A stretch of 64,000 bases of DNA from Thermophilibacter immobilis (GTDB lineage Bacteria > Actinomycetota > Coriobacteriia > Coriobacteriales > Atopobiaceae), in contig NZ_CP063767.1 in assembly GCF_015277515.1 (NCBI RefSeq), forward strand, positions 682,001 to 746,000, written 5' to 3'. Below are positions 1 through 64,000 of this stretch, in pieces (position 1 is the first letter of the stretch; each line of letters opens with the position of its first letter). The notes under the pieces were generated by a model, which saw only the letters and a program-made list of their open reading frames with translations, was not told the origin of the DNA and made no database searches. The translations under genes were made by a program, and so were the position numbers.

Positions 1-2592
1 TACGTGGGCAACTGGCCCGGCGTCACCGTGGAGAAGAAGCAGGCACCCTGGCGCGTCGACAAGTCCGTCACCTTCGTCGACCTCCCCGGCATCTACTCGC
101 TCTCCCCGTACACCCCCGAGGAGGTCGTCTCGCGCGACTACGTGGTCAACGAGCGCCCCGACGCGATCATCAACCTCGTCGACGTGACCAACCTCGAGCG
201 CAACCTCTATCTGACGACCCAGATCCTCGAGGCCGGCCGTCCGGTCGTCGTGGGCCTCAACATGTGCGACCTGCTCAAGGAGCGCGGTGACGTCGTCGAC
301 ACGGCAGCGCTGTCCTCTCGTCTCGGAGTGCCCGTGGTGGAGGTCTCGGCCCTCAAGAACGACAACCTGGACGAGCTCGTGAGGAAGGCCCTGTCCGCCG
401 GGGCGAAGGGCGTTCCCGTTGCGGGCACGAAGTGCTTCTCACCGGAGGTCGAGAACGCGCTCGCCCGCATCGCCGCCGTCATCTCGGGAACGTGCGACGC
501 CAGCCTCGAGCGCTGGTACTCCGTCAAGGTCTTCGAGCGCGATACCGAGGCCATCAGGCCCCTGCACCTCACCAAGGACCAGACGGCGGCCATCGAGCCC
601 GTCATCAAGTCCGTCGAGAAGAAGCGCGGCGACGACGCCGAGTCCCTCATCACCTCCGATCGCTACGACTGGATCGCAGAGACGATGGAGGCCTGCGTCA
701 AGAAAGCTCCCAAGAGGCTCAGCGTCTCCGAGAAGATTGACAAGGTCGTCACTAACCGCGTCTTGGGCCTGCCGATCTTTGCGGCGGTGATGTTCCTCGT
801 GTACTTCATAGCCATTTCCAGCGTGGGCACGGCCGGCACCGACTGGGTCAACGACAACCTCTTCGCGGACGGCTTCTTCACGAACGGCGCCTCCCAGGCG
901 ACCTACGAGGCCGACCAGGAGGACTATGACGCCGGCCACTACAGCGACCAGATCGACGGGTTCGTCCTGGCCGCCGAGGCCGGGGGCGTTGACGTTGATG
1001 GCGTCTCGGACGCCGCCGCGGCCCTCGCCGAGGACCCCGAGGATGCCGAGGCCCAGGTCGTGGTCAACGACTTCGCCGCCGCAGCCGAGGCCAAGGGTGT
1101 CGTGGCCACGGACGTCGCCGTCCACGACTCCGACGGCAACTTCCTGGACACCGACGACGAGCCCATCACGAGCGTCACCGCAGATGACGAGCCCGTCCTT
1201 GCTGACGGCCAGCAGCTCCAGGTCATCGACACGGTGACGGCCGACGACTTCTCGGCTGCGGTGGCTGCGACCGAGGAGGCCCCCGACCCGGCTTCCTACG
1301 ACGGCTTCGTACCCTCCATTCCCACGGCCGTCACCGGCTGGCTCGAGGCCGCTGGCGCATCGGCGATGGTCATCTCGCTCATCGTCGACGGCATCATCGG
1401 CGGCGTGGGCTCGGTGCTCGGCTTCATCCCCCAGATGTTCGTGCTCTTCGTGCTCCTGTGCTTCCTGGAGGACTGCGGCTACATGAGCCGTGTCGCCTTT
1501 GTGATGGACCGCGTGTTCCGCCGCTTCGGCCTGTCCGGCAAGTCATTCATCCCGATGCTGATCAGCTCCGGCTGCGGCGTCCCGGGGGTCCTGGCGACCA
1601 AGACCATCGAGAACGAGAAGGACCGTCGCATGACGGCCATGCTCACCACGATGATTCCCTGTGGTGCAAAGACCCCGATCATCGCCCTCGTCATGGGCGT
1701 CCTCATCGGTGGCTCCAACGCCTGGTGGGTTGCCCCGATGTTCTACTTCCTCGGCATTGCCGCGATCATAGTCTCGGCCGTCATGCTCAAGAAGACCAAG
1801 ATGTTCGCCGGCGAGCCCGCCCCGTTCGTCATGGAGCTCCCCAACTACCACTTCCCGACCATCAAGTCGTGGTGGCTCCACGTCTGGGAGCGCGTCTCCG
1901 CCTACATCAAGAAGGCGGGCACGATCATCTTCGCCGCCGCCGTGGGCATCTGGTTCCTCTCCAACTTTGGTCTCGCCGGCTGGGAGGGCGGCTCCGGGGC
2001 CTTTGGCTACCTGCCGGGCATGGAGGCCGCGCCCGAGGACCTCATGGAGTACTCTATCCTCAAGGGGATTGGTTCGGGCATCGGCGTGATCTTCATCCCG
2101 CTCGGCTTTGACTCCTGGCAGGCCGCAGCCTCTTCGATCTCGGCCCTCATCGCCAAGGAGAACCTGGTCTCCACCTTTGGCGTTTTGTACGGCCTCGGTG
2201 GCGCGACCGAGAACTCGGTCTCCATGTGGCAGGGTTTCGCGGGCATGTTCACCGACGCCTCGGGTCTCATGCACATCGGTGCCATGTGCGCGTTCGTAGC
2301 CTTCAACATGCTCGACGCCCCCTGCTTTGCGGCCATCGGTACGATTCGCAGGCAGATGGACGACCCCAAGTGGTTCTGGTTCGCCATTGGTTACCAGTGC
2401 GGGTTCGCCTGGGTCGTGGGCCTGATCATCCATCAGCTCTGGGAGCTCTTCGTCCTGGGCAGCTTTGGCATGTGGACCGTCGTGGCCTTCGTGTTCTTGG
2501 CGGCCATGCTCTTCCAGCTCTTCCGCCCCACGCCCAAGTGGGACAAGAAGGATGACAAGATTCTCTCCGACCTCTCTGAGAGCGCTGCCTAG
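1..2592 (+). CDS. feoB: Ferrous iron transporter FeoB (5' end outside window)
   Basis: Inner-membrane Fe(II) importer with an N-terminal G domain. The reading frame is already open at base 1, in the G2 region (VGNWPGVTVEKK), so the start and the G1 P-loop lie upstream. G3 (DLPGIYSL), G4 (NMCD) and G5 (SALK) follow within about 120 residues. The first membrane segment is near residue 260, and the Gate-type core helices (GVGSVLGFIPQMF, SCGCGVPG-like SSGCGVPGV) follow after residue 440. Between the first and second membrane segments there is an acidic Ala/Asp/Glu-rich insert of about 145 residues (nt about 865-1310) that is absent from standard FeoB. The C-terminus ends in a charged tail. A strong terminator follows. 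Regulation cannot be judged because the promoter is outside the window. Confidence 0.97.
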   Translation, partial: YVGNWPGVTVEKKQAPWRVDKSVTFVDLPGIYSLSPYTPEEVVSRDYVVNERPDAIINLVDVTNLERNLYLTTQILEAGRPVVVGLNMCDLLKERGDVVDTAALSSRLGVPVVEVSALKNDNLDELVRKALSAGAKGVPVAGTKCFSPEVENALARIAAVISGTCDASLERWYSVKVFERDTEAIRPLHLTKDQTAAIEPVIKSVEKKRGDDAESLITSDRYDWIAETMEACVKKAPKRLSVSEKIDKVVTNRVLGLPIFAAVMFLVYFIAISSVGTAGTDWVNDNLFADGFFTNGASQATYEADQEDYDAGHYSDQIDGFVLAAEAGGVDVDGVSDAAAALAEDPEDAEAQVVVNDFAAAAEAKGVVATDVAVHDSDGNFLDTDDEPITSVTADDEPVLADGQQLQVIDTVTADDFSAAVAATEEAPDPASYDGFVPSIPTAVTGWLEAAGASAMVISLIVDGIIGGVGSVLGFIPQMFVLFVLLCFLEDCGYMSRVAFVMDRVFRRFGLSGKSFIPMLISSGCGVPGVLATKTIENEKDRRMTAMLTTMIPCGAKTPIIALVMGVLIGGSNAWWVAPMFYFLGIAAIIVSAVMLKKTKMFAGEPAPFVMELPNYHFPTIKSWWLHVWERVSAYIKKAGTIIFAAAVGIWFLSNFGLAGWEGGSGAFGYLPGMEAAPEDLMEYSILKGIGSGIGVIFIPLGFDSWQAAASSISALIAKENLVSTFGVLYGLGGATENSVSMWQGFAGMFTDASGLMHIGAMCAFVAFNMLDAPCFAAIGTIRRQMDDPKWFWFAIGYQCGFAWVVGLIIHQLWELFVLGSFGMWTVVAFVFLAAMLFQLFRPTPKWDKKDDKILSDLSESAA

Positions 2593-2629
2593 GGTCTTAT
2601 CGGCAGACAGGTTTCTCCTGAGCTTGTCA

Positions 2630-2665
2630 GCGCGCCGCCAGTCCTTGCTGGCGGCGCGCCTTTTC
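2630..2665 (+). terminator. Rho-independent terminator after feoB
   Basis: A perfect 12-bp GC-rich stem (GCGCGCCGCCAG / CTGGCGGCGCGC) with a 6-nt loop, followed by CTTTTCT. It lies 38 bases after the feoB stop. Confidence 0.92.
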
Positions 2666-2735
2666 TCCTAGGTTCCTCCTGCACACGGGTTTGGGCTCTT
2701 GTAAGCCTGCGCGAGGGGAGCGGTTTTGCCCCGTT

Positions 2736-2897
2736 GGGGGCTTGTCAGCAGTTTTTCGAGTCGCGCCAAGTATGAGGAGCCTTCTTGCCAGCAAACCTGC
2801 AGATCAGGCGCTCGCGCGGTTTCTCGCTACTCGGGGGGGGTCTGGCAAAAGCTGACGCTCCTATAGGCTGTCAAGAGGCGGTTCGTGACAAGCCCCC
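2736..2897. repeat. 162-bp imperfect long hairpin element
   Basis: The ends are a perfect 12-bp inverted repeat (GGGGGCTTGTCA at 2736-2747, TGACAAGCCCCC at 2886-2897). Inside, TTGCCAG (2785-2791) pairs with CTGGCAA (2842-2848), and TATGAGGAGC pairs imperfectly with GCTCCTATA, so the whole segment can fold into one long hairpin. TTTCTCGC lies near the apex, a motif shared with other hairpins in this window. No gene is seen in the 347-bp gap that contains it; it may also stop transcription between the convergent feoB and P-type ATPase genes. Confidence 0.6.
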
Positions 2898-2939
2898 TTT
2901 CGGCCTGCGGCAGGCCCGGCGAGCTCCCTCATCTGCGCC

Positions 2940-4862
2940 TTATGCGGCGTCGCGCTCCCAGCCGAGCAGAAGCGACGAGTTCACGATCACAAGGACACTG
3001 CCGCAGTTGTGCACGAGCGCGCCCGAGATCGGGTCGAGGACGGCCAGAAACGCGAGAACGATTGCGACTGCGTTGAGCGTCATCGAGAGCGTCAGGTTGG
3101 CCTTGATGACGCGCATCATGTGGCATGAGAGCGCGACGAGGTGGGGGAGCTCCTCGATCTTGTCGCTTATCATCACGATATCGGCCGCGTCGACCGCCAC
3201 GTCGCTACCGACTCCGCCCATCGCGACGCCCACGTAGGAACGGCGCAGCGCCGGCGCGTCGTTGATACCGTCCCCGACCATGCACACGAACTCACCCGCG
3301 CGCTCGCGCTCCTCGATGTAGGTGAGCTTGTCCTCCGGCCTGCAGGAGCAGGCGAACTCCTCGGTCCCGGCCTGGCTTGCGATTGCCGCTGCCGCAGCGG
3401 GGCCGTCTCCCGTCAGAAGGACGCTGCCCATGCCCTCGTGGGCGAGGTGGGCGAGCGTCGGGCGCGCGGTGGCGCGAATCGTGTCGCTGAGGGCGATGAC
3501 CCCTGCGGCGTGTTTGTCGACGGAGACGTAGACGAGGGTGGCTCCATCGTGCGCGAGGGTGTCGGGGGCCGCCTCGGACCAGACGTCCTTGTCGAGCCCC
3601 TGGGCCTCCATCATCGCCTGGCTTCCCGCGAGGACCCTATGGTCCTCGAGCGTCGCCTCGACCCCGTGGCCGGGCCGCATGTGGAAGTCTTCCGGCTCCC
3701 GGACGTCGACGTGCTCCTCGGCCGCGCACGCGACGATCGCCCGTCCGAGGGGGTGCTCGCTGCGGAGCTCGGCGCCTGCGACGAGCGCGTACAGCTCATC
3801 GCGAGACAGGCCGCTAGCTGGGAGTGCCACGACGGCCGAGACGCGCGGGCGGCCCTCGGTGAGGGTGCCCGTCTTGTCAAAGACCACCTTTCTCACGAGG
3901 GCGAGCCGCTCGAGGGCCCCGCCCTCCTTGACGAGGAAGCCGTGGCGTGTCGCGTTGCCTATGGCCGCCATGACGGCGGTGGGCGTGGCGAGCACGAGGG
4001 AGCACGGGCAGAACACGACCAGGACGGTGACCGCGCGCAGGGGCTCGCTGGTCAGGAGCCAGACGGCGGCGGCGGCGCCGAGCGCCCCGACGACGATCCA
4101 GGTGGCCCAGCGGTCGGCGAGGTGCACGATCTGTGCCTTGTTGGCATCGGCGCTCTGGACGAGGCGCGCCATGCGTTGGATTGAGCCGTCCTCGCCGACC
4201 CGTGTGGCCCGGACCTCGATGACGCCGAACTGGTTGGTGGTCCCCGATGACACCTCGTCGCCCGTACTCTTGTCCTGCGGCAGGGGCTCGCCGGTCACGA
4301 GGCTCTCGTCCACGCTCGTCTGCCCCCGGAGGATGAGCCCGTCGACGGGAATGGCCTCCCCGGGCAGCACACGTACCGTTTGACCAGCGCGCACGTCGTC
4401 CGCCTCGATTGTCTGCTCCACGCCGTCCCCGTCCAGGGCACGCGCGGTGCGTGGGGTCATCTGGACGAGCCGCTCGATGCCCCGGTGCGCGCGGGCCACC
4501 GTGAGGTCCTCGAGCAGTCCGCCGAGCTGCATGATGAGGGCGACCTCGCCGGCGGCAAAGTACTGCCCGATGGCAAGAGACGAGAGGAGCGCGATCGTGA
4601 CGAGCAGGTCTGCCCTGACGTCGAGCCTCGTGACAAGTGCGATCGTGGCATGCAGGGCAATGGGGACTCCGCACAGCAGGATGGCAATCCATGCGGGGTC
4701 AGGGGCCATGCGACCGCCCAGGGAGAGGCTTGCGACGAGGGCGAGGGCGGAGACGACGAGCAGGGTGACGTCCTTGCGGGTGCCGCCCAGGGCGAGAAGG
4801 CGCTCGACGTGGTCAAAGAGCGCGTCGAGGCTGGGGGGAAGCGCGTACGTGGGGTGTGCCAC
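2940..4862 (-). CDS. Heavy-metal P1B-type ATPase (ZntA/CadA-like, no N-terminal metal domain)
   Basis: Predicted metal efflux ATPase of 640 residues in the cytoplasmic membrane. It shows the actuator TGE (VTGEPLPQ), the CPC metal site in a membrane helix ([11 protein letters not shown]), the phosphorylation motif DKTGTLTEG, the SEHPLG motif and the hinge [10 protein letters not shown]. The N-terminus goes almost directly into the first membrane helices; no CxxC HMA domain is present, unlike typical CadA or ZntA. The start is a GTG (4860-4862). It is transcribed divergently from a TetR-type gene and shares a 140-bp promoter region containing a 13-bp palindrome. The sequence does not settle which metal (Zn, Cd, Co, Pb or other) is carried. 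Confidence 0.93.
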
Positions 4863-4890
4863 GGGGACTCATCTCTTCGGATTCCGATTC

Positions 4891-4919
4891 TGAACACTAT
4901 GTTCGGTATAGGCTATGAT
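4891..4919 (+). promoter_or_regulatory. tetR-side promoter with overlapping palindromic operator
   Basis: TGAACA (4891-4896), a 17-bp spacer and TATGAT (4914-4919) form a plausible promoter for the TetR gene. The perfect palindrome GAACA-CTA-TGTTC (4892-4904) covers its -35, as expected for autorepression, and it also lies upstream of the divergent ATPase gene. TTCGAA follows at 4921-4926. Confidence 0.5.
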
Positions 4920-5002
4920 GTTCGAAATAAGAAGAGTCAACCACGTCAAGCTGCACCATAGCGAACGCTTGCGAGAAAGTGTGCGAAAGGGGATGCAGGC
5001 TC

Positions 5003-5539
5003 ATGGACAGACGGCAGCGCAAGACCCGTCGGGCGATCTGCGACGCGTTCGAGGACCTGCTGCGCCAGGAACGCTATGACGCGGTCACGGTCTCGCAGAT
5101 CATCGAACGCGCCGACATAGGGCGCAGCACGTTCTACGCCCACTATGAGACAAAGGACGCCCTGCTCGAGAGCATGTGCGACGAGATGTTCGCCCACATA
5201 TTCAAGGGGGTCAACAAGAGCTGCGAGACTCACCACGATTTGCGCACGGCCACGCTCGAGGGCAAGCTCGCCCATCTCCTCTACCATCTGCGCGACGACC
5301 ATGGGGGCATTTGCGGCAAGCTGGTCGTGGAGCGCGAGCCACACTACACGGCCTCCTTCAGCGAGCAGCTTGCCGAGCTGTTCGAGAGTGACCTGCCGGT
5401 GCGCCCGAGCTCACAGCCGCGTGACTTCGTGGTTGACCTGCTCGTGAGCTCGTTTTGCGAGGCGGTCTCCTGGTGGCTGGTCAAGGACCCCGCCCGCTCG
5501 CCCGAGGAGGTGGCGTCCTGGTTTCTGCTGCCGTTCTAG
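5003..5539 (+). CDS. TetR/AcrR-family transcriptional regulator
   Basis: 178 residues. The N-terminal DNA-binding domain is clear: RQRKTRRAICDAFEDLL, then the helix-turn-helix SQIIERADIGRSTFYAHYETKDALL. The C-terminal ligand domain is of the TetR_C type common in Firmicutes and Actinobacteria. A GTG at 4979 would add 8 residues, but AAGGGGA sits 10 bases ahead of the ATG at 5003, so that start is preferred. It is divergent from the metal P-type ATPase and is the likely local regulator of it through the palindrome between them; that link is inference. Confidence 0.85.
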   Translation: MDRRQRKTRRAICDAFEDLLRQERYDAVTVSQIIERADIGRSTFYAHYETKDALLESMCDEMFAHIFKGVNKSCETHHDLRTATLEGKLAHLLYHLRDDHGGICGKLVVEREPHYTASFSEQLAELFESDLPVRPSSQPRDFVVDLLVSSFCEAVSWWLVKDPARSPEEVASWFLLPF

Positions 5540-5569
5540 GAGGGACCGCACGCCCTGCGTCCACACCCT

Positions 5570-5637
5570 GCTCAAGAAGACGGAGCTGTGGCAGGCGAGA
5601 AAGTCGCGTTTTGTGCCACAGCTCCGTGTTCTTGAGC
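5570..5637. repeat. 24-bp arm inverted repeat between convergent genes
   Basis: The arms GCTCAAGAAGACGGAGCTGT... (5570-5593) and its complement (5614-5637) match at 23 of 24 positions around a 20-nt loop containing GGCGAGAAA. There is no T-tract on either strand. It lies between the convergent TetR and ABC genes and may act as a transcription barrier or be a dispersed hairpin element. Confidence 0.7.
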
Positions 5638-5702
5638 GCCGGTGAAGGTGCCACGTGAAGACGTCGCAGCGGTGAAAGGCCCCCGCGGCACCGCCTGCGT
5701 AC

Positions 5703-7439
5703 CTACAGCGCCCAGCTCGCGCTCTCGCGCTGCAGCTCGACCATGCGGGCGAACTCACCGCCCGTGGCCAGGAGCTCGCAGGGCGCGCCCTGCTCGGCCA
5801 CCCTCCCGTCGACGAGGACCACGACCTTGTCGGCGCTCTCCACCGTGCGCATGCGGTGGGCGATCACGATGACGGTCTTTCCGGTCAGGAGGCGGCTCAG
5901 CGCCTTCTGGACCTGCGTCTCGTTCTCCACGTCAAGAGATGCCGTGGCCTCGTCGAGAAGGACGATCGGCGCGTCCTTGAGCAGGGCCCGGGCGATGGAG
6001 ATCCTCTGGCGCTCCCCGCCGGAGAGCTTGGAGCCGTTCTCGCCAATCATGGTCTGGTAGCCGCCGGCCATGCGACCCACGAACTCGTCGCAGTTGGCGG
6101 CCGCCGCAGCGGCAAGGACCTCCTCGTCGGTGGCACCTCGCCGACCCAGACGGATGTTTCCCATCACCGTGTCGTCGAAGAGCAGCACGTCCTGGAAGAC
6201 CACGGCGTAGTCGCCGAGCAGGACCTCGGGGTCTACGCCCGCCACGTCCACGCCACCCACGCGCACCTGTCCGGACGTGACGTCCCAGAAGCGCGCCGCG
6301 AGTTTGGAGCAGGTGGACTTGCCGGAGCCCGAGGGCCCCACCAGAGCCGTGACCTCGCCCTCCTTTGCGGTGAAGCTCACGCGGTCGAGGACCTTCTCGC
6401 CGCTCGCGCCCCCATAGGAGAAGCTCACGTCGTCGAAGACCACGTCATGGCCAGAGGGGTCGAACGCCTTGCCTCCTCCGGCGAGCGGCTCCTCGTAGAA
6501 GGAGCGCATGCGCGCGGAGGCCGTCTGGGCGGAGAAGAGCTCGGCGATGAGCATGAGGCACTGGTCGAAGGGGGCGTAGATGCGCGAGACCACGAGCAGG
6601 AAGCAGAAGAGCGTGATGAAGTCACAGCTCCCCTGCAAGACGAGAGCTGCGCCCACCAGGACGGTGGTCGCAAGGCTCAGGCGAAGCACGATCTGCGCGC
6701 CGTTCACGCACAGGCCGTTGGCGAGCTCGCCCTTGACGGTCGTGCGCTCCGCCGCGTCGATGTCGGAGCGGATGCCGTCGAGGTAGCGCTCCTCCTGGTT
6801 GGTGGCGCGCACCTCGCGGACGCACTCGAGGGCCTCCTGGATGTCGTCGGAGACCGCGAGGTTGCCCAGACGCGTGGCTCGGGAGAGGGGGGCGAGGAAG
6901 TGACGCGCGCCGAACAGCAGCGCGAGGCCCACCGGGCAGCTCCACAGAGACGCGAGCGCGGGACGCCAGTCGAAGGCGAAGAGCCCCACGGCGGCCACGG
7001 CCAGCGTGACGTAGGCGCCGTAGAGCTCGGGCAGCACGTGGCTGTAGGCGTGCTCGATGGTCTTGACGTCGCCCATGATGGTCTCGGTGAGGTCGGCGAG
7101 GTCGCGTCGGCCAAAGAAGGAGAGCGGCAGCTTGCGCAGGCGCTCGGCCAGGCCGATGCGCTGCCGGCCGCTCTCCACGTAGATGACCCCGTACTGGTAG
7201 TAGTACGCGTAGTACTCGGTGATGAACAGGATCACGATGAACGCAATGAGGCCCAGTGCGTACGGCGCGAGGCTCGGCAGCGCCGTCCCCTCGCTCAGGT
7301 GGGCCATGAGCTCCTGCATGAGCAGGTAGAACACGCCCACCCCGCCAAAGGTCGCAAGGTTGGAGACGGCCGTCCACACGGTGCCCAGCTTGACGTTTCG
7401 CGCGCCGTCGTCAGTGAGCCCGTACTTCTCCTTCAGCAT
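5703..7439 (-). CDS. ABC transporter permease-ATPase, second subunit of a siderophore-type pair
   Basis: 578-residue half transporter: about six membrane helices in the first 300 residues, then an ATPase with Walker [10 protein letters not shown], signature LSGGERQR, Walker B IVLLDEATASLD and the switch His (AHRM). The start is the ATG of the TAATG overlap with the upstream subunit, so the two are translationally coupled and probably form a heterodimer. The open frame extends far upstream, but that part only shadows the neighbouring gene. The arrangement with a divergent AraC gene resembles YbtA-YbtPQ and IrtAB iron-siderophore uptake systems, in which exporter-fold ABC proteins work as importers. 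Drug or peptide export cannot be excluded. Confidence 0.9.
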   Translation of the reverse strand: MLKEKYGLTDDGARNVKLGTVWTAVSNLATFGGVGVFYLLMQELMAHLSEGTALPSLAPYALGLIAFIVILFITEYYAYYYQYGVIYVESGRQRIGLAERLRKLPLSFFGRRDLADLTETIMGDVKTIEHAYSHVLPELYGAYVTLAVAAVGLFAFDWRPALASLWSCPVGLALLFGARHFLAPLSRATRLGNLAVSDDIQEALECVREVRATNQEERYLDGIRSDIDAAERTTVKGELANGLCVNGAQIVLRLSLATTVLVGAALVLQGSCDFITLFCFLLVVSRIYAPFDQCLMLIAELFSAQTASARMRSFYEEPLAGGGKAFDPSGHDVVFDDVSFSYGGASGEKVLDRVSFTAKEGEVTALVGPSGSGKSTCSKLAARFWDVTSGQVRVGGVDVAGVDPEVLLGDYAVVFQDVLLFDDTVMGNIRLGRRGATDEEVLAAAAAANCDEFVGRMAGGYQTMIGENGSKLSGGERQRISIARALLKDAPIVLLDEATASLDVENETQVQKALSRLLTGKTVIVIAHRMRTVESADKVVVLVDGRVAEQGAPCELLATGGEFARMVELQRESASWAL

Positions 7440-9286
7440 TACGCCACCTCCCCTGAGGTACTCGAGATCTTCCAGCTCACGGCCTGCTCGTAGTCGGCCC
7501 ACATCCGTGCGTAGAGCCCGCCGGCGCCCAGAAGCTCGTCGTGGGTTCCCTGCTCGGCCACTCGGCCGTGGTCGAGCACCACGATCTTGTCGGCGCGCAC
7601 TACGGTGGAGAGGCGGTGGGCGATCATGAGGACCGTGCGCGGGCGTCCGTCGGCGTCCGTGGCGAGGCGCCTGAAGGCCTGCTGGATGCGCGCCTCGTTC
7701 TCGGGGTCGGCGAAGGCCGTGGCCTCGTCGAGCACCACGATCGGCGCGTTCTTGAGGACGGCGCGGGCGATCATGAGGCGCTGCACCTCGCCGCCCGAGA
7801 GGTAGACGCCGTCGGCGCCCACCACGGTGTCGATGCCGTGGGGGAGCTTCTCGACGATGTCGGCGCACCGAGCGGCCTCGAGCGCGGCCAGGACCTCGTC
7901 CTTCGAGGCGCTCGGACGCGCCGCCCGCACGTTCTCGAGGATGCTCTGCTTGAAGAGGCGGTTGGCCTGGAAGACGAAGGCCACGTGGTCCATGAGGTCG
8001 GCGGGGTCCATGGCGCGCACGTCCACGCCGCCCACGCGCACGGAGCCGGCGTCGACGTCCCAGAAGCGCGGCACGAGGGAGGCCGCCGTGGACTTGCCCC
8101 CACCCGAGGGGCCCACGAGCGCCACCGTGGCGCCGGCAGGGACCTCGAAGCTCACGTTGCTGAGCGCCGCCTGGTCGCCACCTTCGTAGGCAAACGTCAC
8201 GTCGTCGAAGGAGATGGCGTTGTCGGCGAGCCTCTGCGGGTGTGCCGGCGCCTCGATGACGGGCGCCGCGAGCACCTCGCTCACGCGCGCCACGGAGTCC
8301 TGGGCCGTCTGGAGGGCGTCGGAGATGAACATCACGCGCGTCATGGCCGTCGGGACGATCGCCGAGAAGATCGCGTAGAACGCGAAGTTGGTGAGGAAGC
8401 GCGCGAAGTCAGCCTCGCCGGGCGCGAGCAGGATCACGACGGGGGCCAGAAAGGCGGCCACGCCGTTGATGACCGTGAGCGAGAGCGACTGTGGCACCTG
8501 GCACCACTTGACCGCGTAGTCCTGTGCGAGCTCCGTGAACTCCTGGATGGCGTCGTAAAAGGCCTTGAACGAATGGACCGTCTGCTGGAAGACCTTGACC
8601 ACGGGAATGCCGCGCACGTACTCGGTGCCCGTCTTGTTCATCTTGACGAGGGAGCCCATGTAGCGCGACATGAAGTCCATGCCGCGCCCGCCCATCATCT
8701 TGGCGAAGCACGCGAGCGAGACGACCACGGCCGCGAGGCACGCCAGTCCGAGACGCCAGTCGAAGACGAAGAACAGCACGAGCATGCCCACGACCATGGC
8801 GACGGAGCCGGCCGTGTCGGGCAGCTTGTGAGCGAGGAGCCCCTCGGTCTCCGCGGCGCAGCCGTCCACCACGCGCCTGAGCGCGCCGGAGGCGTGGCTG
8901 TCGAAGTAGCCGAGCGAGGTGTGCATGAGGTGCTCGGTCGCTGCCTTGCGCATGTTCGAGGCGCAGCGAAACGCCGAGAGGTGCGTGCACATGAGCGCCC
9001 CGAAGTAGATGACGATCGAGAGGGCCGAGAAGCCCAGCGCCACCCAGCCGTATCCGGCGATGCTCGTCGCCTCCTCCCAGCGGGGAGCGACGGCGATGAG
9101 GTCGCGTGCCACGAGCCAGATGCAGACGTAGGGGACAAAGCTCACGAGCATGGAGACGGCCGAGAGGGCGCAGCCCAGATAGGTGAGCACGCGTCTCCTG
9201 CCCGAGAAGGCGAGCAGCTGAGCGATGGCGCTCCGCCCGTTCGGGGAGCTCGAGGCGCCCCGCCCCTCCGGCGGTTCTTTTGCCAT
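7439..9286 (-). CDS. ABC transporter permease-ATPase, first subunit of a siderophore-type pair
   Basis: 615 residues: an exporter-fold membrane domain, then an ATPase with Walker A GPSGGGKST, signature LSGGEVQRL and Walker B VVLDEATAFADPENE. The ATAFADPENE form of the Walker B/D-loop is typical of YbtP/Q- and IrtA/B-type siderophore transporters, which is the main reason for the functional call. The ATG at 9286 has a strong AGGAGG site 6 bases upstream. An 18-bp dyad (9307-9324), shared with iron-linked genes elsewhere in the window, lies 20 bases before the start. It overlaps the downstream subunit by one base (TAATG). Confidence 0.9.
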   Translation of the reverse strand: MAKEPPEGRGASSSPNGRSAIAQLLAFSGRRRVLTYLGCALSAVSMLVSFVPYVCIWLVARDLIAVAPRWEEATSIAGYGWVALGFSALSIVIYFGALMCTHLSAFRCASNMRKAATEHLMHTSLGYFDSHASGALRRVVDGCAAETEGLLAHKLPDTAGSVAMVVGMLVLFFVFDWRLGLACLAAVVVSLACFAKMMGGRGMDFMSRYMGSLVKMNKTGTEYVRGIPVVKVFQQTVHSFKAFYDAIQEFTELAQDYAVKWCQVPQSLSLTVINGVAAFLAPVVILLAPGEADFARFLTNFAFYAIFSAIVPTAMTRVMFISDALQTAQDSVARVSEVLAAPVIEAPAHPQRLADNAISFDDVTFAYEGGDQAALSNVSFEVPAGATVALVGPSGGGKSTAASLVPRFWDVDAGSVRVGGVDVRAMDPADLMDHVAFVFQANRLFKQSILENVRAARPSASKDEVLAALEAARCADIVEKLPHGIDTVVGADGVYLSGGEVQRLMIARAVLKNAPIVVLDEATAFADPENEARIQQAFRRLATDADGRPRTVLMIAHRLSTVVRADKIVVLDHGRVAEQGTHDELLGAGGLYARMWADYEQAVSWKISSTSGEVA

Positions 9287-9306
9287 GGGTCCTCCTTTGG
9301 CTTGTT

Positions 9307-9324
9307 AGTTACCATCCCCTAACT
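9307..9324 (-). promoter_or_regulatory. Putative metal-responsive operator, site 1
   Basis: On the minus strand this reads AGTTAGGGGATGGTAACT. The half-sites AGTTA and TAACT are perfect complements around 8 bases. It lies 20 bases before the ABC operon start and immediately after an AT-rich GATAAG stretch. The same 18-bp pattern occurs at 11692-11709 and 62625-62642, in the same position relative to the start. Confidence 0.65.
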
Positions 9325-9404
9325 TATCATGGGGACGAGCGGGGGGAGCCAGGCCGGCGTCCCAACGGGACGAATTCGAAACGAAAGGCGTCGCGCGCGC
9401 AACC

Positions 9405-10376
9405 ATGCGGTACACAGAGACGCTCACGGATCTTGAGACGCTCTATCTGCCCCAGGTCGAGCAGTTCGGCATCGAGCTCGCCCCCTGCGGGGAGGCCCTC
9501 GTGGGCCAGGTCGACAGCGACGCGGCGCGCGCCTCGATGTGCGTCTACCGGCTCGGAAAGGACTGCGTGGTCGAGGCGCACCGGATTCTCGTGCGCCGCG
9601 ACCTGCCCCTGTACGAGAGGGGCGTCGACAGCCTGTGCATCAGCTCCCTGTCAGCCGACAGCCTCGCCCTGTGTCCCGTCGCCCCGGTCGAGAAGGTCGT
9701 GGGTGCGCCGCGGTGCCTGGCGGTCTTCGGCCAGAGGAGCGGCGAGACCACCACGTGGCTGCGCGCCGGCTCGCGCCACGACTCCTCCTCGGTCGTGTTT
9801 CTCCCTTCGCGCCTCAATCGCCTGGACGCGCACGAGCGGCGTGCGGCCCGCGCGCTCGTCGAAGAGCCCGGACTGGTCTGCGCGGACGGGTGCGCCTCGT
9901 CCGTGGGCTCGTCGATAGACGCCGTCATGCCGCTCTTCGGGGGGAGGCTCGCGCGCGGGCGCACACTCGACGCGCAGGTCGATCGCGCCCTCCTTGGCGT
10001 GCTGGCCTGGCGCGAGGAGTGCGAGCGCGCCGAGCGGGCGGCGGGCACGCACGAGCGGGCGCTCGTCGTGCGCGGCGTCAAGAACTACGTCACCCTGCAC
10101 CTGAGCGAGCCGCTCACCCTGGACGTGCTCGCCCACGACCTGCTCACGAGCCGCACGCGCCTGTGCGCGACGTTTCAGTGCGCGACGGGGCAGAGCGTGG
10201 GGTCCTTTGTCCGGAGCGCCCGCATCGCACGGTCCAAGGAACTCCTCGCGGTGCGCAGCCTGGGCGTGGCCGAGGTGGCGCACGCCGTGGGATACCCGCG
10301 CACGTCGAGCTTCACCGTGGCCTTCGAACGCGAGGAGGGCCTGTCGCCCTCCGCCTGGCGCGCCGCGCGCCCGTAG
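9405..10376 (+). CDS. AraC-family transcriptional regulator
   Basis: 323 residues. The last about 100 residues form the double helix-turn-helix of the AraC/XylS family (LTLDVLAHDLLTSRTRL, then LGVAEVAHAVGYPRTSSFTVAFERE). The N-terminal 200 residues show no recognisable cupin motif and have a YbtA-like length. The start ATG at 9405 has GAAAGG upstream. It is divergent from the siderophore-type ABC pair, with 118 bases between the starts, and is probably its activator by analogy with YbtA. A shared dyad operator sits in this gap, nearer the ABC side. Confidence 0.87.
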   Translation: MRYTETLTDLETLYLPQVEQFGIELAPCGEALVGQVDSDAARASMCVYRLGKDCVVEAHRILVRRDLPLYERGVDSLCISSLSADSLALCPVAPVEKVVGAPRCLAVFGQRSGETTTWLRAGSRHDSSSVVFLPSRLNRLDAHERRAARALVEEPGLVCADGCASSVGSSIDAVMPLFGGRLARGRTLDAQVDRALLGVLAWREECERAERAAGTHERALVVRGVKNYVTLHLSEPLTLDVLAHDLLTSRTRLCATFQCATGQSVGSFVRSARIARSKELLAVRSLGVAEVAHAVGYPRTSSFTVAFEREEGLSPSAWRAARP

Positions 10377-10423
10377 GCGGGCGGGCGTTTCGCGGGTCGC
10401 TCCCTGGGGCCCCTTTCACGCAT

Positions 10424-10431
10424 GCTATACT
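10424..10431 (+). promoter_or_regulatory. Extended -10 promoter for the ZIP gene
   Basis: GCTATACT with TG at the extended position (TGCTATACT). No good -35 is visible. It lies about 37 bases before the preferred start at 10468. Several other genes here have a GCTANNNT box at a similar place. Confidence 0.45.
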
Positions 10432-10467
10432 CTTGAGCCATTAAAACGGCACATGAAAGGCATGCGT

Positions 10468-11280
10468 ATGTTTGATGCAAACGTCCTCCAGGCGCTCGCG
10501 TGGGCGGCGCTCGGCTGTGGCTTCACGTGGCTCATGACGACCGCCGGGGCTGCGGTCGTGTTCTTCTTCAAGTCCGACCGCGACCTCACGCACCACATCT
10601 TCCTGGGGTTCGCCGCCGGCGTCATGGTGGCGGCGAGCATGTGGTCCCTGCTCGACCCCGCGATAGAGCAGGCCGAGGCCCAGGGCGTTCCCGGCTGGAT
10701 CCCGGCGGGCGGCGGGTTCTTGCTGGGCGTGGCCTTCCTCATGGTGCTCGACTCGATCCTGCCGCACCTGCACCCCGAGGCGGACGAGCCCGAGGGCATC
10801 CGCACGAGCTGGAAGCGCACGACCCTGCTCGTCTCGGCCGTGACGCTGCACAACATTCCCGAGGGCATGTCGGTGGGGCTGCTCTTCGCGATGGCGGCCC
10901 AGGCCACGGGGGCCGCCGCCAGCTCCTACCTGGGCATGGCCTTCGCGCTGGCCATCGGCATCGGCCTGCAGAACTTCCCCGAGGGCGCGGCCGTCTCCCT
11001 GCCGCTCGCCCGCGAGGGGATGAGCCGCGGCAAGGCCTTCGTCATGGGGAGCCTGTCCGGGATCGTCGAGCCCATCTTCGGCATCCTCGTGGTGCTCGTG
11101 AGCAAGCAGATCACGTCGTTCATGCCCTGGCTCCTGGCCTTTGCGGGAGGAGCCATGATCTACGTGGTGGTCGAGGAGCTCATCCCCGAGTCGCACCTCG
11201 GCGAGCACTCGAACGTGGGCACTCTCGGCTTCATTGGCGGCTTCGTCATCATGATGGTGCTCGACGTCGCCCTGGGGTAG
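10468..11280 (+). CDS. ZIP-family divalent metal transporter
   Basis: 270 residues with about eight hydrophobic segments. The two ZIP metal-site helices are clear: HNIPEGMSVGLLFA and QNFPEGAAVSLPLA. A short HLHPE cytoplasmic loop replaces the usual His-rich loop. Predicted uptake of Zn(II), and possibly Fe(II) or Mn(II), across the cytoplasmic membrane. Three in-frame ATGs compete (10453, 10462, 10468); AAAGG lies 7 bases before 10468, so that one is chosen. It follows the AraC gene but has its own extended -10, and it ends in a terminator. Confidence 0.93.
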   Translation: MFDANVLQALAWAALGCGFTWLMTTAGAAVVFFFKSDRDLTHHIFLGFAAGVMVAASMWSLLDPAIEQAEAQGVPGWIPAGGGFLLGVAFLMVLDSILPHLHPEADEPEGIRTSWKRTTLLVSAVTLHNIPEGMSVGLLFAMAAQATGAAASSYLGMAFALAIGIGLQNFPEGAAVSLPLAREGMSRGKAFVMGSLSGIVEPIFGILVVLVSKQITSFMPWLLAFAGGAMIYVVVEELIPESHLGEHSNVGTLGFIGGFVIMMVLDVALG

Positions 11281-11296
11281 GACGCCCGATACGGCT

Positions 11297-11330
11297 CGCC
11301 CGATTCGACTTCGTTTCGGGCGCTTGTTTT
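11297..11330 (+). terminator. Terminator after the ZIP gene
   Basis: A 7-bp stem CGCCCGA / TCGGGCG (11297-11303, 11316-11322) followed by CTTGTTTT. Confidence 0.7.
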
Positions 11331-11367
11331 AAATACCACCACTCAACTCGGAATTATGGAGAGACTG

Positions 11368-11414
11368 TGTTAGACAAGGTTTACATTGAAAGTTAGCCTT
11401 CCTTTACCTATTCT
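11368..11414 (+). promoter_or_regulatory. Consensus promoter carrying two tandem metal-box-like sites
   Basis: TTGAAA (11386-11391), a 17-bp spacer and TATTCT (11409-11414) make a near-consensus promoter. Two degenerate copies of the 18-bp box lie in it: TGTTAGACAAGGTTTACA (11368-11385) and AGTTAGCCTTCCTTTACC (11391-11408). They are 23 bp apart, and the second fills the -35/-10 spacer exactly. This suggests metal-dependent repression of the transcript that starts near 11420. Confidence 0.5.
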
Positions 11415-11419
11415 CTTAA

Positions 11420-11540
11420 ACGTGCTCGCAAGGGCACGGGACATGTTTAACCCAGCCTGAGCGGCGGACCCTCTCCCCGCTGCAAATGGCAATCTTTGCG
11501 CCACCTGCCAACCCCCTCTAGGCAGGTGGCGCCTTTGTGC
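11420..11540 (+). ncRNA. Candidate metal-regulated small RNA
   Basis: A good promoter at 11386-11414 and a strong terminator at 11498-11532 bracket about 120 bases without a credible ORF; only a 5-codon frame (ATG at 11453) is present. An internal imperfect stem (TTAAAC...GTTTAA with GTGC/GCAC inside) is possible. Both ends are inferred from sequence alone; a very short leader peptide is the alternative. Confidence 0.4.
11498..11540 (+). terminator. Strong orphan terminator
   Basis: A perfect 12-bp stem GCGCCACCTGCC / GGCAGGTGGCGC with an 11-nt loop, followed by CTTTGT. It lies 218 bases past the ZIP stop, after that gene's own terminator, so it must end a different transcript. Confidence 0.85.
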
Positions 11541-11691
11541 GTCGCGCTTTGCCCTCCAAAATTTCGTTGCCCCGACCCTTGCGATGGGTGCGCTTTCGCC
11601 CTCGCGCCAGCGCATCAGAACTCGTCCGATCGCCCGGCTCGTTTCTCCCTAGACGATAAGTTTTCTATGGTGTACTCTTCTCCAGACCACA

Positions 11692-11709
11692 AGTTAGCGA
11701 GTGGTAACT
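11692..11709 (+). promoter_or_regulatory. Putative metal-responsive operator, site 2
   Basis: AGTTAGCGAGTGGTAACT, with perfect AGTTA/TAACT half-sites. It ends 17 bases before the ATG of the DUF3793 gene. It differs from site 1 only in the central bases. Confidence 0.65.
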
Positions 11710-11726
11710 CAAGGGAAGGAGGCGCG

Positions 11727-12398
11727 ATGGGAAAGGGGATTGAGGTCTGCCTGGCCGGCCTGCAGGGAGCGGGAACCCTCGAGGACGCCCTCGAGGCCGA
11801 GTTCGTCGACTGCCTCGTGCGGCAGGCAGGTCTCGTGCTGGTGGGCGAGAAGCCCGCGGCCCTCTTTGGCTTCAGGCCCCGCTCGCATGGTGCGGCCCCC
11901 GATGCCCGCGCCGCGCGCCTCCTCTCGGGCAGGCTGCTTGTCGCCTATGCGAAGCGCACCAAGGCCTACGGGGTGCGCATCGTGTGGCTCGCCGAGCGCG
12001 AGGGAGGCCCCATGCTGCTCGCGTGGCGCCCCGCCCAGGTGGCAGGGCTCCTCGACGACGAGGCCGCCCGCGCGCTCATGGCGAGCTGCGGTCTTCCGAC
12101 CGCCCACGCGGCCCGGCTCGTCTCGGACCTCGTGCGGCGTCTGCGCGCCTACTACGCGGGGCGCGGGCCCTTCCCGCACGAGGTGGGGCTCATCTTGGGC
12201 TATCCGGTTGCCGACGTCGCCGGCTTCATGGCTGATGGAGGGCGCGGCGCCGTCGCGTGTGGGCGCTGGAAGGTGTACGGAGACCCCGTGCGGGCCCGTC
12301 GTCGCTTCGACGAGCTCGGGCGCCACGAGCGTCTCTGCAAACGGCTCTACGCCGAGGGGGCACCCATGGGGGAGCTCCTTCGGATGGGAATGGCGTAG
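11727..12398 (+). CDS. DUF3793 family protein
   Basis: 223-residue soluble protein of the DUF3793 family (the LLSGRLLVAYAKR and FPHEVGLILGYPVADVAGFM regions are typical). No catalytic motif is recognised and the function is unknown. Family members are commonly next to a flavodoxin gene, as here (40 bases downstream). The ATG has a strong GGAAGGAGG site. The frame is open further upstream, but that part lacks a ribosome site and crosses the operator. The operator at 11692-11709 suggests that the pair is induced by metal (probably iron) limitation, when flavodoxin replaces ferredoxin; that is inference. Confidence 0.85.
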   Translation: MGKGIEVCLAGLQGAGTLEDALEAEFVDCLVRQAGLVLVGEKPAALFGFRPRSHGAAPDARAARLLSGRLLVAYAKRTKAYGVRIVWLAEREGGPMLLAWRPAQVAGLLDDEAARALMASCGLPTAHAARLVSDLVRRLRAYYAGRGPFPHEVGLILGYPVADVAGFMADGGRGAVACGRWKVYGDPVRARRRFDELGRHERLCKRLYAEGAPMGELLRMGMA

Positions 12399-12438
12399 TC
12401 GCGGCGACCGCCGCGACAGAAGAACAAGGAGGATTCTC

Positions 12439-12867
12439 ATGGGCAAGAGCGTCGCGATCGTCTATTGGACCGGGACCGGGAACACCGAGGAGATGGCCCA
12501 AGCCTTTGAGGCGGGCGTCACCGAGGCAGGCGGCACGCCCAAGCTCGTGGGCGTGGCGGACTTCTCGGCCGGCGAGGTCTCCTCGTATGACGCTTTGGCC
12601 TTCGGGTGCCCGGCCATGGGCGACGAGGAGCTCGAGTCGGAGGAGTTCGAGCCGGTCTGGGACGCCTGCAAGGAGGTGCTCGGGGGCCGTCCCGTCGTGC
12701 TCTTTGGCAGCTACGCATGGGCTGACGGCGACTGGATGGTCAACTGGAAGGAGAACGCGGACGCGGCGAGCGTGAACGTGGTCGCCACGGTCACGGCCTT
12801 CGAGGCTCCCGACGACGACGCCCAGGCGGCCCTCAAGGCGGCCGCGAAGACCCTCGTCGAGGCATAG
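12439..12867 (+). CDS. Short-chain flavodoxin
   Basis: 142 residues, the usual size of a short flavodoxin. The FMN phosphate loop is WTGTGNTEEMA (residues about 10-20), the isoalloxazine-flanking loop is CPAMGDEELE and the third loop is FGSYAWADGDWM. A cytoplasmic one-electron carrier able to replace ferredoxin. AAGGAGG precedes the ATG, and it forms an operon with the DUF3793 gene. Confidence 0.94.
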   Translation: MGKSVAIVYWTGTGNTEEMAQAFEAGVTEAGGTPKLVGVADFSAGEVSSYDALAFGCPAMGDEELESEEFEPVWDACKEVLGGRPVVLFGSYAWADGDWMVNWKENADAASVNVVATVTAFEAPDDDAQAALKAAAKTLVEA

Positions 12868-12907
12868 GGGCAAGGGCTCGGCTGCGGGTCGAGCGCACGC
12901 TTTTCCC

Positions 12908-12950
12908 AAAAAGGCGCGGCGAGAAGAGAGATCTTCTCGCCGCGTTTTCC
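12908..12950. terminator. Bidirectional terminator between flavodoxin and gpmA
   Basis: A 13-bp perfect stem CGCGGCGAGAAGA / TCTTCTCGCCGCG (12915-12927, 12932-12944). GTTTTCC follows on the plus strand, and AAAAA (12908-12912) precedes it to serve the minus strand. It suits the two convergent genes. Confidence 0.85.
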
Positions 12951-13029
12951 CTGTTGGGGGGGGATAGTTCGATCCTGAATTGCGCGCACTCGAACGCGAG
13001 AGGCGCTGCAGCAACATCCGCGGTCCGAA

Positions 13030-13794
13030 CTACTTCTTGGCCTTGCCCTGGTTGGCCACGGCGCTGATCTTGGCCTCGATGGCGGCGGGGTCGCCGATGT
13101 AGTGCTTGTCGATGATGTTCCAGTCCTTGTCGAACGTGTAGGAGCACGGCACGCCGGTCGGGATGTTGACCTCGAGGATCTGGTCGGGCGTGAGCTTCTC
13201 GAACTGCATGACAAGGGCGCGCAGGCTGTTGCCGTGGGCGGCGATGAGCACGCGCTTGCCGACCTCGAGCTGCGGCTTGATCTGGCTCTCGAAGTATGGC
13301 CACGCGCGGGCGATGGTGTCCTTCAGGCACTCGGTGTAGGGGAGGTCCTGGGGGGGCACGTCGCGGAACATCTCGAGTACGTGCGGGTCGCGCTCGTCGC
13401 CGGGCGTGAGGGCGGGCGGCTGGACGTCGAAGGAGCGTCGCCAGATCTTGACCTGGTCCTCGCCGTGCTCGGCGGCGGCGTCGGCCTTGTTGAGGCCCTG
13501 GAGGGCGCCGTAGTGGCGCTCGTTGAGCTGCCACGCCTTGTGGACGGGGAGCCAGTTGCGGTCGAGCTCGTCGAGGACGCAGTTCAGCGTGTGAACGGCG
13601 CGCTTGAGCAGCGAGGTGTAGCAGACGTCGAAATCGTAGCCGGCCTCCCTGAGCGCCTTGCCGCCGGCATGGGCCTCCTCGCGGCCGGTGTCGGTGAGGT
13701 CAACGTCGGTCCATCCGGTGAAGAGGTTGAGCTTGTTCCACTCCGACTCGCCGTGGCGGACGATGACGAGCTGCATGGTCTGGTCGTCGTTCAT
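13030..13794 (-). CDS. gpmA: 2,3-bisphosphoglycerate-dependent phosphoglycerate mutase
   Basis: Glycolytic interconversion of 3- and 2-phosphoglycerate in the cytoplasm. 254 residues. The catalytic RHGESEWN motif is near residue 15, the FTGWTDVDLT motif follows, LNERHYGALQG carries the conserved Glu, and AAHGNSLRAL holds the second His. The ATG at 13794 gives MNDDQTMQLVIVRHGE; the longer frame to 13947 has no ribosome site. It is monocistronic, convergent with flavodoxin and divergent from the FeoB-associated peptide gene. Confidence 0.96.
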   Translation of the reverse strand: MNDDQTMQLVIVRHGESEWNKLNLFTGWTDVDLTDTGREEAHAGGKALREAGYDFDVCYTSLLKRAVHTLNCVLDELDRNWLPVHKAWQLNERHYGALQGLNKADAAAEHGEDQVKIWRRSFDVQPPALTPGDERDPHVLEMFRDVPPQDLPYTECLKDTIARAWPYFESQIKPQLEVGKRVLIAAHGNSLRALVMQFEKLTPDQILEVNIPTGVPCSYTFDKDWNIIDKHYIGDPAAIEAKISAVANQGKAKK

Positions 13795-13866
13795 TGAGAC
13801 ACGTCCCTTCTCGATAAGAACTTTGTGCGGCATTGACTGCCTGGCAGGTACAGTATGCCGCACATG

Positions 13867-13889
13867 GGTATAGTTGACCTTAGTTAACA
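13867..13889 (+). promoter_or_regulatory. -10 box fused to a degenerate metal box, site 3
   Basis: GGTATAGT (13867-13874) runs into AGTTGACCTTAGTTAACA (13872-13889). The geometry (TATAGT sharing its last AGT with the box) is identical to that at 62620-62642. The half-sites are weaker (GTT...AAC only). It is 35 bases before the small FeoB-associated gene. Confidence 0.4.
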
Positions 13890-13924
13890 CCGAAGTTTCG
13901 TCTTCTCTGAGGGGAGAGGCCGGC

Positions 13925-14131
13925 ATGACCCCATTTGATATCGTCATACTCGCCGTCGTGGCAGCGGCAGTGGCCCTGTGCGTTCGCTATCTGATCAGGT
14001 CCAACAAGGACGGCTGTTCGGACTGCGGCAGCGCGTCCAGCTGCAGCGCCTACGAAACGGGAGCTCCCTGCAGCGCGGCCGAGAACATGCTGCGCCATGC
14101 GGACGCGGCCCTCTCCGCCAAGAAGAAGTAG
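13925..14131 (+). CDS. FeoB-associated Cys-rich membrane protein
   Basis: 68 residues: one N-terminal membrane helix (MTPFDIVILAVVAAAVALCV), a short basic stretch, then a Cys-rich tail with CSDC, SSCSAY and APCS. This is the architecture of the FeoB-associated family, which is usually encoded with feo genes; its role in Fe(II) uptake is not established. GGGGAGAGG precedes the ATG. A longer frame starts at 13874 inside the promoter. Its N-terminus matches the N-terminus of the gene at 62660 (PFDIV...AAVAL). Confidence 0.85.
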   Translation: MTPFDIVILAVVAAAVALCVRYLIRSNKDGCSDCGSASSCSAYETGAPCSAAENMLRHADAALSAKKK

Positions 14132-14184
14132 CGTCTTCTCGGCATCTGCGCCGTCTGTCGATTTTCGTGTGCGTCTGGCCGGTC

Positions 14185-14231
14185 GAAACAGGCGTGAAAC
14201 ACAGGTGTGCGACTCTATCGGGGACTAAGAT
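14185..14231 (+). promoter_or_regulatory. Possible GlnR-type box and -10 for the synthetase-like gene
   Basis: GAAAC-N6-GAAAC (14185-14200) matches the spacing of half-sites in actinobacterial GlnR boxes, although the GTNAC half-sites are missing. TAAGAT (14226-14231) could be the -10, which would put the repeats upstream of the -35 in an activator position. Tentative. Confidence 0.3.
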
Positions 14232-14265
14232 GAACGCCGATCCGGCACCCCGGGGAGGAGCTTGT

Positions 14266-15606
14266 ATGAGCAGCAAGAATGACGTCGACTTTGTCCTGCG
14301 CACCGTCGAGGAGCGCAACATCCGCTTCGTCCGCCTGTGGTTCACCGACGTGCTCGGTAACCTCAAGTCCTTTGCCATCTCTCCCGAGGAGCTCGAGGAG
14401 GCCTTCGAGGAGGGCATCGGCTTCGACGGCTCGTCCGTCGACGGCTTCGCCTCCCTGGAGGAGTCCGACATGCTGGCCTTCCCGGACCCCGACACCTTCG
14501 CCCTTCTGCCGTGGCGCCCCACGGAGTCCGGCGTCGCGCGCGTCTTCTGCGACGTCTACACCCCGTCGCGCGAGCCCTTCGAGGGCGATCCGCGCCGCTG
14601 CCTGCTCAACGTCTTCGACCAGGCGCAGGAGCGGGGCTTCGTGCCCAACGTGGGGCCCAAGATCGAGTACTTCTACTTCGACAACGACCGCAACCCGGTC
14701 CCCCTGGACAACGCCGGCTACTTCGACCTCACGCCCATGGACACGGCCAACGACCTGCGTCGCCAGACCTCACTCATGCTCGAGAAGATGTCCATCCCGG
14801 TGCAGTACTCCTATCATGCCGCGGGGCCCTCGCAAAACGGCGTGGAGCTTCGCTTCAGCGAGGCCGTGAGCTGCGCGGACAACATCATGACGGCGCGGCT
14901 CGTGATTAAGCAAGAGGCCTCCAGCCAGGGCATGTATGCCTCGTTCATGCCCAAGCCCATCACCACGGCTCCCGGCTCGGCGATGTTCCTCTACGAGTCT
15001 TTGCTCGATCACGACGGCGAGAACCTCTTCTGGGCGCCCAAGGACTACCACGAGGCGCACCTGTCCGACCTCGGTCAGCACTACGTCGCGGGCATCCTCG
15101 CCCACGCGCCGGAGTTCACGCTCGTCACCAATCCGACGGTCAACTCCTACAAGCGCTTCATCTCCACCGGCGAGGTTCCCAACCACGCCACGTGGGGCCG
15201 CAAGAACCGCTCGGCGCTCGTGCGCATTCCCACGCACAAGCCGGGCAAGCACATCTCCACTCGCGTCGAGCTGCGCAGCCCCGATCCCACTGCCAATCCG
15301 TACCTGGCTCTCGCCGTCACCATCGCGGCCGGCCTCAAGGGCATCGAGGACGGCCTGCCCCTGCCCGCCGAGGCCACGTGCGACACCTTCAACCTCTCCG
15401 ACGGCGAGCTGGCCTCTCAGGGCATCGAGCGCCTGCCGCGCACCCTCGGCGAGGCGGTCGACTGCTTCGAGGCGTCCTCGTTCATGCGCGAGGTCCTGGG
15501 CGACCATATCTTTGACTACCTGGTGCACGAGAAGCGCCAGGAGTGGTACGAGTACTGTACGGCCGTGACCGACTGGGAGCGCATCCATTACTACGGAGGT
15601 TACTAG
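14266..15606 (+). CDS. Divergent type I glutamine synthetase family enzyme
   Basis: 446 residues with the GS-I beta-grasp and catalytic domains: GIGFDGSSVDGF (the Asp-50 loop), FPDPDTF, the metal-site strand PKIEYFYFD, the Asn/Gly loop and NRSALVRIP, RVELRSPDPTANPYLAL near the C-terminus. The normally invariant GS(G/A)MHxHxSL segment reads GSAMFLYESL (residues 237-246), so both His (E. coli H269 and H271) are replaced by Phe and Tyr. No adenylylation Tyr region is seen. GGGGAGGAG precedes the ATG. It may be a low-activity glutamine synthetase, a gamma-glutamyl ligase for another amine, or a regulatory homologue. The window also encodes a complete type III synthetase. Confidence 0.85.
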   Translation: MSSKNDVDFVLRTVEERNIRFVRLWFTDVLGNLKSFAISPEELEEAFEEGIGFDGSSVDGFASLEESDMLAFPDPDTFALLPWRPTESGVARVFCDVYTPSREPFEGDPRRCLLNVFDQAQERGFVPNVGPKIEYFYFDNDRNPVPLDNAGYFDLTPMDTANDLRRQTSLMLEKMSIPVQYSYHAAGPSQNGVELRFSEAVSCADNIMTARLVIKQEASSQGMYASFMPKPITTAPGSAMFLYESLLDHDGENLFWAPKDYHEAHLSDLGQHYVAGILAHAPEFTLVTNPTVNSYKRFISTGEVPNHATWGRKNRSALVRIPTHKPGKHISTRVELRSPDPTANPYLALAVTIAAGLKGIEDGLPLPAEATCDTFNLSDGELASQGIERLPRTLGEAVDCFEASSFMREVLGDHIFDYLVHEKRQEWYEYCTAVTDWERIHYYGGY

Positions 15607-16118
15607 GGACAGGGCACTAGGGCTAGGGCGTGCGACCGTCGCGTCTGGCGGACAAATAAATTTGTCCGCCAGACGCGACGGGCTTTGGAGGATTCTGAGA
15701 CCGCTGTCGCACCGGGTCCGCTCGGGGATATGCCTGAGACCTCTGCGAGGAAGCTCGCTCAAAGCGCGCTTCCTCGCAGCGGCGGTCCACGCCGCACGAC
15801 GTTGCGCGCGCCAGGAGGTTCATCATTATGCATGATGAGCGGTCAAGCGTGAATATTCTGTCACTAGTAAACATATTTCTCGCTAAAATATACATTTTAT
15901 CGTGTTTTAGGGGTAATTATATTCATCTGTGTACGTAATACGAGAAGCTTCATGTCAATCGTGTTAAGAAACGCTGTCCTCTCGATTCCTAAAGGGCTCT
16001 TGAACCAAACTGCTTGAAGGCGACGGACGGGGCGTGAGCCCTGACACGGGGAAGACCTCGTGCCTCCGTCGGAAAGGGCGTGACCACGCGCCGAAGCATT
16101 TGGGGAAGGAAACCCATC
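15607..16118. other. 512-bp intergenic region with two hairpins and an AT-rich promoter zone
   Basis: No credible gene. It holds a 19-bp perfect hairpin (15638-15679), a second hairpin with 12-bp arms (15743-15754 and 15768-15779, arm CTGCGAGGAAGC), a small dyad CATCAT-N5-ATGATG (15821-15837) and an AT-rich stretch (about 15845-15960), unusual for this genome. That stretch probably contains the promoter of the amino acid ABC operon; no single -35/-10 pair stands out. Confidence 0.6.
15638..15679. repeat. Perfect 19-bp hairpin after the synthetase-like gene
   Basis: The arms (15638-15656 and 15661-15679) are perfect complements, beginning GTCGCGTCTGGCGG, with a TAAA loop. It is very stable but is not followed by a T-tract. 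It lies 31 bases after the stop and could end transcription or protect the 3' end. Confidence 0.8.
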
Positions 16119-16949
16119 ATGAAGCTCTCCAGCCGGATCGCAGGCGGCCTCGTTGTCGTCTGCGCGCTCACCGCAGCGCTCGCGGGATGCAGTGGGGGAG
16201 GGCGGACCAGCACCACCTCCACTACGGACGAAGCGAACGCCGCGGGCTACACGCTCGTCGAGGACGGAAAGCTCGTCGTTGCCTCGGACCTTGCCAACCC
16301 GCCCTTCGACTTTGTCAACGAGTCCACGGCCGAGGCCCAGGGCTTCGAGGTCGACCTCATGGACGCGCTCGCCGAGCGCCTCGGCCTCACGTGCGAGTAT
16401 CTGCCCGCCATGAAGTTTGACAGCATCATCCCCCTCATCAAGCAGGGCGGAAAGGCGGACGTGGGCGTCTCCAACTTCACGATCACCGACAACCGCAAGC
16501 AGGAGATCGACTTCACCGATCCCTACATCGACTCCAACCAGGGCCTCGTGACCCGCGTCGGCTCCGACAAGACCGACGAGGACGCGCTCAACGACGCGAG
16601 CGTCACGATCGCCGTCCAATCCGGCACGACGGGTGCCTCCTGGGTCGAGGAGAACCTGCCCCAGGCGCAGATCGTGTCCCTCGACGACCCGGTGGCCGCG
16701 GTCACGGGCGTCTCCACGGGCCGGTATGACGCGGCCGTGGCGGACCTGCCGGTCATGCAGTACCTCTGCACCAACTCCTTCACGGACTGCCAGGTATCCC
16801 TTGAGATTCCCACGGGCGAGCAGTACGGCATCGTGGTCTCCAAGGACAACCCCGGCCTCACGGCCGCCCTGAACGACGCGCTGACCGACCTCGAGGCAGA
16901 CGGCACGATCTCCACCCTCGAGGTCAAGTGGTTCGGCGCGGAGCTCTAA
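16119..16949 (+). CDS. Polar amino acid ABC transporter, substrate-binding lipoprotein 1
   Basis: 276 residues: signal peptide with lipobox LAGC (Cys about residue 24), a Ser/Thr-rich linker, then a family-3 solute-binding domain (YTLVEDGKLVVASDLANPPFDF, DVGVSNFTITDNRKQEIDFTDPY). It is anchored outside the membrane and binds an amino acid. GGAAGGAAACCC lies ahead of the ATG. It is first in an operon of two binding proteins, one permease and one ATPase. The next gene is a close paralogue, from tandem duplication, which suggests that two ligands share one transporter. Confidence 0.92.
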   Translation: MKLSSRIAGGLVVVCALTAALAGCSGGGRTSTTSTTDEANAAGYTLVEDGKLVVASDLANPPFDFVNESTAEAQGFEVDLMDALAERLGLTCEYLPAMKFDSIIPLIKQGGKADVGVSNFTITDNRKQEIDFTDPYIDSNQGLVTRVGSDKTDEDALNDASVTIAVQSGTTGASWVEENLPQAQIVSLDDPVAAVTGVSTGRYDAAVADLPVMQYLCTNSFTDCQVSLEIPTGEQYGIVVSKDNPGLTAALNDALTDLEADGTISTLEVKWFGAEL

Positions 16950-17010
16950 CTAGAAAGCAGGGGATGGGGTCGCCTGTCCCAGAGAAAGCCCGTAAACGAA
17001 GGGAACACGC

Positions 17011-17835
17011 ATGAACAAGCTCGTCTCAAAGATCGCCGCAGTCGCCGCCTCGGCGGCCCTCGTCGTCGGCCTCGCCGCCTGCGGCGGCAGCGGCTCCTCG
17101 AGTGACGCCTCGACCGACGACTCCTCCTCCGAGGCCAGCTACACGCTCGTCCAGGACGGCAAGCTGACCGTGGTCGCCGAGCTCGGCTTCGCCCCGTTCG
17201 AGTACATCGACGGCGACGGCAACACCGTGGGCTTCGACGTCGACATGGCCAACGAGGTCGCCAGCCGCCTGGGCCTTACGTGCGAGTTTCTCCCCAGCCA
17301 GCAGTTCGACACCATCGTGCCCATGATCAAGCAGGGCGGCAAGGCCGACGTGGCCGTCACCGCCATGACGATCACCGACGAGCGCCTCGAGTCGGTCGAC
17401 TTCAGCGACCCCTACCTCGCCTCCAACCAGGCCCTCATCACGCTCGCCTCCTCTGATGCCACCGAGGAGAGCCTCAACGCCGACGGCATGCGGATCACCT
17501 GCCAGGCGGGCAACACCGGCGAGGCCTGGATCAGGGAGAACCTGCCCAACGCCACCGTCGTGCCGCTGGCCGACGTGACCGCCGGCCTCATGGGCGTGCA
17601 GACGGGGCGCTACAACGCCATGGTCGTCGACCTGCCCGTCGCCACCAACATGCTCTCCCAGTCCTTCTCGGACCTTAAGGTCGCCGAGGAGATTCCCACC
17701 GGCGAGCAGTACGGCATCGCCGTCTCCAAGGACAATCCCGGCCTGACCAAGGCCATCAGCCAGGCCCTCGCCGACATGCAGTCCGACGGCACGATGGCCC
17801 AGATCGAGACCAAGTGGTTCGGCTCCGAGATCTAG
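17011..17835 (+). CDS. Polar amino acid ABC transporter, substrate-binding lipoprotein 2
   Basis: 274 residues: signal peptide with lipobox LAAC (residues about 21-24), a Ser-rich spacer, then a family-3 binding domain (KADVAVTAMTITDERLESVDFSDPYLASNQ). It is paralogous to the preceding protein along its length, including the shared ends IPTGEQYGIAVSKDNPGL and KWFGSEI. Differences around the pocket (EYID in place of DFVN after APF) imply a different ligand; arginine, His, Glu or Gln cannot be told apart by eye. A 12-bp hairpin follows before the permease gene. Confidence 0.92.
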   Translation: MNKLVSKIAAVAASAALVVGLAACGGSGSSSDASTDDSSSEASYTLVQDGKLTVVAELGFAPFEYIDGDGNTVGFDVDMANEVASRLGLTCEFLPSQQFDTIVPMIKQGGKADVAVTAMTITDERLESVDFSDPYLASNQALITLASSDATEESLNADGMRITCQAGNTGEAWIRENLPNATVVPLADVTAGLMGVQTGRYNAMVVDLPVATNMLSQSFSDLKVAEEIPTGEQYGIAVSKDNPGLTKAISQALADMQSDGTMAQIETKWFGSEI

Positions 17836-17861
17836 TCCGAGCCCCCAGAGCGAGCGCGTGA

Positions 17862-17887
17862 GCGGGGTCCCCCCAGGGGGATCCCGC
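17862..17887 (+). promoter_or_regulatory. Intra-operon hairpin after the second binding-protein gene
   Basis: GCGGGGTCCCCC / GGGGGATCCCGC with a 2-nt loop and one G-U pair, without a T-run. Its position between binding-protein and permease genes fits mRNA processing or protection that raises binding-protein output over the membrane subunits. Confidence 0.55.
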
Positions 17888-17913
17888 GCCCCGTTAGAAA
17901 GGCAGGCTCACAC

Positions 17914-19248
17914 ATGGAGCTTTCGCATCACCGGTCGACGAGGCACGCTCTCGCGACCCTCCTCGTGGCGCTCGTGGTCGCGCTGGCGGGCCAGGCCCTT
18001 GTCGCCCCGCAGGTGGCCGAGGCCCTGACCACCGACAAGGCCACCGCGCGTCCCAACGAGGACGGCGGGTCCGGCGTCATCGGCGGCATGGACACGCGCC
18101 TCACCTGGGAGGGCACCGTCGAGGAGGGCGAGGAGGTCACCCAGGTCACGCTCACGCTGCCGGAGGGGTCGAGCTTCGACGGGTCCACGACGCGCGTCAC
18201 GGTCCTCGACGGCCTCAGCCGCGCCAACGTCGACACCACGGTCGAGGCTGCGGGCACCCAGGCCACGGTGAGCTTCTCGGAGCCCGTCGGCGCCGGGCTG
18301 CTCGTGCGGCTCGAGATCACGGGGGCGCAGTTCCCCGCCGCCGGCGGCGACTACGCCGTCTCGGGTTCTTACGTCGCGGCCGACGGCACACATGCGCTTG
18401 CGGACTCCGATGCCATCGGCATCATCGCCAACACCCCGCTGCAGCAGATCGTCAACTGGCTCGACGGCCAGGCATGGGTCCAGGCGTGGAACTCCAACCA
18501 GTTTCTGGGCATGTTCTTGAAGCCGCAGCTCCTGGTCACGTCCTTCTCGTCGCTGTTTCCCGGCTGGATTCTGTGCATAGGCATCGTCGTGGCGGCCTAC
18601 CCGTTCGCCATCGCGCTCGGGCTGCTGTTTGCCATGCTCAAGATCTCGCGTCATCGCGTCGTGCGCGCCATTGCCATAACCTACATCAACGTCCTGCGCG
18701 GCACGCCACTGTTCCTCCAGATCTACATCGCGTTCTTTGGTCTGCCCATGATGGGCATCAACATCAACAACAACCTGCTCGGCATCGTCGTGATGGCGAT
18801 AAACTCCTCGGCCTACCTCGCCGAGATCTTTCGTGCGGGCATCGAGTCCATACCGCAGGGGCAGTACGAGGCGGCCTCGTCTCTGGGCATGAGCCGCGTG
18901 CAGACGATGTTCTCGATCATCCTGCCGCAGACCGTCCGCCGCGTGATCCCCACGGTCACGAGCGACTTCATCACCTCGTTCAAGGACACCTCGCTTCTGT
19001 CCTCGGTCGGCGTCATGGAGCTCATGATGTTCTCCAAGAACCTGACCACCGTCACGGGCAACATCACCCCGTACGTCGCAGCCGGCATCTTCTACCTGAT
19101 CGTGACGCTGCCGCTCATCAAGGTCGTCGGCATCGTCGAGAACAATATCGCCCGCTCCGAGCGTGGAGGAGGCCCGCGTCCCCGCAAGCGCGCCCAGCTT
19201 CCCGACGAGCCTGCAGCCCAGACGAAGGAGATCGCGGATGGCCGCTAA
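17914..19248 (+). CDS. Amino acid ABC permease with an extracytoplasmic N-terminal domain
   Basis: 444 residues, about twice the usual size. The N-terminus has a signal-like hydrophobic segment (residues about 12-35), followed by about 150 residues rich in Thr, Val and Gly ([25 protein letters not shown]) that look like a beta-sandwich facing outside. A standard HisM/GlnP-type permease follows from about residue 200, with the EAA loop [22 protein letters not shown] that contacts the ATPase. The last 25 residues are cytoplasmic. The fused part resembles no solute-binding domain that I recognise. It overlaps the ATPase gene by 11 bases. Confidence 0.88.
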
Positions 19249-20101
19249 GAAGAACCGTCGCGCCGACACGACACAGGCCGCCCCCGCGCCCTCGGCTGAC
19301 GAGGCCGCGCAGAGGGCCTACGCGACGGACCAGGGCCTCACGAGGCATCACTTCGCGCCCGGCGAGCACCCGATCGTGCGCATCGAGCACCTCAACAAGA
19401 GCTTCGACGAGACGCTTGTCCTGAAGGACGTGAACCTCAACGTCTGGCCCGGCGAGGTCGTCGTGGTCCTGGGGCCCTCGGGCTCCGGCAAGTCCACGAT
19501 GCTGCGCTGCGTGAACCTGCTCGAGACGCCGAGCGCCGGTCACATCCTGATTGAGGACGCCGAGATCACCGGCAGGTCCGCGACGGACGTCAACAAGCTG
19601 CGCCGCGACGTGGGCATGGTCTTCCAGAGCTTCAACCTCTTCCCGCACCTCTCGGCCAAGGGCAACGTCATGATAGGCCAGACCAAGGTCCTCAAGAAGG
19701 GCAAGGCCGAAGCCGAGGCTGAGGCCCTGCGCCAGCTCACGGCCGTGGGCCTGGACGACCGTGCCGACTTCAAACCGGCCCAGCTCTCCGGCGGCCAGCA
19801 GCAGCGCGTGGCCATCGCACGTGCCGTGGCCATGCACCCCCAGGTGCTGCTCTTCGACGAGCCTACGAGCGCCCTTGACCCCGAGCTTGTTCGCGGCGTC
19901 CTCGACGTCATACGTGACCTCGCCGAGAAGTCCGGCATGACCATGATCGTGGTCACGCACGAGATGGGCTTCGCGCGAGAGGTGGCCGACCGCGTCGTGT
20001 TCATGGAGGACGGCGTGGTCGTGGAGCAGGGCCTTCCCGGGCAGGTCTTCGATCACCCGACCAACGCGCGCACCGCCGAGTTTCTCGGCAGCATCAAGTA
20101 G
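19238..20101 (+). CDS. Polar amino acid ABC transporter ATP-binding protein
   Basis: 287 residues. Walker [11 protein letters not shown]-loop [11 protein letters not shown], signature LSGGQQQRV, Walker [15 protein letters not shown] and the switch His THEMGF place it in the GlnQ/HisP group. It has an extra N-terminal stretch of about 45 residues with a basic start (MAAKKNRR). The ATG at 19238, with GAAGGAG upstream, lies inside the permease gene's end, so translation is coupled. It energises the permease at 17914. Confidence 0.94.
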
Positions 20102-20189
20102 GCCGCGAAGGACGCCCAGGGGTTTCCATCTGGTTACGCGCCGCTTTGGGCCGGATGGTGAGCTGCGGCGCATTTGCAAAATTACGCGC

Positions 20190-20225
20190 GCGCCCCCTTT
20201 AAACGGGGGCGCTGTGCTAATCTTT
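20190..20225 (+). terminator. Terminator after the amino acid ABC operon
   Basis: An 8-bp stem GCGCCCCC / GGGGGCGC (20190-20197, 20205-20212) with loop TTTAAAC. The T-run comes 9 bases later (CTTTTT), so efficiency may be modest. Confidence 0.55.
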
Positions 20226-20261
20226 TTCAAACTTCTGCTTCTATACTCGGGAGGCGCGAGG

Positions 20262-20936
20262 ATGCATCATAAGAACATCCTGCTCATTTCGGCCACGACG
20301 CGGCTGCACGATCGCATGCGAGACCTCTCCCATGCGATTGACGTCTCCATTGCGCTTGCCAATCAGGAGACCTTCTCGCAGGCCGTATCCTCGGGTCATG
20401 AGTTTGACCTGGTGATCCTTGACGCGGAGGGCATGGGCAAGGAAATCCTGAACGCCGTCGACGCCTTCGTCGCCGAGAACGGCTTCATCCCGGTGCTGCT
20501 CGTGCAGGACCTTGACAAGCTCCCCACGCTTCGGATGCCCACCCAGGGCAAGAACGACTTCATCCTCTCCACGGCCAGCGTCTCCGAGTTCGAGGTGCGC
20601 TGCACCCTGCTTCTGTGGCCCGGCGAGGAGAGCGCCCCGGCCGACATCGTCACGGTGGACAACATGACGATCAACCTGGCCACCTACCAGGTCTACATCG
20701 ACGACGAGCCCGTCGACCTCACGCTCATGGAGTACTCGCTGCTGAGCTTTCTGGTCACGCACCCCTCGCGCGCCTACTCGCGCGAGACCCTGCTGCATCG
20801 CGTCTGGGGCTTCGAGTACTGCGGCGGCACCCGCACCGTGGACGTCCACATCCGCCGCGTGCGCTCCAAGGTGGGCCCGCAGGTGGCCTCCCACATCGTC
20901 ACCATCCGCGGCGTGGGGTACCTGTTCCGCATCTAG
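20262..20936 (+). CDS. Orphan OmpR/PhoB-type regulator, GlnR-like
   Basis: 224 residues: an atypical receiver (FDLVILDAEG holds the only likely phospho-Asp; the acidic pair at the start is missing and the strand reads ILLISATT) and a C-terminal winged helix. The end EYCGGTRTVDVHIRRVRSK closely follows actinobacterial GlnR (YFGGTRTVDVHVRRLRAK). GlnR is a known orphan regulator that controls glutamine synthetase and ammonium genes without a paired kinase. No kinase gene is adjacent here. GGGAGG precedes the ATG at 20262. The GlnR assignment is inference from the winged helix and from the nitrogen genes around it. Confidence 0.82.
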   Translation: MHHKNILLISATTRLHDRMRDLSHAIDVSIALANQETFSQAVSSGHEFDLVILDAEGMGKEILNAVDAFVAENGFIPVLLVQDLDKLPTLRMPTQGKNDFILSTASVSEFEVRCTLLLWPGEESAPADIVTVDNMTINLATYQVYIDDEPVDLTLMEYSLLSFLVTHPSRAYSRETLLHRVWGFEYCGGTRTVDVHIRRVRSKVGPQVASHIVTIRGVGYLFRI

Positions 20937-20954
20937 GCGAGCAGGGGCAACCGT

Positions 20955-20962
20955 GCTAGGAT
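20955..20962 (+). promoter_or_regulatory. -10 box for the ABC-F gene
   Basis: GCTAGGAT with GTG just upstream, about 225 bases before the ABC-F start, implying a long leader. No clear -35. Confidence 0.4.
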
Positions 20963-20967
20963 GGGTG

Positions 20968-21186
20968 CCGTTCCAGTTCCGCGGCGCATGCACGGATGCA
21001 GCCGTCCACAAGGGAGAGAAGATCGTGCGCAACTAGCGACGTCACCTCAGCACGTGCCCAGGGGCCTGTGTGCCCCTTTGTCTGCCGTGCGACGTCGAGA
21101 GGCCTCTTTGCGCATCAGCGCTCTTCCGCCCACGCCTTTCTCGCATCCTGTAGCGCGCGTCGCGCGGCCTTTTGTGGAGGTCGCCC
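20968..21186 (+). promoter_or_regulatory. Structured leader of the ABC-F gene, possible attenuator
   Basis: The leader has a ribosome site (AGGGAGAGAAG) before a 3-codon frame GTG-CGC-AAC-TAG (21024-21035). It also has a terminator-like hairpin GGGGC-CTGTGT-GCCCC-TTTG (21061-21080), a distant GCGACGTC pair flanking that hairpin, and AGAGGCCTCT nearer the gene. ABC-F resistance genes are often controlled by ribosome-stalling attenuation. Whether this leader works that way is untested. Confidence 0.35.
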
Positions 21187-22704
21187 ATGCCCTTTTCCTC
21201 ACCCTTGACGCTCTCGGGCATCACATACACCTATCCGGGCCAGGTCGAGCCCGTGCTCGATCGCCTCAGCGTCTTCCTTCCTGCCGGCTGGACCGGTGTC
21301 GTGGGGGACAACGGCTGCGGCAAGTCCACGCTCGGGAGGCTGTGCTGCCAAGAGCTCGCTCCTGGCGCGGGGACCGTGAGGGGCCCCGTCGATCACCCCC
21401 TCTGCGTCTTCTGCGCACAGGAGGCCTCCAAGGTGCCCGAGCGGCTCGAGGACTTCGCCTGCGACTTCGGCTCGCTCGCCCGAGAGTTGCGGCGCTCCCT
21501 TGCCCTCACGGACGACATGGCCTGGCGCTACGACGAGCTCAGCGTCGGCGAGCGCAAGAAGCTCCAGGTGGCCGTAGCCCTCTGGCAGCATCCTGACGTC
21601 CTCGTGCTCGATGAGCCCACCAACCACGTGGACAGCGCCTGTCGCCGCGCGCTCGCGCGGGCGTGCGCCGACTTCTCGGGCGTGGGGCTACTCGTAAGCC
21701 ATGACCGAGAGCTCCTCGACGCGCTCGCCGAGCGCTGCCTGTGCTTCGAGGGGGCTGGGGCTGTCCTGCGCCCGGGCGGCTACACCAAGGCAACGGCTCA
21801 GGCCGCGCTCGAGCGCGCCGAGGGCGCTCGAGCGCGCAGAGACGCCCGCCGCGAGGTCACGCGCCTCTCGACAGAGCACAAGCAGAGGGCGCGCCTCGCG
21901 CTCAAAACGGCTGCTCGGCTCTCAGCGCGCGGGCTCGACAAGCACGACAGTGACGGGAGGGGGCGACGCAGTCTTGCGGTCTACACGGGAAAGGATGGCG
22001 TGGCCGCGCGCCTGGCGGCCCGCATGGACGCGCGCGTCGGGGATGCGCGGGAGCGGCTCGCGCAGGCCCATGTGGAGAAACGCTACGACGGAGACCTGTG
22101 GTTCGATGCCCGTGCGCATCCGCGTAAGGTCCTGGCCCGCCTCGACGAGGAAGACATCCCCTGTGGGCCCGACGGGCAGATTCTGCACGTTCCCAGCCTG
22201 GCTCTCGGCAACATCGACCACGTGGGAATCGAGGGACCCAACGGTGCCGGAAAGTCGACGCTTCTCAGACACCTGGTCGCGCATCTAGACGCTGACGTCC
22301 CCGCGCTCGTCATGGCGCAGGAGCTCGGCATGGACGAGAAGCGCGGGGTCCTCGAGCAGGCAATGTGCCTCTCGGACAGTGAGCTCGGCCGCGCCCTCTC
22401 CCTCGTGGCACAGCTCAACACCGATCCCAAGAGACTGAGGGCCACGCTCGAGGCGGGCGGGGAGCCCAGTCCCGGCGAGCTGCGCAAGCTCATGCTCGCG
22501 CTCAAGGCGCGCTCCGGGGTGAGCGTGCTCGTCATGGACGAGCCTACCAACCACCTTGACCTCCACTCGGCCGAGGCACTCGAGCGCGCGCTCGCCGCCT
22601 TCCCGGGGGCACTCGTGCTCGTGAGCCACGACGCGACGCTGCTCGCCCGCACGTGCACGCGCCTGCTGCACGTCGAGGGCGGGAGGGTGTGCGAGGTTCT
22701 CTGA
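21187..22704 (+). CDS. ABC-F family ATPase (two ABC domains, no membrane part)
   Basis: 505 residues with two nucleotide-binding domains: Walker A GDNGCGKST and GPNGAGKST; first signature LSVGERKK; second signature degenerate (PSPGELRK); Walker B VLVLDEPTNHVD and VLVMDEPTNHLD. The inter-domain linker is basic and Arg-rich (residues about 205-290), as in ABC-F proteins that act on the ribosome. Candidate roles are ribosome protection against antibiotics or a translation factor; membrane export is excluded by the lack of membrane segments. GGAGG lies 6 bases before the ATG at 21187. A structured 220-base leader precedes it. Confidence 0.9.
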   Translation: MPFSSPLTLSGITYTYPGQVEPVLDRLSVFLPAGWTGVVGDNGCGKSTLGRLCCQELAPGAGTVRGPVDHPLCVFCAQEASKVPERLEDFACDFGSLARELRRSLALTDDMAWRYDELSVGERKKLQVAVALWQHPDVLVLDEPTNHVDSACRRALARACADFSGVGLLVSHDRELLDALAERCLCFEGAGAVLRPGGYTKATAQAALERAEGARARRDARREVTRLSTEHKQRARLALKTAARLSARGLDKHDSDGRGRRSLAVYTGKDGVAARLAARMDARVGDARERLAQAHVEKRYDGDLWFDARAHPRKVLARLDEEDIPCGPDGQILHVPSLALGNIDHVGIEGPNGAGKSTLLRHLVAHLDADVPALVMAQELGMDEKRGVLEQAMCLSDSELGRALSLVAQLNTDPKRLRATLEAGGEPSPGELRKLMLALKARSGVSVLVMDEPTNHLDLHSAEALERALAAFPGALVLVSHDATLLARTCTRLLHVEGGRVCEVL

Positions 22705-22806
22705 CGGCCCCTTCTCGTCACGCGGAGGCCTCCGTCCTGCCTCCAGTCCCTTCTCGTCTCGACTCTTTCTGTCCCGCTTCTCTCCGTCCTAGCCTCTCCC
22801 GTCGCG

Positions 22807-22946
22807 GGTTGGGGCGCCTTTTTGATGTGAAGGAGGTCCTCGCGCCCACAGGCTCTTCTCGCCAGGTCTCTGAGCTGGGAAAACGTAGGGCTGAGAGGAG
22901 CTCGAACGCCTCTCTGGGCCTTTTGCATCAAAAGTGCGCCCCAATC
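22807..22946. repeat. Family-1 hairpin repeat, copy A (140 bp)
   Basis: Ends TTGGGGCGCCTTTTTGATG (from 22809) and CATCAAAAGTGCGCCCCAA, complementary apart from two mismatches. The interior contains TTCTCGCC and AGCTGGGAAAACG, the latter shared with copy B. It lies in the 457-bp gap between the ABC-F and htrA genes, where no other feature is seen except GC-rich DNA and the htrA upstream region. Confidence 0.75.
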
Positions 22947-23161
22947 GTGAGAAGGGCGCTTCGGCCCGCCCCGAGAAGGGCGCCCCGGGGGCTCAAACGC
23001 CGGCCCTCCCTTACCGGGCTTTCAGAAACGCAAAAGGGTCGTGCCGTCTGGATGCTCTTGCAGACTCTCCCGTCTGCCTCCCCTCATCACGGGTACATTC
23101 GTGACCAACAATGGGCTGCTGCCGCGCTCACGTGCGCGCGGCAGGAGAGAGAAGGCAGTGC

Positions 23162-24562
23162 ATGAACGAATACGCGAGCGGCACCCCGACGCCGCAGAAC
23201 CCCGAGCAGGTCACACCCACCGTTTCCACCCCACCTATCCCCGGCGCGACGGTGGGCACCGCTTCGGCTCCCTCCGCCTCCCAGGGGCCCCATCACGAGA
23301 AGAAGCCTCGTGCGGGCGTTAAGGCCGTCGTGGTCGGCCTCATCGGGGGCATCGTCGGGGCCGGCGCGCTCACGGGCGTGCTTTTGGCCACGGGCGTGGT
23401 GGGACCCACCTCCACGCAGACCACGACCGGTACCACCCAGCAGATCACGATAGACCCGTCCGCCGAGGACACCACGGTCGCCAACGCCGTGGCCGCCAAG
23501 GCGCTGCCATCGGTGGTCTCGGTCTATTGCACCTACGCCGACGGATCGGGCATGGGGTCGGGCGTCGTCTACGACTCCAATGGCGATATCATTACCAATT
23601 ACCACGTCATCGAGGATGCCACCGAGATTACCGTCACGATCGACGGCAAGAGCTACGACGCCACCCTCGTGGGCTCCGACGCCTCGAGTGACGTCGCGGT
23701 GATCAAGGTCGACCTGGAGGGCGACTCCGTGACTCCCGTCGAGGTCGGCGACTCCTCTGACCTTCAGGTGGGGGACTGGGTCATGTCCGTGGGCAGCCCG
23801 TTCGGGCTCGAGAACTCCGTCTCGGCGGGCATCGTGTCGGCGCTCTATCGCAACACACTTCTGGAGGGGTCCTCGGGCAACACCCTCTACACCAACCTGA
23901 TCCAGGTCGACGCCTCGATCAACCCCGGCAACTCGGGCGGCGCGCTCGTGGACTCCGAGGGCAAGCTCGTAGGCATCTGCACGCTCTACTCGTCTGACAC
24001 CGAGAGCTTCGCTGGTATCGGCTTCGCGATTCCGGGCGACTACGCCACTCAGATTGCCGACACGATCATCTCCGGTCAGACCGTCACGCACGCCTACATC
24101 GGTCTGTCCATGGCGACGGTGAACTCGCGCAACGCCGAGACGAACAACCTCTCCGTGAACTACGGCGCCTACGTGGCCGACGTCACCTCTGGCAGCCCCG
24201 CCGACGAGGCGGGCATCGAGGTTGGCGACGTCATTATCGGCATCGGCGACACCGAGGTCACCTCGGCGGACGGCGCGATTCTCGCCGTGCGCTCGCACAG
24301 CATCGGCGACACCGTCACCGTGACGGTCGTGCGCGGCAGTGAGCAGAAGATCTTCCAGGTGACATTGGGCTCCGACGAGGCGCTCCAGCAGGAGCAGCAG
24401 AACTCCGACTCGGGGGCCGACTCCGGTGACACCACCACGGACAACGGCGTCTCGCTCGAGGACCTCCAGCGTCTCTACGAGGAGATGCAGCAGCGCCAGC
24501 AGAACAGCACCCCCGGCTCCGGCTCTTCCGGCAGCAGTACCAGCACGAGCCAGAGATCGTAG
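23162..24562 (+). CDS. htrA: HtrA/DegP-like membrane-anchored serine protease
   Basis: 466 residues: a Pro/Thr-rich cytoplasmic N-terminus (about 55 residues), one membrane helix (residues about 57-82), a trypsin-like domain with His in NYHVIED, Asp in SSDVAVIKVD and Ser in NPGNSGGAL, then one PDZ domain (SPADEAGIEVGDVIIGIGD) and a low-complexity Gln/Ser tail. An envelope quality-control protease facing outside. GAGAGAAGG precedes the ATG at 23162; the frame from 23111 has no better site. It is monocistronic, with a strong terminator. Confidence 0.95.
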   Translation: MNEYASGTPTPQNPEQVTPTVSTPPIPGATVGTASAPSASQGPHHEKKPRAGVKAVVVGLIGGIVGAGALTGVLLATGVVGPTSTQTTTGTTQQITIDPSAEDTTVANAVAAKALPSVVSVYCTYADGSGMGSGVVYDSNGDIITNYHVIEDATEITVTIDGKSYDATLVGSDASSDVAVIKVDLEGDSVTPVEVGDSSDLQVGDWVMSVGSPFGLENSVSAGIVSALYRNTLLEGSSGNTLYTNLIQVDASINPGNSGGALVDSEGKLVGICTLYSSDTESFAGIGFAIPGDYATQIADTIISGQTVTHAYIGLSMATVNSRNAETNNLSVNYGAYVADVTSGSPADEAGIEVGDVIIGIGDTEVTSADGAILAVRSHSIGDTVTVTVVRGSEQKIFQVTLGSDEALQQEQQNSDSGADSGDTTTDNGVSLEDLQRLYEEMQQRQQNSTPGSGSSGSSTSTSQRS

Positions 24563-24591
24563 CTCCGCAGTCGGCAGGCATCTCGGCGACT

Positions 24592-24625
24592 CGGGCCCCT
24601 CGCTTTCGCGGGGGGCCCGTTTTTT
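24592..24625 (+). terminator. Terminator after htrA
   Basis: Stem CGGGCCCC / GGGGCCCG (24592-24599, 24612-24619) followed by TTTTTT. Confidence 0.92.
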
Positions 24626-24674
24626 GTGCGCGTCACCCTTGACTCTCGCTCACGTGGCGATTGTGCGGAGGTCT

Positions 24675-24686
24675 CAAGCAACTTGT
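24675..24686 (+). promoter_or_regulatory. Putative GntR operator in front of its own gene
   Basis: CAAGCAACTTGT, a near-perfect dyad, 56 bases before the gntR start. It differs by one base from CAAGTAACTTGT at 25677-25688, before the sugar operon. This suggests autoregulation. Confidence 0.5.
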
Positions 24687-24742
24687 CTTCATCATGTATA
24701 TTCATTCAGATTAATTACCGCTTCAAGAGTTAGGGCGACGGC

Positions 24743-25504
24743 GTGGCAACGAGACGTTTGGCAGGGGAGCCCCATGAGGTCCCCGAGGCAGCCGAGGCAC
24801 TTTTCCTGCAGCTCGCAGACATACTCCGCGAGAAGATCTACTCCAAGGAATGGTGCATTGGAACCAAGATTCCCTCTGAGCATGGGCTCATGAAAAAGTA
24901 CGACCTCTCACGAGGAACCGTGCGTAGAGCAATAAGCACGCTCGTGGACGAGGGGAGGCTCGTTCAGCTGCATGGTAAGGGAACCTTCGTGGCCGAGCCC
25001 GGCATCTCGCATGCCGCCGGCGTGAGGCCCATCTCGTTTGCCGAGTCGCTGCGCATGCAGGGCAAGCCCTTTGTCACGCATGTCATTGACAAACGTGTGG
25101 TGGCCGCGCCCGCCGATGTCGCCATCGAGCTCATGCTTCAGCCGGGCGACGGCGTCATGTTCATGAGGAGGGTGCGCAGCGTCGAGGGCGAGCCGGTGAT
25201 CTGCCAGGAAAGCTGGACCAACCTCAGGGAGTGCCCGGGTATCGATACGGTGGACTTCACCGAGGTGCCGCTCTTCGATGCCGTTCAGAAGTACTCGAAG
25301 AGGAAGATCCAATACTCCAACATGCGCTATCAGGCGCTCGTGGCGGGCAGAGAGCACGGTGAGCTGCTGGGGTGCGACGAGTCGGCTGCGGTGCTCTTGC
25401 TTGAGCAAAACATTCGCCTGGAGGACGATACCCCCATCGAATGGAGCAACACGTGGCTCAAGCCGGGTCAGTCCATCGTGGGAACGGCCTATCAGTCTAG
25501 CTAG
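24743..25504 (+). CDS. GntR-family regulator (HutC subfamily, UTRA domain)
   Basis: 253 residues. N-terminal winged helix (LREKIYSKEWCIGTKIPSEHGLMKKYDLSRGTVRRAISTL), then a UTRA effector domain from about residue 95 (MFMRRVRSVEGEPVICQESW, VLLLEQNIRLEDDTPIEWSNTW). Such regulators bind sugar phosphates or related metabolites. The GTG start at 24743 has only a weak ribosome site. It stands directly before the PTS/aldolase operon; two matching dyads, one ahead of each unit, make it the likely local regulator. Confidence 0.9.
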   Translation: MATRRLAGEPHEVPEAAEALFLQLADILREKIYSKEWCIGTKIPSEHGLMKKYDLSRGTVRRAISTLVDEGRLVQLHGKGTFVAEPGISHAAGVRPISFAESLRMQGKPFVTHVIDKRVVAAPADVAIELMLQPGDGVMFMRRVRSVEGEPVICQESWTNLRECPGIDTVDFTEVPLFDAVQKYSKRKIQYSNMRYQALVAGREHGELLGCDESAAVLLLEQNIRLEDDTPIEWSNTWLKPGQSIVGTAYQSS

Positions 25505-25553
25505 TCACGTGCGACATTCTTGTTGCCCTCTTGCTCTCAATCTGAGGTGGCCC

Positions 25554-25590
25554 AGGGGCCGGTGCGCAAAAAAGCGTGCTGGCCCCTCTT
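25554..25590 (+). terminator. Hairpin after gntR
   Basis: A 14-bp stem with three G-U pairs (AGGGGCCGGTGCGC / GCGTGCTGGCCCCT) around an AAAAAA loop, followed by CTTATG. A weak T-tract. Confidence 0.5.
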
Positions 25591-25642
25591 ATGACACAAC
25601 TCGAATACCACCCAAAGACCTCTGCCTACCGTTCACGGAATC

Positions 25643-25688
25643 TTGACATTCTCTATCTTGTATCATTGAGAATAGACAAGTAACTTGT
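25643..25688 (+). promoter_or_regulatory. Promoter/operator region of the PTS-aldolase operon
   Basis: A consensus TTGACA (25643-25648) and GAGAAT (25668-25673, 19-bp gap; it also forms an ATTCTC/GAGAAT dyad with 25648-25653) are followed by the perfect 13-bp palindrome ACAAGT-A-ACTTGT (25676-25688). The palindrome would block initiation when bound by the GntR protein. Confidence 0.55.
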
Positions 25689-25758
25689 TTAGCAACGGAT
25701 GAACAAGCTAGGAAAACAGGCATCCGGGGAACGTGCTCCGGCACGAGAGAGGGGATTC

Positions 25759-26463
25759 ATGGACAGATACAAGCTCAGAAGGCCATTCTTCGTAGTTAAT
25801 CCTAAGTCCTACCTTTTTGGCGAGGACATCTATCGACTTGCCCAAAGGGCAGATGAGCTCAGCGAGCACTATGACCTCGACTGCCTCTTTACGGCCCAGC
25901 TCATCGACCTGCCCCACATCATCGAGTCGTGCCCCCACCTCGTGCCTTGCGCGCAGTACATGGAGAGCCTCGTGCCGGGTCGCGGCATGGGCCACGTGCT
26001 CCCCGAGGCCCTGGCCTCAGCGGGGGTGAGGGCGACCTTCCTGAATCATGCGGAGAATCCGAGCACCCTCCACGAGCTTGCCTCGACGATCGCGCGTGCC
26101 CATGAGATGGGAATCCTCACGGTGGTGTGCGCGGACTCCGTCGAGGAGAGCCGGGCCATCGCCCAACTCGAGCCCGACGTGATGGTCTGCGAGCTCACCA
26201 GCCTCATCGGCACCGGCAAGGTGGCGGGGGAGGACTACATGCGCGCCTCCACCGAGGCGGTGAAGTCGGTCTCGCCGTCCACGCTCGTGCTTCAGGCGGC
26301 GGGCATCCACAGCGGGGAGAACGTCTATGACGCCATCAGATACGGCGCGGACGGGACGGGGGGCACCTCTGGCATCGTCGCGGCGGATGATCCTCTGGCC
26401 ACGCTCGAGGAGATGTTCTCGGCGCTCGACCGCGCCCGCGCCGACTTCTGCAGGGAGGACTAG
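25759..26463 (+). CDS. Triosephosphate-isomerase-like sugar phosphate isomerase
   Basis: 234 residues, TIM barrel. The catalytic set is recognisable: Lys in FVVNPKSY (residues about 11-18), His in FLNHAEN, Glu in CELTSLIGTGK (equivalent to AYEPVWAIGTGK of TIM), and the phosphate loop GADGTGGTSGIV. It belongs to the TIM-like group annotated TpiA2 or EryH/LerI-like, which isomerise triose or tetrulose phosphates. An ATG at 25699 lacks a ribosome site, while GAGAGGGG precedes 25759, so the shorter start is chosen. First gene of the operon; its substrate should be the product of one of the aldolases or of the PTS. Confidence 0.82.
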   Translation: MDRYKLRRPFFVVNPKSYLFGEDIYRLAQRADELSEHYDLDCLFTAQLIDLPHIIESCPHLVPCAQYMESLVPGRGMGHVLPEALASAGVRATFLNHAENPSTLHELASTIARAHEMGILTVVCADSVEESRAIAQLEPDVMVCELTSLIGTGKVAGEDYMRASTEAVKSVSPSTLVLQAAGIHSGENVYDAIRYGADGTGGTSGIVAADDPLATLEEMFSALDRARADFCRED

Positions 26464-26465
26464 CC

Positions 26466-26987
26466 GTGAGCGTATACAAGGACCAGCTCAGTGTTGACAC
26501 GCTTGCGGGAAAGCCAACGTACGTTGACATAACGGCGGACGTCGCAGATATCGTAAAGGCGAGCGGCGTGCAGGAGGGCGTCGCCGTGGTCATCTCGTGC
26601 CACACCACCTGCGCGCTCTTCTCCGAGGAGTATGATCACGACCACACCCCCGACGGAGACACGTTTCTGCAGGCGGACCTCAACGGGGGTCTCGAGCGCA
26701 TCTTTCCCGAGCAGCATGATTGGGGCACCTATCGCTACCCTGGCGTTGACCACTTCAAGGAGGTCGAATCCTGGCCCAACCCAGAGTCCTGGCTGCCCAA
26801 CCTTGATCGCACGATGCTCTGGAACGGGGACGCCCATCTTCGTTCCACCCTCATCGGGGGGAGCCAGGCCTTTGAGGTCGCCTCGGGAGAGCTTCAGATG
26901 AACGGCCTCGCGAGCATCTTCTTCGTGGACTATGACCGCACGCGCGAGCGCACCCGTCGCGTCCGCGTGATTGTGATAGGTGAGTAG
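26466..26987 (+). CDS. YjbQ/UPF0047 family protein
   Basis: 173-residue small trimeric-type protein of the UPF0047 family, with the conserved SCHTTCAL and HLRSTLIGGSQ motifs, a His-rich middle (YDHDHTPDGD) and a terminal VDYDRTRERTRRV. Homologues have weak thiamin-phosphate synthase activity; the physiological role is unclear. The GTG start is 2 bases after the stop of the isomerase gene, so it is co-translated. Presence in a sugar operon suggests a metabolite-repair or isomer-related role, which is a guess. Confidence 0.85.
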   Translation: MSVYKDQLSVDTLAGKPTYVDITADVADIVKASGVQEGVAVVISCHTTCALFSEEYDHDHTPDGDTFLQADLNGGLERIFPEQHDWGTYRYPGVDHFKEVESWPNPESWLPNLDRTMLWNGDAHLRSTLIGGSQAFEVASGELQMNGLASIFFVDYDRTRERTRRVRVIVIGE

Positions 26988-27054
26988 GACCCACAAGGGG
27001 GTGAGGACCCTACGTCGATGCACGACCTGTCGTGCAAGAAAAGGAGTGTGAGTC

Positions 27055-27354
27055 ATGGTAACCAGCAAGAAGAAGCGCATCATGTTCGCTTGCGGATCGG
27101 GGATCTGCACCTCTACCGCCGTTCGCAAGAAGGTGGAGAAGATGCTTGATGACGCCGGCTACAAGGGTCGCTACGAGATCACCCAATTCAAGATCGCCGA
27201 AACTCCCGCGCAGTCGGAAAACTACGACTTTCTCGTAGCTACGACGATGGCGCCACACGGTCTTAAGTGCCCCTACGTGAACGGCATCCCCTATCTCACG
27301 GGGAGGGGTCTCGACGTGCCCAACGCTGAGATTCTGCGTCTCATGGAAGAATAG
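27055..27354 (+). CDS. PTS galactitol-family EIIB
   Basis: 99 residues with the phosphocysteine loop FACGSGICTST near the N-terminus, as in GatB. It takes phosphate from EIIA and passes it to the incoming sugar or polyol at EIIC. AAAAGGAGTGTGAGTC precedes the ATG. It is 67 bases after the yjbQ-like gene and 127 before EIIC. The family is galactitol/L-ascorbate-related, but the substrate is not certain. Confidence 0.92.
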   Translation: MVTSKKKRIMFACGSGICTSTAVRKKVEKMLDDAGYKGRYEITQFKIAETPAQSENYDFLVATTMAPHGLKCPYVNGIPYLTGRGLDVPNAEILRLMEE

Positions 27355-27442
27355 CCCAAGCGTTTCACTCAGCGATACTCCGGCACGCTAACCGCGGGGC
27401 GCGCCGGGCTCAGTCAGAATCGAAATAAAATAAATATCATTT

Positions 27443-27452
27443 ACTAACTTGT
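27443..27452 (+). promoter_or_regulatory. Possible GntR half-site before EIIC
   Basis: ACTAACTTGT retains the AACTTGT half of the operator but not the other half. It sits in an AT-rich stretch before the EIIC gene, so an internal promoter is possible. Confidence 0.2.
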
Positions 27453-27481
27453 TGTTCCTCAACACGCGAAAGGAAGGGCAT

Positions 27482-28861
27482 ATGGACGCGATCCTTGGCT
27501 TCTTCTCGTTCATCCAGGGCTTGGGCGTTTCTGTCATGATGCCGATTATCCTGACGATCCTTGGCTGCGCACTCGGGGCCGGCTTTGGCAAAAGCCTCCG
27601 TGCGGGTTTGACGGTCGGCATCGGCTTCATCGGGCTGAACCTTGTCATCAACAGTCTTCTGGGTACCACGCTGGCGCCCGCCGTCTCCGACATGGTCGCC
27701 CGCTTCGGTCTTTCTCTGACCACAATCGACGTCGGCTGGCCCGCTGCCGCTGCCATTGCCATGGGCTCGACCGTCGGTCTTGTTATTATTCCGCTGGGCC
27801 TCATCGTGAACATCGTCATGCTGCTCTCCAATACGACCCAAACCGTTGACGTTGACATCTGGGACTACTGGCACTTCGCCTTCACGGGTGCCCTTGTTGC
27901 TATCGTTACCGACAACATGACCTTTGGCATTATCGCCGCCGTCATCAACATGGTTATCATCATGGTCTTGGGAGACTATACGGCCCCGCTGGTCGAGGAG
28001 TCGCTGGGCATGCCGGGCATCTCTCTGCCTCATGGCTTTACGACTGCGTATGCCCCCATCGCCATGCTCTTCAACTGGGTCTTTGATAAGATTCCAGGAT
28101 TCCGCGACATCAACATCAGCACCGACACCCTTCAGGAGAAGTTCGGAATCTTTGGAGAGCCCATGATCGTGGGCACCGTTATTGGCATTGTCATCGGTAT
28201 TCTTGCTGGCTATGACGTTACCGGAGTTCTCACGCTGGCTGTCTCGCTCGGTGCGGTGCTCGTCCTTATCCCGCGTATGGCCGCTCTGCTAATGGAGGGC
28301 CTGCTCCCCGTCTCCGACGCCGCCTCCGAGTTCATCGAGAAGCGCTTCTCCGATCGTGGCAAGATCTACATCGGCCTCGACTCTGCCGTGGGCGTCGGTC
28401 ACCCCGTTACGCTGACCATCTCCTTCGTGCTCGTGCCGCTCTGCATCTTCCTCGCGGTGATCTTGCCCGGCAACACGGTCCTGCCGTTCGCCGACCTTGC
28501 GGTTATCCCCTGGATGTTCGTGCTGATCACCCCCGTTGTCCACAACAACGGCTTCCGCGGCATCATTATCGGCATTATCGTCCTCACCGTGGGCCTTTAC
28601 ATTGCCACCGACCTTGCACCGCTTATCACCCAGGCTGCCATGAACGTGCAGTTCGACATGGGAGGGGCCACTCAGATCTCCTCGATCTGCGACGGCGCCA
28701 ACCCTCTCACGTGGGCCATCACCCGCCTCGCTGGCGTCTTTGGGATCTTCGGTATCCTCATTACCGCCGCCATTGCCCTGGTCATGGCCATCTGGAACCG
28801 CAGGCGCATTCTCAAGGAGGCCGCTGAGCTCCACGCCGCCCAGGAGGAGCAGCAGGAGTAG
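27482..28861 (+). CDS. PTS galactitol-family EIIC
   Basis: 459 residues, strongly hydrophobic, about 10-12 membrane helices, GatC type (TVGIGFIGLNLVI near residue 50, VGHPVTLTISFVLVPLC in the second half). It forms the sugar channel and phosphorylation site in the membrane. AAAGGAAGGG precedes the ATG. The C-terminus is cytoplasmic and Glu/Gln-rich. It works with the EIIB at 27055 and the EIIA at 31198; the EIIA gene is at the far end of the operon. Confidence 0.93.
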   Translation: MDAILGFFSFIQGLGVSVMMPIILTILGCALGAGFGKSLRAGLTVGIGFIGLNLVINSLLGTTLAPAVSDMVARFGLSLTTIDVGWPAAAAIAMGSTVGLVIIPLGLIVNIVMLLSNTTQTVDVDIWDYWHFAFTGALVAIVTDNMTFGIIAAVINMVIIMVLGDYTAPLVEESLGMPGISLPHGFTTAYAPIAMLFNWVFDKIPGFRDINISTDTLQEKFGIFGEPMIVGTVIGIVIGILAGYDVTGVLTLAVSLGAVLVLIPRMAALLMEGLLPVSDAASEFIEKRFSDRGKIYIGLDSAVGVGHPVTLTISFVLVPLCIFLAVILPGNTVLPFADLAVIPWMFVLITPVVHNNGFRGIIIGIIVLTVGLYIATDLAPLITQAAMNVQFDMGGATQISSICDGANPLTWAITRLAGVFGIFGILITAAIALVMAIWNRRRILKEAAELHAAQEEQQE

Positions 28862-28943
28862 CCATCGCCCCATCGAGAACGGCTGACCCTATCCGTGGGG
28901 CTCGTATCGAGTGCGGTGCGAGCCCCACCTTCGGAGGCTGGAC

Positions 28944-29540
28944 ATGCAGACCAAAACATACACGTATCGAGAGCCATACTTCACGATTGAGGTGATAGGA
29001 GAAGGGACGTTCAGCCTACTCATCCTTGTGGCGTGCGTGTGGCTTATGCTCATCAACGCTTTTGGCATGGGCGGATTCTTCGCCGTCTTTGGTGCGGCCG
29101 CACTCTATCAGGCTTGGAACACGTTCGTCGCGCGTTGCTATGCGCATGCGGTCACTCTCGATGACGCGACGATATCCTTCGAGCTCTTTGGCAGAGAGCA
29201 AAGCTACAGCCTTTCTGAGCTGGACGAGTTCCGGGTGAGGGAGTACCCCTCCTCGGGGAAGATGTATCTGCGCGTAGGAAATCACAATGCCCTGCACGGA
29301 AGATTCTGGCTCTCCACCAAGTCCTTTGAAGATGGTGACGAACTGTTTAAGCGTATCAGAGACCTCGAATATCAGATTCACCCTGACACCCTCAAGGCGC
29401 ATGCGCGCCGTAATAACGAGGAGTACGTGAAGGCCTACGGCTATGGTCGCCATCAGTCCAAGGTGCAAAGCCGCCGCCGCGTCCTTTGGGCGGTGCTCTC
29501 GGGGAGAGGCGACACACTCAAAAGAAAGGTTGGAGAATAG
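28944..29540 (+). CDS. Small membrane protein of unknown function within the PTS operon
   Basis: 198 residues, not recognised. Two adjacent hydrophobic segments (residues about 22-62) are followed by a cytoplasmic part (TISFELFGREQSYSLSELDEFRVREYPSSGKMYLRV) that looks like a bPH-type beta-barrel, then a basic C-terminus. GGAGG lies 7 bases before the ATG at 28944. It sits between EIIC and the aldolase gene, in the same direction, with 82 and 4 bases to its neighbours, so it is part of the operon. A role in PTS assembly or regulation is possible but unsupported. Confidence 0.75.
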   Translation: MQTKTYTYREPYFTIEVIGEGTFSLLILVACVWLMLINAFGMGGFFAVFGAAALYQAWNTFVARCYAHAVTLDDATISFELFGREQSYSLSELDEFRVREYPSSGKMYLRVGNHNALHGRFWLSTKSFEDGDELFKRIRDLEYQIHPDTLKAHARRNNEEYVKAYGYGRHQSKVQSRRRVLWAVLSGRGDTLKRKVGE

Positions 29541-29544
29541 CCTT

Positions 29545-30225
29545 ATGTTCGAGAACGAGAAGCAGCAGATGCTTGATGCGGCACTTAAAATGGATGGCTA
29601 CGGCCTCATAGCGCTGTCTGGTGGAAATCTCAGTTGGCGCATGCCTACGGGCGAGATCGTCGTCACCCCATCGGGCATGGTCTATGACCAGATGAGCGTC
29701 GATGACATGCTCGTCGTCGACCTCGAGGGAAATCTCATCGAGGGGACGCGCAAGGCGTCCGTAGACACCGAGGCGCTGCTCTACATCTTTGCGCACAGAC
29801 CTGACGTAAATGCGGTAATTCATACGCACCAACCCTACGCAACCGGGCTCGGCCTAGTCATGGACGAGATTCCGTGTAATCTCTCGACCATGGCAAACGC
29901 CACTGAAGGCCCCGTGAGCGTGGCCCCCTACGGGGACCCCGGCAGCCTCTCCATGGGAGTCGAGGCCGTGCGGGCAATAGGAGACCGCCTTGCCGTCGTT
30001 CTGAAGCACCACGGGGTCATCGCCGTGGGGCGTGATCTCCGACAGGCTCTTTTTGCCTGCGTCTACCTTGAAGAGGCCTGCAAAACCATCCAGGTGGCCC
30101 TTTCCACGGGACTTCCCATGGCCGAGATGACGCAGGGGCAAATTGACGAGGCGGTCGCCGTATTTCATCGCTACGGCCAGGTCACGCTTGATGAGTTGGA
30201 CGTGGCCGCCGCTGACGCTCGCTGA
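29545..30225 (+). CDS. Class II aldolase (AraD/FucA family)
   Basis: 226 residues. The Zn-binding HTHQPYAT and the HHGVIAVG motif are present, with the substrate loop GGNLSWR and the TPSGM motif near the N-terminus, as in L-fuculose-phosphate aldolase and L-ribulose-5-phosphate epimerase. The length and the FucA-like loops favour an aldolase that splits a ketose 1-phosphate into dihydroxyacetone phosphate and an aldehyde. A GGAGA site precedes the ATG. It is in the PTS operon, so its substrate is probably derived from the imported polyol or sugar phosphate. Confidence 0.88.
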   Translation: MFENEKQQMLDAALKMDGYGLIALSGGNLSWRMPTGEIVVTPSGMVYDQMSVDDMLVVDLEGNLIEGTRKASVDTEALLYIFAHRPDVNAVIHTHQPYATGLGLVMDEIPCNLSTMANATEGPVSVAPYGDPGSLSMGVEAVRAIGDRLAVVLKHHGVIAVGRDLRQALFACVYLEEACKTIQVALSTGLPMAEMTQGQIDEAVAVFHRYGQVTLDELDVAAADAR

Positions 30226-30259
30226 GCTCCTCATATCGGACAAAAGGAAGGAATGACTC

Positions 30260-31141
30260 ATGATTGTTAATCTTCGCGATATCTGCGCCATTGCCGAGCA
30301 GAACAACATGGCCATTGCGTCGTTTAATGTGCCCAGCCTTGAGGCCGTGCGGGCGGCACTTGACGCCGCCGAGCAAGCGGGACAGCCTGTGATTCTCGCG
30401 CACGCCGAGGGCCATGACCCCTTCGTGCCCCTTGACGTCATCGGCCCTACCATGGTCGCCCTCGCCGAGCGGTCCAGCGCGCTGGTCTGCGTACACCTTG
30501 ACCACTGCGAGCATCTCGGCTACATGCGTCGCGCGCTCGAGATGGGCTTCACGGGAGCCATGTACGACGGCTCGATGGAGCCCTACGAGGTCAACGTCGA
30601 GAACTCCCAACGCGCGGCCGCGATGTGCCAGGGCTTCGACTGCGGCCTCGAGTGCGAGCTCGGCAGCATGGGAACTCGCGAGAACGGCGTGGGACATGAG
30701 AACGATCACGTCTCCGAGGCCATCTACACCAATCCCGACCAGGCGGCTGATTTCATCAGAGACACTGGCCTCGACATACTGGCCTGCTCCTTCGGCACGG
30801 TGCACGGCATCTACAAGGGGGAGCCGCACCTGAGCTTCGACGTCCTGGAGCAGATTCGCAAGCGCGCCCACGTTCCGCTGGTCATGCACGGCGGCTCGGG
30901 CGTCTCGGACGGCGACTATCGTCGTGCCATCGACGCGGGAATCCGCAAGATCAACTACTACACCTACGGGGCCAAGTACGCCGGCGAGGCGGCGCAAGAC
31001 GTCATCGCGAGCTTCAAGTCGACGAACTCTGACGCGAACGTCTACTGGCATGACATGACCATGGCCGCCTACGATCGCCTTGTCGAGGACTTTGCCTCGG
31101 TGATCAGGGTCTTCTCCAACGACGGGGAAAATGCGGCCTAG
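30260..31141 (+). CDS. Class II fructose/tagatose-bisphosphate aldolase family
   Basis: 293 residues, TIM barrel of the GatY/KbaY/FbaA type. Zn and catalytic residues are visible: VHLDHCEH, the Glu in LECELGSMG, the His in SFGTVHGIYKGEP and in MHGGSGVSD. The SFGT-HG-YKGEP form is nearer to GatY than to glycolytic FbaA. It should yield dihydroxyacetone phosphate plus an aldehyde phosphate. It is the second aldolase of the operon, so the pathway probably splits two related ketose phosphates or has overlapping steps. Confidence 0.9.
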   Translation: MIVNLRDICAIAEQNNMAIASFNVPSLEAVRAALDAAEQAGQPVILAHAEGHDPFVPLDVIGPTMVALAERSSALVCVHLDHCEHLGYMRRALEMGFTGAMYDGSMEPYEVNVENSQRAAAMCQGFDCGLECELGSMGTRENGVGHENDHVSEAIYTNPDQAADFIRDTGLDILACSFGTVHGIYKGEPHLSFDVLEQIRKRAHVPLVMHGGSGVSDGDYRRAIDAGIRKINYYTYGAKYAGEAAQDVIASFKSTNSDANVYWHDMTMAAYDRLVEDFASVIRVFSNDGENAA

Positions 31142-31197
31142 ACCCTGTCACTTCCGTGCATCATTCCAGTCACCACAAAAACAAGGAGGTAGCTGAC

Positions 31198-31668
31198 ATG
31201 TCTACCATAGATGTCGATCTTCTCAAGCCCGATCTCGTGCTCCTTGACTTTGAGGCAGATGACCGCCTCGACTTCTTCCGCCGTCTTGCCGAGAGGCTCA
31301 AGTCTGCAGGCTACGTCAAAGAGACGTGGCTCGAGGCCATCCTGGAACGCGAGAAGGACTATCCCACCGGCCTTGAGTGCACCGCGATCTCCGTTGCCCT
31401 GCCGCACGTCGACCCGATTCACCTCCTCAGGCCCTACATCGCCATAGTCAAGCCGAGTCATCCCCTTGAGTTTGATGGCATGGCGGATACGGGCCTCGTG
31501 AACGCTCAGCTCATCGTCAACCTTGGGGTTATGGCTCATGAGGAGAGCCAGGTCGCGGTTCTTCAGGCCTTTCTCGGCATCTTTATCGATGACGAGGCCT
31601 CGGCCGACATCATGGCGCAGACAACGCCGGAGGCAATGATCGCGACTGTGAAGAAGTACTGCGCATAG
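31198..31668 (+). CDS. PTS galactitol-family EIIA
   Basis: 156 residues of the fructose/mannitol-type EIIA fold. The phospho-His is in ISVALPHVDP (residues about 58-67), after EREKDYPTGL, as in GatA. It receives phosphate from HPr. AAGGAGG precedes the ATG at 31198; the ATG at 31156 would add 14 residues without a site. Last gene of the operon. The operon has no polyol-phosphate dehydrogenase, unlike the classical gat operon. Confidence 0.92.
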   Translation: MSTIDVDLLKPDLVLLDFEADDRLDFFRRLAERLKSAGYVKETWLEAILEREKDYPTGLECTAISVALPHVDPIHLLRPYIAIVKPSHPLEFDGMADTGLVNAQLIVNLGVMAHEESQVAVLQAFLGIFIDDEASADIMAQTTPEAMIATVKKYCA

Positions 31669-31702
31669 TACCGGCTTCTCGTCTCCGCCCGGAACCTCTC
31701 GT

Positions 31703-31737
31703 CCCAGTTCGCCCTCTCCGCCCCAGTTCGCCCTCTC
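31703..31737 (+). repeat. Tandem 16-bp direct repeat
   Basis: CCCAGTTCGCCCTCTC occurs at 31703-31718 and 31722-31737, just ahead of a family-1 hairpin. Perhaps slippage or an insertion scar. Confidence 0.6.
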
Positions 31738-31742
31738 GTGCG

Positions 31743-31862
31743 GATTGGGGCGCCTTTTTGATGTCGGGGGCCTTCTTGGTGCAGCTCAACTGGGAAAACG
31801 CTGCGGCCCTCTCGAGAAAGTTGCTCCAAAGTACGCCTTTGCATCAAGGTTGTTCCCCAATC
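31743..31862. repeat. Family-1 hairpin repeat, copy B (120 bp)
   Basis: It begins GATTGGGGCGCCTTTTTGATG and ends GCATCAAGGTTGTTCCCCAATC, with an 8-bp perfect outer arm and a looser inner arm. The interior holds CTGGGAAAACGC and CGAGAAAG. It occupies most of the 313-bp gap between the PTS operon and the DUF2130 gene. Confidence 0.75.
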
Positions 31863-31981
31863 GTGAAGGGGCCGTGGGCGGCGAGACCCTTCGGCATCTT
31901 CCTCTCCTCCCTTCGCGACCATTTCTGTCCGCCGCTGCGGGTACCCTTGTGAGAAGGGAATTCGAAGACGGGGGTTCTTAC

Positions 31982-33349
31982 ATGGGTGAGATTAGGTGTC
32001 CGCACTGCGGCGAGGTCTTCCAGGTCGACGACTCGGAGTACGGACAGATCGTGCGACAGGTGCGCGACGCGGAGTTCCAGAGGGAGATCGCGCGGCAGGA
32101 GCGAATCGCGGAGCAGGAGCGCGCGAGCGCGGTCGAGGCCGCGGTGGCAGGCGCCCATGCCCAGGCCACGACGCTCGCCGCGCAGAAGGACGCCCAGATA
32201 GCCGACCTCACGGCCCAGGTCGCGCGTGGCAAGGACGCCGCCGAGCTCGCCCGTGCCGAGGTCGAGCGCCAGCTCCAGGAGCGACTCTCCGCGAGCGAGA
32301 GCCACGCATTGGAGCTCGAGGCTCGCCTCAAGGCGCGCGAGTCCTCCTTTGGGACCGAGAAGGCTCTTGCCGTGAGCGAGGCCACCGGCGAGCAGGGCCA
32401 GCGCATCGCAACCCTCGAGGGCCAGGTAGAGGCCGCGCGTCTGGAACGCGAGCAGGTCGAGGCCTCCCTCAAGCAGCGCCTCCTCGAGCAGGCCGCCTTC
32501 AAGGACCAGACCATCCGCGAGCGCGAGGACGAGATCGAGCGCCTGCGCAACCAGCGCTCGCGCCTGTCCACCAAGCTCATTGGCGAGACCCTCGAGCAGC
32601 ACTGCGAGCAGGAGTTCAACCGCTGGCGCTCGCTCGGCTTCCGCGACGCGGAGTTCCACAAGGACAACGAGGTCGTGGGCGGCAGCAAGGGGGACTACGT
32701 CTTTCGCGAGAAGACCCCGGACGCCGTTGAGGTCGTCTCCATCATGTTTGAGATGAAGAACGAGGACGACTCCTCGGCCGCGGCGAACCGCCACAAGAAC
32801 GCGGACTTCTTCAAGAAGCTCGACCAGGACCGTCGCAACAAGGGCTGCGAGTACGCCGTGCTTGTCTCCCTGCTCGAGCCTGACAGCGACCTCTACAACG
32901 CGGGAATCGTGGACGTGTCCTACGAGTACGAGAAGATGTACGTCATCCGCCCGCAGTTCTTCATCCCCTTGATCACGCTCCTGAGAAACGCCGCGCTGAA
33001 CACCGTGGGGTACCGGCGCGAGCTCGCCGAGATACGCCAGCAGAACCTTGACATCACGCACTTCGAGGATGCCCTCACCGACTTTAAGGACAAGTTCGGG
33101 AAGAACTACGAGACGGCGAGCCGCAAGTTCCAGACGGCCATAGACGAGATAGACAAGACCATCACTCATCTGCAGAAGGTCAAGGACAACCTGACCTCCT
33201 CCGAGAACCAGCTGCGCCTTGCCAACGACAAGGCCGAGGCTCTCACCATCCGCAAGCTCACCTGGAAGAACCCGACCATGCGCGAGAAGTTCTCCGAGGC
33301 GCCCTCCCTGGAGCAAGAAGGGCCAGTCGAGCCCGATACCGTCGAGTAG
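31982..33349 (+). CDS. DUF2130 family coiled-coil protein
   Basis: 455 residues. N-terminal zinc-ribbon half (RCPHCGEVFQVD), then about 180 residues of Glu/Ala/Arg-rich coiled coil, then the DUF2130 domain (FNRWRSLGFRDAEFHKDNEVVGGSKGDYVFR, FEMKNEDDSSAAANRHKNADFFKKLDQDRRNKGCEYAVLVS). The D...FEMKNE/EYAVLV pattern resembles a PD-(D/E)XK nuclease core, as noted for related RmuC-like proteins. Function unknown, possibly DNA-associated. It stands alone, with family-1 repeat B upstream. Confidence 0.87.
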   Translation: MGEIRCPHCGEVFQVDDSEYGQIVRQVRDAEFQREIARQERIAEQERASAVEAAVAGAHAQATTLAAQKDAQIADLTAQVARGKDAAELARAEVERQLQERLSASESHALELEARLKARESSFGTEKALAVSEATGEQGQRIATLEGQVEAARLEREQVEASLKQRLLEQAAFKDQTIREREDEIERLRNQRSRLSTKLIGETLEQHCEQEFNRWRSLGFRDAEFHKDNEVVGGSKGDYVFREKTPDAVEVVSIMFEMKNEDDSSAAANRHKNADFFKKLDQDRRNKGCEYAVLVSLLEPDSDLYNAGIVDVSYEYEKMYVIRPQFFIPLITLLRNAALNTVGYRRELAEIRQQNLDITHFEDALTDFKDKFGKNYETASRKFQTAIDEIDKTITHLQKVKDNLTSSENQLRLANDKAEALTIRKLTWKNPTMREKFSEAPSLEQEGPVEPDTVE

Positions 33350-33401
33350 CCTGAAGCGCGATGCCTCCGGCGACGGTCGTATGATTCCGGCGAAAGTATC
33401 A

Positions 33402-33459
33402 TTGACAGATACCCCCAATGGGTATATTGTCGTTCGTATCAGATACCCGCAGAGGGTAT
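33402..33459 (+). promoter_or_regulatory. csoR-copA promoter with two CsoR operators
   Basis: TTGACA (33402-33407), a 17-bp spacer and TATTGT (33425-33430). Operator 1, ATACCC-N5-GGGTAT (33409-33425), fills the spacer. Operator 2, the same pattern (33443-33459), follows the -10. The centres are 34 bp apart, about three helical turns, so two CsoR tetramers can bind one face. Confidence 0.85.
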
Positions 33460-33480
33460 CTAGGGAAGAAAGGGGGCGTG

Positions 33481-33792
33481 ATGCCTGCAGAGGACACGCA
33501 AACGTGCCACGCGCGCGACAAGAACACCCCGCGCACCGCGGAGCTCAAGCGCGACGTCTCCTGCCGCATCAATCGTGCGGTCGGCCAGCTGAACGGCGTC
33601 AAGGCGATGGTCGAGGATGACCGCTACTGCGGAGACGTCCTCACGCAGCTGGCTGCCGTCCAGAGCGCCGTCAAGGCCATCTCGCGCGAGATTATGCAGG
33701 ACCACCTGGAGACCTGCGTCGTCGAGCGCATCCAGGAGGGTGACACCGAGGTGGTCGACGAGGTCATGCGGCTCTTCAAGAAGTTCATGTAG
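33481..33792 (+). CDS. csoR: CsoR-family copper-sensing repressor
   Basis: 103 residues, four-helix CsoR/RcnR family. The Cu(I) ligands are Cys in DDRYCGDVL and the His and Cys in DHLETCV; the basic face [15 protein letters not shown] binds DNA. It releases its operator when Cu(I) binds and so induces itself and copA, 44 bases downstream. GAAAGGGGG precedes the ATG at 33481. The operators upstream have the A/T-CCC...GGG-A/T form known for CsoR. Confidence 0.93.
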
Positions 33793-33836
33793 GACGGCTC
33801 GCACCCAGGCCGCTCGCGCAAGGGGAAGGGAAGACC

Positions 33837-36425
33837 ATGAGGGAAACGTTTGACATAGAGGGAATGACCTGCGCGTCGTGCTCGGCGCACGTGCAGAAGG
33901 CCGCCTCGGGTGTCCCCGGCGTCATCGAGGCGAACGTCAACCTGCTCAAGAACTCGATGGAGCTGGACTACGACGGCACCCCCCAGACCGCCGAGGCCGT
34001 GGTGTCCGCCATCGATAGGGCCGGCTACGGGGCGCGTCGGCGCGTGAAGGCAGCGCCGGGGCATGCCGCCGAGGCGCAGGAGAAGCCGGGAGCCGCTGCC
34101 GAGCGGCTTATAGCCGAGAAGCGCCGCCAGCTGATCGTCTCGGCGGTCTTCTCGGTGCCCCTGTTCTACCTGGCCATGGGTCCGATGTTCGGCTGGCCGG
34201 ACGTGCCCGGCCTGGGCGGCATGGAGAACATGATGGCCGCGGGCCTCACGCAGCTTCTTCTCTGCGTGCCCATACTCGTGGTCAACCGTCACTACTTCGT
34301 CACGGGCTTCAAGGCGCTCGTGCACGGCTCTCCCAACATGGACTCTCTCATCGCCCTGGGGTCGGCCGCCGCGGCCGTCTACAGCGTGGTGGGGGTCTAT
34401 CGCATGGCGTGGGCCGTCGGCGCCTCCGACATGACCGGGCTCCACTCGGCGGCGCACGACCTCTACTTTGACTCCGCCGGCATGATCTTGACCCTCATCA
34501 CGCTCGGTAAGTTCTTCGAGGCCCGCGCCAAGGGTCGCACGACCGACGCCATCACCTCGCTCATGGACCTCGCGCCCAAGATGGCCACCGTCGTGCGCGA
34601 CGGGGCCGAGGTGAGCGTGCCCACCGAGGACGTGTCCTTGGGCGAGCGCGTGGTCGTGCGCTCCGGTGAGTCGATTCCGGTGGACGGCGTCGTGGTCGAG
34701 GGCTCGGCCGCTGTGGACGAGTCCGCGATTACCGGCGAACCGGTCCCCCGCGAGCTTGCCGTGGGCGACCGCGTGACCGGGGCGACCGTCTCTACGCGCG
34801 GCTGGTTCGCCATGGAGGCGCGCGCCGTGGGCGACGACACGACCCTGGCGGGCATCATCCGCCTCGTCGACGAGGCCACAAGCTCAAAGGCGCCCATCGA
34901 GCGGCTCGCCGACAAGATCTCCGGCGTGTTCGTGCCGGTGGTCATCGCGCTCGCCGCCGTCACGCTCGTGGTCTGGATGGTCCTGACGGGCGACTTCTCG
35001 GCGGCCCTGACCCACGCCATCTCGATCCTCGTGATCAGCTGCCCGTGCGCGCTCGGCCTGGCCACGCCCACGGCCATCATGGTGGGAACCGGGCGCGGGG
35101 CCGCCAACGGCATCCTGATCAAGTCCGCCGAGGCGCTCGAGGGCGCCTGCGACGTGGACGCCGTCGTGCTCGACAAGACGGGCACCGTCACCCAGGGCTC
35201 GCCCAGCGTGACCGACGTGCTCGTCGCGCCCGGTGTCTTTGAGAGCGAGCTCGTGCGCGTGGCCGCGGCGCTGGAGCGCAAGAGCGAGCATCCGCTTGCG
35301 GCTGCCATCTGCGCCTACGCCGACAAGAGCCACGCGGGAGCGGATGCGGGCACGGACGTCTCGGGCTTCGAGCAGATCCCGGGCGGCGGCCTCGCGGCCA
35401 CGGTCGACGGCGCGGCCGTGCTGGCCGGCAACGCCCGCCTCATGGAGTCGCACGGCGTGGACCTGGGCGCGCTCGCCGAGCGGTCGGCCTGCCTTGCCGA
35501 CGAGGGTAAGACGCCGCTGTTCCTCTCGGCGGACGGGCACGCCCTGGGCATGGTGGCCGTGGCCGACGCGGTCAAGCCCACGAGCGCCGAGGCCGTGGCG
35601 CGCCTGCACGCCCTGGGCGCGACCACGATTCTTCTGACCGGCGATCAGGAGCGCACCGCCCGCGCGGTGGCGCGCCAGGTGGGCGTCGACGAGGTCGTCG
35701 CCGGGGTGCTGCCCGACCAGAAGGAGGAGCGCGTTCGCATGCTCCAGGAGCAGGGCCACCAGGTCGCCATGGTCGGCGACGGCATCAACGACGCCCCGGC
35801 CCTGGCGCGCGCCAACGTGGGCATCGCGATCGGCGCCGGCACCGACGTGGCCATCAGCTCGGCCGACGTGGTGCTCATGCACTCCGACCCGGCCGACGTG
35901 GCCACGGCGATGGAGCTCTCGCGGGCCACGATGAGAAACATCAAGCAGAACCTGTTCTGGGCCCTGTTCTACAACGTCATCTGCATCCCGGTCGCCGCGG
36001 GCGTGCTGAGCCCCTGGGGCATCACGCTGAACCCCATGATCGCCGCGGCGGCGATGGGCCTCTCGTCCGTTTTCGTGGTCTCCAACGCCCTGCGCCTGAG
36101 GACGTGGAGGCCGAGCGCTCGGGCCGCCCTGGATGCGGGCACGACGGTAACGCCGCCCGTCGAGGCGACCGCGACCAGTACTGAGGACAATGAGGACAAG
36201 AGAAAGGAAGAGACCATGAAGAAGGCGCTCAAGGTGGGGGGCATGACGTGCCAGCACTGCGTGATGCACGTGACGAAGGCGCTGGAGTCCGTTCCCGGCG
36301 TGAGCGAGGTGTCCGTTGACCTAGACTCGGGCAGCGCGACCCTCGAGGCGACCGATGCCGTGTCTGATGACGCGCTCGTCAAGGCCGTGAAGGACGCCGA
36401 CTACGAGGCGACCGTCGTCGCGTAG
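33837..36425 (+). CDS. copA: Copper-exporting P1B-ATPase with N- and C-terminal HMA domains
   Basis: 862-residue Cu(I) efflux pump. N-terminal HMA domain with CASC ([12 protein letters not shown]), [11 protein letters not shown] helix ([12 protein letters not shown]), [25 protein letters not shown], then a final membrane pair and a hydrophilic linker. The C-terminal 69 residues are a second HMA domain ([12 protein letters not shown]) that looks like a whole CopZ chaperone. That part starts with an in-frame ATG (36216) preceded by AAAGGAAG, as if it could be translated separately. It is co-transcribed with csoR, and a strong terminator follows. Confidence 0.95.
36216..36425 (+). CDS. Possible internal start: CopZ-like copper chaperone from the copA 3' end
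   Basis: ATG 36216 is in frame with copA and follows AAAGGAAGAGACC, a good ribosome site at the right spacing. The product would be 69 residues with one CxxC HMA fold (GMTCQHC), the size of a free CopZ. It is preceded in CopA by a charged, Thr-rich linker ([14 protein letters not shown]), so the fused and free forms could both fold. Evidence for separate translation is only the start context. Confidence 0.45.
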
Positions 36426-36446
36426 GCGCGCGTCACCGGATTGGCC

Positions 36447-36486
36447 GCCCGCCCGGGGCCCCTCACAGGCCCCGGGCGGGCTTTTT
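36447..36486 (+). terminator. Terminator after copA
   Basis: A perfect 14-bp stem (GCCCGCCCGGGGCC and its complement) with a 7-nt loop, followed by TTTTT. Confidence 0.95.
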
Positions 36487-36489
36487 CGA

Positions 36490-36615
36490 GGGTGCATATG
36501 CAATTTTTAGACTGATGTTCTTTTCGCCAAGCATCCTACCTGGTGATTCCCAAAGGCGACCTTTCTTTAAAGCCTGCAGCTATGTAGGTATGCTCAGGTG
36601 GGGTGTACGTACCCT
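36490..36615. repeat. Family-3 intergenic repeat, copy 1 (126 bp)
   Basis: It begins GGGTGCATATG and ends GGGTGTACGTACCCT. Shared with copy 2 (49692-49817, same length): TGATG-TCTT-TCGCCAAGC, CCTACCTG, a run of T and A in the middle, TGCAGCT-GTAGGTA and the terminal palindrome. It occupies most of the gap between copA and the release-factor-like gene. Confidence 0.7.
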
Positions 36616-36740
36616 AGGTAGCACCTCTCTAAGCTCGCGTCTTACGGGAGACGACACAAGATGGCGAGACGGTGCGCTCTGAGAACCTCCGACGAGGCGC
36701 ATCGCTGGGCGGGCGATCTGAGATCGTAGCCGCCCACTGA

Positions 36741-36748
36741 GCTACCAT
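36741..36748 (+). promoter_or_regulatory. -10 box (GCTACCAT) for the release-factor-like gene
   Basis: GCTACCAT only 6 bases before the ATG at 36755. The same 12-base string TGAGCTACCATG occurs before ligA (37336-37347). If it is used here, the mRNA would be nearly leaderless. Confidence 0.3.
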
Positions 36749-36754
36749 GACACC

Positions 36755-37132
36755 ATGAATGAGACGAACCTGACATACACCGACTACGCCCGCCTCGCAC
36801 GGACGCCGCTCGGCGAGCTCGTGCGTGCGTGCGACGTGCAGGCCTTCCACGCGACGGGGCCGGGCGGGCAGGGCGTCAACACCGCCGACTCGGCCGTGCG
36901 CATGGTGCATCGGCCCACGGGTATCGCGGTCGTCTCGCGCGAGTCGCGCAGCCAGTATCGCAACCGACAGCTCTGCCTGCAGAAGCTCCGCGCAATCTTC
37001 GAGGAGCGCGCCATTCCGCCGCAGGTCCGTCACAAGACGAAGGTCTCCCGCACCCAGAAGCGCCACCGTCTCGCCGACAAGCGCCATCGCTCCGAACTCA
37101 AGGGGCTGCGACGGAGCGTGGGGGAGGAGTAG
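36755..37132 (+). CDS. Release-factor-like peptidyl-tRNA hydrolase domain protein (ArfB/RF family)
   Basis: 125 residues: only the catalytic domain of class I release factors, with GGQ in ATGPGGQGVNTADSAVRM and a basic C-terminus (TQKRHRLADKRHRSELKGLRR). It lacks codon-recognition domains, so it resembles ArfB/YaeJ, which rescue stalled ribosomes by hydrolysing peptidyl-tRNA, or the short RF-like proteins of unknown role. No Shine-Dalgarno site is visible, and the -10-like box is very close to the ATG, so leaderless translation is possible. It is alone between two repeat elements. Confidence 0.85.
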   Translation: MNETNLTYTDYARLARTPLGELVRACDVQAFHATGPGGQGVNTADSAVRMVHRPTGIAVVSRESRSQYRNRQLCLQKLRAIFEERAIPPQVRHKTKVSRTQKRHRLADKRHRSELKGLRRSVGEE

Positions 37133-37175
37133 GGAAGCGGTCGGATTCCGGGCCACCGCCGCCTCGCTCGGTGCC

Positions 37176-37283
37176 GAGTGCGTAGAAGTCGGCGTCAGTT
37201 TCCGATAGACGCGCTCATATCCCAGAGTCTTCCCTGGTGCGATATGAACGGTTGTCGAAGTTTGCAGCGACTTCTACGCACTC
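37176..37283. repeat. Family-2 hairpin repeat, copy 1 (108 bp)
   Basis: Perfect 16-bp terminal inverted repeats, GAGTGCGTAGAAGTCG (37176-37191) and its complement (37268-37283). An inner CATATC/GATATG pair and GAACGGTTGTCG are present; the latter is shared with copy 2 at 63112-63228. Confidence 0.8.
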
Positions 37284-37338
37284 GCCGCCAGACGGCTCTG
37301 TAGGGCCGGGGCGGACCGGCGGCTCTGCCGGCCAATGA

Positions 37339-37346
37339 GCTACCAT
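37339..37346 (+). promoter_or_regulatory. -10 box (GCTACCAT) for ligA
   Basis: GCTACCAT 34 bases before the ligA ATG, within TGAGCTACCATG. No clear -35. Confidence 0.4.
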
Positions 37347-37350
37347 GTGA

Positions 37351-39489
<2,139 letters not shown>

Positions 39490-39522
39490 CGGTGCTGCTG
39501 CGCCCCCCCAGGCCCCCGACAG

Positions 39523-39530
39523 GCTAGACT
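39523..39530 (+). promoter_or_regulatory. -10 box (GCTAGACT) for the phosphatase gene
   Basis: GCTAGACT 35 bases before the ATG at 39566, matching the GCTANNNT pattern seen elsewhere in the window. Confidence 0.4.
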
Positions 39531-39565
39531 GTGTCTCAATAAGATGCAGGACAAGGGAGTGATAC

Positions 39566-40324
39566 ATGCAGGAGCACACCAAAAGGCCCCACCACGGACG
39601 CATCGACTTCAAGGGGCTGCCCAACACGCGCGACCTCGGGGGGCTCGAGACGGTGGACGGTCGCTACGTGCGACCGGGCCTGCTGCTGCGCTCGGGTGCC
39701 CTCTTCTTTGCCACCTCCTCCGACATCGACCGCCTGCTCGAGGAGGACCACCTGCGCGCCGTGGTCGACCTGCGCGGCGACGACGAGCTGGCCGAGCTGC
39801 CCGATCCCATGGACCGCATGCCGCACGTGAGCTACCTGCACGCCGACGTGCTCAAGGACGCCATCGAGGGCATCTCGCAGGACGTCGCCGCCCGTGCCCG
39901 CCTCGAGAAGGTACACTCCTCCGACGCGGACCCCGCGCTCTTCATGGAGACGATGTACCCGCGCATCCTGCTCGGCGAGTCCGGGGTCGCCAGCTATCGG
40001 GCGCTCATGCGCCGCCTGCTCGAGACCACGGACGGGGCGCTCCTGTGGCACTGCCACGTGGGGCGCGACCGCTGCGGCATGGCGAGCATGCTCGTCGAGC
40101 AGGCCCTGGGCGTCCCCATGGACGCGATGGAGGACGACTACCTGGCCACCAACCTCTACACCGACGTCGAGTCCGACGAGCGCAGCGCCGCGAACCCGCG
40201 CTTCATCCGCGCGGCCGTGGCCGGGGTCAAGCGCGCCTTCGGGAGTCTCGACGGCTACCTGCACGAGGCGCTCGGCCTGGACGACGCCGACCTCGCCGAG
40301 CTGCGCGGGCGCTACCTGGAGTAG
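39566..40324 (+). CDS. Tyrosine/dual-specificity-type protein phosphatase
   Basis: 252 residues of the bacterial Tyr_phosphatase_3 family: N-terminal NTRDLGGLETVDGRYVRPGLLLRSGAL, the DLRGDDE strand and the P-loop HCHVGRDRCG, which fits C-x5-R with the acidic residue inside the loop. Related proteins remove phosphate from Tyr or from lipids such as phosphoinositides; the substrate cannot be told. ACAAGGGAG precedes the ATG. It is monocistronic and converges with the pseudogene block. Confidence 0.88.
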   Translation: MQEHTKRPHHGRIDFKGLPNTRDLGGLETVDGRYVRPGLLLRSGALFFATSSDIDRLLEEDHLRAVVDLRGDDELAELPDPMDRMPHVSYLHADVLKDAIEGISQDVAARARLEKVHSSDADPALFMETMYPRILLGESGVASYRALMRRLLETTDGALLWHCHVGRDRCGMASMLVEQALGVPMDAMEDDYLATNLYTDVESDERSAANPRFIRAAVAGVKRAFGSLDGYLHEALGLDDADLAELRGRYLE

Positions 40325-40362
40325 GCCCGCGCAGCTCGGCGCAAGATACGTGAGGAGAGAGT

Positions 40363-41038
40363 CTAGGCCGTGGTGGACGTCTGCGCGGCCGTGGTTCCGG
40401 TGGGCGCCTGGCCGTCCGCGTCAGGCATGGTGCCATCCATCTGGGTGCCACCCTGCATGCCGCCGCCCATCCCCATGCCACCGGCGGCTGCGTCCGCCGA
40501 GCTGTACACGACGCTGTCGGGCGTGACCTCGGTCGTCGTGGACCCGCTGGTCAGCGTGTAGGTCTGGCCGACCTCGATGTCCGGCGCGCTGATGACCGCG
40601 CACTGATAGGACGTGGCGGGCGAGAAGGACGCGAGCACCGTGCCCGAGGAGTCCGCGAGCGTGATCGTGTCGCCCGCGTCGCCGGTCGCCGCAACCAGCA
40701 GCGAGGCCTGCGTGGAGTCCGAGCCCATGTTCTGCGCCATGCCCGCGGACCCTGCGGCGACGAGCACGCCGCCCGAGATCGTCCCCGTGCCCTCGTAGTC
40801 AAGGGCCCCGTTGGCCGCGTCCGTGGGCCCGCTGACGTAGGTCTGGCCCCCGGTGATCGTGAGGTCGCCGTTCGAGTCCACGCCGTCGCCCCCGGCGTTG
40901 ACCGTGGTGGCGCCTCCGCTGATGAGGACCCATGCGGTGTCGTCGTTCTCGTCCATTCCGCCGCCCGTGCCACCCATGCCGCCGCCCCTGGTGCCCATGT
41001 CTCCGGTGGGGGCGGTGCCGGTCGTGTTGCCGGTGGGC
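40363..41038 (-). pseudogene. Remnant of a Cthe_2159/DUF4353-type carbohydrate-binding protein (C-terminal part)
   Basis: Only the last about 220 residues of a beta-helix polysaccharide-binding protein remain: ISGGATTVNAGGDGVDSNG, TITGGQTYVSGPTDAANGALDY, AAGSAGMAQ and a Met/Gly/Gln-rich end. The signal peptide and the first several hundred residues are missing. Its frame joins the truncated DUF4956 frame near 41038, out of register. An ORF from an internal ATG at 40998 exists but has no export signal, so a functional protein is unlikely. Confidence 0.75.
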
Positions 41039-41666
41039 GCAGCGGATCTCGTCGATGAGTGCCTTTTCAGAGATGTTGCTGGCCAGGCGGACGTTGTAGA
41101 CGAGCTTGAAGACGCTGCCCATGTTCGCGGTGGACACGCTCGCCAGCTCGCGCTCGCTCAGATAGCGCTCGAAGATGTCGTCGAACAGGGAGGTGTAGTC
41201 GAGGTCCTCGGGAATCGAGATGTGGATGGCGCGGTCAAGCAGGGGACCGTTGCCGGATCCGAAGCCGGAGAGCTGGTAGATGAGGTAGATTCCGCCAAGG
41301 AGTATCGTGGTGATGGCGCCCACGACAAGGTAGCCCATGCCGCAGGCCAGGCCCACACACATGGCCAGGAACACGAAGCCGATGTCGCGCGCCGAGCCGG
41401 GGACGCTCCTGAAGCGCATGAGCGAGAAGGTGCCCGCCACGGCGACGCCGGTTGCCCACGTTGCCGTTGACCAGCGCAATCACGGCGCAGACGATGGCCG
41501 GCAGCACGGCGAGCGTCACCACGAAGCTCCTGGTGTGTCGGTTGCGCACGCAGTAGACGCCCGCGAGGGCGAGGCCCAGGAGAACCGCCACTAGAATGCA
41601 GATGATGAGGGGCAGAAGCTCGACGCTGTCTGTGGTGGTCGTGGTCGAGAAGAGCGATTCAGTCAT
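41038..41666 (-). pseudogene. DUF4956 membrane protein, frameshifted and 3'-truncated
   Basis: It starts normally at 41666 (AGGAG site; TESLFSTTTTTDSVELL and two membrane helices), then breaks after VIALVNGNVG. One extra T at 41451-41454 (plus strand) shifts the frame. The rest continues in another frame (TGVAVAGTFSLMRFRSVPGSARDIGFVFLAMCV... FKLVYNVRLASNISEKALIDEIRC). The family's C-terminal end (RNGNLEI-like) is absent because the sequence jumps into the carbohydrate-binding remnant. Either a real double lesion or an assembly error. Confidence 0.78.
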
Positions 41667-41675
41667 GGACGTCTC

Positions 41676-42374
41676 CTATCCTTGTGCGGGCACCATGCCC
41701 ATGCGAACCTTGCAGGCGGTGCCGTACTTGGACCACCCAACCTTGTGGAGCCCCTCTGCCGAGAAGAACCCAACGAGCCACAGGGGCATTCCCCCGAGGC
41801 ACTTGACCTCAAGGACCGTGAGCCCCTCTTCGAGGAGCGGATCACCGTCATCACCGGCGGCAAGCGAGAGCCAGTCCCACCGCACGCGAAGGCTCTCGTC
41901 AAAGGTCATGCGAAAGTTGCTGTCCTCGGGCGAGAAGAACGCGTTTCGGTCGTAGCCGATGAAGGCGCGAGGCGCCAGATCCTCGTAGCGGCGTGCGGCG
42001 AAGTCGATCTCGCGCTCGATCTGGGTGTCGAGCGGGCCCTGTCCGGCGAGAAGCGACGCAGCCTGAGCGGGGAGCAGCGAGACCCTGCGCTTGTACGTCA
42101 CGCCCCTGAACTTCTTCTTGAGCTCCACGAAGACGGGGCTTGCGCCGTCGCTCACCCCATAGCTGCGAACCCTGATCTTCTCCTTGTACGTAGGGCGGGC
42201 GATGGAGCGGCGCCCGAGCAGAAGGCTGGGCGTGTCGTAGTAGAGGTTGCAGACCGTTGAAGGCCCGTAGGCGTCGGGTTGCATGTGACGGGACACGAGG
42301 GCCTCGAGCCGATGGCGCTGCGCGTCGTCAAGCAGATACTTGAGTTCGTGTCGCTGGAACACCATCTGGAACAT
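41676..42374 (-). CDS. VTC-domain (polyphosphate polymerase-like) protein
   Basis: 232 residues of the CYTH/VTC superfamily: N-terminal RHELKYLLDD, the strand NLYYDTPSLLL, KEKIRVRSYG, FVELKKKF, and the C-terminal VLEVKCLG and KYGTACK. The alternating basic and acidic residues form the tunnel for polyphosphate or nucleotide phosphates. Such genes usually occur with DUF4956 and CotH or Cthe_2159 genes, as here, where the partners are broken. GGAGAGGGGG precedes the ATG. The gene itself looks intact, but its system is probably lost. Confidence 0.88.
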   Translation of the reverse strand: MFQMVFQRHELKYLLDDAQRHRLEALVSRHMQPDAYGPSTVCNLYYDTPSLLLGRRSIARPTYKEKIRVRSYGVSDGASPVFVELKKKFRGVTYKRRVSLLPAQAASLLAGQGPLDTQIEREIDFAARRYEDLAPRAFIGYDRNAFFSPEDSNFRMTFDESLRVRWDWLSLAAGDDGDPLLEEGLTVLEVKCLGGMPLWLVGFFSAEGLHKVGWSKYGTACKVRMGMVPAQG

Positions 42375-42469
42375 GACAACCCCCTCTCCTTCTCGCTAGC
42401 CTATGGGGCAAACCTGAAGTCTGCCTTGAACGCCGCGCGCGGACATCAAAGGTCGATGATGCTTCCCGG

Positions 42470-43042
42470 TTGCTGAAAAGTGGCCGCGCCGCTCGGGGCT
42501 TCGCGCACGTGGGAGGCGCTGCGGTATATTTGACCGTGACCGTGGCGCAGGCCCCGAAGCTGGCGACGTCCGCCGCCGACCAGTCCGACGGGGACAAGAC
42601 GCTTGACGCCCGCAGCGGCACGGTAGTCGACACCGTGGCCTACGAGGGGCTGACCCCCGGGGTCGAGTACACGCTCAAGGGCGAGCTGGTGAGCTCCCCG
42701 GACGGCGAGCGCATCGGCATCACCGGCGAGGTCACGTTCACCCCCGCCCAGGCCGACGGCACCGTCGAGGTCACCTTCGAGGTCCCGGCCGGCTACGATG
42801 GCCGCACCCTGGTCGTTTTCGAAAGGGCCTATGACGCCGACGGCGTCGTGGCCACCCACGAGGAGGACCCCGACGACCCGGCCCAGACCGTGACCGTGGC
42901 GCAGGCCCCGAAGCTGGCGACGTCCCAGAAGAAGAGTAAGAATCTTCCGAAGATGGGAGATGCCTCCATGACTCTTGGATCTGAAGTTTTGGCACTTTCC
43001 GGGATTGCCTTGTTGGGTCTTTATCACAGGATCAAGGAGTAG
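42470..43042 (+). pseudogene. 3' remnant of a VaFE-repeat sortase-anchored surface protein
   Basis: About 170 residues: one complete VaFE repeat (GTVVDTVAYEGLTPGVEYTL ... FTPAQADGTVEVTFEV ... VVFERAYD), then the sorting motif LPKMGD, a hydrophobic segment and a basic tail (HRIKE). A 40-bp exact direct repeat (42532-42571 and 42886-42925) brackets the unit with a 354-bp period, the size of one repeat. There is no signal peptide, and the frame opens in mid-domain after a TTG, so the large 5' part of an adhesin or pilin has been deleted. Confidence 0.75.
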
Positions 43043-43099
43043 CGAAGAGCCGCATTTGCCCTAAGGTAAAAATAGGACATATTTTTGGGTCTTATCTTT

Positions 43100-43145
43100 A
43101 TGGAGCGCACCATCTGGTCTTTTCAGGTGGCGCGCTCCATTTTCT
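43100..43145 (+). terminator. Terminator after the surface-protein remnant
   Basis: ATGGAGCGC / GCGCTCCAT (43100-43108, 43132-43140) with an inner CCATCTG/CAGGTGG pairing, followed by TTTT. Confidence 0.8.
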
Positions 43146-43304
43146 GGGCCGCACGCTGGTCCTCATCCTTGTATCGAAAGCCTCGCGAAAACGTTTCGAA
43201 CTCGTGGCGACCGAGAAAAGAGCTTGTGGCAACTTGGTCACGATTCTCGCGCCCCGCCGCGCGAGGTCATAGACTTCTCCCAATGTGTCTGAGAGGGGAG
43301 AGTC

Positions 43305-46300
43305 ATGATCGAGAAGAGCCAGGGTCCCACATGCGCGCGCGGCCTGTACCGTGAGGAGTACGAGCACGACGCCTGCGGCATCGGCGCGATTGCGCACCTC
43401 AGGGGCCAGCGTAGCCACCAGACGCTCGATGACGCGCTCTCGGTCCTGCTGAACCTCGAGCACCGCGGGGGCAAGGGTCTCGAGCGCAACACCGGCGACG
43501 GCGCGGGCGTGCTCTTCCAGGTCCCGCACCGCTTCTTCCGCAAGCAGGCGCAAAGGGAGGGCCAGCTGCTTCCTGACGAGGGCGACTACGGCGTGGCCAT
43601 GCTCTTTTTCCCGCACGACGACGCGTCCGCCGTCCAGGCCGCTCGTCGCGTCTTCGAGGAGGGCTGCGCCGCCTGCGGCGTGCCCCTGCTGTTCTGGCGC
43701 GAGGTCCCCGTCAACGGGCGCGATTTGGGCTCGACCGCACGTGCCTGCATGCCCACGATCCTCCAGGCCTTCCTCGGCCGGCCCGGGGGCGTGGAGGCCG
43801 GCATGGCCTTCGAGCGCAAGCTCTACGTCTGCCGCCGCACCATCGAGCGCGCGGCCGAGAGCGAGACCGCGCTCACGGGCAAGATCTTCTACGTCTGCAG
43901 CATGTCGGCGCGCACGATCGTCTACAAGGGCATGCTGGTGGCCACCCAGATGCGCGGCTTCTTCCTCGACCTCAACGACGCCGCGGTGGAGACCTCCTTC
44001 GCCCTCGTCCACTCGCGCTACTCGACCAACACGACGCCCTCCTGGGAGCGCGCCCACCCCAATCGCTACATCATCCACAACGGCGAGATCAACACCCTGC
44101 GCGGGAACGTGAGCTGGATTCGCGCGCGCGAGGCGCGCCTCTACTCGCCGACCCTGGGCGCCGACCTCGAGCGCGTGATGCCGATTATCAACCGCGAGGG
44201 GTCGGACTCCGCGATCCTCGACAACGTCCTCGAGTTCCTGACCATGAACGGCCGGCCCCTCGACCGTGCGGTGACCCTCATGCTCCCGGAGCCTTGGGAC
44301 CACAACCCGGCCCTGTCCGAGAAGCGCCGCTCCTACGACTGCTACCAGTCCATGCTCATGGAGCCCTGGGATGGCCCGGCGGCGATCGTCTTCACCGACG
44401 GCGTCAAGGTGGGCGCGGCCCTCGACCGAAACGGCCTGCGCCCCGCGCGCTACTACGTCACCCGCGACGACCGCCTGATCCTCTCCTCCGAGGTGGGCAC
44501 CCTCGACGTGGAGCCCGACGACGTCCTGCGCACCGGTTGCCTCGGCCCGGGCGAGATGCTCGAGGTCGACCCCGCGGCCGGGCGCGTCATCTGGAACGAC
44601 GAGCTGCGCGACCGCCTGGCCGTCGAGAAGCCCTATCGAGACTGGGTCGGCGACGAGACCCTCTCCGTGGGCGAGCTCGCCCCCGCGCCCGTCTCCGCCT
44701 CGCCCGAGCGCGACGCCCAGGTGCCCCTCTCCCGGCGCATGGCCAAGCTCGGCTACCACTTCGACGACGTGGACGAGGCCATCCGCCCCATGGCGGCCCA
44801 GGCCAGGGTTCCGCTCGCCTCGATGGGCACCGACGTCCCTCTCGCCTGCCTCTCGCACAAGACGCGCTCCTTCTTCGACTACTTCCAGCAGCTCTTCGCC
44901 CAGGTCACCAACCCTCCCATCGACGCCCTGCGCGAGAGCCTCGTCACGAGCTCGGTGCTCTACCTGGGCAACCACGGCAACCTCCTCGAGGACTGCCGCG
45001 ACTCCTGCCGCCTCGTGCGCCTCGAGGGGCCGCTGCTCACCCGCGACGCCTTCGAGCGCATCTGCCACATCGACCGCACGGGCTTTAAGTCCGCGCGCAT
45101 CTCGGCGACCTATCGCAGGGACGGCGGCCCCCACGCCCTCGCGGCCGCCCTCACGGGCATCGCCGCCCAGGCCGAGAAGAGCGTGCGCGCCGGCGTCAAC
45201 ATCGTGATCATCTCCGACCGCGCGGGCGAGGGCGAGGTGCCCATCCCATCGCTTCTGGCCCTCGGCTGCGTCCACAACCACCTGCTTCGCTGCGGGCTGC
45301 GCACGAGCGCGGACCTCGTGGTGGAGGCCGGCGACGCCATCTGCGCCCACGACTTCGCCTGCCTCGTGGGCTACTCGGCGAGCGCCATCTACCCCTACAT
45401 GGCCCACGACTGCATCGCCGACCTCTGCGAGCGCGGCGAGCTCGACCTCAGCGCGCCCGACGCCCAGGCCAACTACGACCGCGCGGTCACGGGCGGCATC
45501 CAGGCGATCATGTCCAAGATGGGCATCTCCACGATGCAGGGCTACCACTCCGCGCAGATCTTCGAGATCCTGGGGCTCGCCGAAGAGCTCGTGGAGCGCT
45601 GCTTCACCAACACCGCCACGCGCATCGGCGGCCTCACGGTCGACGACCTCGAGCGCGAGGAGAACGCACGCTACGACGCCGCGCTCGCCCTGGCCAAGAG
45701 CCCCGCGCCCGACCAGCTCCCCTCGCTCGGCCTCACCAAGTGGAGACCCCTGGGCGGCGAGGACCACCTCATCGAGCCCCAAACCGTCTACCTCCTGCGG
45801 CGCGCCTGCCGGGAGGGGGACTTCGACCTCTTCCGCGAGTACAGCGCCTGGGTCCACCGACCCGGTCGCGTCGTCACCCTGCGTGACCTCATGGACTTCG
45901 TGCCCACCGGCGCCGCGGTGCCGCTCGACGAGGTCGAGCCCGCCTCGGCCATCGTGCGGCGCTTCAACACCGGCGCCATGAGCTATGGCTCGATCAGCCG
46001 CGAGCAGCACGAGTGCCTGGCCGCTGCCATGAATCGCCTGCACGGCCGCTCCAACACCGGCGAGGGCGGCGAGGACCCCTCTCGCGAGGTCCCGCGCAAA
46101 AACGGCGACTCGGTCCTGTCGGCCATCAAGCAGGTTGCGTCCGGACGCTTTGGCGTCACGAGCCGCTACCTCTGCAGCGCGATAGAGGTCCAGATAAAGA
46201 TGGCGCAGGGGGCCAAGCCCGGCGAGGGCGGCCACCTGCCCGGCAAGAAGGTCTACCCCTGGATCGCCGAGGTGCGCCAGTCCACGCCCGGCGTGGGCCT

Positions 46301-47924
46301 CATCTCGCCCCCGCCCCACCACGACATCTACTCGATCGAGGACCTGGCCGAGCTCATCTTCGACCTCAAGAACGCCAACCCCAAGGCACGCGTCTCGGTG
46401 AAGCTGTGCGCGCTGGCGGGCGTGGGCACCATCGCCACCGGCGTGGCCAAGGGCGGCGCCGACAAGATCACCATCTCCGGTCACAACGGCGGCACGGGGG
46501 CCGCGCCGCGCGACTCCATCTACCACGCGGGCATCCCGTTCGAGATCGGCCTCGCCGAGACGCAGCAGACCCTGCTGAGAAACGGTCTGCGCTCGCGCGT
46601 GGTCGTGGAGACCGACGGCAAGCTCCTGAGCGGGCGAGACGTGGCCATCGCGGCCCTTCTCGGCGCGGAGGAGTTCGGCTTCGCCACGATGCCGCTCATC
46701 GCCTGCGGCTGCCTCATGCAGCGCGACTGCCAGCAGGACACCTGCCCGGCGGGCATCGCCACACAGAACTGCACCCTGCGCGGGCGCTTCTCGGGCCGCC
46801 CCGAGGACGTGGTCAACTTCATGACCTTCGTGGCCGAGGACCTGCGCCAGATCATGGCGGGCCTGGGCTTTCGCACAGTCGACGAGATGGTCGGCCGCTC
46901 CGACTGCCTGCGCCAGGTCGAGGCGGGCGGCGAGGAGAACTGGAAGGCCAACCTCGTCGATCTCGCCGACGTGCTCGCGCTCGCGACCAACGAGTACGGC
47001 CGCAGCATACCCGGCGCCGAGGGCCGTCACTTCCTGCCCTCGATGGCGCCCGACCTCGAGCTCGACCGCACGCTCGACGCCACGCTGCTCATCCCCTACA
47101 CGGCCGATGCCCGCGCCCACCTCGCGCCCCTGCGCTTCCACGCGGACATCGACAACGTGAACCGCTGCGTGGGCACGCTCCTGGGCAGCACGCTCACCTC
47201 CGCGCACCCCGAGGGCCTGCCCGAGGGCTCGATCACCGTGGACTGCGACGGCTCGGGCGGCCAGAGCTTCGGTGCCTTCCTGCCGGCGGGGGTCACGCTC
47301 AACATTCGCGGGGACGCCAACGACTACTTTGGCAAGGGTCTCTCCGGCGGCGTCTTGTCCGTGCGGCCGCCGGCGGGCGCCACGTACAAGTTCGACGAGA
47401 ACGTCGCGATTGGCAACGTGGCCTTCTACGGCGCCACGGGCGGACGCGGCTTCGTGAACGGCCTCGCGGGCCAGCGCTTCGCCGTGCGCAACTCCGGTGC
47501 CACCGTCGTGGTGGAGGGCGTGGGCAACCACGGCTGCGAGTACATGACCGGTGGCGTGGCGCTCGTCCTGGGCGAGGTGGGTCCCAACTTTGCGGCCGGC
47601 ATGTCGGGAGGGGTGGCCTTCGTCTACGACCGCCTGGGCACGCTCGCCTCCCACTGCAACCAGGAGATGGTCGAGCTCGAGGACCCCACCGACGCAGAGC
47701 TCGCACAGGTCCATGCGCTCATCGAGGAGCACGTGCGGCGCACCGCCAGCCCCCGCGGCATCAAGATGCTCTATCAGTTCGAGGCCCTGAGGGGCCGGTT
47801 CGTGAAGGTCATCCCCCGCGACTACGAGCGCGTCCTGGGCTTTGTGGCGGACGCGCAGGAGCGCGGCGAGAGCCACGAGGACGCCCTTCAGTACGCCTTC
47901 GACGCGATGAAGGAGGAACGATAG
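43305..47924 (+). CDS. gltB: Glutamate synthase large subunit
   Basis: 1539 residues, full length. The N-terminal class II amidotransferase nucleophile is Cys24 (EHDACGIGA), so a 23-residue propeptide is expected to be removed. The central domain follows, then the FMN/2-oxoglutarate domain (GAMSYGSISREQHECLA, HNGGTGAAPRDSIYHAG). The 3Fe-4S ligands are in CGCLMQRDCQQDTCPAG and the GXGXG beta-helix is C-terminal (GGVLSVRPP, NVAFYGATGGRGFV). It makes glutamate from glutamine and 2-oxoglutarate. GAGAGGGGAG precedes the ATG, and it is coupled to gltD 2 bases downstream. It completes the GS-GOGAT cycle with the glutamine synthetase at 60288. Confidence 0.98.
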   Translation: MIEKSQGPTCARGLYREEYEHDACGIGAIAHLRGQRSHQTLDDALSVLLNLEHRGGKGLERNTGDGAGVLFQVPHRFFRKQAQREGQLLPDEGDYGVAMLFFPHDDASAVQAARRVFEEGCAACGVPLLFWREVPVNGRDLGSTARACMPTILQAFLGRPGGVEAGMAFERKLYVCRRTIERAAESETALTGKIFYVCSMSARTIVYKGMLVATQMRGFFLDLNDAAVETSFALVHSRYSTNTTPSWERAHPNRYIIHNGEINTLRGNVSWIRAREARLYSPTLGADLERVMPIINREGSDSAILDNVLEFLTMNGRPLDRAVTLMLPEPWDHNPALSEKRRSYDCYQSMLMEPWDGPAAIVFTDGVKVGAALDRNGLRPARYYVTRDDRLILSSEVGTLDVEPDDVLRTGCLGPGEMLEVDPAAGRVIWNDELRDRLAVEKPYRDWVGDETLSVGELAPAPVSASPERDAQVPLSRRMAKLGYHFDDVDEAIRPMAAQARVPLASMGTDVPLACLSHKTRSFFDYFQQLFAQVTNPPIDALRESLVTSSVLYLGNHGNLLEDCRDSCRLVRLEGPLLTRDAFERICHIDRTGFKSARISATYRRDGGPHALAAALTGIAAQAEKSVRAGVNIVIISDRAGEGEVPIPSLLALGCVHNHLLRCGLRTSADLVVEAGDAICAHDFACLVGYSASAIYPYMAHDCIADLCERGELDLSAPDAQANYDRAVTGGIQAIMSKMGISTMQGYHSAQIFEILGLAEELVERCFTNTATRIGGLTVDDLEREENARYDAALALAKSPAPDQLPSLGLTKWRPLGGEDHLIEPQTVYLLRRACREGDFDLFREYSAWVHRPGRVVTLRDLMDFVPTGAAVPLDEVEPASAIVRRFNTGAMSYGSISREQHECLAAAMNRLHGRSNTGEGGEDPSREVPRKNGDSVLSAIKQVASGRFGVTSRYLCSAIEVQIKMAQGAKPGEGGHLPGKKVYPWIAEVRQSTPGVGLISPPPHHDIYSIEDLAELIFDLKNANPKARVSVKLCALAGVGTIATGVAKGGADKITISGHNGGTGAAPRDSIYHAGIPFEIGLAETQQTLLRNGLRSRVVVETDGKLLSGRDVAIAALLGAEEFGFATMPLIACGCLMQRDCQQDTCPAGIATQNCTLRGRFSGRPEDVVNFMTFVAEDLRQIMAGLGFRTVDEMVGRSDCLRQVEAGGEENWKANLVDLADVLALATNEYGRSIPGAEGRHFLPSMAPDLELDRTLDATLLIPYTADARAHLAPLRFHADIDNVNRCVGTLLGSTLTSAHPEGLPEGSITVDCDGSGGQSFGAFLPAGVTLNIRGDANDYFGKGLSGGVLSVRPPAGATYKFDENVAIGNVAFYGATGGRGFVNGLAGQRFAVRNSGATVVVEGVGNHGCEYMTGGVALVLGEVGPNFAAGMSGGVAFVYDRLGTLASHCNQEMVELEDPTDAELAQVHALIEEHVRRTASPRGIKMLYQFEALRGRFVKVIPRDYERVLGFVADAQERGESHEDALQYAFDAMKEER

Positions 47925-47926
47925 CC

Positions 47927-49405
47927 ATGGGAAAGCCAGGAGCCTATCTCGTGCACGAGCGCCGCGCCCACGACGTGCGCCCGGCCCAGGAGCGCATCGG
48001 CGACTACGACGAGATCGCCGTGCCGCTTCCGGCCGACGACCAGCGCGTCCAGGCGAGCCGCTGCATGATGTGCGGCGTCGCCTTCTGCCAGACCGGTGTG
48101 AGCTTTGGCCGCGCGCGCCCCTCGGGCTGCCCGCTGCACAACCTCATCCCAGAGTGGAACGACCTCGTCTATCGGGGCCTGTGGCAGGAGGCCTCCGACC
48201 GGCTGGCGCTGACCTTGCCCATCCCCGAGTTCACGAGCCGCGTCTGCCCCGCACCCTGCGAGGCGGCATGCAACCTGGGACGCGACGACGAGGCCGAAAC
48301 GATCCACGACAACGAGCGCGCGATCTCCGACTGGGAGTGGGCGCACGGCGGGCCGCGCCGCTTCGCGCCGGCCGCCGCCGACGCCCCGGGCGTCGCCGTG
48401 GTGGGGTCGGGCCCGGCGGGCCTCGCGCTCGCCTGGGAGCTCGCCCGCCGTGGTGCCCGCGTGAGCGTGATCGAGCGCGCCGACCGCGCCGGCGGCCTGC
48501 TCATGTACGGCATCCCCAACATGAAGCTCGACAAGTCCGTGGTCGACCGGCGCGTCGCCCTCATGGAGGAGCTCGGAGTCGAGTTTCGTCTGGGCACCGA
48601 CGCCACCGACTCCGAGGTGGCCGCCGGCCTCGCGCGCGACTTCGCCGCCGTGGTCCTGGCGGCGGGCGCCCGCGTGGCCCGCGGCCTCACGGCCGGGGGA
48701 TACGACGAGGGCATCTCCGCGGGAGGGGTGGTCTACGCCGTGGATTATCTCACGAGCGCCACGCGCGCCCTGCTCGACGGTGGCGCGCCCGAGATTGACG
48801 CCCACGGCCGGGACGTGGTCGTGATCGGCGGCGGCGACACGGGCAACGACTGCCTCGGTACCGCCGTGCGCCAGGGCGCTCGCTCGGTGCGCCAGTTCGA
48901 GTTTATGGCCTGCCCGCCGGAGCGCCGCGCGCCCGCCAACGGCTGGCCCGAGTGGCCCGAGGTCAAGAAGACCGACTACGGTCAGGTCGAGGCCATAGAC
49001 CTCATGGGAGAGGAGTGCCGCGCCTGGGGCGTTGACACGCTCGAGGTGCGCCTAGACGAAAAGGGCGGCGTGCGCGAGCTCCTCGTCTGCGACCTCGACT
49101 GGTCCTCGGGGCGCCCCGAGCGCGTCGCGGGGAGCGAGTGCACGATTCCTGCGCAGCTCGTGCTTATCGCCTGTGGCTTCACCGGACCCGAGCGCGCCGT
49201 CGTCGAGGCCCTGGGTGCGCGCCTCCCGGAGCGGGGCCGCCCGCTTCCGCAGATGGTCGCTGCGTCCTCGCACCGCGCGCTCGCGTCCGGCCCGACCCCA
49301 CTCTACGTTGCGGGCGACGCCCGCAACGGCTCGAGCCTCGTGGTCACGGCTATGGCCGACGCCCTGGCCTGCGCCGACGAGGTGGCCCGCGAGCTGGGGC
49401 TCTGA
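47927..49405 (+). CDS. gltD: Glutamate synthase small subunit
   Basis: 492 residues. N-terminal 4Fe-4S ligands (CMMCGVAFCQTG, SGCPLHNLIPEWN, CPAPCEAAC), an FAD fold (VVGSGPAGLALAWELARRG), the MYGIPNMKLDK motif and a second NAD(P)H fold (VVIGGGDTGNDC). It passes electrons from NADPH to GltB. The ATG follows AAGGAGG within the gltB end. The frame remains open through gltB upstream, but that is an out-of-frame shadow, not a fusion. Confidence 0.97.
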   Translation: MGKPGAYLVHERRAHDVRPAQERIGDYDEIAVPLPADDQRVQASRCMMCGVAFCQTGVSFGRARPSGCPLHNLIPEWNDLVYRGLWQEASDRLALTLPIPEFTSRVCPAPCEAACNLGRDDEAETIHDNERAISDWEWAHGGPRRFAPAAADAPGVAVVGSGPAGLALAWELARRGARVSVIERADRAGGLLMYGIPNMKLDKSVVDRRVALMEELGVEFRLGTDATDSEVAAGLARDFAAVVLAAGARVARGLTAGGYDEGISAGGVVYAVDYLTSATRALLDGGAPEIDAHGRDVVVIGGGDTGNDCLGTAVRQGARSVRQFEFMACPPERRAPANGWPEWPEVKKTDYGQVEAIDLMGEECRAWGVDTLEVRLDEKGGVRELLVCDLDWSSGRPERVAGSECTIPAQLVLIACGFTGPERAVVEALGARLPERGRPLPQMVAASSHRALASGPTPLYVAGDARNGSSLVVTAMADALACADEVARELGL

Positions 49406-49406
49406 C

Positions 49407-49613
49407 GTGCGCCCCCCTGCCGACAAGCCCGACCCCGAGATCGCGAGCTCGGAGCTCGTCTGGATGGTGGACGGCAGGGCCTGCTCTCTCGGACGCGCAG
49501 TGTCCGAGAGACGACCCTGGCTCGAGGAGTCCACCGGGGTACGCAGGGAGCCAGTGCCCGATGACGGGGACGGTTCGGCAGAGGACGACGGAGAGCCCCT
49601 CGTCTGGCTGTGA
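49407..49613 (+). CDS. Possible small acidic protein after gltD
   Basis: A GTG one base after the gltD stop opens 68 codons (EIASSELVWMVDGRACSLGR..., ending DDGDGSAEDDGEPLVWL) with G/C-rich third positions. A GGGGC stretch lies upstream. No family is recognised; it could be a chance frame. Confidence 0.3.
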   Translation: MRPPADKPDPEIASSELVWMVDGRACSLGRAVSERRPWLEESTGVRREPVPDDGDGSAEDDGEPLVWL

Positions 49614-49668
49614 GCCATGGCCCCGTCCTGTCTCGACCTCCCTCCCCCCGGCCCCGGTCCGGCTTCCA

Positions 49669-49817
49669 GGGTACGTACACCCCCCCTCTCAGGGTGCGTA
49701 CACGATTGCTAGGTTGATGCTCTTCTCGCCAAGCGCCCTACCTGCGGCCTCTCTCCGAAGGCCTGGTTTTAAAAATTGCAGCTGCGTAGGTACCCTAGGG
49801 AAGGGTGTACGTACCCT
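49669..49817. repeat. Family-3 intergenic repeat, copy 2 (126-bp core 49692-49817)
   Basis: The core runs GGGTGCGTACAC to GGGTGTACGTACCCT and aligns with copy 1 at the same length. Here an extra GGGTACGTACACCC (49669-49682) stands outside it as the exact complement of the right end, giving 14-bp terminal inverted repeats. The interior has CCTACCTGC against GCAGCTGCGTAGG. Confidence 0.7.
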
Positions 49818-49868
49818 CGCAGCGCCGCGGCAGCGCACCTCGCGCGGTCGCCCTGTGGCCCCCATGAG

Positions 49869-49988
49869 GATTGGGGCACTTTTTTGATGCTCCTGCACCG
49901 CGGTTTTCTCGCCAACGGGGGGTTTGCGAGAAAAATGCGTGAAGTGCCCCCCAAACGGGAGTCTATGCATCAAAAACTTGCCCCAATC
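49869..49988. repeat. Family-1 hairpin repeat, copy C (120 bp)
   Basis: GATTGGGGCACTTTTTTGATG to GCATCAAAAACTTGCCCCAATC. The interior contains its own stem, TTTTCTCGC / GCGAGAAAA. Flanks CC-TGAG and CCTAGGGG extend the pairing. It lies in the 443-bp gap between gltD and the phospholipase-like gene with family-3 copy 2; no gene is seen apart from the doubtful small frame. Confidence 0.8.
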
Positions 49989-50056
49989 CTAGGGGAGGAG
50001 GCAAGGGGAGGGAAAGAGGGGAAGGCGACAAGAGCACACCTACTGCCCCGCCGTCC

Positions 50057-50989
50057 CTAGTCGTCGACGACGTGGCGGCCCTCGTAGTCCAGGCCGCCCA
50101 CGAGCTGCCTCAGGCGCCCCTCGTCTCCGCGCACGAGGGTCTCGGCGAGGGCGGGGTAGGCAAGGCGAGCCTCCTCGAAGAGGTCCGCGAAGCTGTCATG
50201 ACGCACCGTGTCCGTGACGACGTCTCTCCAGGGCCGCCGCTCGAGGTTGGCCGCCGCGCTTGCGGGCTCATGGCACGCCCGATGGGCAACGACAACGGGG
50301 CACGCGCCCGCATGACCGAGGCGCGCAAGGCCGACCGTTGCCCGCGCGCGCGGCGAGCCTGCCCCCTCGATCGAGGTGTAGAGCTGCTCATAGTCGCGGA
50401 CGGCCTCCGCGTACTCCCCAGCGCCCACGGACAGGCCAAAGACCGCAAGGGCGACCTGCGAGAGAAGGGCGCCGCCCACGCGCTCCACGCGCGCCGTGCG
50501 CATGAGGCTCGTGGCCGCGGGGCGCTCCTCGACGCTTGCTGCGCGCTTCTCCCACAAGAGCCAGGTGTCGAGGTCGCTCTCGATGAGGGCGCGGACCTCG
50601 TGCGCGGAGGCGGCGAGCGAGGGGTCGGCCATGACGAGGTCTCGCTGCTGAGAGGAGACGAAGGGGTGCGTCGCGCGGTCCAGGGCGTAGTGGCCCATCA
50701 CGCCGAGAGCGAAGGCCCGCCCGATGCGCTCGTCGTCGCTCGGCAGGCGGCCCACGCCGTCGCGCAGGGTCAAAAACGCGTGCAAGACGTGACCGGAGCG
50801 CATCCGGGAGGCAAGTCGGTGGCAGGCGCGTGCCACGTGCGGAAGCGTCGAGAAGCGCGCGAAGAAGGGGTCGACCCCCTGGTTTCCCAGCAGAAACGCG
50901 AGGAGCTCCTCCTCTCCCGCGACCACGCCATGCGGAAGGGTCGAGGCGACGTCCTCGCCGAAGATGTGATGCGTGATGAGCGCGGGCAT
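50057..50989 (-). CDS. Zinc-dependent phospholipase C family protein
   Basis: 310 residues. The His/Asp-rich pattern of the Zn_dep_PLPC family is present: ITHHIFGED at the N-terminus, GNQGVDPFF, HVLHAFL and the helix GVMGHYALDRATHPF. No signal peptide, so it is probably cytoplasmic. Members are widespread in Firmicutes and Actinobacteria but uncharacterised; the natural substrate is unknown. GAGGAGAATCA precedes the ATG. It is divergent from the DUF308 gene. Confidence 0.83.
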   Translation of the reverse strand: MPALITHHIFGEDVASTLPHGVVAGEEELLAFLLGNQGVDPFFARFSTLPHVARACHRLASRMRSGHVLHAFLTLRDGVGRLPSDDERIGRAFALGVMGHYALDRATHPFVSSQQRDLVMADPSLAASAHEVRALIESDLDTWLLWEKRAASVEERPAATSLMRTARVERVGGALLSQVALAVFGLSVGAGEYAEAVRDYEQLYTSIEGAGSPRARATVGLARLGHAGACPVVVAHRACHEPASAAANLERRPWRDVVTDTVRHDSFADLFEEARLAYPALAETLVRGDEGRLRQLVGGLDYEGRHVVDD

Positions 50990-51165
50990 TGATTCTCCTC
51001 GCGGTTGGGGGCCCAGAGGGCGCGTCCCTCGGGTGATGCGTCCCTAGGGTAGCGCAACGCGCCCGCAGGTGCGCCTCTTTGTGCGTGTGAGACAAACCTG
51101 AAACGGGTAGAGATGCAGAAAGGTAAACAAAGGCGTGCTACGCGCCTCTTTCTAAGGTGGCATCC

Positions 51166-51681
51166 ATGAAGAACTCTCTCCAGCGCACCAAGACGACCAT
51201 GGTCCTCACGGGCATCGCGTCCTTGGTCATCGGCTTCTTCCTGTTCTCCAACCCCACGGGCGTCGCCCTGTTCGCGACGAGCCTGTTCGGGGGCGTTCTC
51301 GCGATCGCGGGCGTGATGACACTCATCGGCTACGCGCGCGCCCGCGACCAGGCCTCCCAGGCGGACCTCCTCATCGGCCTCATCGAGCTCGTCTTCGGCG
51401 CAATCCTGTGGACGTGGCCGGCGATGTTCGTGAGCTGGCTCGTGGTTCTCATCGGGGTCTTCATCCTGTTCACGGGCATCGGGGACCTCGTCGAGGCGCG
51501 CGCCGTCGCCGCCTTGGGCGCTCCGACCGCGGCGGCGACGCTCATGGCCGTTCTCACGATCGTCTTCGGCTTCGTCGTGATGGGCGCGCCGTTCGCCTTC
51601 GTGGGCGTCATGTTCGCGATTGCCGGCTGTGGGCTCGTCTTCAACGGCGTCACCGAGATCGTGGCCGCCTTCAAGAAGTGA
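51166..51681 (+). CDS. DUF308 (HdeD-like) membrane protein
   Basis: 171 residues with six hydrophobic segments in two similar halves, the DUF308 pattern of HdeD-like acid-stress membrane proteins (GIASLVIGFFLFSNP near the N-terminus, GAILWTWPAMFVSWLVVLIGVFIL in the middle). Function unknown. GTG 51157 is in frame, but AAGGTGG overlaps it and serves the ATG at 51166. Confidence 0.85.
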   Translation: MKNSLQRTKTTMVLTGIASLVIGFFLFSNPTGVALFATSLFGGVLAIAGVMTLIGYARARDQASQADLLIGLIELVFGAILWTWPAMFVSWLVVLIGVFILFTGIGDLVEARAVAALGAPTAAATLMAVLTIVFGFVVMGAPFAFVGVMFAIAGCGLVFNGVTEIVAAFKK

Positions 51682-51737
51682 CCCCCAGGAAGTGACCCCC
51701 CCAAAAGCTAGCCCCCCGCCGCCATGATGTTCCTTTT

Positions 51738-51745
51738 GGTATAGT
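51738..51745 (+). promoter_or_regulatory. Extended -10 (GGTATAGT) before the iron-type ABC operon
   Basis: TGGTATAGT, about 154 bases ahead of the binding-protein gene. A leader hairpin GTGGTCCGCC-CCAG-GCGGGCCAC follows (51751-51773). Apart from the -10, no metal box is visible here. Confidence 0.45.
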
Positions 51746-51898
51746 GCGACTCGTGGTCCGCCCCAGGCGGGCCACGCTGCCCCCGTCCCCCGCGACCGCT
51801 CGTCGAAACTCCCCGCACGCAAGCCCTCGATAGGTTAAAACCGTGAGCAGGGAAGAGCTCTCGCGCACGCGGGAACGAACACTAGGAAAGGAAACTTC

Positions 51899-53038
51899 AT
51901 GTCGAATCTCTCCCGTAGGAACTTCCTGTCTGCCGGAGTCGCCGCTGCGGCCGGCCTCGGTCTCGCCGCCTGCGGCGGTGGCGAGTCCACGACTGGCGGC
52001 TCCGGAACCAGCGACGCCTCGACCGACAAGGTTGGCGCGTCCGAGGAGCTCGTGAGCGCGGCCAAGGAGGACGGCACGCTCGTCGTCTACGGCTCCTGCG
52101 AGGAGGAGTACCTCGCCGCGGCCTGCGAGCACTTCCAGGAGCTCTACGGCATCGACACCCAGTACCAGCGCCTCTCCACCGGTGAGGTCCAGGCCAAGGT
52201 CGAGGAGGAGAACGGCAACCCCTCCGGCGACGTCTGGTTCGGCGGCACCACCGACCCGTACAACGAGGTCGCCCTCGCCGGCCTGCTTGAGCCCTACGAC
52301 GCCGCCAACGCGAGTCATATCCTCGATCCCAAGTACCGTGACGCCGACGGCAACTGGTACGGCGTCTACACCGGCCTCCTCGGCATCATGGTCAACAAGG
52401 ACGAGCTCTCTCGCCTCAACCTCGACGCCCCCGAGGACTTCGCCGACCTCACCGACGAGAAGTACAAGGGCCTCATCTGGTCGTCCAACTACAACACCGC
52501 CGGTACGGCCAAGCTCATCATCAACACGGCCATCCAGAAGTACGGCCACGACGCGGGCATCCAGTACCTCGTCGACCTCGATAAGAACATCGCGGTCTAC
52601 ACCAAGTCCGGCTCCGGCCCGTCCAAGAACATCGGCACCGCCGAGTGCACGATCGGCCTGGGCTTCCTGCATGACGGCATCTACCAGATAGTCGATGGGG
52701 GCTACGAGAACATAGGTCTGGTCGTGCCGTCGTCGGGCACGTCCTGCGAGGTCGGCGCCACCGCCATCTTCAAGGGCGCCAAGCACGACAGCGCGGCCAA
52801 GCTCTGGGTCGAGTACGCCCTGTCCCCGGAGTGCGTTGAGCTGGCCGCCCAGAACGGCTCCTACCAGTTCCTGGTCATCGACGATGCCGAGCAGCCCGAG
52901 GTGGCCACCGAGTTCGGCCTCGATCCCAACAACGTCATGGACTACGACTTCGAGGACGCCAAGGAGCACACCTCGACCTACGTCGAGGAGGTCATGAACG
53001 CCCTGGGCGGCGGAGACGACCGCTTCCAGACAGAGTAG
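51899..53038 (+). CDS. Iron(III)/AfuA-type ABC transporter substrate-binding lipoprotein
   Basis: 379 residues. The signal peptide carries both a twin-arginine-like motif (SRRNFLSAG) and a lipobox (LAAC), followed by a Ser/Thr linker. The mature part is a family-1 binding protein of the FbpA/AfuA type (GDVWFGGTTDPYNEVALAGLL, DEKYKGLIW, GTSCEVGATAIFKGAKHD). The adjacent Tyr pair that holds ferric iron in FbpA is not evident (NGSYQFLV), so a sugar phosphate, phosphonate or other anion is as likely as iron. First gene of the operon; a hairpin separates it from the permease. Confidence 0.87.
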   Translation: MSNLSRRNFLSAGVAAAAGLGLAACGGGESTTGGSGTSDASTDKVGASEELVSAAKEDGTLVVYGSCEEEYLAAACEHFQELYGIDTQYQRLSTGEVQAKVEEENGNPSGDVWFGGTTDPYNEVALAGLLEPYDAANASHILDPKYRDADGNWYGVYTGLLGIMVNKDELSRLNLDAPEDFADLTDEKYKGLIWSSNYNTAGTAKLIINTAIQKYGHDAGIQYLVDLDKNIAVYTKSGSGPSKNIGTAECTIGLGFLHDGIYQIVDGGYENIGLVVPSSGTSCEVGATAIFKGAKHDSAAKLWVEYALSPECVELAAQNGSYQFLVIDDAEQPEVATEFGLDPNNVMDYDFEDAKEHTSTYVEEVMNALGGGDDRFQTE

Positions 53039-53065
53039 CCGCCTCTGCTTAGTCAACAAGACAGG

Positions 53066-53100
53066 CGCCGGGGGACCTCAGTCCTCCCGGCGTCTTCTTG
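53066..53100 (+). terminator. Partial terminator between binding-protein and permease genes
   Basis: CGCCGGGGGAC / GTCCTCCCGGCG with one bulge, then TCTTCTT. Inside an operon it should lower expression of the membrane subunits relative to the binding protein. Confidence 0.6.
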
Positions 53101-53167
53101 CGAAGCCCGTTGGTGCCCTCTGCGCCGCCGGCGGCCCTTCTGATCGCATTCGGAAAGGAGCGTGCTC

Positions 53168-54877
53168 ATGGCCCAAGACCAAGGCGCCGCCCTCGATCGC
53201 AAGAAGCTCATGGGCGATCCCATCATGGTCACCACGATCGTGGTGCTCATCGCGTTTCTCACGCTGTTCATCCTCTACCCGCTCGCCATCCTTTTGGTGG
53301 ACAGCTTCGTCACCGACCAGGGCCCGAGCCTGTCCGTCTTCGAGCGCGTCTTCCAGATGCACACGTTCACGACGGCCATCACCAATACGCTTGCGGTGGG
53401 CTTTCTCGTGGGCATCTCGTCGGCGCTCGTGGGGCTGCTCTTCGCCTACGTCGAGGTCTACGTGCGCCTCAAGACCCGCTTCATGAGCGGCCTGTTCAAG
53501 GTCGTCTCCATGCTGCCGGTCGTCTCGCCGCCGTTCGTCTTGTCCCTGTCGGTGATCATGCTCTTTGGCAAGGCTGGCATCATCACCCGCTACGCCCTGG
53601 GGATCTACGACAACAACGTCTACGGCTTCTGGGGCATCTTCCTCGTTCAGACCCTCACGTTCTTCCCGGTCTGCTACATGATGCTCAAGGGCCTGCTCAA
53701 GAACATCGACCCCTCGCTCGAGGAGGCCGCGCGCGACATGGGGGCCTCGCGCTGGAAGGTCTTCACGAGCGTGACCCTGCCGCTTGTGCTGCCGGGCCTG
53801 GGCAACGCGTTTCTCGTCACCTTCATCGAGTCGATCGCCGACTTCGCCAACCCGATGATCATCGGCGGCTCCTATGACACGCTCGCCACGACGATCTACC
53901 TGCAGATCACGGGCGCCTACGACAAGCAGGGCGCCGCCGCGATGGCCGTCGTACTTCTGTCCATCACGCTCGTCATGTTCGTGGTGCAGAAGTACGTGCT
54001 CGAGGCCAAGAGCACGGCCACGCTCTCGGGCAAGGCGAGCCGCGCGCGCATGCTCATCACCGACCGCTCGGTCACCCTGCCGCTCACCCTTCTGTGCTCC
54101 GCGCTGGCGCTCTTCGTCGTGGTGATGTACGTCTGCGTGCCCTTCGGGGCGCTTTTCAAGACCTGGGGCTACGACTTCACGCTGACGACGAAGTGGTTCG
54201 TGCAGGTCTTCACCAAGTACCATGGACTCGAGGCCTTCCGCGACTCCTTCGTCTTGTCGCTCATAGCCGCCCCCATCACGGCGCTGCTCTCGATGATCAT
54301 CTCGTATCTGGTGGTCAAGCGGAGCTTTCGCTCCAAGGGCTTCATAGAGGCTGTCTCCATGCTCGCTATGGCCGTGCCCGGCACGGTCCTGGGCGTCGGC
54401 TACATTCGCGGCTTCGCGGCGGGCGTCTTTCGCACGGGCCTTCTCCAGGGACTCTACGGCTCGGCGGCCATTCTCGTGATCGTGTTCATCGTGCGCTCGC
54501 TGCCCACGGGAACCCGCAGCGGCATCAGCGCCCTGCGTCAGATCGACAAGTCGATCGAGGAGTCCGCCTACGACATGGGCGCGGACTCGCTCACGGTCTT
54601 TCGCACGGTCACGCTGCCGCTCATCAAGGACTCCTTCCTCTCCGGGCTGGTGACTGCCTTCGTGCGCTCGATCACGGCTATCTCGGCGATCATTCTGCTC
54701 GTGACGCCGCAGTTCTTCCTCATCACGGTTCAGATCAACGAGTTCGCCGAGAAGGGCTCCTATGGCATCGCGTGCGCCTTCGCCTCGATTCTCATCGTCA
54801 TCACGTACGGCTCGGTTCTCCTCATGAACCTTGCCATCAAGCACTTTGGTACCAGCAAGCAGACCGAGGAGGCCTAG
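53168..54877 (+). CDS. Iron(III)/AfuB-type ABC transporter permease (double domain)
   Basis: 569 residues: two fused permease halves, each with six or so helices and an EAA loop (EEAARDMGASRWKVFTSVTLP and EESAYDMGADSLTVFRTVTLP). This arrangement is typical of FbpB/AfuB. A GTG at 53162 lies too close to AAAGGAG, while the ATG at 53168 is 7 bases from it. A central cytoplasmic stretch (residues about 280-300) joins the halves. Confidence 0.92.
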   Translation: MAQDQGAALDRKKLMGDPIMVTTIVVLIAFLTLFILYPLAILLVDSFVTDQGPSLSVFERVFQMHTFTTAITNTLAVGFLVGISSALVGLLFAYVEVYVRLKTRFMSGLFKVVSMLPVVSPPFVLSLSVIMLFGKAGIITRYALGIYDNNVYGFWGIFLVQTLTFFPVCYMMLKGLLKNIDPSLEEAARDMGASRWKVFTSVTLPLVLPGLGNAFLVTFIESIADFANPMIIGGSYDTLATTIYLQITGAYDKQGAAAMAVVLLSITLVMFVVQKYVLEAKSTATLSGKASRARMLITDRSVTLPLTLLCSALALFVVVMYVCVPFGALFKTWGYDFTLTTKWFVQVFTKYHGLEAFRDSFVLSLIAAPITALLSMIISYLVVKRSFRSKGFIEAVSMLAMAVPGTVLGVGYIRGFAAGVFRTGLLQGLYGSAAILVIVFIVRSLPTGTRSGISALRQIDKSIEESAYDMGADSLTVFRTVTLPLIKDSFLSGLVTAFVRSITAISAIILLVTPQFFLITVQINEFAEKGSYGIACAFASILIVITYGSVLLMNLAIKHFGTSKQTEEA

Positions 54878-54878
54878 C

Positions 54879-55955
<1,077 letters not shown>

Positions 55956-55975
55956 GCGTAGCGACCCCCCCCCAC

Positions 55976-56095
55976 GATTGGGGCATGTTCTTGATGCAAT
56001 TGCGAGAAAATCGCCGCAGAGCGCAATCGCTCGTTAACGTTTCCCCAGCTGAACCGCGCCTAAGGCGAGGAGAACATCAAGAACTTGCCCCAATC
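55976..56095. repeat. Family-1 hairpin repeat, copy D (120 bp)
   Basis: The 21-base ends match at 20 of 21 positions (GATTGGGGCATGTTCTTGAT... against its complement at 56075-56095), the best-preserved arms of the four copies. The interior has GCGAGAAAA and, on the minus strand, CAGCTGGGGAAACG, so it lies inverted relative to copies A and B. It separates the convergent AfuC-type and XRE genes. Confidence 0.85.
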
Positions 56096-56140
56096 GTGGA
56101 GGTGGGCGTCCGAGAGAGGGCCAGGACGCGACGAGAAGCC

Positions 56141-56749
56141 CTAGCGGCCGAGCATCTCCGCGAGGGCCATGGCACCGTAGGCCAGGGAGAAGCCCACGAT
56201 TGCGGCACCGGCGGCCACGAGCACGACGCGCAGGGGCCGGCTCAGGCGGCTTGGTGCCGGGCGGGCGCTGCGGTCGATCTCGCGGCCCTCCACGAAGGCG
56301 AGGATCTCCCGGTATGTCTCCACGTCGTATTCCTTCTTGATGCGCTCGATGAGGACTGCGGCCACCATCGCTCCTACCCACAGCACTCCTGCGAGCACGA
56401 ATGTGGGGATCGTATGGGTCCCCCAGCCGTCGAGCTCCTGCCAGCCCGCCCACATCAGGGCGACAAAGGCCGCGATCAGCAAAAAGATCATGGCTGCGGT
56501 AAGGTGGGTGACGTGCCGGGCGTCTCTTGATACGGTCTTCTCCATGGCTTCCATGTCTCCTTTGATGAGGGCGTCGACTGCCACTCCAAAGGTCTCGGAG
56601 AGTAGAAGCAGGCTCTGGACGTCGGGGTAGGTCTTGTCATTCTCCCAGCTGCTGATCGTTTGCCGGGAGACGTAGACTTGTGCGGCGAGGTCGTCCTGGG
56701 ACAGTCCCAGCCCCGCCCGCTGCCCCTTGATGTTGTGGCCCAGCTCCAT
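56141..56749 (-). CDS. XRE-family HTH regulator with membrane-spanning C-terminus
   Basis: 202 residues. The N-terminal Cro/C1 helix-turn-helix (LGLSQDDLAAQVYVSRQTISSWENDKTYPDVQSLLLLSETF) is followed by about four hydrophobic segments. This membrane-anchored XRE layout is common in Firmicutes and Actinobacteria; the signal is unknown. AAGGAGAG precedes the ATG at 56749. The longer frame to 56788 has no site. It is downstream of rnhA on the same strand, with a hairpin between. Confidence 0.88.
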   Translation of the reverse strand: MELGHNIKGQRAGLGLSQDDLAAQVYVSRQTISSWENDKTYPDVQSLLLLSETFGVAVDALIKGDMEAMEKTVSRDARHVTHLTAAMIFLLIAAFVALMWAGWQELDGWGTHTIPTFVLAGVLWVGAMVAAVLIERIKKEYDVETYREILAFVEGREIDRSARPAPSRLSRPLRVVLVAAGAAIVGFSLAYGAMALAEMLGR

Positions 56750-56845
56750 CTGCTCTCCTTGCTCCTGGCGTGGCCCCTTGCGACTCACAGGCTGTCATGG
56801 GTTGGCCCAGCCTACCATCAAAGGTGCTTTCCATTACAGAGAAGA

Positions 56846-56869
56846 CCCCGTCAAATGCTCTTGACGAGG
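56846..56869 (-). terminator. Possible terminator after rnhA
   Basis: On the minus strand CCTCGTCAA-GAGCAT-TTGACGGGG, then TCTTCTC. One mismatch and a weak T-tract. Confidence 0.5.
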
Positions 56870-56903
56870 CCTTTGAGCTGGTGCTTATCCGTGACGCGAA
56901 CCC

Positions 56904-57392
56904 CTATCCCTCGAAGCCGGCGTCCTCATGGAAGGGGTAGTTGTCGGCCGCGCTCGTGGCAAGCTGGTCGCAGCGCTCGTTGTCGGCGTGTCCGGCGTGG
57001 CCCTTGACCCAGTGCCAGCTCACCTCGTGGGGCCCCATTGCGGCCAGCAGGCGCCTCCAGAGGTCGACGTTCTTGACCGGCTGCTTGTTCGCCGTCTTCC
57101 AGCCCCGCTTCTGCCAGCCCACGATCCAGTGCTGGGTGAAGGCATGGCAGACGTACTGGGAGTCGGTGTGGACCTCGACCTCGCAGGGCCGCGTGAGCGC
57201 TTCGAGAGCGGCTATGACGCCCATGAGCTCCATGCGGTTGTTGGTGGTACGCGCGTAGCCCGCCGAGAGCTCGCGCTCGTGCGCCGCGCCGGCGGGGTCC
57301 GTGTAGCGCAGCACGGCCCCGTAGCCGCCGGGGCCGGGGTTTCCGCGCGAGGAGCCGTCGGTGAAGACGGTGACGTGCAGGGGTTCCGCCAC
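56904..57392 (-). CDS. rnhA: Ribonuclease HI
   Basis: 162 residues. The active-site carboxylates are visible: Asp in [11 protein letters not shown], Glu in RMELMG, Asp in HTDSQYV and Asp in NERCDQLA. It removes the RNA of RNA-DNA hybrids in primers and R-loops. The GTG start abuts the polA stop with no gap, so it is translationally coupled to polA; both act in primer removal and gap filling. Confidence 0.95.
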
Positions 57393-60086
57393 CTACTTCG
57401 CCTCCGCCCAGTTGGCACCGTAGCTGACCTCGGCGATCAGGGGGACCCTGAGCTCGACCACGCCCTCCATCGTCTCCTTCACGAGCGCGGAGACCGTCTC
57501 GATCTCGTCGGTGGGGACCTCGAAGTCCAGCTCGTCGTGGATCTGCAGGACGAGCTTGGAGGAGAGGTGCTCCTCGCGCAAGCGCCCCTCCACGCGGATC
57601 ATGGCGATCTTAATGATGTCGGCGGCGGTGCCCTGCATCGGGTGGTTCATGGCCGTGCGCTCCCCAAAGGCCACGAGCTGGCGGTTGGACTGCCTGAACT
57701 CCTTGATATGGCGCTTGCGCCCGTAGAGGGTCACGGCGTACCCGCGCTCGTGCGCCAGGCGCACCGACTCATCCAGAAACGCGCGCACGCCGGGATAGGC
57801 CTCGAAGTAGCGGTCGATCATGTCCTGCGCCTCCGCGCGAGGAATCTTGAGGGACGTGGCCAGGCCAAACGCCTGCTGCCCGTAGACGATGCCAAAGTTG
57901 ACGGCCTTGGCGCGGCTGCGCAGGCCGGGCGTGACCTCCTCGACCGGCACGCCAAAGACGCGTGCGGCCGTGGCGGCGTGGAAGTCCGCCCCCTCGCGAA
58001 ACGCCGCGATCAGGTGCTCGTCCTCAGAGAGGTGAGCGAGCAGGCGCAGCTCGATCTGCGAGTAGTCGCAGGCGAGAAACACGCTGCCCTCGCCGACCCC
58101 GAACGCCTGGCGCACGCGGTGCCCCAGCTCGGAGCGGGTAGGGATGTTCTGCAGGTTGGGGTCGGAGCTCGAGAGGCGCCCGGTGGCCGTCACGGTCTGG
58201 TTGAGGGTCGTGTGGATGCGGCCGTCGTGCGCCACGAGGGCGGGCAGGGCGTCGAGGTAGGTCGACTTGATCTTGGTGCGCTCGCGGTACTCGAGCACCT
58301 CCCGCACGACGTCGTGCTCGGCGGCGAGGTCCGCGAGGACCTTGGCGTTGGTCGAGTAGAATCCGCGCTTCGTGCGCTTGAGCCCAAAGGTGGGAAGCCC
58401 GAGCACGTCAAACAGGACATGGCTGAGCTGCTGCGGGGAGTCGAGGTTGAACTTCTCGCCGACGACCGCGTAGATGCGCTCGACCATGGCGTGGATCTCG
58501 ACCCCGAGTTCGGCGGACTGGGAGGCGAGCACGCTCGGGTCCACGGCCAGGCCCTCCCGCTCCATTTGGGCGAGCACGGGCAGAAGAGGCATCTCCATGT
58601 CCTCGAAGAGCTCCCTCGAGCCGTCGGCCTCCAGCCGCGTGCGGAGGGGCTCCACGAGCCTGCGGGCAACCAGGGCCTCAACGGCCGCGCGCGGGATCTC
58701 CTCGGTGGGGGAAGGCAGCGGCTCGGTGAGGTAGCCCTCGGCGAGCTCTTCCATGCCAAGGGAGGCGCGCTCGGAGTCGAGCAGGTAGGCCGCGACGGCC
58801 ACGTCGAAGATGCGCGTTGCGTCGACCTCGGAGGCCTCCAAGCGAGCGGGCAGCGAGGAGTCGGCGGGGCAGATCACGTGCAGGAGCGCCTTGACGTCGC
58901 CCGACGCCATGTGCCCCCCGCGAAAGAGGCGCGCCGTGGCCGCGTCGGCCGCGTCGCCCTCGAACCTGAGGAGCTGGTCGCCGACGCAGACCCACAGCGT
59001 GTGGGAGAGCCCGAAGAGCGATCCGTCGGCCCGGTCGTCGTCGGCGGCGCAGCCGATCCACGCGTCGGCCGCGAGGGCCTCGTCGAGGGCGCGCTCGGCG
59101 TCCTCGCCCGCAAGGGGCGCCTCGAGCGCGGTGCCCCTTGCGGGGGCCTCAGCGCTGGCGGCGCTTTTAAAGGCCGCCGCGGCCTCGGGGCCCGCGAGCC
59201 TCACGAGGCGGCTCGTCATGCCCGTGAAGCCCAGCGCCGAGAAGGCCTGAGCGACCTTGGCGGGGTCGAACGTGGGGAAGCGCGCGTCGGAGAGCTCGAG
59301 GTCAAGGGGGGCGTCCGTGCGAATCGTGGCGATCGTGCGCGAGAGCAGCGCGTCGCCCACGTGGGCCCGCAGATTCTCGCCCATCTTGCCCCTGACCTCG
59401 TCGGCATGGGCGATGACCTCGTCGAGCGAGCCATATTGGCAGATGAGCGCGGCGGCCTTCTTGGGGCCGATGCCCGGCACGCCCGGGATGTTGTCCGAGG
59501 AGTCCCCCTTGAGGCCATAGAAGTCAGGCACGAGCGCGGGGGTGATGCCGTGGTAGAGGTCCTCCACGCTCGTTGGGTCCATGATCGAGACCTCGCTGAC
59601 GCCCTTCTTGGTGGAGACCACGCGCACGTGCTCGGTGGAGAGCTGGTAGATGTCGCGGTCGCCGGTGAAGAGCAGCATGTCGTAGCCGGCCTTCTCGCCC
59701 CTGAGCGCGAGGGTGCCCAGGATGTCGTCGCCCTCCCAGCCCTCGAGCTCGCAGACGGGCACGTCAAGCACGCCCAGGAGCTCCTTGACCATGGGGAACT
59801 GCTCGTGCAGGTCCGGGTCCATCGACGGGCGCTGCGCCTTGTAGCAGGGCATCATCTCCATGCGCACGAGCGGCTTGCCCTTGTCGAAGGCGCAGATGAC
59901 GCCGTCAGGCCTGAAGCTGTCCACCATCTTGATGAACATGTTGAAGAACCCGAACAGAGCGTTGGTCGACCGTCCGTCCGGCGCGCTCATGGGCTGGCGA
60001 ATCGCGTGGAACGCGCGGTGCATGAGGGAGTTCCCGTCTATGACGGCTATGGTGCGGCGCCCGTTGGCGTCCGTGGTGTCTGGCAT
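57393..60086 (-). CDS. polA: DNA polymerase I
   Basis: 897 residues. N-terminal 5'-3' exonuclease (VIDGNSLMHRAFHA, GVPGIGPKKAAALICQYGSLDEV), a middle exonuclease-like domain and a C-terminal polymerase with motif A DYSQIELRLLAHLS, motif B RAKAVNFGIVYGQ and motif C HDELDFEV. The middle domain lacks the D-x-E and other carboxylates of a proofreader, as in many Gram-positives, so it is probably inactive. GAGAGGAG precedes the ATG. An 8-bp inverted repeat (CTCACCCG/CGGGTGAG, 60107-60129) sits just upstream of the start. Confidence 0.97.
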   Translation of the reverse strand: MPDTTDANGRRTIAVIDGNSLMHRAFHAIRQPMSAPDGRSTNALFGFFNMFIKMVDSFRPDGVICAFDKGKPLVRMEMMPCYKAQRPSMDPDLHEQFPMVKELLGVLDVPVCELEGWEGDDILGTLALRGEKAGYDMLLFTGDRDIYQLSTEHVRVVSTKKGVSEVSIMDPTSVEDLYHGITPALVPDFYGLKGDSSDNIPGVPGIGPKKAAALICQYGSLDEVIAHADEVRGKMGENLRAHVGDALLSRTIATIRTDAPLDLELSDARFPTFDPAKVAQAFSALGFTGMTSRLVRLAGPEAAAAFKSAASAEAPARGTALEAPLAGEDAERALDEALAADAWIGCAADDDRADGSLFGLSHTLWVCVGDQLLRFEGDAADAATARLFRGGHMASGDVKALLHVICPADSSLPARLEASEVDATRIFDVAVAAYLLDSERASLGMEELAEGYLTEPLPSPTEEIPRAAVEALVARRLVEPLRTRLEADGSRELFEDMEMPLLPVLAQMEREGLAVDPSVLASQSAELGVEIHAMVERIYAVVGEKFNLDSPQQLSHVLFDVLGLPTFGLKRTKRGFYSTNAKVLADLAAEHDVVREVLEYRERTKIKSTYLDALPALVAHDGRIHTTLNQTVTATGRLSSSDPNLQNIPTRSELGHRVRQAFGVGEGSVFLACDYSQIELRLLAHLSEDEHLIAAFREGADFHAATAARVFGVPVEEVTPGLRSRAKAVNFGIVYGQQAFGLATSLKIPRAEAQDMIDRYFEAYPGVRAFLDESVRLAHERGYAVTLYGRKRHIKEFRQSNRQLVAFGERTAMNHPMQGTAADIIKIAMIRVEGRLREEHLSSKLVLQIHDELDFEVPTDEIETVSALVKETMEGVVELRVPLIAEVSYGANWAEAK

Positions 60087-60212
60087 GCGTCTCCTCTCGG
60101 TTGTTGCTCACCCGATTGTAGCGGGTGAGGGCCGCAGACCCGCCCCCGGACCGCCCGCCCACAATCCACGCGACTGCAACGTAGTGTCTTTGCGAGCTTC
60201 ATGCTGCCTTAA

Positions 60213-60240
60213 TTGGCGTGTAACAATGGCCGCGTACAGT
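60213..60240 (+). promoter_or_regulatory. Promoter of the type III glutamine synthetase gene
   Basis: TTGGCG (60213-60218), a 16-bp spacer and TACAGT (60235-60240). GTAAC (60220-60224) inside the spacer could be a GlnR-type half-site, but its partner half is not visible. Confidence 0.4.
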
Positions 60241-60287
60241 AGTCGAGCGTAAGCCAAGCACGCCACGCTCACAGGAAAGAGGCGCAC

Positions 60288-62378
60288 ATGGGCAAGAACA
60301 AGGTCACTGAGGAGTACGGCAGCCTGCTCTGTACGGAGGCGGTATTGCAGGACCGGCTTCCCAAGCCGACCTACAGGGCGCTCATGAGGGTCATGAAGGA
60401 GGGCGAGCCGCTCGACCTCGACATCGCCAACGAGGTCGCCCACGCCATGAAGGACTGGGCGCTCGAGAAGGGCGCGACGCACTTCGCGCACTGGTTCCAG
60501 CCGCTCACGGGCATCACCTCCGAGAAGCACGACAGCTTCATCACCCCCAAGGGTGACGGCAGCGTCCTCATGACCTTCTCCGGCAAGGAACTCGTCCAGG
60601 GCGAGCCCGATGCCTCGAGCTTCCCCTCGGGTGGCCTACGCGCCACCTTCGAGGCCCGCGGCTACACCGCCTGGGACCCCACGAGCCCCGCCTTCATCAA
60701 GGACGAGGTCCTCTGCATCCCCACCGCCTTCATCTCCTACACCGGTGAGGCCCTCGACAAGAAGACCCCGCTCCTGCGCGCGCAGGTGGCCCTCGAGACG
60801 CAGGCTAAACGCGTGCTTACCCTCTTCGGGCACGATGTCACCAAGGTCTCGACCACCATCGGCCCGGAGCAGGAGTACTTCCTTATCAAGGAGGCCGACT
60901 ACCAGGCCCGCCCAGACCTCGTTCTCACGGGTCGCACGCTCTTCGGCTGCGAGCCCGCCAAGGGCCAGGAGCTCGAGGAGCACTACTTCGGCGCCATCCG
61001 TCCTACGGTCAACGCCTTCATGAAGGAGGTCGACGCCGAGCTCTGGAAGCTTGGCGTGCCGGCCAAGACCAAGCACAATGAGGTCGCCCCGTCCCAGCAC
61101 GAGCTCGCCCCGATCTTCGAGCAGGGCTCGCTCGCCATTGACGACAACCTCCTCACCATGGAGAAGCTCAAGCTCCTGGCCACCCACCACGGCCTCGCCT
61201 GCCTCGAGCACGAGAAGCCCTTCGAGTACGTCAACGGTTCTGGCAAGCATAACAACTGGTCTCTGTGCGCCGACGACAAGAACCTGCTCGAGCCCGGTGC
61301 CGAGCCCAGTGAGAACCTCCAGTTCCTCGTGTTTCTCGCCGCGCTCGTGGCCGCCGTCGACATGCATGCCGACCTCCTGCGCCAGTCCGTCGCCTCGGCT
61401 GGAAACGATCACCGCCTGGGCGCCAACGAGGCCCCCCCGGCGATCATCTCGGTCTTCCTGGGTGACGAGCTCGACAGCATCGTCGAGGCCCTGATTAACG
61501 ATGAGCCCACGGTCTCCCATGCCCTGCTTCACATGGACCTCGGCGTTCCGGCCCTGCCCGACGTCCTACAGGACAACACCGACCGCAACCGCACCTCGCC
61601 CTTCGCCTTCACGGGCAATAAGTTCGAGTTCCGCATGTGCGGCTCGCAGCAGAACCTCTCCGATCCCAACGTGGTCCTCGACACGGCCGTGGCCGAGCAG
61701 TGCGACGCCTTTGCCACCGCGCTCGCTGGCAAGGAGGGCGAGGACTTTGCCGCCGCCGCGCTTGCGTGGGTCAAGGAGACCCTGCGCGCCCACCAGCGCG
61801 TTATCTTCGAGGGTAACGGCTACTCCGACGAGTGGGAGGCCGAGGCTGTACGGCGCGGGCTGCCCAACCTCAAGTCCACGCCCGACGCGCTCCCGTCTCT
61901 GATCGACCCCAAGAACGTGGCGTTCTACGAGAAGTACCACGTCCTCAACGAGGCCGAGCTCCGCGCGCGCTACATCTCCAAGGCCGAACAGTACGCCAAG
62001 CTCATCAACATCGAAGCGAACACGATGGTCTACATGGCGCGTCACCTGTATGTGCCCGCCCTGTCCGAATACTCCGGTGACCTGGCCACCTCCGTGGCCA
62101 CCAAGGCCGAGATCGGCATCGACGCCACCGCCGAGCGCGCCCTTACCTCCAAGCTCACCGAGGGCATCAACGCGATCTGCGCCGCGACCGATGACCTCGA
62201 CGGCAGAAACGCCGAGACGAGGGCGATCGAGGACCCGCAGCGGGAGTGCGACGCCTATCGTGGCGCGGTCCTGCCCGCCATGGAGCGCCTGCGCGCGGCT
62301 GTCGACGCGATGGAGGAGTTCTGCGGCACCGACTATTGGCCCGTGCCCACCTACAACACGATGCTCTTCTGGGTGTAG
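60288..62378 (+). CDS. glnN: Type III glutamine synthetase
   Basis: 696 residues, the large GS-III type. Hallmarks: the [19 protein letters not shown] motif, [25 protein letters not shown], the Glu-rich metal strand [33 protein letters not shown] (the ATP/His loop), RSxxxF-like [19 protein letters not shown]. It makes glutamine from glutamate, ammonia and ATP, and is likely the main housekeeping synthetase because all catalytic residues are kept. AGGAAAGAGG precedes the ATG. It is monocistronic, with a terminator hairpin. Confidence 0.97.
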
Positions 62379-62406
62379 GAACCTCTGCACCTATCCTCCT
62401 TCCTCT

Positions 62407-62434
62407 GGCCGCCCCGCTCTCTCGCGGGGCGGCC
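62407..62434 (+). terminator. Hairpin after glutamine synthetase III
   Basis: A perfect 11-bp stem GGCCGCCCCGC / GCGGGGCGGCC with loop TCTCTC. The T-tract is poor (GCCTTGT). Confidence 0.65.
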
Positions 62435-62619
62435 GCCTTGTGGGCGCTCTCTTTTTGCCAAGATGGCTCGCCCACCGAGTGCACGCTATTCGGCTCGACA
62501 TGACGAGAAGACCGGTCTTCACGCCTGCGTCTGCCCAGTTCACAGGGGGTGCGCGTGCGCGGCACAGCAGATAAGAGCGTTCGCTTGGCGAAGAAAGGCC
62601 CGCAGCCGTACCCCGTAGA

Positions 62620-62642
62620 GGTATAGTAAGTACCAGTTTACT
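62620..62642 (+). promoter_or_regulatory. -10 box fused to a putative metal operator, site 4
   Basis: GGTATAGT (62620-62627) shares its AGT with AGTAAGTACCAGTTTACT (62625-62642). The half-sites AGTAA and TTACT are perfect complements; the change from AGTTA is compensated on both sides. It ends 17 bases before the start, exactly as at 11692-11709. Confidence 0.65.
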
Positions 62643-62659
62643 CTGCGGGGAGGGGTCCC

Positions 62660-63052
62660 ATGAGTCCGTTCGACATCGTCCTTATCGTCCTCGTCATCGC
62701 TGCTGTGGCCCTAGGGGTCCGGCGTGCTATAGGTACGGCCCGCGGCACACGCGACTGCTGCAGCGGTGCGGTCAAGGACTCCGGCCGCACGAGCGCGGAT
62801 GCGGCTTCCGTAAGCGTGTCCGACATCGATCCCTCGCACTATCCCTACGAGGCAGTCCTCGAGGTGGGGGGCATGACCTGCGAGCACTGCGTGTCCAACG
62901 TCACCAACGTGCTCAACGGCGTCGAGGGAACCTGGGCTACGGTCGAGCTCGCAGGCGGCCAAGCCCGCATACGCTCCAAGCCCCCGATCAATGAGGATCT
63001 CCTGCGCGCGGCCTTGGAGGCGGCGGGTTACCGGCTCGTTTCCCTGCGCTAG
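62660..63052 (+). CDS. FeoB-associated membrane segment fused to an HMA domain
   Basis: 130 residues. Residues 1-22 are a membrane helix (SPFDIVLIVLVIAAVALGV) like that of FeoB-associated Cys-rich proteins, followed by a short CCSG segment, a linker of about 35 residues and an HMA domain (VGGMTCEHCVSNVTNVLNGVEG) that should bind one soft metal ion through CxxC. The HMA domain would face the cytoplasm, close to a transporter. GGGGAGGGG precedes the ATG. The promoter carries the shared metal operator. A metallochaperone tied to Feo-type transport is a reasonable guess, but the ligand pair favours Cu(I) or Zn(II) over Fe(II). Confidence 0.85.
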   Translation: MSPFDIVLIVLVIAAVALGVRRAIGTARGTRDCCSGAVKDSGRTSADAASVSVSDIDPSHYPYEAVLEVGGMTCEHCVSNVTNVLNGVEGTWATVELAGGQARIRSKPPINEDLLRAALEAAGYRLVSLR

Positions 63053-63111
63053 CCCCGGCTCCTCCCCATCTCCGCCGACCATCGCGCCCCGGTTCCGTCC
63101 CGCCTTCGGTC

Positions 63112-63228
63112 GAGTGCGTAGAAGTCCACCTGTTTTTTGCAAAAATGTTGACTTTTACGGACTTTTCCTCGCGTTTTCCCTGATGGGTTACGAACGGTTG
63201 TCGGACCTTTCCTGACATCTACGCACTC
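63112..63228. repeat. Family-2 hairpin repeat, copy 2 (117 bp)
   Basis: The ends GAGTGCGTAGAAGTC (63112-63126) and GACATCTACGCACTC (63214-63228) match at 14 of 15 positions. GAACGGTTGTCGG inside is shared with copy 1. It lies between two convergent genes. Confidence 0.8.
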
Positions 63229-63278
63229 GTGAAAGGGCGACCCGCGTGGACGCTGCCGGAGACCCCAGGGGCTAGGAG

Positions 63279-63997
63279 CTATGCGCGCGGGGACGCGGCG
63301 AGAAGCGCCCGCCAGTCGATGAAGACGTCCTTGCGGAGCCTCCGACGTGCGGCGAGAAACTCGGCCGTCCGCACGGGCGGGCTCACGGCAAGCTTGCGCG
63401 CCACGAGGTGGGAGAGCGCATCGAAGCGCCGCTCGTCGGCGAGCTGGCCATAGGTCGCCTCGACCACTTCGGTATCCATGAGCTGCAGCGCGGCCGCGCG
63501 ATCGGCGTCGGAGAGGTAACTTGTCTCGTTGTTGTGGTGCAGCGCGCTCTTGCACTCGAGGTCGAGCGCGTCGCGCCCTTCCTGTTTTTCCCAGTACAGG
63601 TCGCAGTAGCAGCAGCTCCTTCTCGCCAGACGTCTGGCAGGATCGCTTAGGGCAACGCGACGGTTGTGCGAGAAGCCCCCGTATCCTTCGCCGCCGCGGG
63701 CCTCGTCCCAGCCCAGAAGCATGCCCGTCTGCACCTCAAAGGGTGAGGCCGCTCCCGCAACGGCGAGGCGAACGGCCTCGGCGAGGCGCCCGCGCCCCCG
63801 TACGCCCCGGCAAGAACCTGACTCCACGAGCGCGCCCAGCCGGTCACAGGTGACGAGGGCGGGTCTCGACCAGACGTCGGAGAGTCGTCCCGCCCTGTCA
63901 AAGGCGGGCCTCCACGAGCCAAAGTCGGGAAGCTCGCCTCTCGCCTGCATCTCCTCGAGCAGCCTGCGGATTGGTTCGGGTGGCTCGTACACCGCAA
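63279..63997 (-). CDS. PD-(D/E)XK nuclease-like protein (5' end outside window)
   Basis: About 237 residues visible; the frame is open to the window end, so the start may lie beyond it. The middle RLAEAVRLAVAGAASPFEVQTGML resembles actinobacterial DUF559/AbiEi-type proteins. The C-terminal half has YCDLYW, LDLECKSALHHNN and a following VEATYGQLAD, which fits D...E-x-K of a restriction-endonuclease-like fold, like Vsr or DUF559 nucleases. A Cys pair (SCCYCDLYW) is unusual. Function unknown; not near any recognisable methylase or toxin gene in this window. Confidence 0.6.
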
Positions 63998-64000
63998 ACG

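Follow-up and report, generated by a model that had tools for sequence, protein, structure and literature searches.

The closest described counterparts of the RNA locus reported here are FsrA of Bacillus subtilis and IsrR of Staphylococcus aureus, iron-sparing small RNAs (sRNAs) that are repressed by Fur and direct C-rich regions against Shine–Dalgarno sequences (PMC9410917). RyhB and PrrF depend on Hfq (PMC9410917), and MrsI of Mycobacterium tuberculosis is an sRNA that is induced by iron limitation and predicted to be regulated by IdeR (PMC9410917, PMC7029489). For Coriobacteriia, our literature search, confined to open-licence papers, found no iron-responsive sRNA. The window analysed here is the whole stretch of 64,000 nucleotides (G000:C1:682001-746000; G+C 66%) from a one-contig genome of 2,163,714 bases, and we consider it likely that a segment within it (Table 1) encodes a trans-acting iron-sparing sRNA of about 120 nt, which would block the ribosome-binding sites of mRNAs for iron-rich proteins. 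It is probably an undescribed, strongly conserved sRNA, induced by iron starvation, in a group of mouth and gut bacteria. We observed its sequence, structure, conservation, boxes and complementarity, and infer its transcription, repressor, iron signal and translational block; in the absence of measurements of transcription, iron response or target repression, the case rests on comparison alone.

Table 1. Features of the RNA locus and its neighbours, in window positions.
Feature	Position	Strand	Basis and remarks
ZIP-family metal transporter gene	10462–11280	+	upstream of the RNA; same place in 29/30 own-genus loci
TTATGGAGA block, TTRTGRAGA in the genus	11354–11362	+	upstream of the promoter; 30-sequence alignment
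Iron-type operator box 1, GTTAGACAAGGTTTAC	11369–11384	+	pattern match; upstream-box counts; no binding data
−35 hexamer TTGAAA	11386–11391	+	promoter scan; not conserved in relatives (by eye)
Iron-type operator box 2, GTTAGCCTTCCTTTAC	11392–11407	+	inside the promoter spacer; no binding data
−10 hexamer TATTCT	11409–11414	+	promoter scan, alignment
Small RNA, ~120 nt	11420–11540	+	kept in 31/31 genus genomes; both ends inferred, no transcript data
5′ hairpin, stem 11422–11427 / 11432–11437	11422–11437	+	single folds
Conserved linker GTTTAACCC	11444–11454	+	alignment
Hairpin 1, GCC/GGC outer pairs, stem 11461–11467 / 11477–11483	11455–11490	+	alignment, covariation, folds
Hairpin 1 loop ACCCUCUCC with constant CCUCUCC	11468–11476	+	loop counts, folds
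Terminator-like hairpin, stem 11498–11509 / 11521–11532	11498–11532	+	fold, alignment, covariation
C-rich loop AACCCCCUCUA of the terminator-like hairpin	11510–11520	+	short T tract after the hairpin
Separate box GTTAGCGAGTGGTAAC	11693–11708 (genome 693693)	+	precedes the DUF3793-like gene and flavodoxin
DUF3793-like gene	11728–12398	+	tblastn relative of the L166 protein, which matches PF12672
Flavodoxin gene	12439–12867	+	downstream of the DUF3793-like gene

A single sigma-70-like promoter, TTGAAA-17-TATTCT at 11386–11414, was called in positions 10800–12200, where 0.1 was expected, and the near-consensus promoter noted in an earlier sequence-only reading of this DNA is real. The same reading saw two tandem metal boxes, one of them in the promoter spacer, and these also hold: both boxes are exact copies of GTTAG-N6-TTTAC, and box 2 fills 16 of the 17 spacer bases. 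A looser form of the box pattern matched six times in the whole window against 1.64 expected, a number that none of 100 shuffles reached. Relatives retain the −10 region and carry boxes, but by eye the TTGAAA −35 hexamer is not conserved in them; in many of them a GTTA-N8-TAAC box overlies the −10 hexamer. The TTRTGRAGA block was detected about 50 bases upstream of −10 in all 30 aligned own-genus loci (the window and L014–L042), with T27, T28, T30, G31, A33, G34 and A35 invariant across the 30-sequence alignment, and an ATCCCA...TGGGAT inverted repeat accompanies it in a subset of them. The block or the repeat is perhaps the site of a second regulator.

The RNA follows the ZIP gene on the same strand after a gap of 167 nt, as would a mere 3′ end and terminator of the ZIP transcript, but the conserved promoter and boxes intervene, and none of 47 copies retrieved from outside the genus has a ZIP match in its retrieved flanks, yet many have boxes; we find this explanation hardly credible. 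A phage collection gave one match only, 56 bases inside the ZIP gene.

Segment 11420–11545 folds at −57.4 kcal/mol, with a z score of −3.6 against shuffles. The 5′ hairpin, which was folded sequence by sequence and left out of the covariation test, is present in most relatives, where it is usually longer and variable. A strong orphan terminator had been proposed for this segment, of which the strong hairpin at 11498–11532 stands, but the T tract that follows it in the window's own genome is weak (CTTTGTG) and a consensus scan of positions 10800–12200 called no terminator. The further claim that no open reading frame (ORF) exceeds 5 codons here was wrong, as an ORF of 11 codons (M A I F A P P A N P L) starts with an ATG at 11486. 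This ATG occurs in only 2 of 30 aligned sequences, the second in a different sequence context, so we rejected the short ORF as the product, and the conserved short ORF that would have refuted an sRNA did not materialize. The lack of a conserved ORF that is required of an sRNA is met, with changes that follow pairs; no formal coding-potential test was made.

Our sample was a genus of 31 genomes within a family of 140. When the intergenic DNA was used as the query, all 30 other genus genomes gave matches at E up to 0.1, 29 of them as one block of 85–114 bases within window positions 11425–11547; the exception, G026, had only a 23-base match elsewhere, and its copy was found by the covariance model at 108 bits. 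Common to the 29 relatives and the window are the promoter region, the linker GUUUAACCC and two hairpins, hairpin 1 and the terminator-like one, each with a C-rich loop. In the genus core, 99.5% of cells pair and six pairs show 28 two-sided changes; four of five shuffle measures were equalled by none of 500 shuffles, and 331 of 500 did as well on the remaining one, further pair types. Slid controls all fell far short of the real alignment on paired cells and covariation score.

A covariance search of the 11420–11540 segment in related genomes had been suggested as a check, and the RNA passed it. The model, R1, was built from 30 genus sequences, so that 30 of the 31 genus matches had trained it, and at E up to 0.01 it matched 78 of the 140 family genomes, which comprise 31/31 in the genus and 47/109 others and represent 19 of 35 genera. 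A draw across the whole class gave matches at E up to 0.001 in 63 of 396 genomes, only two of them outside the family. Across genera, all 22 pairs show two-sided changes (175 cells against 35.5 in shuffles), a result that rests on 51 model-aligned matches (50 distinct), whose alignment, having been fitted to the model, is biased in its favour. These 51 rows include an antisense match at L144 (23.5 bits) that was dropped from the copy count. The 47 outside-genus copies discussed here are those retrieved and not all copies in the 47 matching genomes, five genomes giving two each. The loop CCUCUCC is found in 31/31 own-genus and 42/47 retrieved outside copies, and it is unpaired in all 73 single folds, with 55 different pairs of flanks among these 73 copies when seven bases on each loop side are compared. 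Related sequences are not independent events. The two matches outside the family, L173 and L174, are weak, come from another family of the same order and may be a distant relative or chance; they lack CCUCUCC and boxes and were not accepted as members, although the 47 copies include them. No model match was obtained at the ZIP-neighbour loci L067 and L068 within the retrieved DNA.

Within 200 bases upstream of the core, 29 of 30 own-genus loci carry the box pattern GTWA-N8-TWAC, with 50 boxes where shuffles give 0.26, as do 26 of the 47 outside copies, with 29 boxes where shuffles give 0.48. With G allowed at one more place, a widening chosen after the sequences had been seen, the count outside the genus rises to 32 of 47 (0.88 in shuffles), 17 with two boxes, at an upstream density of 5.2 per kb, compared with 0.20 per kb in the remainder of these loci. 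The 15 outside copies that lack a box even under the widened pattern include three behind flavodoxin (L144, L168, L168b), four behind enolase (L156, L177, L178, L179), four weak matches (L165, L172, L173, L174) and four that are unexplained (L142, L152, L157, L170).

Boxes in the window's own genome precede feoA (681178), feoB (681853), superoxide dismutase (1601899), an ABC exporter pair (691308) and the DUF3793–flavodoxin operon (693693). Matches at one mismatch number 28 per strand across this genome, against 38 and 37 for a reversed control, and are thus mostly chance, so we gave weight only to promoter-placed copies, a selection of our own. The exporter pair and a divergent AraC-type regulator (window 5703–10376) have an iron-type box between them at 9308–9323 and are possibly an iron-regulated export system. 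In 30 genomes from 18 other genera, all picked from the model-matched genomes (30 of 47), 17 have a box no more than 1 kb ahead of the FeoB nucleotide-binding motif (0.63 in shuffles), and 1/30 has one within 1 kb inside feoB. Of 31 genomes examined, own genome included, 25 have the RNA and the best feoB match on one contig, and in 22 of these the two are at most 40 kb apart, the distance in the own genome being 11.5 kb. A box common to the upstream regions of the RNA and feoB suggests that the signal is most likely iron. The boxes shared by the RNA and feoAB would fit control by an iron-sensing repressor, which is an inference without data on binding or iron response.

The operator box differs from a Fur box, and from its style, without binding data, we infer that the repressor is probably DtxR-like. 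The own genome encodes two DtxR-family proteins, near positions 41360 and 143957 of its contig, as well as two Fur-family proteins. Each of the four might respond to a metal other than iron, and with the ZIP gene upstream in most own-genus loci and the same box before superoxide dismutase, the RNA could instead respond to manganese or zinc starvation. We regard this as unlikely in view of the boxes before feoAB here and before feoB in other genera, of the Fe–S enzymes among the high-scoring start regions described below, and of flavodoxin, a classic iron-sparing replacement.

A trans-acting sRNA should be autonomous, with its own promoter and terminator, and in the own genus this is met, as the promoter region and the hairpin are conserved. 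In 19 of 31 loci there, the next recognised gene is convergent and phosphoglycerate-mutase-like (115–671 bases away), with no flavodoxin, so no downstream gene is needed in these; flavodoxin lies downstream in 3/31 (G026 counted), and 9/31 are unresolved, one of them cut by a contig end. Outside the genus autonomy is mixed, as a same-strand gene often follows: flavodoxin lies 0.37–0.97 kb downstream in the same direction in 15 of the 47 copies, with DUF3793 between in all five loci tested (L141, L159, L160, L166, L171), and at L145, where the RNA has boxes, 54 bases separate the core from the start of an enolase gene. Together with the own-genome operon, which starts 189 nt downstream, these arrangements would suit a cis-acting 5′ leader or attenuator of the following gene (here DUF3793–flavodoxin), whose hairpin stops or passes transcription. 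Such a leader would have no need of the constant loop, however, the own-genome operon has its separate box, and flavodoxin follows in so few own-genus loci that we judge the explanation improbable; as a general function in the genus, a DUF3793–flavodoxin leader was rejected on the 19/31 loci that end in a convergent gene. It is possible that the RNA, while acting in trans, also serves as a leader outside the genus, as a second role. The window's own DUF3793-like protein had no Pfam match at E up to 0.1, and the open-licence literature on DUF3793 held nothing informative.

Some copies sit behind genes instead. Modelled cores start 10–28 bases after flavodoxin genes (L144 1491–1585; L168 825–925 and 1550–1649) and look like part of the mRNA tail, with L168 having two flavodoxin genes in a row and one element behind each. 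One genus (L156, L177, L178, L179), other than that of L145, has the element directly behind an enolase gene with no box within 200 bases, the enolase being identified by Pfam at L156 and by eye from the upstream peptide at the other three.

We found the strongest indication of a target in the mRNA of [FeFe] hydrogenase, whose gene is present in 31/31 genus genomes and whose start region was recovered from 29. Its ribosome-binding site GGAGAGGGG is complementary to the RNA loop and exact in 28 of 29 species, the 29th start region reading GAGAGGGG; the start region carries GGAGAGGG, a complement of the RNA. Duplexes with each species' own loop average −21.4 kcal/mol for hydrogenase, against −9.4 kcal/mol for ZIP (28 species) and −10.2 kcal/mol for mutase (18 species) as controls. 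Columns −20 to −5 are alike at 0.83 in hydrogenase, 0.80 in mutase and 0.33 in ZIP, and bases −35 to −21 of the 29 hydrogenase start regions are 33% alike. As the ribosome-binding region of the mutase is about equally conserved, it is complementarity and not conservation that distinguishes hydrogenase. Hydrogenase was picked after its own-genome score, so the other 28 species are a partial and not an independent confirmation. On this complementarity, hydrogenase is the best-supported target, its repression being inferred.

A wider scan covered 304 called genes in 464 kb of the own genome (20 stretches and the window), using a simple gene caller that left wrong starts, including that of the ZIP gene, and some false ORFs in the list. 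Loop 1 preferred start regions over gene interiors by 2.04 kcal/mol, with none of 40 permuted loops as strong, and loop 2 by 1.88 kcal/mol, with 2/40 as strong; in absolute start-region energy the real loops were not special (26/40 and 37/40 permutations were as low). Among the 30 best of the 304 were the 4Fe-4S [FeFe] hydrogenase at rank 16, NadA at 18 and a second FeoAB at 21, along with unrelated, non-iron genes and doubtful ORFs. Target prediction against Fe–S protein mRNAs points to hydrogenase, but as a class Fe–S genes tagged by motif were not significantly enriched (4 genes of 304, P 0.09–0.14); the tag caught only these four and missed NadA. Searches of the own genome with ribosome-binding-site patterns returned mixed genes and no clear set.

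Two other genes of the window were noted beside the scan. A gene with a heavy-metal-associated domain and a hydrophobic N-terminus (window 62626–63049) ranked first of the 304, with a loop 1 duplex of −27.7 kcal/mol, and itself has an iron-type box at 62626–62641. The gene for a FeoB-associated Cys-rich membrane protein (PF12669; window 13911–14128) has the ribosome-binding site GGGGAGAGG, complementary to nine bases of hairpin 1, CCUCUCCCC.

We suggest that in iron-rich conditions the promoter would be blocked by a metal-dependent repressor bound to the tandem boxes, most likely one of the DtxR family, and that release of this repressor under iron scarcity would allow the RNA to be made together with feoAB and flavodoxin. 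The constant loop CCUCUCC would then pair with G-rich Shine–Dalgarno sequences in mRNAs for iron-rich proteins, as the terminator loop CCCCCUC perhaps also does, and this pairing would stop their translation. The loop is predicted to cover the ribosome-binding site of hydrogenase mRNA and probably those of other Fe–S protein mRNAs too. The hosts are common human mouth and gut bacteria, and iron sparing in Coriobacteriia can be tested directly now that there is a conserved RNA to which a likely regulator, signal and target can be assigned. The RNA also suggests that C-rich RNAs able to block ribosome-binding sites have arisen a further time, and the copies that follow flavodoxin genes give an idea of how RNAs of this kind might pass from free genes to the tails of mRNAs or back.

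Rfam 15 includes RyhB, PrrF and FsrA, and it gave no match at gathering in the window and none above gathering in 20 relatives. The 6C RNA family of Actinomycetota (RF01066) has the same plan of two stem–loops with C-rich loops, and our second hairpin matches it weakly at 24 bits. That is far under the gathering score of 47 and confined to this hairpin, and the 20 relatives searched had no match at E up to 1, so we rejected membership; that the RNA is a diverged 6C member seems very doubtful. 6C RNA is described as higher in stationary phase and located near Ms1 (PMC6582537). The Collinsella-1 motif, RF01700, listed in a structured-RNA survey (PMC2864571), was not among the weak matches of the window or its relatives. 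Membership of CcsR1 (RF02791), a conserved CCUCCUCCC RNA whose two hairpins have CCUCC-type loops, the second terminal as here, was also rejected, because the three relatives out of 20 that matched it scored 28.1, 23.4 and 21.4 bits and 65.3 are needed. CcsR1 is alphaproteobacterial.

We class the RNA as a new family of a known functional kind, the iron-sparing sRNA. With RyhB and PrrF it has in common the functional idea of a repressor-controlled iron-sparing RNA, and it differs from them in having no Rfam match at threshold. MrsI is likewise an iron-limitation sRNA of an actinomycete, albeit a distant one, and as no sequences or structures were compared, a relation is neither shown nor excluded. 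The likeness to FsrA and IsrR extends to repressor-type operators in common with iron genes, single-stranded C-rich regions and Shine–Dalgarno pairing, which is predicted here; they differ in their neighbours and in the lack of an Rfam match at threshold for our RNA, and they are Fur-repressed, unlike this RNA, whose box differs from a Fur box and whose inferred repressor is probably DtxR-like. We put forward, as a proposal whose chances we see as even, that this family, convincing in one Coriobacteriia family only, represents iron sparing that evolved independently of RyhB, FsrA and MrsI, that it controls [FeFe] hydrogenase and hence the hydrogen output of gut and oral bacteria, and that it occurs in two forms, one a free gene with tandem iron boxes and the other an element that immediately follows flavodoxin or enolase genes and could be released from their mRNAs. 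The metal-repressed, RyhB-like iron-sparing RNA of the sequence-only reading is supported, by comparison only, through conservation, covariation, autonomy in most own-genus loci, feoAB-type boxes and the hydrogenase complement; it would work like FsrA and IsrR and not be a RyhB homologue.
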